IMG/VR virus record: IMGVR_UViG_3300034220_000001
Coordinates: 1-37,895 of that record
Length of the DNA: 37,895 nucleotides
Source: a virus
Strand: one strand, 5' to 3'
Of this stretch, positions 1-37,895 are shown piece after piece. The stretch's first letter is position 1, and every line of letters starts with the position of its first letter. The notes under the pieces were generated by a model. That model searched no databases and was not told the DNA's origin. It saw nothing but the letters and a program-made list of their open reading frames with translations. The position numbers and the translations under genes were made by a program.

Positions 1-1164
1 AGCGTTCATGGCGCGTCCTCTGCGATCGAAGATTGTAAACGCAACTACGAGTATCTGAATAGCTTTGAATCCATCATCGTTTGTTTTGATCGTGACGAAG
101 CTAAGATTAATCCGTTGACAGGGGAAAAGCATTTTCCGGGACAAGAAGCAGCCATCAAAGTTGCTGGACTGTTCAAACCCGGAAAAGCTAAGATACTAAC
201 TCTTCGAGAGTTTAAGGATGCGAATGAATATCTTCTAAACGGTCGTGGAAAACAGTTCGTAAACGAGTGGTGGAAGGCTGGTCCTTATCAGCCTGATGGC
301 TTGATACTCGGTACGCAAATGTGGGACACGATCATTAATCGTCCGAACCACTTCACTGTTCCGCTACCGTTTGAAGAAACAAATAAGCTTACGTATGGTC
401 TTCGACTTTCAGAATTTGTCCTCGTTCATGCACCAACAGGCGTTGGTAAGACTTCTTACATCAAAGAAATCGAGCACTCTTTGCTTGTCAACAAAGAGCT
501 TATTGAGAAGGGTTACGGGGTTGGCTTCCTTCATCTGGAAGAGCCGAACCACGATACAGCCTTGGGACTTATGTCTGTTCATAACTCAAAGCCCTATCAT
601 CTACCTGACACTGAGCGGACGACTGACGAGCTCCGGGCAGCTTATGACGCTGTTATCAATACCGATCGGGTTGTTATTTGGGACCATTTTGGGTCGAACA
701 CCGTCGACGCGGTCCTTGATAAGGTTCGTCACATGCACGCTCTTGGATGTAAGTATGTTGTTGTGGATCATCTTTCTATCATTGTTTCCGATCAATCCGG
801 TGATGAGCGTAAACAGCTAGACGAGATTAGTACCAAGCTTAAAACACTTTGCATGGAGCTAAACATTGCTCTTATCTGCGTTATCCATCAAAATCGAGCA
901 GGACTCGTGCGAGGCACAGCCGGTGTTGAGCAAGTAGCAAACATCGTTATTCGACTGGAACGTGACAAGACAGCAACTGATCCTTATCGACGCAACGTCA
1001 CCAAAACCGTCGTCGAAAAGAATAGGTTCAGTGGTATGACAGGACCAGCTTCGTATTTGCACTACAACGGTAAGACAGGACGCATGGTTGAACTCGATCC
1101 CGAGGAAGTTATCGCTTTCGAAGCAGGAGAAACAAAACGTGACGATCAATTCGGATGGACTTGA
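1..1164 (+). CDS. Primase-helicase (T7 gp4-like), 5' end outside window
   Basis: The reading frame is open from base 1, so the N-terminus (zinc-binding primase part) lies outside the window; 387 residues are visible. Numbering from base 1, a TOPRIM acidic motif FDRDEA sits at residues 29-34, followed by the GQEAA and KDANEYLL elements typical of T7-like primase-helicases. The SF4 helicase core follows: Walker A APTGVGKTS near 144-152, Walker B YVVVDH near 252-257, and the H-loop IHQNR near 295. The protein would make primers and unwind DNA at the phage fork together with the polymerase encoded just downstream. A TTG at 115 is not the true start, because the TOPRIM motif lies upstream of it. 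The 3' end overlaps the next small gene. Confidence 0.93.
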   Translation, partial: SVHGASSAIEDCKRNYEYLNSFESIIVCFDRDEAKINPLTGEKHFPGQEAAIKVAGLFKPGKAKILTLREFKDANEYLLNGRGKQFVNEWWKAGPYQPDGLILGTQMWDTIINRPNHFTVPLPFEETNKLTYGLRLSEFVLVHAPTGVGKTSYIKEIEHSLLVNKELIEKGYGVGFLHLEEPNHDTALGLMSVHNSKPYHLPDTERTTDELRAAYDAVINTDRVVIWDHFGSNTVDAVLDKVRHMHALGCKYVVVDHLSIIVSDQSGDERKQLDEISTKLKTLCMELNIALICVIHQNRAGLVRGTAGVEQVANIVIRLERDKTATDPYRRNVTKTVVEKNRFSGMTGPASYLHYNGKTGRMVELDPEEVIAFEAGETKRDDQFGWT

Positions 1165-1309
1165 AACTATTGAAGTTTATAGGGGTAAGTTCGCCAGTCT
1201 TGATCTTGACTGGCATGTAGATTCCTACAACACTATCACACGCACTTACATGTGTAGCAGGCGCGCCCCAAAGCCAGAGCTTCTTGTGATCGAAAATTGG
1301 AGGCTTTGA
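1139..1309 (+). CDS. Small hypothetical protein (56 aa) between helicase and polymerase
   Basis: A GTG at 1139, preceded by GGAG at about 1126, opens a 56-codon frame that overlaps the helicase 3' end by 26 nt and stops at 1307-1309, just before the polymerase start. I chose this start over an ATG at 1088 because of the Shine-Dalgarno site. The product begins MTINSDGLETIEVYRGKF and has no motif I recognise. Its position, wedged between two replisome genes with overlapping ends, suggests it is co-translated with them. No function is assigned. Confidence 0.6.
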   Translation: MTINSDGLETIEVYRGKFASLDLDWHVDSYNTITRTYMCSRRAPKPELLVIENWRL

Positions 1310-1312
1310 ACC

Positions 1313-3142
1313 ATTTATCTAAATAAACCCACCGAAGAATATTGGTTAATTGACATAGAAACAGACGGCCTTGATCCCAAGGTTATCTGGTGCATGTGTG
1401 CGATCAACCTCGTTACCGGTCAAGAACTAACGTTCACCGATCCAAAAACAATAAGGGAGTGGATTGATCTCCAACTCACCAGAAAATGTGTCTTCGTCGG
1501 ACATAACTTACTCTCATTCGACGTCCCTGTTCTCAACCGTTTGGTTGGTACTCGGATTCCTGTTAGTCGTGTTATTGACACCTTTATTCTTTCTATGCTG
1601 TATTCTCCCGGGTTGGCTGGCGGCCATAGTCTCGAAGCGTGGGGAGGTCGACTAGGATTCCCAAAGACCGAGTTTAGTGATTGGAGTTGCTTGTCTGATG
1701 ACATGGTTCGTTACTGTCTTAACGATTGCCGGGTTAACGTTCGTCTATGGCTTCGCCTTTCTGATCGCATGCGAGCTGTTGGTTTCAGTGATCGATCGTG
1801 TGAGCTTGAACACCGAGCGTGGGCCATTATCCGCAGACAAAGACTCGACGGTTTCCAGATTGACGTACCCCGAGCCTACGAACTTTACACAGAAATTCGT
1901 GAACTCGAACGAAAGTTAAAAGATGAAATCTATGAGCACTGGCCTCCCGTCCTACAGGTTGTCAAACGCTTTGCGAAAGCACGCAAGGCTAATGGCGATT
2001 ACTGTGCGAACTATGAACGACATCTTACTGAGTACCCAGAGCTTCGTCACACCGACGACGGAGGATATGAAGCACTTGATTGGATTGAGTTCAACCTTGG
2101 AAGCCCAAAACAACGAGTTGAAAAACTGCTTGAACTCGGTTGGAAACCTCGAGAGTTCACACCAAAAGGAAGTCCTAAGCCGACTAAAAAGGGAGATTTA
2201 AGTCCCAGCCTTAAAGAGTTTATTGAAGAAGTTCCAAACGAAGCTGTTAAAAAGCTTGCAGAGTGGATTGCTATCAACGCTCGTGGTAACATGGTTAGTA
2301 ACTGGCTTGATTTGATTGATAAGGATGGAAGACTTCATGGAAACTTATGGCTTGCTGGCTCACTTCGTTATCGTCACGATAAGCCTAACACTGCTAATAT
2401 ACCCGCCGTTAGAGTTGATAAGGATGCGAAGCCGTTACTCGGAAGGAGCGGAGCCTTCACATACGAAGCTCGGGATGTTTGGACTTGTCGGGATGTTCGC
2501 AACCGGTCTCTCGTTGGCGTTGACGCTAAAGGTATTCAATTAAGAATTCTTGCTGATTATCTCAAAGACGACAAATTCACAGAAGCTATTCTTTCTGAAG
2601 ACCCTCATTCTGCAAATCAAAAGAACATGGGTCTGTCGACACGAGCGTTGACAAAGACCATCACGTACGCAACGTTGATGGGTGCTGGTGACGCTAAGAT
2701 TTCTAACGAAGCTAAGGTGTCACTTAAGGAAGCTAAGGCTGCAAAGTTGCTATTCTTTGAGCAGGTTCCGGGACTACCTAAGCTTATCAATCGGCTTAAG
2801 GAAGAGCTAACTCGAACTGGTAGAATAACTCTTTGCGATGGATCACGAGTGCTTGTTCCGTCAGATCACATGGTTATTCCGTATCTTCTGCAAGGCGACG
2901 AGAGTCGTATTATGAAGCAAGCAATGATCTTTGTTGACGAAGGAAAAAGACGTGGACGCATCGACGCAATTAAAGTTGGAGATATCCATGATGAATGGCA
3001 AACAGATGTCCTTAACGACCACATCGAGGCATTTAAGGTTTTGTGTTCTGAGTCATTTATCGCAGCCGGACGTAGCTTCGGTTACTCTATCCCGATTGAA
3101 TGCGACTCCAAAGTCGGACTCACGTGGGCAGAAACGCATTGA
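1313..3142 (+). CDS. Family A DNA polymerase with 3'-5' exonuclease (T7 gp5-like), probable ATT start
   Basis: This is the replicative polymerase. Numbered from 1313, exonuclease motif I DIETDGL is at residues 14-20, motif II GHNLLSFD near 63, and motif III YCLNDC near 134. Polymerase motif A DAKGIQLR is near 404, motif B RALTKTITYATLMGAG near 444, and motif C HDEW at 559-562. At 609 aa it is slightly shorter than T7 gp5. The first in-frame ATG, at 1394, would remove exonuclease motif I. The frame is open only back to 1310, and an ideal GGAGG at 1299-1303 lies 9 nt before an ATT at 1313, so translation probably starts at ATT. No in-frame ATG, GTG or TTG fits. Identity is certain; the start codon is inferred. 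Confidence 0.95.
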   Translation: MYLNKPTEEYWLIDIETDGLDPKVIWCMCAINLVTGQELTFTDPKTIREWIDLQLTRKCVFVGHNLLSFDVPVLNRLVGTRIPVSRVIDTFILSMLYSPGLAGGHSLEAWGGRLGFPKTEFSDWSCLSDDMVRYCLNDCRVNVRLWLRLSDRMRAVGFSDRSCELEHRAWAIIRRQRLDGFQIDVPRAYELYTEIRELERKLKDEIYEHWPPVLQVVKRFAKARKANGDYCANYERHLTEYPELRHTDDGGYEALDWIEFNLGSPKQRVEKLLELGWKPREFTPKGSPKPTKKGDLSPSLKEFIEEVPNEAVKKLAEWIAINARGNMVSNWLDLIDKDGRLHGNLWLAGSLRYRHDKPNTANIPAVRVDKDAKPLLGRSGAFTYEARDVWTCRDVRNRSLVGVDAKGIQLRILADYLKDDKFTEAILSEDPHSANQKNMGLSTRALTKTITYATLMGAGDAKISNEAKVSLKEAKAAKLLFFEQVPGLPKLINRLKEELTRTGRITLCDGSRVLVPSDHMVIPYLLQGDESRIMKQAMIFVDEGKRRGRIDAIKVGDIHDEWQTDVLNDHIEAFKVLCSESFIAAGRSFGYSIPIECDSKVGLTWAETH

Positions 3143-3186
3143 GGTTGATGAAACAGGTGATTGGGGTTGGAGTTGGTAAATAATTC

Positions 3187-3215
3187 TTGACAAAGTGAAT
3201 TAAACATGGTATAAT
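3187..3215 (+). promoter_or_regulatory. Consensus sigma-70 promoter upstream of the SSB region
   Basis: TTGACA at 3187-3192 and TATAAT at 3210-3215 are separated by 17 nt, a perfect match to the bacterial housekeeping consensus. Transcription would start near 3222, in the gap after DNA polymerase, and read the small acidic gene, the SSB and the nuclease genes. It would be used by host RNA polymerase. Confidence 0.85.
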
Positions 3216-3237
3216 TATTGTAGAAAGGATAGGAACC

Positions 3238-3519
3238 ATGCCTTTCTTTGTGGTACTACGACAAACAATCAACCTTAAGGAACTAAAAAAGATGAGTGAA
3301 GCACTAGATCGACTGACGAACGAAGTTGAACAGAGCCGAGCAGCTACCGATAGCGTTTTGACTCTTGTTCAGGGACTTGCCGATCAGATTCGAGAAGCAG
3401 TTGACAACGAAGATGATGATGCGTTGATCGCACTTGCAGATGATCTTGATGAACAGCAGGCTCGAATTGCTGAAGCAGTTACTGCTAATACTCCACAGGC
3501 AGAAACACCGACAGCGTAA
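3238..3519 (+). CDS. Small acidic helical phage protein (93 aa)
   Basis: This is the first gene after the promoter at 3187. An ATG at 3238 follows AAGGAT/AGGA at 3225-3234. A second ATG at 3292, after AAGGA near 3278, would give a 75-aa form beginning MSEALDRLTNEVEQ, which resembles the usual start of this kind of phage protein. The chain is rich in Glu, Asp, Gln and Ala, predicted helical or coiled-coil, and ends with a Pro/Thr/Ala tail (NTPQAETPTA). Proteins of this pattern are common near capsid or replication genes in tailed phages, but I know of no established function. The choice between the two starts is open. Confidence 0.75.
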   Translation: MPFFVVLRQTINLKELKKMSEALDRLTNEVEQSRAATDSVLTLVQGLADQIREAVDNEDDDALIALADDLDEQQARIAEAVTANTPQAETPTA

Positions 3520-3552
3520 CAACTAGACGTGTCAGCGAAAGAAGGTGGAAGG

Positions 3553-3636
3553 ATGAAAACCTACATACTTCTTACGGCGGGTGAAAGTCCCGCCATTTTT
3601 GACAGTGAGAAAGAAAGACGAGAAATTGGCAACTAA
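3553..3636 (+). CDS. Candidate 27-codon leader ORF upstream of SSB
   Basis: An ATG at 3553, directly after GGTGGAAGG, opens a 27-codon frame starting MKTYILLTAGESPAIF and ending with TAA at 3634-3636, just inside the SSB gene. The frame contains the whole GGCGGG/CCCGCC hairpin with its T-tract. A translated leader spanning a terminator-like hairpin is the classical layout of an attenuator, and the overlap with the SSB start would allow translational coupling. It could instead be a chance frame; there is no homology argument. Confidence 0.4.
   Translation: MKTYILLTAGESPAIFDSEKERREIGN
3576..3600 (+). terminator. Terminator-like hairpin with TGAAAGT loop before SSB
   Basis: GGCGGG (3576-3581) pairs with CCCGCC (3589-3594) around the loop TGAAAGT, and is followed by a run of five T (3596-3600). 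It looks like an intrinsic terminator or attenuator lying between the promoter at 3187 and the SSB gene. Two hairpins with nearly the same loop lie just after the SSB gene. Confidence 0.55.
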
Positions 3637-4183
3637 AGAAATTCATTATCTTCGTGGCAAGCTTCATTGGACTAAGGTCCTCGGCGATCCTGTCGACAAC
3701 TACGGTAAGGATGGCAAGGAGTGGGTTTTCGACCTAGCCCTAGACGCTGACGGTGTTAAGCAGGTCAAGAGTATCAAGGTTAACGGTAAGCCTGCACTGA
3801 CGATAAAGAATAAGGGTGACGATCGCGGTGACTTTGTGACGTTCAAGCAGAAGTACCGTGAGCTACCGAACGGTAAGTTTACGACTGCTCCTAAGGTTGC
3901 TGACGCAACTGGTACTGCTTGGGATCAGAACACGAAGATTGGCAACGGTTCAGACGCAGACGTCAAGTTTGAAGTTGTTGACTACGGCAAGACAATGTAC
4001 GCTGGTATTTATCCTCGAGCAATTCGAGTCCTTAAGCACGTAGCTTATGCTGAACAGGACTTCTCACCTTTGTCTGAAGATGATAAGTTCTTCAAGAAGG
4101 CTTCGGATAGCGAAACTCCTTTTGATTCTTACGGTGGTCACACAGCATCTGACGAAGATGAATTTGATGATGTTCCCGTTTAA
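3626..4183 (+). CDS. Single-stranded DNA-binding protein (T7 gp2.5-like)
   Basis: The product (about 185 aa from TTG 3626) starts MATKEIHYLRGKLHWTKVLG, has a KEWVFDLALD strand, and ends in a strongly acidic tail (ASDEDEFDDVPV). This is the architecture of phage gp2.5-type OB-fold SSBs, whose acidic C-terminus contacts polymerase and helicase. It sits between DNA polymerase and the recombination nucleases, as expected. The start is uncertain: GTG at 3605 or TTG at 3626 are candidates. An upstream GTG at 3581 is rejected because it lies inside the hairpin. The gene is bracketed by related hairpins that may control its dosage. Confidence 0.82.
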   Translation: MATKEIHYLRGKLHWTKVLGDPVDNYGKDGKEWVFDLALDADGVKQVKSIKVNGKPALTIKNKGDDRGDFVTFKQKYRELPNGKFTTAPKVADATGTAWDQNTKIGNGSDADVKFEVVDYGKTMYAGIYPRAIRVLKHVAYAEQDFSPLSEDDKFFKKASDSETPFDSYGGHTASDEDEFDDVPV

Positions 4184-4197
4184 GTTTTCTTGAACAC

Positions 4198-4332
4198 GGC
4201 AGCAAGTACTGCCCTAACGGTCTGAAGTTGTAAGTTTATAAGACCGGGGTGCAGCGTGAAAGTCGTCTGCTCTGAAACTTAAAGAGATTGGTTGCAAACG
4301 ATCCCAGCAGGTGAAAAGCCTGCTCTCTTTTT
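4198..4332 (+). promoter_or_regulatory. Structured intergenic RNA after SSB (four hairpins)
   Basis: The gap between SSB and the next gene holds four successive stems: GGCAG/CTGCC (4198-4202/4209-4213); CGGTCT/AGACCG (4218-4223/4241-4246); a GCAGCG/CG-T-CTGC stem with loop TGAAAGT near 4250-4270; and AGCAGG/CCTGCT (4306-4311/4319-4324), followed by a T-tract. It may be a cis-regulatory leader for the gene at 4342, or an SSB 3' UTR that controls mRNA ends. I do not recognise it as a known riboswitch. Confidence 0.5.
4306..4332 (+). terminator. Intrinsic terminator or attenuator after SSB
   Basis: AGCAGG (4306-4311) pairs with CCTGCT (4319-4324), and the stem is followed by TCTCTTTTT. The loop TGAAAAG resembles the loop of the hairpin before the SSB gene. 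Readthrough would be needed to express the downstream nuclease genes, as no other strong promoter is visible before them. Confidence 0.6.
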
Positions 4333-4341
4333 AAGGAATTC

Positions 4342-4557
4342 ATTATCGCACGTTTTCCACTTAAGGTTACACGAACAGTTACGTATCTCGAAGAACTAAG
4401 TATGATCGTGGCTGCCGATACTCCCGAAGAAGCTCGAGAGGCAGCAGCTCTTTTCGCAGAAAACGGTGATCCTGATTGGCCTTCTATCGAACGATACAAT
4501 CGCGTCCATCAAGAACAACTTAACGTTGGAACAATAGCGATCACTAGCAATGTCTAA
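4342..4557 (+). CDS. Small hypothetical protein (71 aa) with ATT or ATC start
   Basis: A protein-like frame, IARFPLKVTRTVTYLEEL onward and ending TIAITSNV, runs to TAA at 4555-4557 and overlaps the next gene start at 4550 by 8 nt. No ATG, GTG or TTG lies near its 5' end. AAGGA at 4333-4337 precedes ATT 4342 (4 nt spacing) and ATC 4345 (7 nt). The first ATG, about 20 codons in, has no ribosome site. The content looks like a small alpha/beta protein with a helical DTPEEAREAAALFA segment. Function unknown. Confidence 0.55.
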   Translation: MIARFPLKVTRTVTYLEELSMIVAADTPEEAREAAALFAENGDPDWPSIERYNRVHQEQLNVGTIAITSNV

Positions 4558-5407
4558 AACAATTAAGACAATACCCGAAGACGTTTACGCACTCTTCGAT
4601 CAAAGCAAGGATCACGTAGTCGATGAAGCAAACGTCGAAGCTTTCGGAGAAGCTGTTAAAGCGATCGTTCGTCAACGTCTCATGGCACGACCTGAACAGC
4701 AAACTCCCCTTCGGTTCTCTAGCCTTGGTCGACCAGACCGACAACTTTGGTACATGGCAAACGCTGATGAGCAAGAAGTAATCAGTGGTAAGACAGGTCT
4801 AAAGTTTATGTACGGAGACCTGATTGAACAGATGCTTCTCTTCCTTGTCAAGGAAGCTGGACACACAGTAGAACGCGAGCAAGAGGAGATTGAAGTTGAC
4901 GGAGTTCTCGGGCACATCGATGCCGTCATCGACGGAGTTACTGTCGATGTTAAATCAGCAAGCCCTCTCAGTTACGCCAAATTCGAACGAGGATCGCTGT
5001 TTGAGGACGATCCTTTTGGATACATTGGTCAGATTTCGGGATACGCAAGCGTCGTTACTCCGGATCGAGGAGGTGCTTTCCTCGCATTCGACAAGGTTGC
5101 CGGAGACATCTGCGTCCTCAACGTAGGACCGTCCATTACTAACGGCTTCAACGTACCTAAACGTATAACTCATCTAAAGGAAGTGATCGCATCTGATGTC
5201 AAGCCCGATCGATGCTACGAAGATGAGTCAGACGGAAAGAGCGGCAATCGAAAGCTTGGAACCCAGTGTTCGTACTGCGCTTTCAAGAAGCCTTGTTGGT
5301 CAGATGCTAATGATGGAGTGGGTCTCCGGACGTTTCTCTACAGCGGTCGTCCACGCTTTCTCACAGAAGTCCGACGTACGCCAGATGTACATGAGGTTCC
5401 ATCGTGA
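4550..5407 (+). CDS. RecB/Cas4-family PD-(D/E)XK nuclease with Fe-S cluster cysteines
   Basis: This 285-aa protein has the PD-(D/E)XK nuclease core: GHIDAVID at 121-128 (Asp124), DVKS at 133-136 (Lys135), and QISGY at 161-165. Toward the C-terminus come Cys222, Cys240, Cys243 and Cys249 (CSYCAFKKPC), the layout of the 4Fe-4S cluster in Cas4, AddB and related 5'-3' exonucleases. It occupies the slot that T7 gives to the gp6 exonuclease, so a role in host DNA degradation, primer removal or recombination is likely. Cas4 itself is not implied, as no CRISPR elements are present. It overlaps endonuclease I by 4 nt. Confidence 0.85.
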   Translation: MSKTIKTIPEDVYALFDQSKDHVVDEANVEAFGEAVKAIVRQRLMARPEQQTPLRFSSLGRPDRQLWYMANADEQEVISGKTGLKFMYGDLIEQMLLFLVKEAGHTVEREQEEIEVDGVLGHIDAVIDGVTVDVKSASPLSYAKFERGSLFEDDPFGYIGQISGYASVVTPDRGGAFLAFDKVAGDICVLNVGPSITNGFNVPKRITHLKEVIASDVKPDRCYEDESDGKSGNRKLGTQCSYCAFKKPCWSDANDGVGLRTFLYSGRPRFLTEVRRTPDVHEVPS

Positions 5408-5823
5408 AAGCACCACCTAAATTCAGCGTTCGCGTAAAGACCAAAGACAATCACTTTCGTTCAAAGTTTGAAGCCTCCCTTTTTGGTATTGCCAAAGGTC
5501 TAAAGAAAAAGCTTGACTTTGAGCCCAAAGATGCTATAATACCCTATAGCATTCACTATCGTTACCAACCTGATTTTCGTCTGCCCAACGGAATACTTGT
5601 GGAAGCTAAAGGGCAGCTAGACGTAAATGATCGACGCAAGATGGTGGCAGTAAAAGCTGCTCGACCTGATCTCGATATTCGTTTCGTCTTTCAAAACGCC
5701 CGGACTAAACTGTCTCGCTACGGCAAGACGTACGGAGAATGGGCAACGTCAAAAGGCTTTCCGTTTGCGGAAGGTTCAATTCCAATTGATTGGTGGAGTG
5801 AGAGTAATGGCGAAGAAGAATGA
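5404..5823 (+). CDS. Endonuclease I, Holliday-junction resolvase (T7 gp3-like)
   Basis: The 139-aa product matches the T7 endonuclease I fold. The candidate catalytic residues Glu23, Asp57, Glu67 and Lys69 have almost the spacing of T7 Glu20, Asp55, Glu65 and Lys67; the motif reads YQPDFRL then GILVEAKG. The C-terminal YGEWATSKGF and IPIDWW also fit the family. It would resolve branched DNA before packaging and help degrade host DNA. The GTG start at 5404 overlaps the preceding nuclease stop (GTGA). A -35/-10-like pair lies inside the gene (TTGACT 5513, TATAAT 5535). Confidence 0.92.
   Translation: MKAPPKFSVRVKTKDNHFRSKFEASLFGIAKGLKKKLDFEPKDAIIPYSIHYRYQPDFRLPNGILVEAKGQLDVNDRRKMVAVKAARPDLDIRFVFQNARTKLSRYGKTYGEWATSKGFPFAEGSIPIDWWSESNGEEE
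5513..5540 (+). promoter_or_regulatory. Possible internal promoter in the endonuclease I gene
   Basis: TTGACT (5513-5518) and TATAAT (5535-5540) are 16 nt apart. The -10 is perfect and the -35 matches five of six bases. It would feed the downstream small genes and NrdJ. Being inside coding sequence, it may be coincidental. Confidence 0.4.
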
Positions 5824-5989
5824 AGTCACTCGTAACGAATTGATCGAGCTTGTCGAGCTTTTGCTTGACCACGTTCGTAACGATCGATATCGTGAACTGA
5901 TGGATAAGTACGACAACGACGAGACTGTTGATAAGATTGCTGAAGAGCTTACTCAGAATCCTGGGGAGCGCGTAGTCGTTGGAGGATAA
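5807..5989 (+). CDS. Small acidic hypothetical protein (60 aa)
   Basis: An ATG at 5807 follows GGAG near 5796 and overlaps the 3' end of endonuclease I. The product begins MAKKNEVTRNELIELVELLL and is predicted to be mostly helical and acidic. An in-frame upstream start at 5765 is less likely for lack of a ribosome site. No family is recognised. It is the first of a run of tiny genes between the nucleases and NrdJ. Confidence 0.65.
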   Translation: MAKKNEVTRNELIELVELLLDHVRNDRYRELMDKYDNDETVDKIAEELTQNPGERVVVGG

Positions 5990-6137
5990 GACTAATAAAA
6001 ATTGTAGTCATCCTAAGTTAAAAGAAATACGATATGCGTGGGAGTTTGGTAAGAAGTGTGAAGTATGCGGCAAAGAATTTTGGCCTGTCCGTGAAAAAGA
6101 CCCGCTAAAAGATTACGGAGGTCATTATGGGTACTAG
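5979..6137 (+). CDS. Tiny Cys/His-containing protein (52 aa), TTG start
   Basis: A TTG at 5979, about 10 nt after GGGGAG, opens a 52-codon frame overlapping both neighbours and ending at TAG 6135-6137. The protein contains a CSH element near residue 9 and KKCEVCGKEFW in the middle. The CxxC pair with an upstream Cys/His suggests a small zinc-binding knuckle of the kind common in phage micro-proteins. Function unknown. The overlap with the metallophosphoesterase ATG at 6127 points to coupled translation. Confidence 0.55.
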   Translation: MEDKTNKNCSHPKLKEIRYAWEFGKKCEVCGKEFWPVREKDPLKDYGGHYGY

Positions 6138-6870
6138 ACATTTAATTATTCCGGACAGTCACGCGCATCCTGATTACAACAACGAACGTTTTACGTGGGT
6201 TGGAAAACTGATCCACGACGTTCGCCCAGATGTGGTTGTTAACATCGGCGATTTGGCAGACATGGCTAGCTTGTGCTTTCACAGTAAGCCTAAGGAAATT
6301 GAAGGAGCTCGGTACAAGGCTGACTGCGATGCGTCTAAAGACGCTCAAGATCGTATCTTTCATGAACTGCGCAAGCATAAGAAGAAGCTGCCACGTATGG
6401 TGTGGACGCTAGGTAATCATGATATTCGTCCGCAGCGTTGGGTCGACGAAAACCCAGTATTCGAAGGTCAAATAAAGAATGAAGATATTGGATACGGTGA
6501 CTACCCGTGGGAAGTATATCCTTTCTTGGACACTGTCCGAATTGACGGTATTGCTTACAGTCATTACTTTACGTCTGGACTTATGGGCCGACCGATTGGC
6601 GGACAACACCCCGCATGGACGATCATAAAGAAGACGAACGAAAGCAGCACCTGTGGGCACTCGCACGTCACCGATTACAAAATTGACCGTACGCCGGGGC
6701 GATCCCTTATGGGCTTAGTTGTTGGTTCCTATATTGATTATCAAGCTGGATATGCTGGCCGTGCTAATGATATGTGGTCTCGTGGTGTTGCTATCTGCGA
6801 TAACGTAGAAGATGGACTCTATGATTTCCAATGGATCTCGTTGAACAAGATTCGAGAGGAATACGCATGA
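6127..6870 (+). CDS. Calcineurin-like metallophosphoesterase
   Basis: This 247-aa protein carries the full metallophosphoesterase motif set: DSHAHPD (Asp10, His12), GDLAD (Asp42), GNHD (96-99), SHYF (His146) and GHSH (His178, His180). These residues bind two metal ions and hydrolyse a phosphoester. Phage members are often annotated as DNA repair or RNA 2',3'-phosphatase-like enzymes, but the substrate cannot be read from sequence. GGAGG before the ATG supports the start. The stop overlaps the next gene (ATGA). Confidence 0.88.
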   Translation: MGTRHLIIPDSHAHPDYNNERFTWVGKLIHDVRPDVVVNIGDLADMASLCFHSKPKEIEGARYKADCDASKDAQDRIFHELRKHKKKLPRMVWTLGNHDIRPQRWVDENPVFEGQIKNEDIGYGDYPWEVYPFLDTVRIDGIAYSHYFTSGLMGRPIGGQHPAWTIIKKTNESSTCGHSHVTDYKIDRTPGRSLMGLVVGSYIDYQAGYAGRANDMWSRGVAICDNVEDGLYDFQWISLNKIREEYA

Positions 6871-7001
6871 CTTCTTACGTAGTCGATGACGTTCGACATT
6901 GGTGTAAGTCTTGCAACGTGGAGCTATCAGCCGATACTCATTTTCACAACGCTGGTTTTTGCAGCAAGTGTAAGTTAAAGATTAAGAATGGCGAACTATA
7001 A
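6867..7001 (+). CDS. Zinc-ribbon micro-protein (44 aa)
   Basis: The ATG at 6867 overlaps the preceding TGA. The 44-aa product contains CKSC near residue 13 and CSKC near residue 33, a two-knuckle zinc ribbon. It resembles the 54-55 aa protein at 7438-7605 in motif order and spacing, so the two are probably paralogues. The role is unknown; zinc micro-proteins in phages often act on host transcription or nucleases, but nothing here shows that. Confidence 0.6.
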   Translation: MTSYVVDDVRHWCKSCNVELSADTHFHNAGFCSKCKLKIKNGEL

Positions 7002-7257
7002 AGTAAAAAGCTGGCCTGTATATTTTCAACAGTTTCTTAATGGCAATAAGAAACACGATATGCGCGATCTTCGAGATCGTCCTTATTCAGTTGGAGATAC
7101 TCTTACACTTCAGGAATACGATCCGTTTGAAGGAAAGTACACAGGTCGAGAACAAGAAGTGAAAATTACGTATGTGACGTCAACACAAACACCTTGCGCT
7201 CTTAGTTCAGCAATGTTGGATAAGAACGCATGTATTCTTTCGATTGAAAAAGTATGA
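6988..7257 (+). CDS. DUF3850 (ASCH-like, PUA-fold) protein
   Basis: The 89-aa product starts MANYKVKSWPVYFQQFLNG and contains KKHDMRDLRDRPYSVGDTL followed by LQEYDPFEGKYTGRE. That is the signature of the DUF3850 family, related to ASCH/PUA RNA-binding domains. Members are common small phage proteins, probably binding RNA or modified nucleotides; the precise role is not established. It overlaps neighbours on both sides (13 and 4 nt). Confidence 0.78.
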   Translation: MANYKVKSWPVYFQQFLNGNKKHDMRDLRDRPYSVGDTLTLQEYDPFEGKYTGREQEVKITYVTSTQTPCALSSAMLDKNACILSIEKV

Positions 7258-7454
7258 CTCTATCTAAAGAGTTTAAAGGCATACTCGCAGATCGTTTTAC
7301 GTCTGCTGAACTCGCGGACTTCCTACAAATTTCGATTGAAGATTTCGTAGAAATGTTTGAAGATGAAATTGAAGTTAACTACAACGATCTTTGCGAGTTT
7401 GTAGGACTACGCGAAGAAACAGGAGAAGACACGTTCGATGATGACAGCGTATGA
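7254..7454 (+). CDS. Small acidic hypothetical protein (66 aa)
   Basis: The ATG at 7254 overlaps the stop of the DUF3850 gene. The protein is acidic and helical (FTSAELADFLQISIEDFVEM and a DDDSV end). The ADFLQISIEDF stretch looks weakly like a helix-turn-helix segment, but I would not call it. Function unknown. Confidence 0.65.
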   Translation: MTLSKEFKGILADRFTSAELADFLQISIEDFVEMFEDEIEVNYNDLCEFVGLREETGEDTFDDDSV

Positions 7455-7605
7455 TGTTGCCTTCTGTGAAGAATGTAAAACCCTTATTCCAACTGAAGAA
7501 TACGTTGTAAATTGGGGCTCTTGTAACAAGTGTTTTGATAAGGGGTACGAAGAATACCTCAGTCAAAGAAAGATAAACAATGATTCGAATTCCAGACCCG
7601 AATGA
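7438..7605 (+). CDS. Zinc-ribbon micro-protein (54-55 aa)
   Basis: Two adjacent ATG codons at 7438 and 7441, both downstream of a GGAGA site, open a frame ending at TGA 7603-7605. It contains CEECKTLIPTEEY and, 20 residues later, CNKC, a two-knuckle zinc ribbon. The order CxxC, hydrophobic pair, then C(S/N)KC matches the 44-aa protein at 6867, suggesting an old duplication. It overlaps the following gene by 26 nt. Function unknown. Confidence 0.6.
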   Translation: MMTAYDVAFCEECKTLIPTEEYVVNWGSCNKCFDKGYEEYLSQRKINNDSNSRPE

Positions 7606-7744
7606 ACCTCAGCGATTTCCTGACGGAGAAGTAGAAGGACCAAATGGTCAGAGCTTTTACTTTTGGTTAGGAAGTGATGATGAACAGGAAGAAGGCGTAA
7701 TTCTTGAAGGGGGTACAAATGATTACCAAATCAAAGATCAATAA
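7580..7744 (+). CDS. Small hypothetical protein (54 aa)
   Basis: The ATG at 7580 lies inside the 3' end of the zinc-ribbon gene, and the frame ends at TAA 7742-7744. The product starts MIRIPDPNEPQRFPDGEVEG and is acidic with no motif known to me. GTCAAAGAAAGA upstream is only a weak ribosome site. The overlap with both neighbours fits the compact organisation of this arm. Confidence 0.5.
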   Translation: MIRIPDPNEPQRFPDGEVEGPNGQSFYFWLGSDDEQEEGVILEGGTNDYQIKDQ

Positions 7745-7889
7745 TGAGCAAACTTTCTACGTTCTGGACGACAATGGCCAACCTCTTCTCCCGCTCGACT
7801 GGCAGTACGAAGAAGAACCCTTTGAGGCCAGCGATTTGGTTGATGCCTCGGAAGGAATTGGAAGCCGAATTGGAAAGAGCCGAGCGTGA
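7719..7889 (+). CDS. Small hypothetical protein (56 aa)
   Basis: The ATG at 7719 follows AAGGGGG (7708-7714) closely; an in-frame TTG at 7704 is less likely. The 56-aa acidic product (MITKSKINNEQTFYVLDDNG at the start) has no recognisable domain. It overlaps the next gene through GTGA at 7886-7889. Confidence 0.55.
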   Translation: MITKSKINNEQTFYVLDDNGQPLLPLDWQYEEEPFEASDLVDASEGIGSRIGKSRA

Positions 7890-8215
7890 GCGCTCTTAAT
7901 CGTCAAGTAGGGGAGGATAAATACGCCTCCCCTTATCGTTCGTTTGTTATCCAGCCTGCTGAGTTCTGTGAACGCAATAAGTTGAGTTGGTGTCAAGCTA
8001 ACATCGTTAAGTACGTCTGTCGATTCCGTCTGAAGAATGGCCTCGAAGACCTCGCGAAAGCTCGTCATTATCTAGACATGCTGGAAGAGATGGAGTATGG
8101 CGCGAAAAGACAGGAAAATTCGCAAACGAAACCCGTTAGCGGCTATGCTCCGGGATCGATCATTCCGACAACGTTTAATCAAAAAGAGGCGTACGACTCC
8201 TCCGCCGCTCGATAA
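7886..8215 (+). CDS. DUF3310 protein (T7 gp1.7-related)
   Basis: The 109-aa product carries the DUF3310 pattern: IQPAEF, then NIVKYVCRFRLKNGLEDLAK and ARHYLDMLEE. This domain occurs in many phages, including T7 gp1.7, which has nucleotide kinase activity; whether this short form is a kinase is unknown. Its place directly before NrdJ fits nucleotide metabolism. The start is GTG 7886, with GGAAAGAG about 8 nt upstream. Confidence 0.8.
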   Translation: MSALNRQVGEDKYASPYRSFVIQPAEFCERNKLSWCQANIVKYVCRFRLKNGLEDLAKARHYLDMLEEMEYGAKRQENSQTKPVSGYAPGSIIPTTFNQKEAYDSSAAR

Positions 8216-8224
8216 GGAAGAATA

Positions 8225-10126
8225 TTGACAGGTCCGTTTAAGAACTACTACGAAGAATTCATCTATAAGAGTCGCTATGCTAAGTGGCGAGAGGAAGACA
8301 AGCGTCGAGAAAATTGGGACGAAACTGTTGATCGTCTAATCGAGTATTACCAAAATAAATCTGGCTCAAATGATTTGAGTGAAGTACGTGAGGCTATTTT
8401 TAACCTTGAAGTAATGCCGTCTATGCGCGCTCTTATGACAGCAGGACCAGCTCTTGAACGTTGCAACGTTGCTGCTTTTAACTGCGCTTATTTGACTGTC
8501 GATAGCCCACGTTCGTTCGACGAAGCAATGTATATTTTGATGTGTGGAACAGGCGTCGGATTCAGCGTTGAGGAAAAGTATGTCCATAAGCTTCCAACCA
8601 TCGGTGACACACTTGAGTCCAGCGCAACACGAATTGTTGTTGCAGATTCTAAAGAAGGTTGGGCTCGATCTTTCCGACAACTTATCAGTTTGCTATATAG
8701 TGGCGAAATCCCCGGATGGGATACTTCAGCGGTTCGACCTGCCGGTGCTCGACTCAAAATATTTGGAGGACGTGCGTCAGGTCCCGGACCACTTGAAGAC
8801 CTCTTTAAGTTCACAATTGACATTTTCAAGCGAGCGGCTGGGCGTCGTCTAACGTCACTTGAATGTCACGATATCATGTGTAAGATTGGCGACATCGTTG
8901 TTGTAGGCGGTGTTCGTCGTTCAGCTATGATTAGCTTGTCTGACGTCACCGATGATCGAATGCGTGTCGCTAAGACAGGTGAATGGTGGAATGGCTATGG
9001 CCATCGTCGCTTAGCTAACAACTCTGCGGTCTATGAACGGCGTAAGCCCGATATGGACCTCTTCATGAAAGAATGGAAGGCGCTTTATGACAGCAAGTCC
9101 GGGGAACGCGGGCTTTTCAGTCGTTACGCATGTCAACGAATTGCTAACCGCAATGGAAGACGTGACTCGTCTTTTGAATTCGGCACAAATCCATGCAGCG
9201 AGATTATCCTGCGCCCATACGAGTTTTGTAACCTTACCGAAATTGTTGTCCGAGCAACAGATGATTTGGACAGCCTCAAAAGAAAAGCACGAGTTGCTTC
9301 AATACTTGGGACGATCCAGTCTACTTTCACCGATTTCAAGTATCTACGGAAAATTTGGGCCGATAACTGCAACGAAGAGCGACTGCTAGGTGTCAGTCTC
9401 ACAGGAGTCTGCGACAATGTTAAGCTCCTCACAGCCGAAAACTTGTCGGCTTTGCGAGACATCGTTGTTGAAACAAACAAGGAGTGGGCTGAACGTCTTG
9501 GCATTCCTCAGTCTGTCGCCACTACGTGCGTTAAGCCGAGCGGCACTGTTTCACAACTCGTTGGCAGTGCAAGCGGTTTGCACCCTAGTTTTAGTAGGCA
9601 TTATATTCGCACCGTTCGTGCTGACAATAATGATCCTCTTACAGCTTTTCTAAAAGACTCTGGCATCCCAATAGAAGCAGATGCAATGAGTCCAACCTCT
9701 ACCTCTATCTTCTCGTTCCCTATCGAGACGCCTGAAGGCAGTGTAAGGCGAGATCAGATGACAGCTATCGATCAGCTTGAGTTGTGGAAGCTTTTGCAAG
9801 ATTATTGGTGTGAACACAAACCGTCGTGCACAGTGTATGTTCGTGACGATGAATGGATGAAAGTTGGAGCTTGGGTTTATGAACACTTTGACGAACTATC
9901 GGGAGTATCGTTTCTACCCTATGACAACGGTACTTATAAGCAAGCGCCCTACACCGAGATTGGTGAGGACGAATACGAAGTCGCTAAAGCGGCGATGCCT
10001 GACGCTATTGATTGGTCTGGGCTTGTTGCTTACGAAACTGAAGACAGTACGACAGGAGCGCAAGAGCTTGCCTGTACAGGTGGAGTCTGCGAAATCATAA
10101 CAGTTGGAAATGTGAACGATGGATGA
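8225..10126 (+). CDS. nrdJ: Adenosylcobalamin-dependent (class II) ribonucleotide reductase
   Basis: This 633-aa enzyme makes deoxynucleotides using coenzyme B12. Active-site residues align with the monomeric Lactobacillus RTPR type: Cys87 (FNCAYL) and Cys335 (EFCNL) as the redox pair, NPCSEI at 322-327 with the thiyl radical Cys324 and Glu326, and a C-terminal shuttle pair Cys617/Cys622 (CTGGVC). The spacings 324-335 and 617-622 equal those of RTPR 408-419 and 731-736. It is about 100 residues shorter than RTPR. The start is TTG at 8225, after AAGGAAG at 8213-8219. No small subunit or activase is expected for this class, and none is present. Activity would need cobalamin from the host. Confidence 0.95.
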   Translation: MTGPFKNYYEEFIYKSRYAKWREEDKRRENWDETVDRLIEYYQNKSGSNDLSEVREAIFNLEVMPSMRALMTAGPALERCNVAAFNCAYLTVDSPRSFDEAMYILMCGTGVGFSVEEKYVHKLPTIGDTLESSATRIVVADSKEGWARSFRQLISLLYSGEIPGWDTSAVRPAGARLKIFGGRASGPGPLEDLFKFTIDIFKRAAGRRLTSLECHDIMCKIGDIVVVGGVRRSAMISLSDVTDDRMRVAKTGEWWNGYGHRRLANNSAVYERRKPDMDLFMKEWKALYDSKSGERGLFSRYACQRIANRNGRRDSSFEFGTNPCSEIILRPYEFCNLTEIVVRATDDLDSLKRKARVASILGTIQSTFTDFKYLRKIWADNCNEERLLGVSLTGVCDNVKLLTAENLSALRDIVVETNKEWAERLGIPQSVATTCVKPSGTVSQLVGSASGLHPSFSRHYIRTVRADNNDPLTAFLKDSGIPIEADAMSPTSTSIFSFPIETPEGSVRRDQMTAIDQLELWKLLQDYWCEHKPSCTVYVRDDEWMKVGAWVYEHFDELSGVSFLPYDNGTYKQAPYTEIGEDEYEVAKAAMPDAIDWSGLVAYETEDSTTGAQELACTGGVCEIITVGNVNDG

Positions 10127-10367
10127 CGAAAAGCGGCACGGTATGCCTTACGAAGAAGTAATGCAAGTCGGATTGTTTGAAACTTCAGCCATCAAGGTTG
10201 AAGAGTTTGCACAACGAGTTGCAAAGTTTAATCATCGACGAATGTCGAACGTCGTTCTTGACGTAGAGTCACATGACAAAGGGGACGCTGCTGTCAACGC
10301 CCCCCACTTCAAGCTTCGTCTTACGTTCCCGAATCACGAGGTTCAGGAAGCATTCTGGATGGAATAA
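10119..10367 (+). CDS. Hypothetical protein (82 aa) closing the replication arm
   Basis: The ATG at 10119 overlaps the NrdJ 3' end by 8 nt. The product starts MDDEKRHGMPYEEVMQVGLF and ends LTFPNHEVQEAFWME; it looks like a small folded alpha/beta protein but matches nothing I recognise. It is the last plus-strand gene before the convergent lysis gene. Confidence 0.7.
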   Translation: MDDEKRHGMPYEEVMQVGLFETSAIKVEEFAQRVAKFNHRRMSNVVLDVESHDKGDAAVNAPHFKLRLTFPNHEVQEAFWME

Positions 10368-10370
10368 ACC

Positions 10371-10931
10371 TTAGAAAGGTTTCCACTTCTTCTTAACTCC
10401 CGTAGGGGCTGCTGGCTGAACGCCGGTGGCCCCTTCTTTATGTACGGTGACTTCGCCAGAAGGCTTAACAGTTGTCGTCGAAGAGGCAGGACCTGTCGGC
10501 TGTACTTCGTAGCCGTTAGTTGCTACTCCCTTGTACTTCTCAAAAGAACGCATACCACCAATACCAAGGATACCACTCAATGCTACCCAAAGCAATTCCG
10601 TATCGAGAACAGGGAATGGACCAGTGTACCCAAACACCACAGATGCCGTCCACGATCCCAGCGGTTGAAGAATTGTTGCGAACGCAAGACCCGCCGCTCC
10701 TACCCAACCTACAGCCGGACGCCAGCCAGCAACAAAAACTGACGAGGATGCAGCTTCAACTTTGTTTACTTCAATCTGCGCTGTCACCTGAGCATCTAGG
10801 CGAGCTTGCGCTTGATCCTCAAGCCTCTTCAGCTCTAGATTTACTTGATCGCGTTTATCTTTGTCTACAACGACTTCAGATACGATGTCTTTGACGCTGT
10901 TGAACAAGTCACCAATGATAGGAATACCCAC
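10371..10931 (-). CDS. Holin (GTA-type 3TM holin family)
   Basis: From the GTG at 10931 (GGAG 9 nt upstream) the product is 186 aa. It starts MGIPIIGDLFNSV, continues with a charged helical segment (about 20-60), then FVAGWRPAVGWVGAAGLAF (66-84) and LLWVALSGILGIGGMRSFEK (113-132). The GWRPAVGW and GGMRSFEKY elements are typical of the holin family first described with gene transfer agents. The tail is Pro/Thr-rich and basic (KKKWKPF). It would permeabilise the inner membrane for the endolysin encoded just upstream. A longer frame from 10988 is rejected, as it lacks a ribosome site and overlaps the endolysin. Confidence 0.85.
   Translation of the reverse strand: MGIPIIGDLFNSVKDIVSEVVVDKDKRDQVNLELKRLEDQAQARLDAQVTAQIEVNKVEAASSSVFVAGWRPAVGWVGAAGLAFATILQPLGSWTASVVFGYTGPFPVLDTELLWVALSGILGIGGMRSFEKYKGVATNGYEVQPTGPASSTTTVKPSGEVTVHKEGATGVQPAAPTGVKKKWKPF
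10405..10439 (+). terminator. Plus-strand intrinsic terminator inside the holin 3' end
   Basis: GGGGC (10405-10409) pairs with GCCCC (10429-10433); an inner CTGGC/GCCGG stem lengthens it, and TTCTTT follows. It would end transcription of the NrdJ arm where it meets the opposing late operon. A smaller AAACCTT/AAGGTTT hairpin at 10366-10382 sits exactly between the two convergent genes. Confidence 0.6.
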
Positions 10932-10936
10932 AGTTT

Positions 10937-11482
10937 TTACTCCGAAAGAAGGGCACGAGCAAGAACTCGCTGAGTACGACGCCACCAACCGAGAAGAAAC
11001 GCAGCTTGAGACGGTTTTGACTGAACGAGTCGCGCCAGGAAAACGACGCGTGCATCGACGATTGCCAGAATTTTTGAGGTATCCCCATCGACCACGACCT
11101 TCTCGGCAGCGGCAATCGTGGCATTACCGACTAGGCCGTCTGAAGAAAGTCCGAGACCTGTCTGAGCCCATTGGATTCCTCGTTTAGGCCCAGAGTTAAC
11201 GGCAGCGTCGAACACAAGGTAGCTGATGGGCCACGGCAATCTATCACACCTAGCCGCTCGCCAATACATGACGTCGTAAAGTTCTTTAATTTCCTCGGCT
11301 TTCGCCATCTTAACACTTTGTGTCGGAAGCTTTTTAACGCGCTTTCGCCAATCGTTGTAAGTGGCTTGAGTTACGCCGTTGAACGTAGCTCCACCAGTAT
11401 CTGCCGGATGATTTGACCACCCTCCTTCTTCGTCAAGAAGATAGTCGAGAGCTTCTGCTAAGTCATGCGTACCGATTGGCAT
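10937..11482 (-). CDS. Endolysin, GH108-type N-acetylmuramidase
   Basis: This 181-aa muramidase has the GH108 catalytic signature EGGWSNHPADTGGATFNGVT at 19-38, with Glu19 as the likely general acid, followed by a C-terminal peptidoglycan-binding region (GLGLSSDGLVGNATI, PG_binding_3 type). There is no signal peptide, so export depends on the holin next door. Its stop codon overlaps the holin ribosome site (GGAGTAA). It also overlaps a 50-aa frame upstream. Confidence 0.93.
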   Translation of the reverse strand: MPIGTHDLAEALDYLLDEEGGWSNHPADTGGATFNGVTQATYNDWRKRVKKLPTQSVKMAKAEEIKELYDVMYWRAARCDRLPWPISYLVFDAAVNSGPKRGIQWAQTGLGLSSDGLVGNATIAAAEKVVVDGDTSKILAIVDARVVFLARLVQSKPSQAAFLLGWWRRTQRVLARALLSE

Positions 11483-11615
11483 CGTCGTTTTTCTCCATTG
11501 AGATTATGTCTCTTAGTCTGCTGTAGTGTCCTTTAAATTCTGGATACAGAACATCAAAGATTACGTTCTGATCGTGGACACCGTTCTTAATTAAGTTGCG
11601 AATTCTATTACGCAC
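11463..11615 (-). CDS. Small hypothetical protein (50 aa) upstream of the endolysin
   Basis: On the minus strand a GTG at 11615, preceded by AGGAA at 9 nt spacing, opens a 50-codon frame ending at 11463. It overlaps the end of the 832-aa gene by 8 nt and the endolysin start by 20 nt. The product begins MRNRIRNLIKNGVHDQNVIF and contains YPEFKGHYSRLRDII, resembling small helix-turn-helix-like phage proteins, though weakly. It fills a gap that would otherwise be non-coding between two late genes. Confidence 0.6.
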   Translation of the reverse strand: MRNRIRNLIKNGVHDQNVIFDVLYPEFKGHYSRLRDIISMEKNDDANRYA

Positions 11616-14106
11616 GTCTAGTGTTTCCTGTTTCAAATTCACGCATAGCCTGTGCTAGTCGACCGACGATCGCTGGGGTAAGTGTGTCGTTAGGATTAAT
11701 ATTCAAACGTTTAGCTACGTACGATACGTAGTTCTCAAATGAACCTTGATTATCTGAACGGGGGGCGTACTTTTCTAGGACCTTAGTTACAGTATTTCGA
11801 CCCTTGTTAATGTAGTTGTTAACAAGAAGCTCTTCTTGTGCTTTCACGCCTGCTTCCATTGTCGGGAAGACAGCAAAACGTCCGTCAGTGCCGGTCGCAC
11901 CTTTACCCTTTGTGTACGCGCCGTATTCAAGATTGCCGGGATTGTTGTTGCGCTCACCTCTCGATGTACCGTCGCTGGGTGAATCAGCTGGGACAAGAAA
12001 ACGTGACGGATCGCCAAGACTTTTGTCGAGAGCATCGATAGCCTTGATAACGTCAGCATCTTTCTTACGCTGCGGAGATTTGCTGTCGTATGAAGTGCCT
12101 GCTGTATCACCAACTGCGTAGAACTCAGCAACATCTTTCCAACCACCCGTAGGCGCAGAACCTGCGTCCCACTTAGTGGTAGCGACAAGATACTTCAAAC
12201 CAGCGTTCATGTTACCGACAAGCTTTTGCAAGTCAGCTGAAGGAGCGCTCGGCTTATTCCGAAGCATCGAAGAAGGAATATTTCCAGGAGTGTATACGTT
12301 AGGATAAGCCTTCTTCCACTCTCTGTCTGAAAAACGAAGAACGTACTGGCCCTGTCCTCGGTCGTAATAGATACCTTGATATTCCTTACGAGCAGTAGCG
12401 CCAGCCGCTGTTCGAGTTTCTTGCATAATGTGCGCGACACCTGCTCGACTAGATTGAGCAACGAGTTTTGCTTTTTCTGACGTATCAGGATTCGACATCA
12501 ACTTGTTCAACGCGTTAATAGAGTTGTTGTTGGCGAGAACCGCCATTGCTCGACCGAGGACAGCAGGACCAGAACCACTATTAACGGAAACAGCTGCTGT
12601 AGGCATCTGAGCAGCTGCGTTAAGCCACATTTCACCGTTGCCTTCGCCTCTAGCAATCTTAGGCGCAAGACCCATTACGTGACGACTGGCTTCGCTAGTT
12701 AGTGCTTGTCGAGCCTGAGTAGTCGTCATATCTCGTAGGCTTGTGTTTCCTTTCAGCATTTCAAGAGCGTGCATCGTATGAATCTTACCGACGTCAGCAC
12801 TTAGCTTCGGGTTCATGCTAAACGCTAATTCTTTAGCTACTTGAGCTTTAAGCTCGGGGCTTAGATTTTGAACGACGTCTGGCATGTCTTTCATATCAAT
12901 GCCAATAGAATTTAGCTGTCGAATGAGCGGAGCAGCTTCTTGCATACGAAGCTTGAACGCAGTTCCCAGAACTTCGGCGGCTTTGCCAAACTCTACTCGA
13001 CGCGTTACGATTGGATCAAGAATAACTGTTTTGAATTCATCGTCAAGACGAGCCGCAAGTTGCGAGGCAGTCACCGGGTCTTTAGCACTCCGGACAATAC
13101 TTGATCGAACGGCGTTATACGTCGAGTGAAGATGTGCTGTCAAATTTGCCATCTTTGTTTCGTATTCAGCATTTTGTCCAATACCGGGACCACTTTGCGC
13201 TAGCTTGAGAAAGTCTTGTAGCACAGGTCCCATTGTATTGAACATTTGAGTTTGACCATCGCTGAAAGCATCAAGACTTTCTTCTTTTCGACCAAACTCA
13301 ATAGACTCTCTTTCCTCACCACGAGCCGCACGTTCTTCAGCAGCAGCAGCTCGACGTTCGTCGCTTATGTTTTTTGCAGCAATTCGAGCAGCTTCACGAG
13401 CTTGAAATTCTCGACCGGATCGGTAGTACTCTTCATCTGTCGTGTTCGGATCATAGGGCTTAAGCTTCTTAGCTACTTCAATAGTGTCGAAGTATTCCTT
13501 CGTCCTAGACTCTTGCTCAGCTGAACGGAACTTTTGCTCGGCTGTAATATCCGGAAAAAGATCGATGCCCTTGTCTTTAAAAATCTTTGCGACTTCTTCG
13601 AGTGCACCCGGACGACCCGAATACTTATCAAAAAGTTGATTACGGGCTAAATCGATTTGAGCGTTGCGACTAAGGCTCGGCATCTTGCCTTGGTCAACGG
13701 CAGCTTGCATTGTCTCAAGACGACTTACTGTTTTATCGACAGAAGCAATGTCCGCTCCGTCAAGAACAGGAGCAGCATCTTGAGTGGGCGGTGCAGCAGG
13801 CCCTGCAGGAGCCGCAACAGGAGGGGCGATAAGTGTGTTGTTTTGGACACGATTCATTGTGGCCAAAGTATCGTCAGTTGCAGCGTCAGTCGTAACTTCT
13901 CGGTTGAACCGATAGTTCTCGCGAGCGTCAGCAGCTGCTTGGCGCTTCATCTTAACTTGGTTATCCCAGTGGTCGGTCAGCGCTCCCAAGCCTTTCGCAA
14001 GACCGGAAAGCACTGTCGACACACCTCCGCCTCCACCCGCACTACCATCTTCGATAATGCGGGCGTTGTCGTTTACGTCACTCAGGGTTGCTGTCAGATT
14101 CGCCAT
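11608..14106 (-). CDS. Internal virion protein with C-terminal lysozyme-like domain (832 aa)
   Basis: This is a long, Ala/Gln-rich, largely helical protein with an extended charged stretch around residues 190-280 (SDERRAAAAEERAARGEER). From residue 716 it ends with RGERNNNPGNLEYGAY, FAVFPTMEAGVKAQEELL and VTKVLEKYAP, the pattern of phage virion lytic domains built around an NNNPGN motif. Its place next to the 1720-aa gene and the gp14/gp13-like genes matches the T7 core or ejection proteins. The protein is probably ejected into the periplasm and opens peptidoglycan during entry. The N-terminus overlaps the next gene by 29 nt. Confidence 0.8.
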   Translation of the reverse strand: MANLTATLSDVNDNARIIEDGSAGGGGGVSTVLSGLAKGLGALTDHWDNQVKMKRQAAADARENYRFNREVTTDAATDDTLATMNRVQNNTLIAPPVAAPAGPAAPPTQDAAPVLDGADIASVDKTVSRLETMQAAVDQGKMPSLSRNAQIDLARNQLFDKYSGRPGALEEVAKIFKDKGIDLFPDITAEQKFRSAEQESRTKEYFDTIEVAKKLKPYDPNTTDEEYYRSGREFQAREAARIAAKNISDERRAAAAEERAARGEERESIEFGRKEESLDAFSDGQTQMFNTMGPVLQDFLKLAQSGPGIGQNAEYETKMANLTAHLHSTYNAVRSSIVRSAKDPVTASQLAARLDDEFKTVILDPIVTRRVEFGKAAEVLGTAFKLRMQEAAPLIRQLNSIGIDMKDMPDVVQNLSPELKAQVAKELAFSMNPKLSADVGKIHTMHALEMLKGNTSLRDMTTTQARQALTSEASRHVMGLAPKIARGEGNGEMWLNAAAQMPTAAVSVNSGSGPAVLGRAMAVLANNNSINALNKLMSNPDTSEKAKLVAQSSRAGVAHIMQETRTAAGATARKEYQGIYYDRGQGQYVLRFSDREWKKAYPNVYTPGNIPSSMLRNKPSAPSADLQKLVGNMNAGLKYLVATTKWDAGSAPTGGWKDVAEFYAVGDTAGTSYDSKSPQRKKDADVIKAIDALDKSLGDPSRFLVPADSPSDGTSRGERNNNPGNLEYGAYTKGKGATGTDGRFAVFPTMEAGVKAQEELLVNNYINKGRNTVTKVLEKYAPRSDNQGSFENYVSYVAKRLNINPNDTLTPAIVGRLAQAMREFETGNTRRA

Positions 14107-17100
14107 TTGCGCTTTCTACTTCCATTCGTTCTTTGTTGTACTTAGTTTCGATATGTTCGTAAAAGGACTTATCGGTAATTTTATTTGCTTGCTTAAGGAT
14201 TCGCCGACGAACAAATTCAGGTTGAAGTTTCATGAAGAGATTAACTTGCTCCATGTTCTCGTTGAATTTGTCAGGATTGAGAAATGCTTCCTGTCGTAGC
14301 GAACGTACGACCTTCGAAGCTTCAGTTACCTGTTCTTCAACGTTGTCGTTATACGCTTTCATCAACGACGAGTTATCAAGTTCCTGTGGCGAACCAAGAC
14401 CCAACGCAACAAAGAACGCATCTTCAGGCGGCAGATCGTTAGCCATAATCGAACCCTTGTTCGACTTCAAATAACCGTAGTTAGCAACGAGCATCGCCTT
14501 CTGTGCGTTGCCGATTGTAGAAATATTTGCTGCTAACTTCAGCACAGCGTCAGCGGTAATCGTAAAACCTTGGTCTCCCCCGCTTTCAGCTGCTGCGTAA
14601 CGAGTAACGTCGTACAACGTCTTTGAAGTATCTTTTGCGATACTCCACGTCGCACCACCTAGAACGTCGACTGTTGATTTCTCGCCGTATTCTGAAGTGT
14701 TGAAAAGACTTTTTGTCAGCTCATTTATAAACGAACCAGTGCCGACACGTTCACCAAATCGAACGTCAGCACCAGAGACAGCAGCAATCGCGTTGTCTAG
14801 CAAACCACGGTCAAAGTAAGATACAGCTGAACCTGTCTCAATCGGTTCGCCTCCGCTACGCTTAACGTACTCGCTAACAGCTGCGCCAAGAGGAACGCCT
14901 GCCATTCCGTACAAACCAAGCTGTGAAACAACGAGACGAATTTTTTGAGCGGTCGTAAAACCGTTGCCCAGCATCGCATCCATCATACGAATGTTGTACG
15001 CCCAGAACTGCGTTGGAATAGACAGCAATCCAGTTTGGAACGCGGCTTTCGACTGGTCTACCATGTTAAAACTGTAATCATCAGCCAGTGAAATGAAAGC
15101 ATCTCGGAATTCTGAAGTACCGGGAATAAGTCCTCGTTCTTTGCTAATCTGCCAAGCAATACGCGAAGCGACAGCACGGTTATTCACTTCCGCTTTGTAG
15201 AACATGACTCGACCGGCTTCACGAATCGCTTCAAACCTGGAACCAGAACCAAAGATTCGAGCAGGACCAAAACTGTTGATCTGTGTCATCGTGCCGTCAA
15301 CGTCCATAAATCCTGAACGGTTAACAAATCGATGAAACTCTTTGAACTCAGTTTCGGTTTCAAAGTCAGTCAATTTCCACATGCCCCTCTTAGCCCAAAG
15401 GTCCAACGTGCTTTCAAACATCGGTCCTTTGACGCCAGTCAGCGCTTGCATTACAGGTACGCCCTTGAAACCTTTCCACCCGTGCGTTGGCGATAGAGAC
15501 ATAGAAGCCGCCATCGTCATAGACTGAAGAAAGAACTGACCGGGATTAAACATCCCCAGCTTAGCGTCGAAAACAAGACCTCGCAAATAGTTTACAGGAT
15601 TGTTTTTCTTCAGCCAATAGACAGCATCTGCTACTCGTTCACGTGTCCCGCCTGTTGCTTCGCCAAGAACCCAGTTAGCTACGCTTTCGTAAGCATCGTC
15701 AACTGTGCGATCCCAGCTAGTCTTGAATCCCATGATTCGAGCAGCAGCAGCTTGTTCGGCTTTGATCTTTCTCGCAAGAGGGGCCGGTACTCCGTCCTTC
15801 AATTTAGACGTAAGCATCGCGTACTGTGAAGAAGTGTCTTCCAGCTCTTTGGCGTACGTAGCTTCGAAGCGTTCCATTATATTTGAACGATAGCCGCTAA
15901 GACTGGTTACCCGACTAATGTTGCCTAGCGAACGATCGATAGTCTCCCAGGGATCGACAGTTTCGGCGTATTCGCCAGCTTCGTCGAGAAGAGCGTCTCC
16001 CTTTGCAGATGTGTACATTCGGCCCGTTGTTCGATAGTAGCCTCCGACACTATCAACTTCTTCATCAATGAATTTTGACACGTCTGCTGATGCGTGACGG
16101 TACGCAGACGGAAGTTCACGGTCTCCGACAACTTCAACGTAGTGATCGAGATCAATTCTACCGTCTCTGACACCACGAACAAATTCTTCACCAGTAGGAA
16201 ACGACAGTCCGTTACTATTGGCAAAAACGTTATCGTCAAAATGTTGGGCGTCTAAAAGACCTTTCTTTGCGTCGTCGATAGCGCGATTGAAAATCTTCGC
16301 CCAAGCTCCTAGCGTATTAGGATTGTTTCCGGTTCGGAAGACGTTCGGGTTTTTGAGGAACTTTGATCCGCTATCAGCTTGAGTACCTCCCGAAGCCTGC
16401 TTAAGATAATATCGGCCCGTGTACGCACGATGACCTCCGGCCTTATATCCGAGACTCTTTTCAAGTTTAAGGGGAGACCGCTCAAGTTCTGATCGGTGAA
16501 CAAGCACTTTTCGGAAATGGGTTCCTCCTGCATCAAGACCTTCCTTTAGATCAACGAGTAGATATCCTTCTCCCGTAAGACGTGTCCACTCATCTTGTGT
16601 TAGGGGATTGGCCGAGTTGTAAAGTGTGTTATCAGTTCGATTGTAGACACGTTCAGTTGGCCTATTGCCGCCAACGCTGATCTTACCTGCTCCGTCGACG
16701 TTGTTACCTGCAACGCTCATCTTAACGTTTTCGTAGCCAGCTTCGACGTCAGCTTTGTACAACTGCTCACGACGCCAGCTAAAATCAAGATCATTGACAA
16801 ATCTGTACTCGTGGTAAGCGTTTAAAACCTTGTCGGACGGCAGCTTACCTTCACCAGCTAAACGTTCGTAGAGAATATTGAACTCGTTATCAGTCAGCCA
16901 CTTGCTTTCGTTCGAACCCTTACGAATGATCTCATCAAGACGAATTCGATCGATCGAGCTGATACCCTTGAGCGACTCCTTTACGCGCCTACCAATAGCG
17001 TCACGCAAGCGGTTAGCAGACGAGGATGCAGCAACCGCCTTTGACTGTGCAGACTTGTCAACACGACGAGCATCTGAACGAATCGGAGCAAGTAAGCCGT

Positions 17101-19240
17101 TCTTTTGAGTGTCAAGGGGGGTTGTACGAAAGCCATCGAGCGGAACGTCGAACGTTGCCTTGCCGAACCATTGACCACTGACATCTCGTGTCAGACCGAC
17201 TTCAAACTGCGATCGAACCTTTGTCTTGTCGAAAACTGCGAAGACATCTCCGACTGTTCCGCCTCGTCCGTCATCTGCGTAGTTGCGAAGAATTATTCCT
17301 TCGTGTCCGTCATGCTTTGCCTGACGAATCTTTTGAGCGCCGCTGACTAGATCGCCAGTCATGTCAAACTCAACGAACTTGGAAGTATCGATGACTACAG
17401 GTCTAATATTAGCTCCTGCGTGGTCAGGAATACCTTCAATTAGTTCTCCGTATCGAGCTTCTTCTTCGTCAGTCAGCGTACCAGCCGACAACTTATCTCG
17501 TAGGATGTTGAACTCTTTATGATTTGCAACGTCTGCCGCGTGAACTGCGTAGCTACTAGCCATTCTGGGCTCAGCCGTAAAGAACAGTCCGAGCTTAGCT
17601 ACGTCTGCGTCAGTCGTTAGTCCGCCAAGACTTTCGTCGAACTCATCAAATGCTCGACCTGTGCCGTGAAAAGCTTTTGTTCGAAAACCAAGAGCTTCGT
17701 TGCTAACTGCTTTTTCAGTTACTACTTCTTCGCCCACAGCTTCAGCACGAACACCAAGCTTCGACAACATTTCGGAAACAGCTGTCTTCGCTCGCGCGTA
17801 CCCGCCGCCGTCCTTCTTGCCCCACGTCACTTCGACCTGATGCACTACGTTACCGTTCTCAGGCAGCGGATCAAGCAGTCCACGTTGCGTACGTTCGCCT
17901 GTTGCAATGTCTTTAGTGAAGTACTTGACATCCTTAACCGGACGTCCCGTCTCCTTCTCAATTGCTGTGACCCTAGCAGTGAGTGCTTCCGCTAGTTCGT
18001 CAGCATTTGTCAGACTTGATGGTGGATTAAGATTTGCAGCTTCTTGACGAAAGCGCTGAACAGTCTCAAGCTGTGCCTGAACGTCGACGGCCAATGGCAC
18101 ATCGTTAGGAGTCGACGGCTTCATAGCCGAGACTTCGAGACCCTCAATTGCGTCAGCTTCAGAAATACCTGTTCTCTTAGCTGCACCTTCCGCGCCGTTA
18201 GCGATGATATCTTCAATCGATCCCGTCAAAACAGAGCGAGCAGCAGACCTCGATCCCAAACGCTGAAGCATTCCCGGAATCTTAAGACCCTTGGCCATCC
18301 ACGGAATAGGGGCTGTGAGGGGATCGACTAGGGACCAAGCGTTGGCGGTAAGACGATCACTTTCAGTCTGGTAGTCGAGGCCCTGCATTATCGATGCAGC
18401 AACACGTGGATCGTAAGAACCAAGCGTAGTCGAGTTCTCTCGCAGATTCCGATCGAGTTCTCCGCCGTCCTTCATCGCTTCTGCGAAATCTTCGGGACTA
18501 ACGTACTTAGCCTTCATTTCTTCAGATTGAGTCTGAAGACTTGAACCACTCAACAGCCAGTTCATAAAACCGCCTGTTCGCTCGCCGTTTACGATACCGA
18601 CGTTAGCAAAGTTGCTGTTGAACGGGATGAGACCGATTAGACCGTTGACAATTTCACGCGTCCAACTTTGGTCACTAGCCTCGTTCTGCAGCTGTTCGAT
18701 CTTCTGCGCAAGAATAAGATTCTTTGTCGCGCTGTCGAACCAAACTTTAGTCGCGTTACCACGTCCGAACATCAGCTCGTACGTAAGCTTCGCCTCTACC
18801 GGATCATTAGCGGCTAAGTTATCTTGGATGTTATCAATTGCTTCGCGCTCAAGAGCAGAATTTGCTTGGTCTTCGATGCGCTGATTAATTACTGCGTTGT
18901 AAGTGTCTGAGACTAGTTTACGAGTTTCAGGAGTTGTTACAGGACTCTTCGATACCGCAGCAGCAAGATTGTTGCTTACGTTGCGAGCTTGACGTGTCTG
19001 CCTCTTAGCAGCAATCTGCAGACGCATGTTGTATTCGTCACCAGCTGCAAGCCTCGCTCGCGTAGTTTCGATGGCGTCTGCTTGTAGTCCGCTAGCGCCG
19101 CCATCTTCCGAAGTAGCGAGAGCAGCAATTTGTGTCGTCAGGTCTGAAGGTTGCTTGTTGCTGATCGTCGGCACAACAGTACCGTCGAAATCACTCGAAG
19201 CAACTTCGTCTATTGCAAAATCGAAATCAGATTCGGCCAT
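14078..19240 (-). CDS. Giant internal virion/ejection protein (1720 aa) with ADP-ribosyltransferase-like domain
   Basis: The largest gene in the window. Residues about 520-680 carry AFHGTGRAFDEFD, LGLFFTAEPRMASSYA and, further on, HEGIILRNY and VFAVFDKTKVRSQFE. That is the pattern of ART-PolyVal ADP-ribosyltransferases found in phage polyvalent proteins. The rest is long helical regions without known motifs, with a C-terminal part (from about residue 1200) rich in aromatic and hydrophobic segments. Size and position match T7 gp16-type channel proteins. I infer that it is packaged and injected, carrying an effector domain into the host. Catalysis is not proven; His-Gly-Thr and Tyr-containing motifs are present. 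Confidence 0.8.
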   Translation of the reverse strand: MAESDFDFAIDEVASSDFDGTVVPTISNKQPSDLTTQIAALATSEDGGASGLQADAIETTRARLAAGDEYNMRLQIAAKRQTRQARNVSNNLAAAVSKSPVTTPETRKLVSDTYNAVINQRIEDQANSALEREAIDNIQDNLAANDPVEAKLTYELMFGRGNATKVWFDSATKNLILAQKIEQLQNEASDQSWTREIVNGLIGLIPFNSNFANVGIVNGERTGGFMNWLLSGSSLQTQSEEMKAKYVSPEDFAEAMKDGGELDRNLRENSTTLGSYDPRVAASIMQGLDYQTESDRLTANAWSLVDPLTAPIPWMAKGLKIPGMLQRLGSRSAARSVLTGSIEDIIANGAEGAAKRTGISEADAIEGLEVSAMKPSTPNDVPLAVDVQAQLETVQRFRQEAANLNPPSSLTNADELAEALTARVTAIEKETGRPVKDVKYFTKDIATGERTQRGLLDPLPENGNVVHQVEVTWGKKDGGGYARAKTAVSEMLSKLGVRAEAVGEEVVTEKAVSNEALGFRTKAFHGTGRAFDEFDESLGGLTTDADVAKLGLFFTAEPRMASSYAVHAADVANHKEFNILRDKLSAGTLTDEEEARYGELIEGIPDHAGANIRPVVIDTSKFVEFDMTGDLVSGAQKIRQAKHDGHEGIILRNYADDGRGGTVGDVFAVFDKTKVRSQFEVGLTRDVSGQWFGKATFDVPLDGFRTTPLDTQKNGLLAPIRSDARRVDKSAQSKAVAASSSANRLRDAIGRRVKESLKGISSIDRIRLDEIIRKGSNESKWLTDNEFNILYERLAGEGKLPSDKVLNAYHEYRFVNDLDFSWRREQLYKADVEAGYENVKMSVAGNNVDGAGKISVGGNRPTERVYNRTDNTLYNSANPLTQDEWTRLTGEGYLLVDLKEGLDAGGTHFRKVLVHRSELERSPLKLEKSLGYKAGGHRAYTGRYYLKQASGGTQADSGSKFLKNPNVFRTGNNPNTLGAWAKIFNRAIDDAKKGLLDAQHFDDNVFANSNGLSFPTGEEFVRGVRDGRIDLDHYVEVVGDRELPSAYRHASADVSKFIDEEVDSVGGYYRTTGRMYTSAKGDALLDEAGEYAETVDPWETIDRSLGNISRVTSLSGYRSNIMERFEATYAKELEDTSSQYAMLTSKLKDGVPAPLARKIKAEQAAAARIMGFKTSWDRTVDDAYESVANWVLGEATGGTRERVADAVYWLKKNNPVNYLRGLVFDAKLGMFNPGQFFLQSMTMAASMSLSPTHGWKGFKGVPVMQALTGVKGPMFESTLDLWAKRGMWKLTDFETETEFKEFHRFVNRSGFMDVDGTMTQINSFGPARIFGSGSRFEAIREAGRVMFYKAEVNNRAVASRIAWQISKERGLIPGTSEFRDAFISLADDYSFNMVDQSKAAFQTGLLSIPTQFWAYNIRMMDAMLGNGFTTAQKIRLVVSQLGLYGMAGVPLGAAVSEYVKRSGGEPIETGSAVSYFDRGLLDNAIAAVSGADVRFGERVGTGSFINELTKSLFNTSEYGEKSTVDVLGGATWSIAKDTSKTLYDVTRYAAAESGGDQGFTITADAVLKLAANISTIGNAQKAMLVANYGYLKSNKGSIMANDLPPEDAFFVALGLGSPQELDNSSLMKAYNDNVEEQVTEASKVVRSLRQEAFLNPDKFNENMEQVNLFMKLQPEFVRRRILKQANKITDKSFYEHIETKYNKERMEVESANGESDSNPE

Positions 19241-19698
19241 TAAGGAGCCTTTGGCTTTGAAATTTTAGAGGCGATAGTGCCGCTGTTGTTGAAGATTTGC
19301 ATCCCAAGCTGCGTAACACCGTTCCAGTTAGAAGCCGCTGCCGCAGCTTTTCGAGCATCGCCAGCAGCAGTTCCTGCACGATCCGCAAGCTTAGTGTTTG
19401 TGTCAAGAAACGAAAGATTACTGTTCAGCTGTGAAGTAATCGATCCCATGCCGCCAAGCGCAGAAGAAGTACCAGACGCACCTTGATTCTCACCTGTCTG
19501 AACAAGCGCACCTTGCGTCAATCGAGCAGCTCTGATGGCATCTCTTCGCTCGCGAGTTGAACGGTTAGTTTGTATTTGTCGCTCAAACTTGTACTGATTG
19601 GCTTGCGCCTTCTGCATCTTATTCTGAGAACTAATGGTAGCTACTGTTCCGACAGCAGAAATCGCTAGTCCAGCAGCGGCAATAGCTATAGCAGGCAT
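19240..19698 (-). CDS. Internal virion protein (T7 gp14-like), 152 aa
   Basis: The product starts with a hydrophobic segment (IAIAAAGLAISAVGTVATI, residues 4-22), followed by a basic, Gln/Arg-rich helical part and a small-residue C-terminus. This is the architecture of podovirus gp14-type core proteins that form the outer-membrane channel during ejection. Its stop overlaps the start of the 1720-aa gene. Assignment is by architecture and position rather than sequence signature. Confidence 0.7.
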   Translation of the reverse strand: MPAIAIAAAGLAISAVGTVATISSQNKMQKAQANQYKFERQIQTNRSTRERRDAIRAARLTQGALVQTGENQGASGTSSALGGMGSITSQLNSNLSFLDTNTKLADRAGTAAGDARKAAAAASNWNGVTQLGMQIFNNSGTIASKISKPKAP

Positions 19699-20102
19699 TA
19701 GAGGTCTTTCTCAAACTCGAAGAACCCTGAAGGTACTCCGTCAAACGTTACTTCTTCTCCGGTTGGTCGATAACCTAGAAAAAGATTGTACCGATATTGT
19801 TCGTCTGTTCCTGCCCAAGTGTGGAGCTTTTTCACACCCTTCGCTCGAAAAGCTTCGTCAATAGCTTCACTCACAGACCGAACCACCTCCATCTTTTCTT
19901 TTCCGACTTTTCCGTAGAGTTCAGAATGAACAATAATTTTTTCATCGACCAAATGAACAGCAGCACAGCCGATATCTTTATCACGAAACAACTCCTTAAG
20001 ATTCGGTAACTCCGCTGAATCCAACAGACCAGCCAAGGAGATCGAAGGTTTTACCGCGCTCGTTTGTTCCGAAGCGCCATTGAACGGATTTTCCACTACC
20101 AC
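19698..20102 (-). CDS. GNAT-like virion-associated protein (T7 gp13 position)
   Basis: The 134-aa product contains IIVHSELYGKVGKEKMEVVR and a C-terminal TDEQYRYNLFLGYRPTGEEV. The second resembles the last strand-helix of GNAT acetyltransferases and is reminiscent of T7 gp13, which occupies the same place. It overlaps the nozzle gene by 107 nt. The GTG start at 20102 is close to AAGGT; GTG 20096 has better spacing. Whether any acetyl-CoA binding remains is unclear. Confidence 0.65.
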   Translation of the reverse strand: MVVENPFNGASEQTSAVKPSISLAGLLDSAELPNLKELFRDKDIGCAAVHLVDEKIIVHSELYGKVGKEKMEVVRSVSEAIDEAFRAKGVKKLHTWAGTDEQYRYNLFLGYRPTGEEVTFDGVPSGFFEFEKDL

Positions 20103-21630
20103 GTACCTTGTTTTTACTGACGACGACGTCAGTAAGATTTACTGATCGAGGACGATAGACTTCAGTCTCTCTCGACCATTTATTCACGTTACGATTTCCT
20201 GCCCAATCCCAACGAGCAGTCATCAAGCACGAAGATGGATTCTGACCGCTGTCATCTTCCGTACGTCGGAAGTGCGCGAACAGATAAACGATTTGCTTGT
20301 TGCGCATCGCGTCGTTGTTTAGCTCGTATCCAGTTAGGATAAACGAATCATACGCCGCTCCTTCGCCGTCCCACTCGTTCCAATCTACGTAGTCAAACGA
20401 GATAGGGGCAGCTACTGTCAAACCTGCGTCTGGGATTTGTGCGAGATAGTAAATAGCAGAGGGTTTGAGAGCTGAATCAGAAATAAAGGAAACGACAGTT
20501 TCACCACCGTCAGTTACGTTAGCGCCGTTATCAGTAACTGCGTAGCTCGCCCCGCTTTCGAGATAGCCGCTGTCGAGAAATACACCGTTCAGAACAGGTC
20601 CATCTTCGATCGAACTGAACTTCCACGGGTAAAAAGCCTGAAGCGTTATGTCGTAAATAAGAACGCTGTCGTATTCAAAGTTCGGTGAATTAGTCGAACT
20701 ATAAAGCCAGTAGACAAGATTGTTTCGTGGATCAAGCATCCCTTTAGCTTGTGACTTAGCTGTCGAACCAATCTCGTTGTAGAATGTCTGGATCGTCTGT
20801 TCAGCGATGTTGGAATTGCCGAATCGACCAGGGATTGGTCCGAACTGTCCGGAAGCCTGTTGAATAGCTTGAATGCCAATCTCAGACCACCAAAAGATAG
20901 TTCCGTCTGTTTCGACAATCGAAGAAGAACACTTAGTTCCGATAGGGCTTACTTTGCTTACGCTAATGTTAGTCGCTGTGAAAGCGTCGCTACCACCGCT
21001 GATAAACCAAACACCGTTCTGAGCAAACACCATTACGCCGTTGCCGAGAGGGTAAAGGTTCTCAATGTGGTCTGCTTCAGGAATTGGGACAACACCGCCA
21101 TCAGATTGAATAAGATCACTGATGTCTTCGGCTGTAGGATCAGCCTCTTGATAACAAAGACCGGCCTTAGAAGCGTCTGCGCTGTCGAGAATTTGACTGA
21201 AATAAACGGTTGACTGACAGGCGAACCAAGCTCGACCACTGAAGAAGGTTACGCTGTTCGGGCGTTCGCCAAGCTCTTCTACCGGGATATCGGTAACGCC
21301 GCTTACGGCTGCTCGATCCTTTCGAAATTGGTTAAGAATGAAGTGACCACGAGGGGCACGATTGTTGCCGCTGTAGAAAGTCTGAAGAACTTCTGGTAGA
21401 AAGTCGCCAGCTTTTTGACCAGTGGCCGAATCATCAGCTTCAGCTCTAGCTGCCCACCATTGCTTGTTGTTGCCCGGGAATCGACCAATGGCATCTTTGT
21501 AGACGAATATGGGATTGCCAGCAAAAGACTGTTGAGCTACGATAGGTTCGTAAGTAACGGGATCGTAAGTTGTTACTTCGCCGTTAGGATAGCTGTCCCC
21601 GACGTAAGTTTCGTCATAAGCCATCACCAT
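19996..21630 (-). CDS. Tail tubular protein B, C-terminal part (nozzle, T7 gp12-like)
   Basis: This 544-aa beta-rich protein has the features of podovirus nozzle subunits: a WWAAR segment near the N-terminus, FRKDRAAVSG, RPNSVTFFSGRAWFACQSTV, FAQNGVWFISGG and a repeated WSE/WLY pattern. It lacks the N-terminal KGLVTEASPLTYPE region, which is encoded by the preceding gene. The stop of that gene and the ATG of this one overlap as TAATG at 21628-21632, so the nozzle is apparently made as two coupled chains. Confidence 0.85.
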   Translation of the reverse strand: MVMAYDETYVGDSYPNGEVTTYDPVTYEPIVAQQSFAGNPIFVYKDAIGRFPGNNKQWWAARAEADDSATGQKAGDFLPEVLQTFYSGNNRAPRGHFILNQFRKDRAAVSGVTDIPVEELGERPNSVTFFSGRAWFACQSTVYFSQILDSADASKAGLCYQEADPTAEDISDLIQSDGGVVPIPEADHIENLYPLGNGVMVFAQNGVWFISGGSDAFTATNISVSKVSPIGTKCSSSIVETDGTIFWWSEIGIQAIQQASGQFGPIPGRFGNSNIAEQTIQTFYNEIGSTAKSQAKGMLDPRNNLVYWLYSSTNSPNFEYDSVLIYDITLQAFYPWKFSSIEDGPVLNGVFLDSGYLESGASYAVTDNGANVTDGGETVVSFISDSALKPSAIYYLAQIPDAGLTVAAPISFDYVDWNEWDGEGAAYDSFILTGYELNNDAMRNKQIVYLFAHFRRTEDDSGQNPSSCLMTARWDWAGNRNVNKWSRETEVYRPRSVNLTDVVVSKNKVRGSGKSVQWRFGTNERGKTFDLLGWSVGFSGVTES

Positions 21631-22265
21631 TAATTTGTACCACTTGTTTTAGTCGACACCCAACCTTGATTCAAAAGGTTGTAGAAATGGGACTTCGAGA
21701 GTTCAGAAGGCTCTTCGTCATTTTGCAGTCCATCTCGCAACCCTTCGAAGTCGCGAGCTAGAATGGCAATCTTCGTTACTGTAATGTTGTCTGTATCTTT
21801 ATCGTAAGTTACGACGAGAGGTTCGATATCCGGATTGACGATAAACAGATAGCCTTTGCCACTCGCAAACTTACAAAATTGAGAAGTAATCGTAGACACA
21901 CCCGGGCGTGTGTAAATTGTCAAATCAATTTCAAAGCTTTTCTTGCTTGAGGCGAAAGCCATCTTCGTTCTGTCGTAAAAACTGATGTTGCCGCCATTTT
22001 GAACGACGAGAAACGATAGGCCGGGATTAGCTCCGACTGCTCGCCACATAAACTCGTTTTTTGCATCTCTCGGATTATAGTCACGATCAACGATGTTGTC
22101 AGCACTGTAGTTCATACCGTATCGACGAGTTCGGTTACCCTTACGAGAAGGGATCGTGTTACACTCGTCGAGCGAAGTATCTTCAGGATAAGTAAGAGGG
22201 GATGCCTCCGTTACTAGCCCTTTTACGAACGTACGGTAAAGCTTGTTACTACGTGCTTGACTCAT
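21630..22265 (-). CDS. Tail tubular protein B, N-terminal part (split nozzle)
   Basis: The 211-aa product begins MSQARSNKLYRTFVKGLVTE and contains ASPLTYPEDTSLDECNTIPS and RTRRYGMNYSA, the standard opening of podovirus nozzle proteins that are normally one 700-900 aa chain. It ends at HFYNLLNQGW plus ten residues, exactly where the larger downstream gene picks up. The two frames differ by -1 with a 1-nt stop/start overlap. It may be a natural gene split, or a programmed frameshift joining the two. Confidence 0.82.
   Translation of the reverse strand: MSQARSNKLYRTFVKGLVTEASPLTYPEDTSLDECNTIPSRKGNRTRRYGMNYSADNIVDRDYNPRDAKNEFMWRAVGANPGLSFLVVQNGGNISFYDRTKMAFASSKKSFEIDLTIYTRPGVSTITSQFCKFASGKGYLFIVNPDIEPLVVTYDKDTDNITVTKIAILARDFEGLRDGLQNDEEPSELSKSHFYNLLNQGWVSTKTSGTN
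22074..22102 (-). promoter_or_regulatory. Possible minus-strand promoter inside the nozzle N-terminal gene
   Basis: On the minus strand, CTGACA (22102-22097) and TATAAT (22079-22074) are 17 nt apart: a perfect -10 and a five-of-six -35. It could boost the nozzle, ejection and lysis genes. Confidence 0.45.
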
Positions 22266-22575
22266 CCGTCTTTACCTTCTTCTGTTGCCTAGATGGATGA
22301 AACTTTTCGGGAGGCTTCGACGGATATTCTGCGAACCCCAACCGATCTGTACTCTTAATGTAATCTTCAAGAGCGTTACGAGCTTTTAGATGAGACGTAA
22401 AACGTTCGTTGCAGACCTTTGGAGGATTGGAACCGGCTCCGTGAGGAATGATTTCGTATAGACCGCCCGCTGTAGTCTGTATCGACAACTCGAGTCCTCG
22501 TTCTGTACGAAACTTTTCTACGCGCTTGAAACCGTATTCATCTTTTTCTACTGAAATCGAACTTAGAACGGGCAT
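22249..22575 (-). CDS. Small hypothetical protein (108 aa) between tail genes
   Basis: This frame overlaps the adaptor gene end by 38 nt and the nozzle start by 17 nt. It starts MPVLSSISVEKDEYGFKRVE and is basic, with a Lys/Pro-rich end (PPEKFHPSRQQKKVKTDES). I do not recognise it. Its position between adaptor and nozzle suggests a structural or assembly role, but nothing in the sequence proves that. Confidence 0.7.
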   Translation of the reverse strand: MPVLSSISVEKDEYGFKRVEKFRTERGLELSIQTTAGGLYEIIPHGAGSNPPKVCNERFTSHLKARNALEDYIKSTDRLGFAEYPSKPPEKFHPSRQQKKVKTDESST

Positions 22576-23299
22576 AAGGATAATTAGCTTTCACTGATTT
22601 GTACATGTTGTTCTGTACGCGCGAGCGCTGACGCCTAGCGATTTGCTCGCTTTTAGGAGAGGGCATTTGCTTTATTGTAAGAAAACACGTAGCTTTGGCT
22701 TCTGCAAGTAGCAGAGGAAAATAGTTTCCGGGGATAGGAAAGACGAAGTCGTCTTCTAGAAGACCGTCTGATACTGACGTAGAACCGATACAAAAACTGT
22801 TGCGTTCTTCTAGCGTATCTTCTTCTTTGCTGTCATATCCGTCGAAAATGAGGTAGTTGTTGTCGACTGACGTATAAAAGTGAGGGGCGCTGTTAGTCGT
22901 GATGAAGTAAGAGACGCCCGAAGGATCGGTTACTTTCATGTCGTATCGACCACGCCCTGTGCTCTGTGTCAAGCGATCGAAGAACGAAGTTGGTTCAAGA
23001 TAGTGGACGTTGACGTATCGACCGTGGTTACGAGCGTCACGATACCTAAGCCACTTGATAGCGGAGACGTCACCCCCGTATCGTAGATAGTTAGGGCGGT
23101 TAAGATCGGAAACAGACTCTAGCTTCAGTATTCGATCGAAAGCGGGAATTTCAACGTTACCGAATTCAGCCTCGAAGGTCTCAACGACGATAGTTGCGAC
23201 TTGCAAAGCTTCGACAGTATCGTAAATGCTGTTGACTTCGTCGCTGTCCATAGCACTCAAAATATTTTGAGTTAGAGACAGCAAAGTTTTAACCGCCAA
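22538..23299 (-). CDS. Tail tubular protein A (adaptor, T7 gp11-like)
   Basis: The 253-aa product starts MAVKTLLSLTQNILSAMDSD and contains TVEALQVATIVVETFEAEF, LNRPNYLRYG and a central VHYLEPTSFFDRL segment, then a C-terminal helical LAEAKATCFLTIKQ region. This is the usual pattern of the podovirus gatekeeper ring linking portal and nozzle. It overlaps its neighbours on both sides. Confidence rests on pattern plus position between the capsid block and the nozzle. Confidence 0.85.
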   Translation of the reverse strand: MAVKTLLSLTQNILSAMDSDEVNSIYDTVEALQVATIVVETFEAEFGNVEIPAFDRILKLESVSDLNRPNYLRYGGDVSAIKWLRYRDARNHGRYVNVHYLEPTSFFDRLTQSTGRGRYDMKVTDPSGVSYFITTNSAPHFYTSVDNNYLIFDGYDSKEEDTLEERNSFCIGSTSVSDGLLEDDFVFPIPGNYFPLLLAEAKATCFLTIKQMPSPKSEQIARRQRSRVQNNMYKSVKANYPYARSKFDFSRKR

Positions 23300-23621
23300 T
23301 GTGAAGTCCCCCGATTACTTTAATAACGACTGATCCGAACAGAAGCCAGAAGACAGAGAAGATTCCGAGAATCATCGCAGATCGAACAGCCCAAGCTTTA
23401 ATCCAATCGTCGTGAATTCTTGTCATCAGTTCCGTAGCTTTAAGTCGATCTTCTATCGCTTTCAGCTCCTTCGCAACTTCTACTCGGTCATCGTCGATAC
23501 GTTCCTCAAGTCGACGAACTACTTTGGTTATATCATCTCTGATTGAAGACACCTGGGATTCAATACCTCCTAGCTTGTAGAGGATTTGATTGTCCATACT
23601 CAACTCTTTTGACGGTTCCAT
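23289..23621 (-). CDS. Coiled-coil protein with C-terminal membrane segment (XhlA-like)
   Basis: The 110-aa product has a charged heptad-rich region (about 15-65, IRDDITKVVRRLEERIDDDR) and one strong transmembrane helix near 80-103 (AMILGIFSVFWLLFGSVVIK). This is the layout of XhlA/hemolysin-like accessory lysis proteins and some holins. An ATG at 23597 with a weak AAGAG site would give an eight-residue shorter form. Its location among tail genes, far from the lysis pair, is unusual; it may be a second holin-type or spanin-like component. Confidence 0.7.
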   Translation of the reverse strand: MEPSKELSMDNQILYKLGGIESQVSSIRDDITKVVRRLEERIDDDRVEVAKELKAIEDRLKATELMTRIHDDWIKAWAVRSAMILGIFSVFWLLFGSVVIKVIGGLHIGG

Positions 23622-23622
23622 C

Positions 23623-24099
23623 TTAGTTGACCGCTACAAAGCTTAGCGTAACTGCGAGAGTTTGCGTTCCAGACGAACCCCCATCAGAACGAATCTCAAT
23701 TACGTCTCCTTCAGCAAAAGCGATGACAGGAGAAATAGCTGTCGAAGTCTTAACGCCCGGCCCGCTGCCTGTAAAAGGGATTGTGATGGTTGGCGTCTGC
23801 GCTACGTTATTCTTATATATAGTCAAAACAGAGTTAGCGGTCGTTATCGAGCCGCCTAATACAGTGTAAATACGTGTCAGGTTCGCCTTGTTTGGCACAA
23901 CCTGAAAGATCGACGACGGAGCGCTTACGTCAGCAAGCGAATCAACGATTACGAACTTGTTGAGGTAGTTGTTGCCGCTTGCGATGTCCCTCCACGTCCC
24001 ACTGCCTGCACCGTTTGCAACGTAGACCTGCCCGTTTGTTGCGGTCTCTACGCCTTTCGGTTCGTGCAAACTATTTCCGGTAAGGAGTCTGTGCTCCAT
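23623..24099 (-). CDS. Probable head fibre/decoration protein (158 aa)
   Basis: The N-terminus MEHRLLTGNSLHEPKGVETA followed by TNGQVYVANGAGSGTWRDI matches the start of phage head-fibre proteins, where this segment anchors to the capsid. The rest is a beta-rich, Thr/Ser/Val domain. It lies two genes downstream of the major capsid gene. A terminator-like hairpin separates it from the preceding capsid-associated gene. Confidence 0.65.
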   Translation of the reverse strand: MEHRLLTGNSLHEPKGVETATNGQVYVANGAGSGTWRDIASGNNYLNKFVIVDSLADVSAPSSIFQVVPNKANLTRIYTVLGGSITTANSVLTIYKNNVAQTPTITIPFTGSGPGVKTSTAISPVIAFAEGDVIEIRSDGGSSGTQTLAVTLSFVAVN

Positions 24100-24122
24100 T
24101 TACTTATTCCTTAATCACGAAA

Positions 24123-24153
24123 GCAGGGGACTCCCTTTTCGGAAGCCCCCTGC
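24123..24153 (-). terminator. Intrinsic terminator downstream of the capsid genes
   Basis: Read on the minus strand, GCAGGGG pairs with CCCCTGC, with an inner CTTCC/GGGAG stem and a GAAAA loop, followed by TTTCG. It would limit transcription out of the highly expressed capsid block. The T-tract is short, so termination may be partial. Confidence 0.6.
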
Positions 24154-24175
24154 CCTATCCCACAAACAGGGGAAG

Positions 24176-24658
24176 TTAGTAAAGGTAAGAGACAACTACC
24201 TGAATACGACCTGCTGTGTAAACACCAGTCGTAGTAACACCCGCGAAACGAGCGGCAGCAAGCTGAGTGCCTACCTGAGCACCGTCAGTGCCCGCTGCCG
24301 TACGGATACCCGTAGCGTTGTCTGCCGTACCGTTAGCCAGATACGTACCAATCGTAAAGCTCGTACCACCTGCCGGAGCAACGAGAGTACGAACTCGCTG
24401 GCTGGTAATTACAGCGCCCGCAGGAATGGGCGTATCGAGGCCCGAACCGTTAGCCGGAGCAAAAGCTTCGTTTACGCCGTCGTTGTTAAGGTCTGCCGTG
24501 TAACGAGTACCTGCCGGACCTGCAAGATCAACCGTGAGTACTAGTTCACGATGCTTGCCTGCACCCATAGTGACGCCTGCGCGTGCACCACGAATGCCCT
24601 GATTAGGGCCGAAGCGTACGATTAGACCGTCGCTATTCACCCAATCTACTGCTGCCAT
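24176..24658 (-). CDS. Capsid-associated structural protein (160 aa)
   Basis: This protein directly follows the major capsid gene in transcription order and is rich in Gly, Ala, Thr and Val (for example VDLAGPAGTRYTADLNNDG and an all-beta C-terminus). It has the size and place of capsid decoration or stabilisation proteins. There is no specific family signature that I recognise. The AAGGAAAC site before the ATG is strong, as expected for an abundant virion protein. Confidence 0.65.
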   Translation of the reverse strand: MAAVDWVNSDGLIVRFGPNQGIRGARAGVTMGAGKHRELVLTVDLAGPAGTRYTADLNNDGVNEAFAPANGSGLDTPIPAGAVITSQRVRTLVAPAGGTSFTIGTYLANGTADNATGIRTAAGTDGAQVGTQLAAARFAGVTTTGVYTAGRIQVVVSYLY

Positions 24659-24684
24659 ATTATTGTTTCCTTTTCGATTAGGTC

Positions 24685-25674
24685 TTAGACGACGATGTCG
24701 GTCTGGCTCAGAACGCTGATGAAGTTCTCAGGACGGTAAAGAGCTGCGTCGTAACGAGCAGTCGTTACGTACTCTTCACGCTGGAAGTCCTTATTGAACT
24801 CGCCGTCGACCTTAGGCATCTGACGCCATGCGCCAACCCAAGGTTTAACAGTCGCGTCTGCGCTGAAGAACAGGTTGGCTACACTGTTAGGACCAGAAGC
24901 CACAGTGTTGATGGTTTCCGAGGCTGCGAGTGTCGGCAGATAGTTCGACATATAAACGTCGAAGCCGTAGATGTTCGCTAGGAAACGCATTCCCGACGCA
25001 ACGCCCTTAGAGACGATGCCTTCATACTGCGGATTGAAGTTAACATTCAGGAAGCCTGCCTGAGTATTAAAGTAGTACTCAAACGAAGGATCAACCATCG
25101 CAATCAGGTTGTTATCCGGAACGTTAGCCTTCTTCAGAGCGAACCGAGCCTTTGCGAAGTCTCGCATACCAAGCGCACGAACCGGAGTACCGGCACTGTT
25201 GTTGGTCGTATCGAGACCTACCCAGCGGTGATCTGCGCCGTTAATTCGGTTAGCGTTACCTGCCGTTTGACCGTTAGGCGTACCGGGCTGACCCTGCTTG
25301 AGAATGTGATTCTCGACGCCAACCATGATTGCTCGCTCTTCCTTCGGCAAGAACGCAGCTTCAAGCTGGGCAGCGTAGTGCAAGTCCTGCCGAGCCTTCA
25401 TCGTAATGTAGGTGGCCGATGCCTTGTACTGATTAACGCTGAACTGGAACTCACCGAGCGCCATAGGCGTGTACTCGATGGCGGTGTCTTCGACGTAGTC
25501 GTAGGCATCCAGATCACCGATAGACGGGATAGTTAGAATTGTGCCGTCCTTGAAGTCAATCCAGTTGACGTACTTCATGGACTCGAGATTTTCCTCAAGA
25601 GTGTTCTTGAGCTGCTCCGACCAAACTTCCGAACGAATCAGAACGTCAGAGTTAATAGTTGCCATACCAGGCAT
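24685..25674 (-). CDS. Major capsid protein (HK97 fold, podovirus type)
   Basis: The 329-aa product has the size and layout of podovirus capsid proteins: an N-arm (TINSDVLIRSEVWSEQLKNT), an E-loop region with DLDAYDYVED, an A-domain with AMVDPSFEYYFNTQAGFLNV and GFDVYMSNYLP, and a C-terminal strand RYDAALYRPENFISVL. It is preceded by the scaffold gene and an AAGGA site. An in-frame ATG nine bases later is an alternative start. A consensus promoter lies upstream at 26545-26573. Confidence 0.92.
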   Translation of the reverse strand: MPGMATINSDVLIRSEVWSEQLKNTLEENLESMKYVNWIDFKDGTILTIPSIGDLDAYDYVEDTAIEYTPMALGEFQFSVNQYKASATYITMKARQDLHYAAQLEAAFLPKEERAIMVGVENHILKQGQPGTPNGQTAGNANRINGADHRWVGLDTTNNSAGTPVRALGMRDFAKARFALKKANVPDNNLIAMVDPSFEYYFNTQAGFLNVNFNPQYEGIVSKGVASGMRFLANIYGFDVYMSNYLPTLAASETINTVASGPNSVANLFFSADATVKPWVGAWRQMPKVDGEFNKDFQREEYVTTARYDAALYRPENFISVLSQTDIVV

Positions 25675-25691
25675 TTGCGTTATTCCTTAGG

Positions 25692-26408
25692 TTAGCTGTA
25701 AAACTTGTCGCCAAGCTCTCGTCGAGCGGCGAACAGTTGCTTCTGAACCTCGGAGGAATGATAAAGCTTCGGACTAGACTTACGAATTTCTTCGAAATAC
25801 TTGAAGTTCTTTTGACCGTTGTTGTTACTAGTTGGACGAACTTCAGGCTGGTATCCCGGCGTTGAGTTGCTTCGAGGCTCTCCGCTAATGCCCATTGTGG
25901 CATAAAACGCGGAAGGACTCTGGGCGGCGGCATCCTTCAACCAATCGAAGGAAACACCAAGCTCGGACGCCTTGTTTCGAATTGCTTCTTGTGCTTTAGA
26001 AGGAGAGCCGAAGAACTTGTTCATCGTTTCTGCTGCTGCACTAATGTTGTCGTTCCGACGCTTCGTCTCCGAAGCATTCGATAGTTCCTGTCGCACAAGC
26101 TCAGAGATATCAACTTCAGCCTTAGGAATAGCAGGCTCACGCTGTTCGTGCGTAGGCTGCTGAATCTGTTCGGGGGGAGTCGTCTGCTTCTGCCGTGCCT
26201 CGGCCAAGTCTCGAAGAACCTTTAGTTCCGCTTCTCGTTCGGCTTCCTTTGCCTTCAAAGTTGCGATGTAAGCGTCTGCGTTAGCGTACGCCTTTGCCAG
26301 TTCATCAGGACTCTTGTACTTTTGACCTTCTCCCACAAGGGTAGCGAGGGTGATGGTCGATTCGTCAGGGGTGGGCTCAATTTGTTCGGAGCCAAAAATA
26401 TCAGCCAA
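25692..26408 (-). CDS. Capsid scaffolding protein
   Basis: The 238-aa product is acidic at the N-terminus (GSEQIEPTPDESTITL), with a central charged coiled coil (AYIATLKAKEAEREAELKVL), Gln/Pro-rich linkers and a short C-terminal helix (VQKQLFAARRELGDKF), the normal scaffold layout. It lies between portal and major capsid genes. It would guide procapsid assembly and then leave the particle. Confidence 0.88.
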   Translation of the reverse strand: MADIFGSEQIEPTPDESTITLATLVGEGQKYKSPDELAKAYANADAYIATLKAKEAEREAELKVLRDLAEARQKQTTPPEQIQQPTHEQREPAIPKAEVDISELVRQELSNASETKRRNDNISAAAETMNKFFGSPSKAQEAIRNKASELGVSFDWLKDAAAQSPSAFYATMGISGEPRSNSTPGYQPEVRPTSNNNGQKNFKYFEEIRKSSPKLYHSSEVQKQLFAARRELGDKFYS

Positions 26409-26655
26409 GGTTTGGGCTTTCTAATGTTATAAGATCAAGAATTTGCTTTAAAGCCTCACGCCTGCCGTTTGTATGGGCTTGCTTATGAGACCACGAAGGT
26501 GAATCGTAATCTGCAGTAGACACAGATTCTTCCTTCTTATACATATTATACACTATTTCATTTAGTTTGTCAAGAACTATTTTCGATGAGAGGATAGAAT
26601 TCTTAAAATTCTCTCTATCCTCTCCCTTAAGATTACCTAGCCACTCAGCTTTCAT
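26401..26655 (-). CDS. Small hypothetical protein (84 aa) between portal and scaffold
   Basis: This frame overlaps both neighbours (portal stop region and scaffold start). The product starts MKAEWLGNLKGEDRENFKNS and is helical; similar small proteins occur at this place in other podophages, without known role. The gene contains a perfect promoter for the downstream scaffold and capsid genes, so its codons there (LDKLNEIVYNMY) are constrained by it. Confidence 0.7.
   Translation of the reverse strand: MKAEWLGNLKGEDRENFKNSILSSKIVLDKLNEIVYNMYKKEESVSTADYDSPSWSHKQAHTNGRREALKQILDLITLESPNLG
26545..26573 (-). promoter_or_regulatory. Consensus sigma-70 promoter for scaffold and capsid genes
   Basis: On the minus strand TTGACA (26573-26568) and TATAAT (26550-26545) are 17 nt apart, a perfect match. 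The start site would be near 26538, inside the 84-aa gene and about 130 nt before the scaffold ATG. It would give extra expression of the two most abundant head proteins. Confidence 0.8.
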
Positions 26656-28469
26656 GCTGGCTGTTGTCCTTCAACTTGTTGTTGCGCAGCTGCTCCTGCA
26701 ACTTGAGCCGCTTGTTCAGGTGGCATTCCTGCCGTCTGTTGTTCCATGACTGCTTGCTGCAAAGACGAAACTGTGTTCTGCATATCAGCCTGTTCGTACA
26801 AACGAATGTTCTTCTGAATAAGCTTGTACTTGTCGAGACCCAACAAAGTTTCAAGGGCCATAGCCAATCGCTCACCACTTACGTGGTTCATGATTAGCGG
26901 GTCCTTAGCCAAGTTGCTGTTGCTGAACTGTGTCAAATTCTGAACGATTGTAGCGTTCTGGGCAAAATGACGAGCTCCGATAGGACGAATCTTTCCGCGA
27001 GCTACGATATCTTGCCGAGTGATTGTCTGAAACGTAACGGCTTGTGTTTCATCATCAAGAACACGAATAACGTCACTTTCATCGAGATTACGGCGAGCTA
27101 GTTCAAGCATGTCGTTCAAAAGAGGCTCGAGAAAAATCTCTTCGAAATAACTGATCTTGTTGATAAAGACTCGGTTAGCGCCATTCTCTAGAACTTGAAC
27201 TTCGTACGCTGTCTTCTCACCCGGAGTTCGGAATCCCACAGCCTGCTTAGGTGCGCCTGCCATTTCCTCCATCTTGTTTTCGTACATCGCAATCTGCGTG
27301 TCCGCGTTAAGGAAGGTTGTGTCAGGTGCCATAAAAGATACGTCACCGTCATCTTGTGAGACGTAGATACGTTCACCCGGTCCGTATTCGAAATCTTCCA
27401 CCGAGCCAGTGATCTTCATTACTGGATGAACGATCAAATCAAAGGCATCAGCCTTGGCGTTCTCAAGGTGATCGATACGATACTGTAGACCAATGAGATT
27501 ATCTAGCGGTCCCATTGCGTAAAGATTGTTCTGTCGAATTCTCCATCCACTGTGACGTATCGCAGGCGAACCTGTCCAGTTCGAAAGAGGCTGCTTACGA
27601 ATAATGAACGATCGATCGACGACGCTTATGAGGTAATTCTCGTAAAGTTCGTTTGTCTCTCGATCGTAGAAATCTCCGTAGAAGTTTAGAATCTCTACGT
27701 AGTCACTGTTGAAGTATTCCCAGAATCCTGTGAAACCGGCCATTTGGAAAGTCGAGTTTTTTGCAAAGTCGCCAGCACTGTGAGCCGCAAATCGCGCCCT
27801 TAAGTCAGTGACCTTCTTAAAAATCTCTTCTTCGTATGCGAGTTCAGGCTTAGTTAGAATATCTTTCTTTAGACCACCTAAAGTACGCAGTTCTCGCACG
27901 ATCTTAGGAGCTTCATCAAACGTGTTAGCTGTCGGATCAAATACGATATCTTCAGGAGCAACGCGTTTAATCCGAGGTCCGATGTAAGTCGGAACGTTCT
28001 CCCCTGTCACCGGGTCTTTCTTGTAAGAAGCTTCGAACACTGGCATTGCAAAGACGTTGCCGTAATCGATGTAGTCGAGAACAAGACGGCTGACTTCTGT
28101 CATAAATCCGCTTTGCTTCAACTTGTTCGACATGTAACTCTGAATGACTTTACGCTTTTCACGAGTCTCAGAGTTAGTGTCATCTCCTTCCCAAACAAAG
28201 CTTTCATCGTTCGGGAACAGCGTAGCCATGTAGTTTGCGTGAAGATTGTCTCGAATCTGACAAAGCTTAGGGATGTGAGTTCGATTCTTCCACGGTAGAA
28301 CAGCGTTTGTAGTCGTAGAAGTATCGGTCGCAAAGATGTACTCTTGAATCTCTTTCTTTTCGTCTAGCCACGTAGACCGAAGATTTTCCCACGTCTGATA
28401 TTTATTCGCGATTTCAGATGCAGTCAAATCTGCGTCAATGAAATTTTCAAGCGTAATGTCGCCAGCCAC
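26652..28469 (-). CDS. Portal protein (head-tail connector, T7 gp8-like)
   Basis: The 605-aa product shows the usual podovirus portal pattern: an N-terminal KYQTWENLRSTWLDEKKEI, TLFPNDESFVWEGDD, GRI-type segments such as RVAPEDIVFDPTANTFDEAP, GVGF-like AVGFRTPGEKTAYEVQ near the middle, and a Gln/Ala-rich C-terminal tail (AAQVAGAAAQQQVEGQQPA). Length and neighbours (large terminase and scaffold) agree. It forms the dodecameric ring through which DNA enters and leaves. Confidence 0.92.
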   Translation of the reverse strand: MAGDITLENFIDADLTASEIANKYQTWENLRSTWLDEKKEIQEYIFATDTSTTTNAVLPWKNRTHIPKLCQIRDNLHANYMATLFPNDESFVWEGDDTNSETREKRKVIQSYMSNKLKQSGFMTEVSRLVLDYIDYGNVFAMPVFEASYKKDPVTGENVPTYIGPRIKRVAPEDIVFDPTANTFDEAPKIVRELRTLGGLKKDILTKPELAYEEEIFKKVTDLRARFAAHSAGDFAKNSTFQMAGFTGFWEYFNSDYVEILNFYGDFYDRETNELYENYLISVVDRSFIIRKQPLSNWTGSPAIRHSGWRIRQNNLYAMGPLDNLIGLQYRIDHLENAKADAFDLIVHPVMKITGSVEDFEYGPGERIYVSQDDGDVSFMAPDTTFLNADTQIAMYENKMEEMAGAPKQAVGFRTPGEKTAYEVQVLENGANRVFINKISYFEEIFLEPLLNDMLELARRNLDESDVIRVLDDETQAVTFQTITRQDIVARGKIRPIGARHFAQNATIVQNLTQFSNSNLAKDPLIMNHVSGERLAMALETLLGLDKYKLIQKNIRLYEQADMQNTVSSLQQAVMEQQTAGMPPEQAAQVAGAAAQQQVEGQQPA

Positions 28470-28681
28470 TATTGATCGTCCTCATAAGATTCGAGCTTAT
28501 CGGCAGCGATCACTAGACCTTGCTCCAAAGCATCTTCTATCGGCATTCGTAGTTCACCGAACGATCCTTCAGACAGCGGAAGCTTAAAAACTACCCACTC
28601 GTTTAGATAAGCGTTCATTTGATTGCTTTCGATTTCGCCTTCAATGCCACGCCTTAGCACAAGCGGACGATTGATTGCCAT
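28469..28681 (-). CDS. Small hypothetical protein (70 aa) before the portal
   Basis: The frame ends where the portal gene starts (1-nt overlap). It begins MAINRPLVLRRGIEGEIESN and ends ADKLESYEDDQ. Acidic; no family recognised. Its place between large terminase and portal suggests co-expression with packaging proteins only. Confidence 0.7.
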   Translation of the reverse strand: MAINRPLVLRRGIEGEIESNQMNAYLNEWVVFKLPLSEGSFGELRMPIEDALEQGLVIAADKLESYEDDQ

Positions 28682-28697
28682 CGTTCTGTAAGTTACT

Positions 28698-30242
28698 TTA
28701 GGCAGAGCCTAGTCCTCCAAATCGGGAATTCGGTATAAGTCGAAGATGACGTCCACTATCTTTTCCCATCATACCGACAGGCGGGACGCTGATGCTGATA
28801 GCGCACGAAAGACTATCCATGCAATCGTCGTGCGGTGGATGCGCTAAAGAAAGTTCGTCCTCTAACGTTTGACAGTTGCCGCCTCTGTAGTGCCAGACAG
28901 CCATGTTGTCGTAACGAGGTTCAAGAACTGCCGCCATCCGCTCTTGCTTAGAACCAGACTTGCTAGTCGGCGCTAATTCTTCAACTGATAGGTAGAGGCC
29001 GTGGGGTTTGAAGTAGCCTTCTTTAAGTTCTTTAACGATAGCTTTCTGAGCTGCCGTAACTTCTGCGCCAAGCTTTCGGAAGCCCCACTTTACGTAGAGA
29101 TTCCGAATGTGTTCAAAGTAGTCACTAATCCTATCTGTTCGAAATCGGTCAATCTCGAGAACGTAGATATTTCGTTCTCTGTCAACTCCGATAACAGCAA
29201 TTGCCGTATAATCGCTTCTCTTTCCGATACTGTAGGCGAAGTCGACAGAAGCGTAAACATTTAGCTTTCGATCTTTCATGTACCAAGTTTCACCTTCCCG
29301 ACGAAGATGCATCGGTTCGTAGTACTGAAACTTCGAGCGGTCTATTCCACCGTTCTCTGATGAATTAGGATTGTTGTAGTACTGAGCGTAGAAAGCAGTT
29401 CGATCGAGATACTTGCCACGCTTTCGGGCTAGAATCTGAGCGTCGAAACCGAACCACTTGCCATCGTTGCGTTGCTGACGAGGCCAGAGAAATTCTCCGT
29501 TCCCGTCTCCCGAGTCTTCAACCGCACGTTCAAACGTTTGATAAATCTCGGTAGAATCGATCACCTCCCCTCGGTCGTCGTAAACGTCCTCTTGCATAGA
29601 GAGCATTTCACTGTACAAATCCTTCGGATGATAACGAGTTCCTACGACCCATTCTTCAGCTTCGCCACCTTCGATAGAAGACAAGAGACTGTATTGGGTA
29701 CGTACGCGATCTCTTCCTTCTTGCGTATAGGCATTGTCTCCTGTTACAACGTCGTCCAAGACTGCTACGTCACAGTGCATGCCGACAAGGTTCGTTGTTA
29801 ACCCACCTGTAAACACGGTTGGATCACGAATACCCTCGAGCTTTCTTATCGGATGATCGACAGAGATTTCAGTGTTCGTCCACTTCTCTCTCTTACCTTC
29901 ATCTACGTGAAGAAGTTCAGGCCAATATCGACGAACGATGTTGGACGTGATAATTTGTTTAATGAAACCTAGCTGTTTTTCAGCAAGACCTGAAGTCGAA
30001 CTAATGTAAAGAATTCGAATGTCGGGTCGCTTAACGATGTACCAAGCAACTTTAAAAGCGATGTATCTGCTTTTACCGTGATCTCGAGGGAGAAGTGTCA
30101 GTTGGTGATCGCCTGACTTCTTTGAAGTAGTCCAACGACACCAATCTGAATGCACACCCCCAATAACTTGGTAAGGGGCAACGAGACGGATAAAAGTTTC
30201 GAGGTCCGCCTCCGCTGCTGCCCTGATTTCTTCAATAGTCAT
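28698..30242 (-). CDS. Terminase large subunit
   Basis: The 514-aa packaging motor has an ATPase domain with a Walker A-like LPRDHGKS at 51-58, Walker B VAVLDD at 159-164 and a coupling-like SSTSGLAEKQ segment at 81-90. The RNase H-like nuclease domain starts at SVDFAYSIGKRSDYTAI (333-349, with Asp334) and ends with the acidic HDDCMDSL element near the C-terminus. It pumps DNA into the prohead and cuts concatemers. The tailspike gene precedes it in transcription order. Confidence 0.95.
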   Translation of the reverse strand: MTIEEIRAAAEADLETFIRLVAPYQVIGGVHSDWCRWTTSKKSGDHQLTLLPRDHGKSRYIAFKVAWYIVKRPDIRILYISSTSGLAEKQLGFIKQIITSNIVRRYWPELLHVDEGKREKWTNTEISVDHPIRKLEGIRDPTVFTGGLTTNLVGMHCDVAVLDDVVTGDNAYTQEGRDRVRTQYSLLSSIEGGEAEEWVVGTRYHPKDLYSEMLSMQEDVYDDRGEVIDSTEIYQTFERAVEDSGDGNGEFLWPRQQRNDGKWFGFDAQILARKRGKYLDRTAFYAQYYNNPNSSENGGIDRSKFQYYEPMHLRREGETWYMKDRKLNVYASVDFAYSIGKRSDYTAIAVIGVDRERNIYVLEIDRFRTDRISDYFEHIRNLYVKWGFRKLGAEVTAAQKAIVKELKEGYFKPHGLYLSVEELAPTSKSGSKQERMAAVLEPRYDNMAVWHYRGGNCQTLEDELSLAHPPHDDCMDSLSCAISISVPPVGMMGKDSGRHLRLIPNSRFGGLGSA

Positions 30243-30245
30243 CTA

Positions 30246-31964
30246 TTAACCGTACTCAAGAGCAAGACCGAATAGATTCTGGTCAATCGAAGACACCTGA
30301 TTCCAAGTCATCGAACCTCCTGCGACAACCTTAGAACTACCGGCAAGGTATCCAGCAGGAAGGACCAATCGGATAGCAAGAATTGCTGCGTCGATAGCTT
30401 GACAAGCAATAGTCACACCGGGTGCGACACCATTCGTTTCAACGACAGTAACTGTGCCGCCGATATTTCCGCCGACAGCTTCTGCGTTAACCCGGAAAGT
30501 CCGCTTTACAGGCTCTACCGTTCCGTCTGTGTAAATACGAAGAACGTTAAGATTCATCTCTCCCCAGAATTCAGTAGTGTTTGTAGTAGGGGAGGTTGTG
30601 TTGGGGCGCGTAAGCCGGAGAAGAATCGAATTGTCAGCCGGAGGTTGTCGAGGAATGATTGGAATCACTCCACTAAAGACGCAAGGAATAATGTTCCAGT
30701 TGTTTCCGCCTGAAATTGTCGAGTAAGCCGGAACTCGCATTGGAACGAATGCATGACAGCGATGAAACTCTAGCGTTCCTGCTCCGTCTGTATCCCACTT
30801 GTAAGGCTGAACTCCGCCGCCTGCGGCTGCGCCAGTACCTGTAAAGTGGAACTTTGAGAACTGGATGGATCGAGATTGCCGAATCTTGGCCGCGAACTCG
30901 TGAGTTCCTTCCATGTAGCCGCCATCGAAAGCAAGATTACGACAAGCACTCAAATCTGTCGTGTACTTACCGATGATGCCGCCAGCTTCGAAACGGTGAC
31001 TGGCGAGGACAAAGTCTTCTGCGCCTCCAAGCTGAATATGCGTGTCTGACAAATCGAGAGTTTCAGTCTTAGTGAATCGCATCGCATTTGCAATGAGATT
31101 TGTGCAGACAAAACCCTTTTCTCCGTTACGGACGACGACTCGATCAAGATGAGACGTCTGCCACATTCCGCTAACACCAATGCCAATGCCGCAACCGGAG
31201 ATATCTAAGTCTTCAAAATCATTGCCGTCTGTGTCGTCAGTTACTGCAATGCCGGTAGAGTATCCTCGGATGCCGATACCCTTTAGTTTTGATCGACCCC
31301 ATTGGGCTCCGTCTGCCCTCTGAAAACAGGCAATGGCCGGAGCACCAGCTGCCTTTTCGTAAACGCTTACTCTTGGCCCCTTACCTTCTATGATCGAATA
31401 GGTGCCAAGACGCATGGGCTGACTTGTTCGAGTAGTCCCAGCCGGAATAACGCTAATGCCGCCCTTCTGGTTTTCTAGCTGAGTATTAGCTGCGTACTGC
31501 GCGAGAAGAGCAGCTGAATCATCAGTAACGCCATCGAACTTAGCGCCGTAGTCTCGACTGTCGTTAAACGTGGTAGTTGCGCCACCAGTTACAGTCACTG
31601 TTGCAGTTCCGGCATTGCCAGTCACTGTAGCTCCGACAAAATTCAACGTGTCTGTCGAGGACACGACAGTTGTTCCGTTTTGCTTTACAGTTAGATTTGA
31701 CGCTGCGCCAGTGCCACCACCAACGACTCCGCCAGAGATCAAATTTTTCACCTGTCCGAGATTCGGGGCCTGAGTGTTGCTTGTTGCTTCGCCGACGTTA
31801 ATAAGCTTGTTAGAATTCATGTCGAGGTTACCGAGCATGGGCAAAGTGCCATCTCGGTACAGAACCTTCATGAATTCATCTTTAACTTTCTGGAAGTTGT
31901 TGTTAACGGCACCAGCAGCCGAACCAAGAAAAAAGTTTGCGATTGAAGAAAAAGTAAGAGCCAT
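30246..31964 (-). CDS. Tailspike with pectate-lyase-type beta-helix
   Basis: The 572-aa product has an N-terminal virion-binding part containing GNLDMNSNKLINVGEATSNT, a Gly/Thr linker, then RDYGAKFDGVTDDSAALLAQ near residue 137, the classical entry to pectate_lyase_3 beta-helices of polysaccharide-degrading tailspikes. A long run of short beta-strand repeats follows (ISGCGIGIGVSGMWQTS and similar), then a C-terminal beta domain. It probably recognises and cleaves a host surface glycan. Its expected place in T7 is also near the late end. Confidence 0.85.
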   Translation of the reverse strand: MALTFSSIANFFLGSAAGAVNNNFQKVKDEFMKVLYRDGTLPMLGNLDMNSNKLINVGEATSNTQAPNLGQVKNLISGGVVGGGTGAASNLTVKQNGTTVVSSTDTLNFVGATVTGNAGTATVTVTGGATTTFNDSRDYGAKFDGVTDDSAALLAQYAANTQLENQKGGISVIPAGTTRTSQPMRLGTYSIIEGKGPRVSVYEKAAGAPAIACFQRADGAQWGRSKLKGIGIRGYSTGIAVTDDTDGNDFEDLDISGCGIGIGVSGMWQTSHLDRVVVRNGEKGFVCTNLIANAMRFTKTETLDLSDTHIQLGGAEDFVLASHRFEAGGIIGKYTTDLSACRNLAFDGGYMEGTHEFAAKIRQSRSIQFSKFHFTGTGAAAGGGVQPYKWDTDGAGTLEFHRCHAFVPMRVPAYSTISGGNNWNIIPCVFSGVIPIIPRQPPADNSILLRLTRPNTTSPTTNTTEFWGEMNLNVLRIYTDGTVEPVKRTFRVNAEAVGGNIGGTVTVVETNGVAPGVTIACQAIDAAILAIRLVLPAGYLAGSSKVVAGGSMTWNQVSSIDQNLFGLALEYG

Positions 31965-31996
31965 GTTTGGTTAATTCCTAAGAGTACGTCGATTAA

Positions 31997-32455
31997 TCAC
32001 GAAGGAGCGCGAGACATTATATTGATCCACACTGGTGTCGTCACCGGTTGAAATAGCGTAAGAGTTGCGCCAAGAACACTCACTGTTTGCGATTGTGCAA
32101 CACGGTTCACAATGATGGTAGTTTGTGAAGCTGTAGTTGCTCCCTCCAAAATCGAAGAATCGTTGCGATAAGTTACGCCAGTCGGAGTTTCTGCTGTGAC
32201 ATTGACGATGGGAATAATGCCGACGTAGGTGCGCGGGAACGTGTAGACATATCGCCCGTTCGCGTCGGGCGTGACCTGAATACGGCGTGCTTGCAGACGA
32301 CTTTCGTGTGTGTGATCTTCCAAAGCAAATCGAGGCATTGTGCCTTTGCTGCTGTCGACCTGAACAGCCGGTGGAGCGCCTGTCGCAGGCTGAGGCATAG
32401 CTGCTATCGCGTCAAGAAGCGCTTGTGGGATTGATGCTCCAATTTCAGCCATCAA
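31997..32455 (-). CDS. Accessory tail fibre protein (152 aa)
   Basis: The product starts MMAEIGASIPQALLDAIAAM and contains FALEDHTHESRLQARRIQV, a short triple-stranded-fibre motif (DHTHES is typical of fibre joints), followed by a beta-rich C-terminal domain. It overlaps the next gene by 4 nt. The composition here is richer in G and C than the replication arm. It is probably a receptor-binding accessory to the tailspike. Confidence 0.6.
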   Translation of the reverse strand: MMAEIGASIPQALLDAIAAMPQPATGAPPAVQVDSSKGTMPRFALEDHTHESRLQARRIQVTPDANGRYVYTFPRTYVGIIPIVNVTAETPTGVTYRNDSSILEGATTASQTTIIVNRVAQSQTVSVLGATLTLFQPVTTPVWINIMSRAPS

Positions 32456-32982
32456 CCGAGCCGATAGCAGCTAAGTTCGGCGGCAATCACACCGACAGCA
32501 CTGGGATTATCCACGTAGGTGAACGCACGCAGAGGATCTCCTGCGTTCAACGCCATGATGCGGCTGTTGAACAAGCCCTGCCGGTTGCCAGTGCCTAGAT
32601 TGTTCGCGTTGGTTACGCCCCAGAAGAAGCCCGCGCTGTCCACGTTGGAGGTGTCGATGCCAAGGCCGTAAGAGATGCCTGCCGGGGTAGCGTCTGCCAG
32701 TCGCACTTTCGCGTTAACCTCGTAAACTCCTGTCTCAGGCACTGTGTATATCCACGTTGCCGTGTTAAACGCATTCGCCGTATCGATGACGGTCGCGTTG
32801 ATCTGCAAGGTTATGAAGCCTGCGCCGTTGTTTTGGAACGCTGTGTTGCCAAAGCGCATCGCGACCAAACGCGGCCGAGCGAGCAGGGGGTACAACTCAA
32901 CGAAGTTGAGATTGATTTTATTACCACCTGACTGCCCGGTATCTCCGGCACCTGTAGTGGTATCGATAATTTGACGTGCCAT
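32452..32982 (-). CDS. Accessory tail fibre protein with C1q/TNF-like fold (176 aa)
   Basis: The N-terminus (MARQIIDTTTGAGDTGQSGG then NKINLNFVELY) is a common phage fibre anchor. The C-terminal TWIYTVPETGVYEVNAKVRL and later strands have the C1q-like jelly-roll pattern. Codons are GC-rich compared with neighbours. A role in host surface binding is likely; the target is unknown. Confidence 0.65.
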   Translation of the reverse strand: MARQIIDTTTGAGDTGQSGGNKINLNFVELYPLLARPRLVAMRFGNTAFQNNGAGFITLQINATVIDTANAFNTATWIYTVPETGVYEVNAKVRLADATPAGISYGLGIDTSNVDSAGFFWGVTNANNLGTGNRQGLFNSRIMALNAGDPLRAFTYVDNPSAVGVIAAELSCYRLG

Positions 32983-32985
32983 TTG

Positions 32986-33702
32986 TTAACTCCCGAACTG
33001 TGCTTGTGTTGAACCCCACGACGGGGCGGTTGATCCGAAGAATGGCGATGCCACCTGACCGATATTCCCAGCGCTGAAATCATCGATCTGCGCATCTTGG
33101 TTATCTATGGCTATCAGTCCCACCCTAGTTGAAGGATTGCTACGTGGTGCGGTCAGCCTTAACTGGCCGTTGAAGTACAGTTTGATATCATTGCTTGCCT
33201 CTGCCCGATACGTTCCGGTTGTTTGGCCGTTCGGGGTAGCGGAATTGAAAGTGGCGGCCGCTGCGCCGTTCACAACATTGACAATTGAGAATTGAGAACC
33301 CGCAGCATGGGATTCGAAGGCGCGTACATAAGTATAATTATTGGCGTTGATGTAGTCGATGAGCAGAATTGTAGTCATGAAATAGCTGAAGCCGTTCTCG
33401 TCCTCACCCAGCGAGTGTCTCGCCTCAAGCACAGCCTGCGCAAAGTGGTTCGTCGCGAAGATCGTAGTTGGGGCCACCATTTCTGTAGCGGTATTTTGCG
33501 CAACAACTCTTTGACCGTTCAAAGCATATGCTGTGGACGATCCAGATAGCAGCGCCCAGCCCGGTCTATCGGCCAGTAGGCCGCTACCACCGTCAAAATT
33601 ATCGCTGAACGAAGTTGAAGCTGCGGGGGAAAGGAATGCTGTCCCGAAAACCGGAAGTCTTTTTTTATTGACTCGACTTGAAAAGTCTCCGACGACGCCC
33701 AT
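32986..33702 (-). CDS. Lectin-like (LamG/concanavalin fold) tail protein (238 aa)
   Basis: The sequence SFSDNFDGGSGLLADRPGWA, the later ENGFSYFMTTILLIDYINAN and the DIKLYFNGQLRLTAPRSNPS segment follow the pattern of laminin-G/concanavalin-like carbohydrate-binding domains (strand with Asp-Asn-Phe, then a late IKLYFNG strand). The short basic N-terminus could anchor it to the tail. It sits in the GC-rich fibre cassette and may have been acquired as a module. Confidence 0.6.
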   Translation of the reverse strand: MGVVGDFSSRVNKKRLPVFGTAFLSPAASTSFSDNFDGGSGLLADRPGWALLSGSSTAYALNGQRVVAQNTATEMVAPTTIFATNHFAQAVLEARHSLGEDENGFSYFMTTILLIDYINANNYTYVRAFESHAAGSQFSIVNVVNGAAAATFNSATPNGQTTGTYRAEASNDIKLYFNGQLRLTAPRSNPSTRVGLIAIDNQDAQIDDFSAGNIGQVASPFFGSTAPSWGSTQAQFGS

Positions 33703-34229
33703 TAGCCTTCGGTAATCGTGATCGCAGCCGAACCTGAAGCAGCTACGAAGTTAACGGCTTTGTTAGTAGACACGCTGAAAGACGATCCTGCCGGAACAGT
33801 GTAAGTTCCTGCCGTTCCAATAGCTGCCGTACCTGCCTGCTCGTTAAATCCGATGTTAACAGCGCTAATATTCTGTCCGACAAGGAACTTACGGTTAGCG
33901 TTAGCAGCAACCGATAATGCGCCGCTTGTAGTAGTCGCGCTTCCAGATCGATCGGTAGTTGCAGTCAACGAAGAGTTAGCGAAAGTCAGAGTACCTGACA
34001 GAAGCGTGTAGAGGCCCTTCAGAATCGAAACGAGAGTGCCAGTACCTGAAGTGTAGGCTGGGTCTGCAACAGCCCCTGTAACGTCTCGTATGGTCGTCAG
34101 ACGGGCAATCTCAGTCGTCTGGTTAGCAGCTGAAGCATCTCCGCCACCACCTCCTGTGCCGCCTGAAGCACGATAAGCTAAGCCAGTATCTGGATCGATG
34201 AGCTGAACGGGTGTTGCACTGGTTGCCAT
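33702..34229 (-). CDS. Structural protein of the fibre cassette (175 aa)
   Basis: The product begins MATSATPVQLIDPDTGLAYR, has a poly-Gly linker and a Thr/Ser/Ala-rich beta C-terminus. The VQLIDPDTG(L)AYR start is common in phage virion proteins of unknown role. It overlaps the lectin-like gene by 1 nt and follows the HNH-like gene. Its composition returns to that of the rest of the late region. Confidence 0.6.
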   Translation of the reverse strand: MATSATPVQLIDPDTGLAYRASGGTGGGGGDASAANQTTEIARLTTIRDVTGAVADPAYTSGTGTLVSILKGLYTLLSGTLTFANSSLTATTDRSGSATTTSGALSVAANANRKFLVGQNISAVNIGFNEQAGTAAIGTAGTYTVPAGSSFSVSTNKAVNFVAASGSAAITITEG

Positions 34230-34502
34230 TTAAGCTCTTCCTGCTTTCTTATTTCGTTTAAAAGATCGGTTCTTGGCTTTAGACTGAACAGCCAAATTAG
34301 AGCTGCTGTTGTTTGCTGTATTGTTGTTTTTGTGGGCTACGTCTTTGCCGTCGCCTTTTCGAACGCGCCCAGCTTTAATCATCTTTGCGCGAGCTGCGTT
34401 ACGCTGCGCTCGTCTCTTCTTTTGCTCGGGCTTTCGATTATATTTAGCCTGAGCAGCTTGACGAGCAGCCGTGTTCTTTTGAGAGTTTGGTCCTGTTGCC
34501 AT
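34230..34502 (-). CDS. Basic HNH-like small protein in the terminase cassette (90 aa)
   Basis: This very basic protein (many Lys, Arg, Gln, Asn) ends with GKDVAHKNNNTANNSSSNLA followed by an NRSFKRNKKAGR end. The order D-x-x-H-K-N, N-N, S-N-L and N-R-S-F recalls the second half of HNH nuclease folds, although the usual first His of the motif is hard to place. HNH proteins are often coded next to terminases and aid packaging. It could instead be a plain DNA-binding protein. Confidence 0.55.
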   Translation of the reverse strand: MATGPNSQKNTAARQAAQAKYNRKPEQKKRRAQRNAARAKMIKAGRVRKGDGKDVAHKNNNTANNSSSNLAVQSKAKNRSFKRNKKAGRA

Positions 34503-35038
34503 TACTTAACCAATCGAATTCGAGAAAGATCGTCAGCAAGCTGTGCTGCGTGAACGGTCTCAACTTTCAGATTTCCTGCTACTTCTTCTTTCGACGGACG
34601 ACCGCGAGAAGGAGCTTTGCTCATCTTACGATAGTTCTTGTCAGCAAGGTACTTCGCAGCTTGAAGCTGAACGGCTGGACTTACGTCCTCAACGCCGTCG
34701 CTGTACATGCGAATAGCTGCTAGACCTTCGGACGACAGCTTAGCGTCGAGTTCGATGTCCCACTGTTCCTTCGCTTCTGCGAACCAGCTGCACTTGTTAA
34801 GCATCAACCAGTGACTGTAGTCTTCGAGGTAGCGAGTAGCAAGCTGATAACCTGTCGGATCACCGAGTTCAACGTAGACGCGACGAAGGTTAATCAAACC
34901 CGGTCGATCGTGGTGGAGCGTGAACATCGGATCGCACGCTCGCTCGTGAACAGCCATCTTCGACTGCTCCTCCCAGAAAAGCATGCGAGTCATGCGGGAA
35001 CCAGAGGCTGTTCGGAATTTGTTTGAGATTCGGCTCAT
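34502..35038 (-). CDS. Terminase small subunit-like protein
   Basis: The 178-aa product ends with YLADKNYRKMSKAPSRGRPS then KEEVAGNLKVE and a DLSRIRLVK tail. The RGRPSKEEV element is typical of phage small terminase or DNA-packaging subunits, and large terminase is a few genes downstream in the same operon. The middle has an aromatic-rich helical region. The ATG at 35038 is only 6 nt from the -10 box of a consensus promoter, so the message is probably leaderless; I see no Shine-Dalgarno site. Confidence 0.75.
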   Translation of the reverse strand: MSRISNKFRTASGSRMTRMLFWEEQSKMAVHERACDPMFTLHHDRPGLINLRRVYVELGDPTGYQLATRYLEDYSHWLMLNKCSWFAEAKEQWDIELDAKLSSEGLAAIRMYSDGVEDVSPAVQLQAAKYLADKNYRKMSKAPSRGRPSKEEVAGNLKVETVHAAQLADDLSRIRLVK

Positions 35039-35044
35039 ATGTGT

Positions 35045-35073
35045 ATTATATCAGATTTAGGAAGAGTTGTCAA
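35045..35073 (-). promoter_or_regulatory. Consensus late promoter for the virion operon
   Basis: On the minus strand TTGACA (35073-35068) and TATAAT (35050-35045) are 17 nt apart, a perfect consensus. Six bases separate TATAAT from the ATG of the small terminase-like gene, so transcription would begin at or next to the start codon. The -35 lies in one arm of a 10-bp inverted repeat shared with the opposite promoter. Confidence 0.85.
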
Positions 35074-35115
35074 GCTTTATTTTTAGAAGCCGCTCTTTAA
35101 GAAAGAGCTTGACAA
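35067..35115. repeat. Inverted repeat holding both divergent -35 boxes
   Basis: TTGTCAAGCT (35067-35076) and AGCTTGACAA (35106-35115) are a perfect 10-bp inverted repeat, each arm containing one TTGACA box. An inner GCTCTTT/AAAGAGC repeat lies at 35092-35108. The arrangement could be an operator for one dimeric regulator controlling both directions, or simply two mirrored promoters. Confidence 0.7.
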
Positions 35116-35137
35116 ATGTTTCTATTTCGTGTATAAT
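35109..35137 (+). promoter_or_regulatory. Consensus promoter for the noncoding region
   Basis: TTGACA (35109-35114) and TATAAT (35132-35137) are 17 nt apart, a perfect match. The start would be near 35144. No gene with a ribosome site follows for 1.3 kb, so its product is RNA: either a short transcript ending at 35352 or, with readthrough, the long structured region. Confidence 0.85.
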
Positions 35138-35143
35138 GTACGT

Positions 35144-35352
35144 ATGAGATGGGGAGACCCGTTGATTGGACGTTGGCCTTCCTCCTGCTTCGGCGGTTTA
35201 AAAGGGGGGTTTGGGGGGATGTCCCTTCTTACAGTTTAATTTCTTAAGTAGTTAATCTTTTTAAACTCACTACGTTCGGGGCCTTTTCGTTCCCGAAAAG
35301 ATTTGCTTCGCAAATGCCCGGCTTCTCGCGGTTTTCGTGGGAGGCCTTTTTT
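35144..35352 (+). ncRNA. Candidate short untranslated transcript
   Basis: From the promoter at 35109 to a clear terminator at 35320-35352 is about 210 nt without a convincing ORF. The interval contains CTTTTCG/CGAAAAG and ATTTGC/GCAAAT hairpins and two G6 runs (35204-35209 and 35213-35218). It may be a small RNA, a leader whose termination is controlled, or part of a packaging or end signal. No family is recognised. Confidence 0.4.
35320..35352 (+). terminator. Intrinsic terminator within the noncoding region
   Basis: GGCTTCTCGCG (35320-35330) pairs over 11 bp, with G-U wobbles, to CGTGGGAGGCC (35336-35346) around the loop GTTTT, and six T follow. It separates the promoter at 35109 from the large structured region unless it is read through. 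Confidence 0.7.
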
Positions 35353-35529
35353 CGTGTCTTCGTAAGGGGGGCTGAAGATTGGCTTGAATTTCTTCGAGAT
35401 ATTTTTAGGGGGGGTTATTGCAAGAAAGAGCCCACCCCCAACCCCCTCCCCCGGGGTCTTCGTGATGTTTCCTCGATGTTTTCTGACATTCCTTCTTGCC
35501 TTCTGTTTATGCGAGTTATCCGCAGTAGC

Positions 35530-36340
35530 AAGTGACAATACATCATCTCATTGATATTGCAAGACATTATCACCGACGTCTACGTCTGCAATCTTGGCAC
35601 AGACCTTGCAATCACGTGCGCGTGGGTTCCCTTTAGCTCGCGGGATAGGTGTCTTACTTGACTAACACACATCCCGAAATAAATTTGTTCGGTGGACGGA
35701 ACCCCTCGTCTCAACGTCCGTTATGTATTCGTGGCTTCCAGCTACTGACCGGTTCCAGCGGACGAAAGAAAGTTTGCGGAACCAATCGATCAGTCGCTAG
35801 TTATCACACTAACAGTCACCGTCCAACGGTGGCGCTCTTAGGTCCGGCCGCTTGCTCTAGGGTAAATGATGCGTCGGCAAAGCCTGAACGATCTGGATTA
35901 GCAACCGGATGCGGAGCGTCGGACGACTGACAACAAGGCGGATGCTAGTCAAAGGACGTACAGTTAGAAGCTGTCCGTTGCACGATCTTTTCACGTACCT
36001 TGAAATAGGTGCGGGGCGTGAGGCTAGACGATGTGAAGCGTTATCCGTAGCAGGATAGCGTTAACTGGAAAACATTCCGAGTATGCCTGCGACTACTCGC
36101 CAAAGAGTAGCGACGGGGCGCGGGGAAAACGCTAAGTCCTCAAGTAATTCTTGAGCACTGAACCGTTCGTAATGGACGGAGCCCCCGGGTCTGTGTTGAG
36201 AGTGCAACGCCTCCAAAGAGTAGCACGGACTAGAAAGAACACACGTGTTAGGTACGTGTTTAAAGATTAACCTTGTTCAAGATAAGGGCACGGTGTACGG
36301 TAGGTTGTTTAATCTATCATGCGCCGTGCCTTTTTCTTTA
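35530..36340 (+). ncRNA. Large structured noncoding RNA candidate (GOLLD/ROOL-like)
   Basis: About 800 nt with no plausible gene but dense helices. Stems include ATTGCAAG/CTTGCAAT (35556-35563/35605-35612), GTCTG/CAGAC nested inside it, CGGGAT/ATCCCG (35641-35646/35671-35676), GGTTCC/GGAACC (35751-35756/35778-35783), CACCG/CGGTG (35817-35831), a 10-bp AGCGTTATCC/GGATAGCGTT (36037-36062), CTACTC/GAGTAG (36093-36110), CTCAAG/CTTGAG (36139-36155), CCGTTC/GGACGG (36163-36179) and GTCTGTG/CACGGAC (36189-36230). It ends in a strong terminator. Size, isolation in a phage intergenic region and ornate structure resemble GOLLD and ROOL RNAs, but I cannot match a consensus by eye. The 5' end is uncertain: its own promoter was not found, and the consensus one at 35109 is separated by a terminator. 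Confidence 0.65.
36287..36339 (+). terminator. Terminator of the large RNA, with pseudoknot potential
   Basis: GGCACGG (36287-36293) pairs with CCGTGCC (36324-36330), followed by TTTTTCTTT. The 30-nt loop contains TTAATCT (36309-36315), complementary to AGATTAA (36264-36270) upstream, with an added CC/GG (36271-36272/36303-36304), which would form an H-type pseudoknot. Confidence 0.8.
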
Positions 36341-36361
36341 CCCTTTTCCCATCGTTGATGC

Positions 36362-36417
36362 GAGGCATGATGCAGGTTTACAAATAGGGACGCCTTGCCT
36401 GATTTCAATCATGCCTC
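36362..36417 (+). repeat. Inverted repeat in the leader of the 194-aa gene
   Basis: GAGGCATGAT (36362-36371) and ATCATGCCTC (36408-36417) form a perfect 10-bp inverted repeat with a 36-nt loop, between the RNA terminator and the gene at 36460. It may be an operator or leader hairpin. A loose promoter-like pair (TTGATG near 36354, TTACAAAT near 36378) lies inside it. Confidence 0.5.
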
Positions 36418-36459
36418 ACACCAGCAATGGGCTGGACAACCGACACTCGGAGAACCTCC

Positions 36460-37044
36460 ATGTCACTCAAGATCATTCAAAAGAAAATTCGTTGGATTGG
36501 TAGCACAACTGCCAAGGTCAACGGCGTCATCCACGAAACTGCGCTGCTCATCTGCGCTCACACAATCGAGTACAACGACTGTTCGACGGCGAAGGATTTG
36601 ATTAACGCTATGCCTGCTTCGATGCGTCGGACGATGCTCAAGCTTTGGTTCGAAACCTTTACGCCCATCCGTTTCCAAATGAAGGACGGGCTAGCTATCA
36701 AGGTCGGCATGCTCAAGCCGGACGCTAAGACTTACACGCCGTGGGATGTCGTCAACGGCGAAGCCAAACCTTTCTATGAGCTTGCAGAAGAAAACCCTGA
36801 AAAGGGTAATCTCACGTTCGACAAGCTACTCGCCCTCATTCAGGCTCAAGTGAAGCGCGCCGAAAAGAGCGTCGAAGAAGGCAAGGTCGAAGAGAAGGAC
36901 CGCGACAGCATCTTGCTGGTGGCACACACTCTCAAGGGCCTCAACTTCAAGCGTGTCACACCTGCTAACGACGCCAACAACGTTGAGTTGTTCCCAAGCG
37001 ACGTCGTGCAGTCGCCGGTCCCAGCTATCGCAGCGGCGGCGTAA
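36460..37044 (+). CDS. Phage early-region hypothetical protein (194 aa)
   Basis: The ATG at 36460 follows GGAG by 7 nt. The product begins MSLKIIQKKIRWIGSTTAKV and contains AMPASMRRTMLKLWFETFTP and a C-terminal charged helical region ending in an Ala-rich tail. Proteins with this IQKKI...MPASMRR pattern are frequent in the early region of podophages and siphophages of Proteobacteria, but no function is established to my knowledge. An upstream ATG at 36427 has no ribosome site. Confidence 0.85.
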   Translation: MSLKIIQKKIRWIGSTTAKVNGVIHETALLICAHTIEYNDCSTAKDLINAMPASMRRTMLKLWFETFTPIRFQMKDGLAIKVGMLKPDAKTYTPWDVVNGEAKPFYELAEENPEKGNLTFDKLLALIQAQVKRAEKSVEEGKVEEKDRDSILLVAHTLKGLNFKRVTPANDANNVELFPSDVVQSPVPAIAAAA

Positions 37045-37048
37045 CCCT

Positions 37049-37106
37049 TTGAGAGACTACGTTCACTATGCCCGTGCGCTAGCCGATGGTGAACGTAGTC
37101 TCTCAA
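37049..37106 (+). repeat. Perfect 18-bp inverted repeat after the 194-aa gene
   Basis: The arms run from TTGAGAGACTACGTTCAC (37049-37066) to GTGAACGTAGTCTCTCAA (37089-37106), 18 bp perfect with a 22-nt loop. No T-tract follows, so it is not a standard terminator; an RNase III site, mRNA stabiliser or protein-binding site is possible. A 13-nt part of the left arm recurs at 37420-37432. A short frame, TTG 37049 to TAG 37118-37120 (RDYVHYARALADGERSLS), also crosses it. Confidence 0.75.
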
Positions 37107-37304
37107 TCCGTATAGTCTAGGCGGTCAGTAGATAGTAAGACGATTGTTAATCGCAATTGATATTCTATGCAACTCACCTTGCATGTTTAGCCTGCTGTGG
37201 AACATCCCTAACGTTTATCCTGTAATGGGATAGCGCCCGTCAAGAAAATGCTGTCAAATGGATAGCATCTCGTCTGAAGATTGAAGAGACGACGGAGTAA
37301 TACC

Positions 37305-37445
37305 ATGCAATTCAGTCTTCGCGATAAGCTCGTCAAAGCTGGCGTCACAAACGAAGAAGAAATACGGGAGCATCTAAGCCGTGCGTTCACCGCTATTTCT
37401 TTCGCACCTCACTTGCGAGTGAGAGACTACGTAATTAAGAAGTAA
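37305..37445 (+). CDS. Small hypothetical protein (46 aa)
   Basis: The ATG at 37305 follows GGAG by 7 nt, and the frame ends at TAA 37443-37445. It starts MQFSLRDKLVKAGVTNEEEI and ends LRVRDYVIKK; helical, basic at both ends, no family known. The 3' coding end carries the 13-nt sequence shared with the inverted repeat at 37049. Confidence 0.6.
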   Translation: MQFSLRDKLVKAGVTNEEEIREHLSRAFTAISFAPHLRVRDYVIKK

Positions 37446-37482
37446 GACAACATCAACCACCTGTAATCATTGGAGATTCATC

Positions 37483-37653
37483 ATGACTAAATCGTTTCGT
37501 TCGTCTGATTTTCACTTCGCTCCGACGACAATGTCGGTAGCTCTCGGTCACGCAGGATTCAGTCATCGTCCGGTAGTGTTTCGTCGTGAACCGAAGGTGA
37601 CTAAGGTTTACGCCAACGGTATCCGTGAAGTTGTGACGGGACTCGACGCATGA
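37483..37653 (+). CDS. Small hypothetical protein (56 aa)
   Basis: The ATG at 37483 follows TGGAG at about 8 nt. The basic product begins MTKSFRSSDFHFAPTTMSVA and ends REVVTGLDA. It overlaps the following gene (ATGA). No function is recognised; small early phage proteins of this kind often target host factors, but that is only context. Confidence 0.6.
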   Translation: MTKSFRSSDFHFAPTTMSVALGHAGFSHRPVVFRREPKVTKVYANGIREVVTGLDA

Positions 37654-37742
37654 AGACGTTCTTCATCAACGGTAAGCTTTACCGCGCAACGTGTCTTCTC
37701 GGCGCTCTTTGGGCCTCGGGTATCAACGTATTTGAAGGGTAA
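37650..37742 (+). CDS. Tiny hypothetical protein (30 aa)
   Basis: The ATG at 37650 overlaps the preceding TGA, and the frame ends at TAA 37740-37742. The product MKTFFINGKLYRATCLLGAL plus ten residues has a hydrophobic middle that could touch membrane. Short length keeps confidence moderate; the coupling to its neighbour supports it. Confidence 0.45.
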   Translation: MKTFFINGKLYRATCLLGALWASGINVFEG

Positions 37743-37748
37743 TCTATC

Positions 37749-37895
37749 ATGGCTGATCTCAACGAGTTTCCTTCGTGCTGCGGCGCGAACATCTTGACCG
37801 ACTTTCTTATGGACGAAGATATCGACATCGACGATGAAATAGCCGCTCTCCGCCAGCACGCAGGTCACGGTCAAGCGACGGTGCTCATTCTCGTC
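37749..37895 (+). CDS. Hypothetical early protein, 3' end outside window
   Basis: The ATG at 37749 opens a frame that continues past the right edge (49 codons visible). It starts MADLNEFPSCCGANILTDFL and contains DIDIDDEIAALRQHAGHGQA and TVLILV. The SCCGA...F opening is seen in a widespread family of small phage proteins of unknown function. The ribosome site GAAGGG lies about 10 nt upstream. Confidence 0.65.
   Translation, partial: MADLNEFPSCCGANILTDFLMDEDIDIDDEIAALRQHAGHGQATVLILV

Follow-up and report, generated by a model that had tools for sequence, protein, structure and literature searches.

A candidate large structured noncoding RNA at the predicted left genome end of a phage near the Zobellviridae

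Background

To our knowledge, few giant structured RNAs have been described from phages, and no function has been established for any of them. GOLLD forms a closed 14-mer RNA nanocage. Both GOLLD and ROOL assemble into RNA-only cages and often lie close to tRNA islands (PMC12286853). Phage ICP1 produces an abundant, ORF-less RNA of ~800 nt that sits at the lysis cluster and was compared by its authors to GOLLD and ROOL (PMC7567579).

Here we describe a candidate RNA of comparable size in the linear IMG/VR contig IMGVR_UViG_3300034220_000001, which was analysed over its full 37,895 bases ('the window'). Like GOLLD (~800 nt), it lies in a phage context, lacks an ORF and is predicted to form elaborate local stems; unlike GOLLD, it has no covariance-model match and no tRNA neighbours, and it sits at the predicted physical left end of the genome, with a sigma-54-type element ahead of it. 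ROOL (600-700 nt) is likewise phage-encoded and has no known protein partner, but the window RNA does not match its covariance model. The ICP1 transcript is also large and noncoding and comes from a phage region that lacks ORFs; it differs in belonging to another phage and in lying at the lysis cluster rather than at a genome end. The window RNA therefore resembles GOLLD and ROOL in size and context, while membership in either family is not supported. An RNA tied, in several related phages, to a defined place, a predicted promoter type and a constant neighbour (phrog_1448) would be easy to test and would open a new route to the function of giant phage RNAs. No paper on noncoding RNA of the Zobellviridae was found in the literature searched.

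Phage affiliation and layout of the locus

The large terminase of the window phage is 59-60% identical to the terminases of ICBM1, CRP-5 and P12053L and 62.5% identical to that of SIO1 over 91% of its length. The phage also encodes a B12-dependent ribonucleotide reductase, whose best likeness is to Roseobacter and Lentibacter phages, together with a family A DNA polymerase, portal, capsid and internal virion protein. These gene matches therefore place the phage, as judged from its proteins, near the Zobellviridae/Cobavirinae. The structural genes run leftward and end at 35,038, the early genes run rightward from 36,460, and the 1.42 kb between them (35,039-36,459) is a noncoding stretch that contains the RNA (Table 1). 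Of the two genes that border the gap, the one in small-terminase position belongs to a family with 87 phage records (phrog_8035), and the other, phrog_1448, starts ~124 nt beyond the end of the RNA terminator; structure prediction for its protein was uninformative (pLDDT 42).

Table 1. Coordinates of features at the locus (positions in the window)
Feature	Position	Strand	Remarks
phrog_8035 protein, small-terminase position	34502..35038	-	E 3e-25; last gene before the right end
Perfect sigma-70 promoter (12/12) for the leftward structural genes	35045..35073	-	
Perfect sigma-70 promoter (35109-35137) and terminator (35320-35346)	35109..35346	+	Possible separate RNA of ~200 nt
Genome-end motif GAGATATTTTTAGG...TTATTGCAAGA...CCCCCAACCCCCTCCCCC	35396..35452	+	Aligned by eye with the ICBM1 and ICBM2 repeat starts
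Sigma-54-type promoter (-24/-12) TTGGCACAGACCTTGCA	35594..35610	+	Full match, directly upstream of the structured stretch
Candidate large structured noncoding RNA, ~720 nt	35616..36336	+	No coding signal; fold z -6.5; no Rfam family
Imperfect palindrome GTGTCTTACTTGACTAACACAC	35649..35670	+	Hairpin-capable; overlaps a weak TTGACT -35; same place in L018
Best-predicted 3' domain	36037..36187	+	Local hairpins, two within a closing stem; source of covariance model R2
Intrinsic terminator	36284..36336	+	14 bp + 8 bp stem (22 pairs, 36284-36333), GTTT loop, T-run
phrog_1448 protein, first gene after the RNA	36460..37044	+	E 1e-18; same neighbour in L018 and MW202697

A noncoding and highly folded stretch

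An earlier, sequence-only reading had pictured 35530-36340 as about 800 nt without a convincing gene, packed with local stems and closed by a strong intrinsic terminator, and had taken it for a large structured noncoding RNA of a phage. Our analysis upholds each of these points and moves the limits to ~35,592/35,620 and 36,336, the 5' end near 35,620 being predicted from the position of the sigma-54-type promoter. Codon-usage log-odds, trained on 16 genes of the window, are negative in all six frames for every 210-nt segment starting from 34,962 to 36,327; values of about +0.2 to +0.47 bits per codon are reached in the genes on either side. Among the ORFs tested in the gap (up to 100 aa), the best PHROG match reaches only E 0.14.

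The stretch 35530-36340 folds better than all of its shuffles, with z -4.5 on the plus and -3.0 on the minus strand, and the trimmed RNA (35616-36340) gives z -6.5 and -2.7, respectively (40 shuffles). Nine coding segments of 700 nt, taken from this phage as controls, range from -0.4 to -2.0 on their sense strands. The 3' half carries the strongest signal, with 200-nt segments that go down to z -6.7, partly owing to the terminator, and the 5' half a weaker one (z -0.2 to -2.6 in sliding windows). Local stems predicted with high probability, their loops 3-8 nt long, lie at 35815-35833, 36037-36062 (10 bp), 36093-36110, 36139-36155 and 36163-36179, and the terminator helices have probabilities of 0.97-0.98. 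Hundreds of nucleotides long, noncoding, with excess structure on one strand and a terminator of its own, the stretch has the general features of a large structured phage noncoding RNA. Judged by these coding and folding models, 35,592-36,336 makes no protein and very probably encodes a large folded RNA.

The same reading had suggested that the RNA may be a divergent member of GOLLD or ROOL or else a new class. The first of these, to be sought with Infernal among the Rfam models of GOLLD, ROOL, OLE and HEARO, was not borne out. An Rfam scan of the window gives no family at the gathering threshold, and within 35000-36500 GOLLD (RF02032), ROOL (RF03087), OLE and HEARO have no covariance-model match even at E up to 10; the matches seen there are weak, below gathering and unrelated, such as to a staphylococcal sRNA and to microRNA families. 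Group I/II introns, RNase P and tmRNA are likewise without a match to Rfam models or by ARAGORN, in agreement with the earlier remark that no motif of group I introns, RNase P or tmRNA was visible, and ARAGORN finds no tRNA or tmRNA anywhere in the window. In the corresponding regions of the relatives described below, the sole Rfam match is a tRNA. Lacking an Rfam match at the gathering threshold, the RNA was rejected as a member of GOLLD, ROOL or another Rfam family. A divergent member might still be suspected from the similar size, the isolated ORF-less phage context and the many hairpins, but the failure to match at E up to 10, the location at the physical genome end and the lack of a tRNA nearby make this reading, already largely refuted by the covariance models, extremely improbable.

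Genome end and promoter elements

The terminal repeats of ICBM1 were mapped with PacBio reads (PMC6775973). The annotated repeat start of ICBM1 reads ...TAAATATTTTTGTGT up to the boundary and GTTGTACATACAGCAGGCCACCCCCTAACCCCCC beyond it, that of ICBM2 reads ATTGTACATACAGCAGGCTACCCCC, and the window has a matching layout at the genome-end motif, GAGATATTTTTAGGGGGGGTTATTGCAAGAAAGAGCCCACCCCCAACCCCCTCCCCC. The physical left end, or terminal repeat start, is therefore predicted near 35,417, and the RNA would accordingly be the first feature behind the terminal repeat. The motif is also present in L018, a related IMG/VR contig, and in MEP401 and MEP402, and a scan with the genome-end pattern recovered one further genome end, in L129, where the part of the contig that was read shows no RNA.

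The sigma-54-type element lies between the predicted genome end and the RNA. The pattern TGGCAYN5TTGCW matches once in the entire window (0.08 expected), at this site, and once each in L018 and in MW202697, a phage from Manatee Spring, in the same place and orientation (0.01 and 0.11 matches, respectively, would be expected across the entire locus). No gene for a phage-encoded sigma-54 activator was found in the record, so that a host activator would be needed. Several relatives carry sigma-54-like sites in the opposite orientation, and the element may therefore not be a promoter in every relative. The placement of the phage near the Zobellviridae/Cobavirinae, of its RNA first behind the predicted terminal repeat and of a putative sigma-54-type promoter upstream are new in this analysis.

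The rightward sigma-70 promoter is situated to the left of the genome end and has a terminator of its own downstream; it thus probably makes a different RNA of roughly 200 nt, and the same arrangement is visible in L018. This possible second RNA (35109-35346), just left of the genome end, contains a run, GGGGGGTTTGGGGGG, that is nearly complementary to CCCCCAACCCCC of the genome-end motif.

Relatives at the same locus

The hint of the sequence-only reading to search beside the gene in small-terminase position led to the relatives. In L018, phrog_8035 (43% identity), a 1.2-kb gap and phrog_1448 (38%) follow one another with the elements in the same order, and an nhmmer comparison of the two gaps gives an alignment (E 6e-8) that spans the promoter region and the 5' motif. 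MW202697 has genome-end C-runs, the sigma-54-type site, ~650 nt of G+C-richer sequence without an ORF, a terminator-like hairpin and phrog_1448. Both thus show the order of genome-end motif, sigma-54-type site, structured ORF-less stretch and phrog_1448. A structured left-end stretch is also found in G008, a 51.5-kb record with overlapping ends, and in PQ867841, which was found via phrog_1448 and whose stretch has an 80-85% relative in PQ867852. The plus-strand fold z is -4.5 in L018, -3.1 in MW202697, -8.2 in G008, -7.6 in PQ867841 and -10.4 in PQ867852, and in all six phages, weakly in MW202697, the signal is stronger on the plus than on the minus strand. In the left-end RNA set of Zobellviridae-like phages that we propose here, the RNA lies directly behind the motif that marks the start of the terminal repeat and ahead of the first early genes. 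The presence of such an RNA in every phage with phrog_1448 is ruled out by the Autographiviridae Cd1, BC and Babayka, whose phrog_1448 leaders are not consistently structured.

Direct evidence for RNA structure at this locus comes from the pair PQ867841/PQ867852. Their consensus fold has 78 unchanged, 18 one-sided and 21 compensatory pairs and no broken ones, and their single-sequence folds, which are free of alignment bias, retain 16 compensatory pairs as compared with 0-6 in slid controls. RNA structure is conserved at the locus in this one pair of phages. The earlier reading had named covariation among homologues as a check, and it is in this pair that covariation appears; the RNA of the pair is, however, not demonstrably homologous to that of the window. 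A fast-evolving spacer, with no specific RNA function beyond promoter and terminator, would account for the lack of sequence conservation between the RNA bodies of the window and L018, but it sits badly with structure far beyond chance at the same locus in six phages and with 21 compensatory pairs in the single alignable pair. In addition, compact phage genomes seldom retain 700 nt idle, and we consider such a spacer very improbable. The stems might instead be by-products of a DNA element by the genome end, such as a packaging site, a replication origin or a protein-binding array. The stretch does adjoin the genome-end motif, and in relatives, sigma-54-like sites (L063) and Fur-like boxes (L061, L066) form arrays near the left ends. 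On the other hand, the plus-strand signal is the stronger one in all six phages (weakly in MW202697), and the compensatory changes in PQ867841/PQ867852 include G-U pairs, which point to RNA; a DNA element is accordingly improbable.

Beyond this pair, homology of the RNA bodies was not detected. The best local alignment between the RNAs of the window and L018 is a 25-nt 5' motif (score 38, as compared with a maximum of 36.5 in 200 shuffles), beyond which no alignment or shared structure was found between the two bodies, and other RNA pairs among the phages align locally at chance level or at the borderline. A covariance model built on PQ867841/PQ867852 (R1) does not recover the window RNA, and one built on the 3' domain of the window RNA (R2) finds no relative; with these two models, no common RNA architecture emerges across the Zobellviridae-like left-end set. 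Searches of annotated phages with blastn gave no relative for the window or L018, MW202697 matched only itself, and single-protein scans for neighbours found none. The 13-mer AGTAGCGACGGGG, common to the window and L018, was dropped since its other matches in the viral scan were apparently coding chance matches. The window and L018 share position, promoter element, 5' motif and excess structure, and with the failure of alignment and of both models, common descent of their RNA bodies could not be established. As far as these comparisons go, the window RNA looks like a positionally conserved, fast-evolving RNA.

The Cobavirinae ICBM1, ICBM2, SIO1 and CRP-4 also have a left-end noncoding region just behind the terminal repeat. 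Unlike the window, this region has its own block of ~130 nt and no sigma-54-type element on inspection, and no phrog_1448 was found in the Cobavirinae records searched.

Possible roles of the RNA

The explanation we favour, and consider somewhat probable as a whole, is that the locus encodes a discrete, highly folded, early RNA of ~720 nt that acts in trans. The RNA would be the first rightward transcript behind the left terminal repeat, presumably made by host polymerase, which would start at the sigma-54-type promoter shortly after the DNA has entered the cell, and the terminator would stop it before the first early gene; since the terminator closes it ~124 nt before that gene, the unit would be discrete. 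It could then accumulate as a stable species and act as a structural RNA, perhaps in oligomeric form, that binds or sequesters a factor of the host or of the phage. By analogy, a structural role in trans is suspected for GOLLD and ROOL and is conceivable for the ~800-nt RNA of ICP1. Against this explanation stand covariation seen in a pair whose RNA is not demonstrably homologous to that of the window, the lack of alignable structure between the bodies of the window and L018 beyond the 25-nt motif, the failure to find a sigma-54 activator gene in the record, the reversed sigma-54-like sites of several relatives, and the constant location of the RNA ahead of early genes, which is where a leader would lie.

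The main rival is in fact a long structured 5' leader or attenuator acting in cis, in which co-transcriptional folding would let the terminator (36284-36333) decide on read-through into phrog_1448. The terminator stands directly before the first early gene, with no sigma-70 promoter detected between the two and a long hairpin (~36,349-36,430) preceding phrog_1448, and phrog_1448 lies downstream in five phages with such an RNA. T7-like phages, moreover, carry early leaders without coding sequence at their left ends. Like these leaders, the window RNA is the noncoding start of a rightward early unit behind the terminal repeat, but it differs in being closed by a terminator and in being much more structured. 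An attenuator of 700 nt would be large, no alternative antiterminator fold was identified, G008 has ~0.6 kb with small ORFs between the RNA and phrog_1448, and L018 has no clear terminator; a leader of phrog_1448 is therefore possible but, in our view, rather unlikely.

A broader extension of the favoured trans-acting RNA is that it represents a new class of giant phage RNA, found at the physical left end of Zobellviridae-like phages behind a host sigma-54-type promoter. Its members would share a function and would have diverged so fast as to retain only position, promoter and 5' motif, and they may be early structural RNAs that serve to take over the host or play a part at the genome ends (replication or packaging). 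We put this forward tentatively and with some doubt.

Other elements at the left ends and elsewhere

Several further observations were made along the way. The hairpin past the terminator and ahead of the start codon of phrog_1448 (window ~36349-36430) is long and imperfect, GAGGCATGAT...ATCATGCCTC. A tRNA gene (L107 37-110, minus strand) lies ~1.4 kb downstream of the left-end RNA of PQ867841; such tRNAs are common near GOLLD and ROOL. The ~130-nt noncoding block of the Cobavirinae, TCATCGGCAAGCAAACACCG...GAGCAAGCCCTAGCAA, is conserved and unannotated (L123 290-460, L125 415-575, L124 720-880 and L006 50-200). The left-end regions of related phages also contain arrays that resemble binding sites, namely four sigma-54-type sites in L063 (3793-3902) and five to seven Fur-like GAKAAYCATT sites in L061 (7819-8061) and L066 (5484-5706), which are perhaps decoys for host regulators.

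The palindrome GTGTCTTACTTGACTAACACAC lies ~40 nt downstream of the sigma-54-type site and is almost identical in L018. Versions of this 22-bp imperfect palindrome, GTGTATTACTTGACTAACACAC (window 35649-35670), occur twice in L095, an unrelated podovirus-like contig (12950-12971 and 12998-13019), and once in L096, a T4-like contig (3315-3336), where the palindrome overlaps the TTGACT-16-TATAAT promoter of a Bfd-like gene; recurrence in these two contigs by chance is unlikely. As a bacterial operator the GTGT...ACAC palindrome was rejected: a scan of one genome each for 85,000 species gave just three matches, all in Shewanella and in homologous, apparently coding sequence, and they were read as chance. 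The T4-like contig, in addition, has seven copies of AGGAGTCCCA (2690-3640), all on the same strand and spread over 0.85 kb, and these repeats surround a noncoding stretch of ~230 nt that is flanked by a promoter and a terminator.
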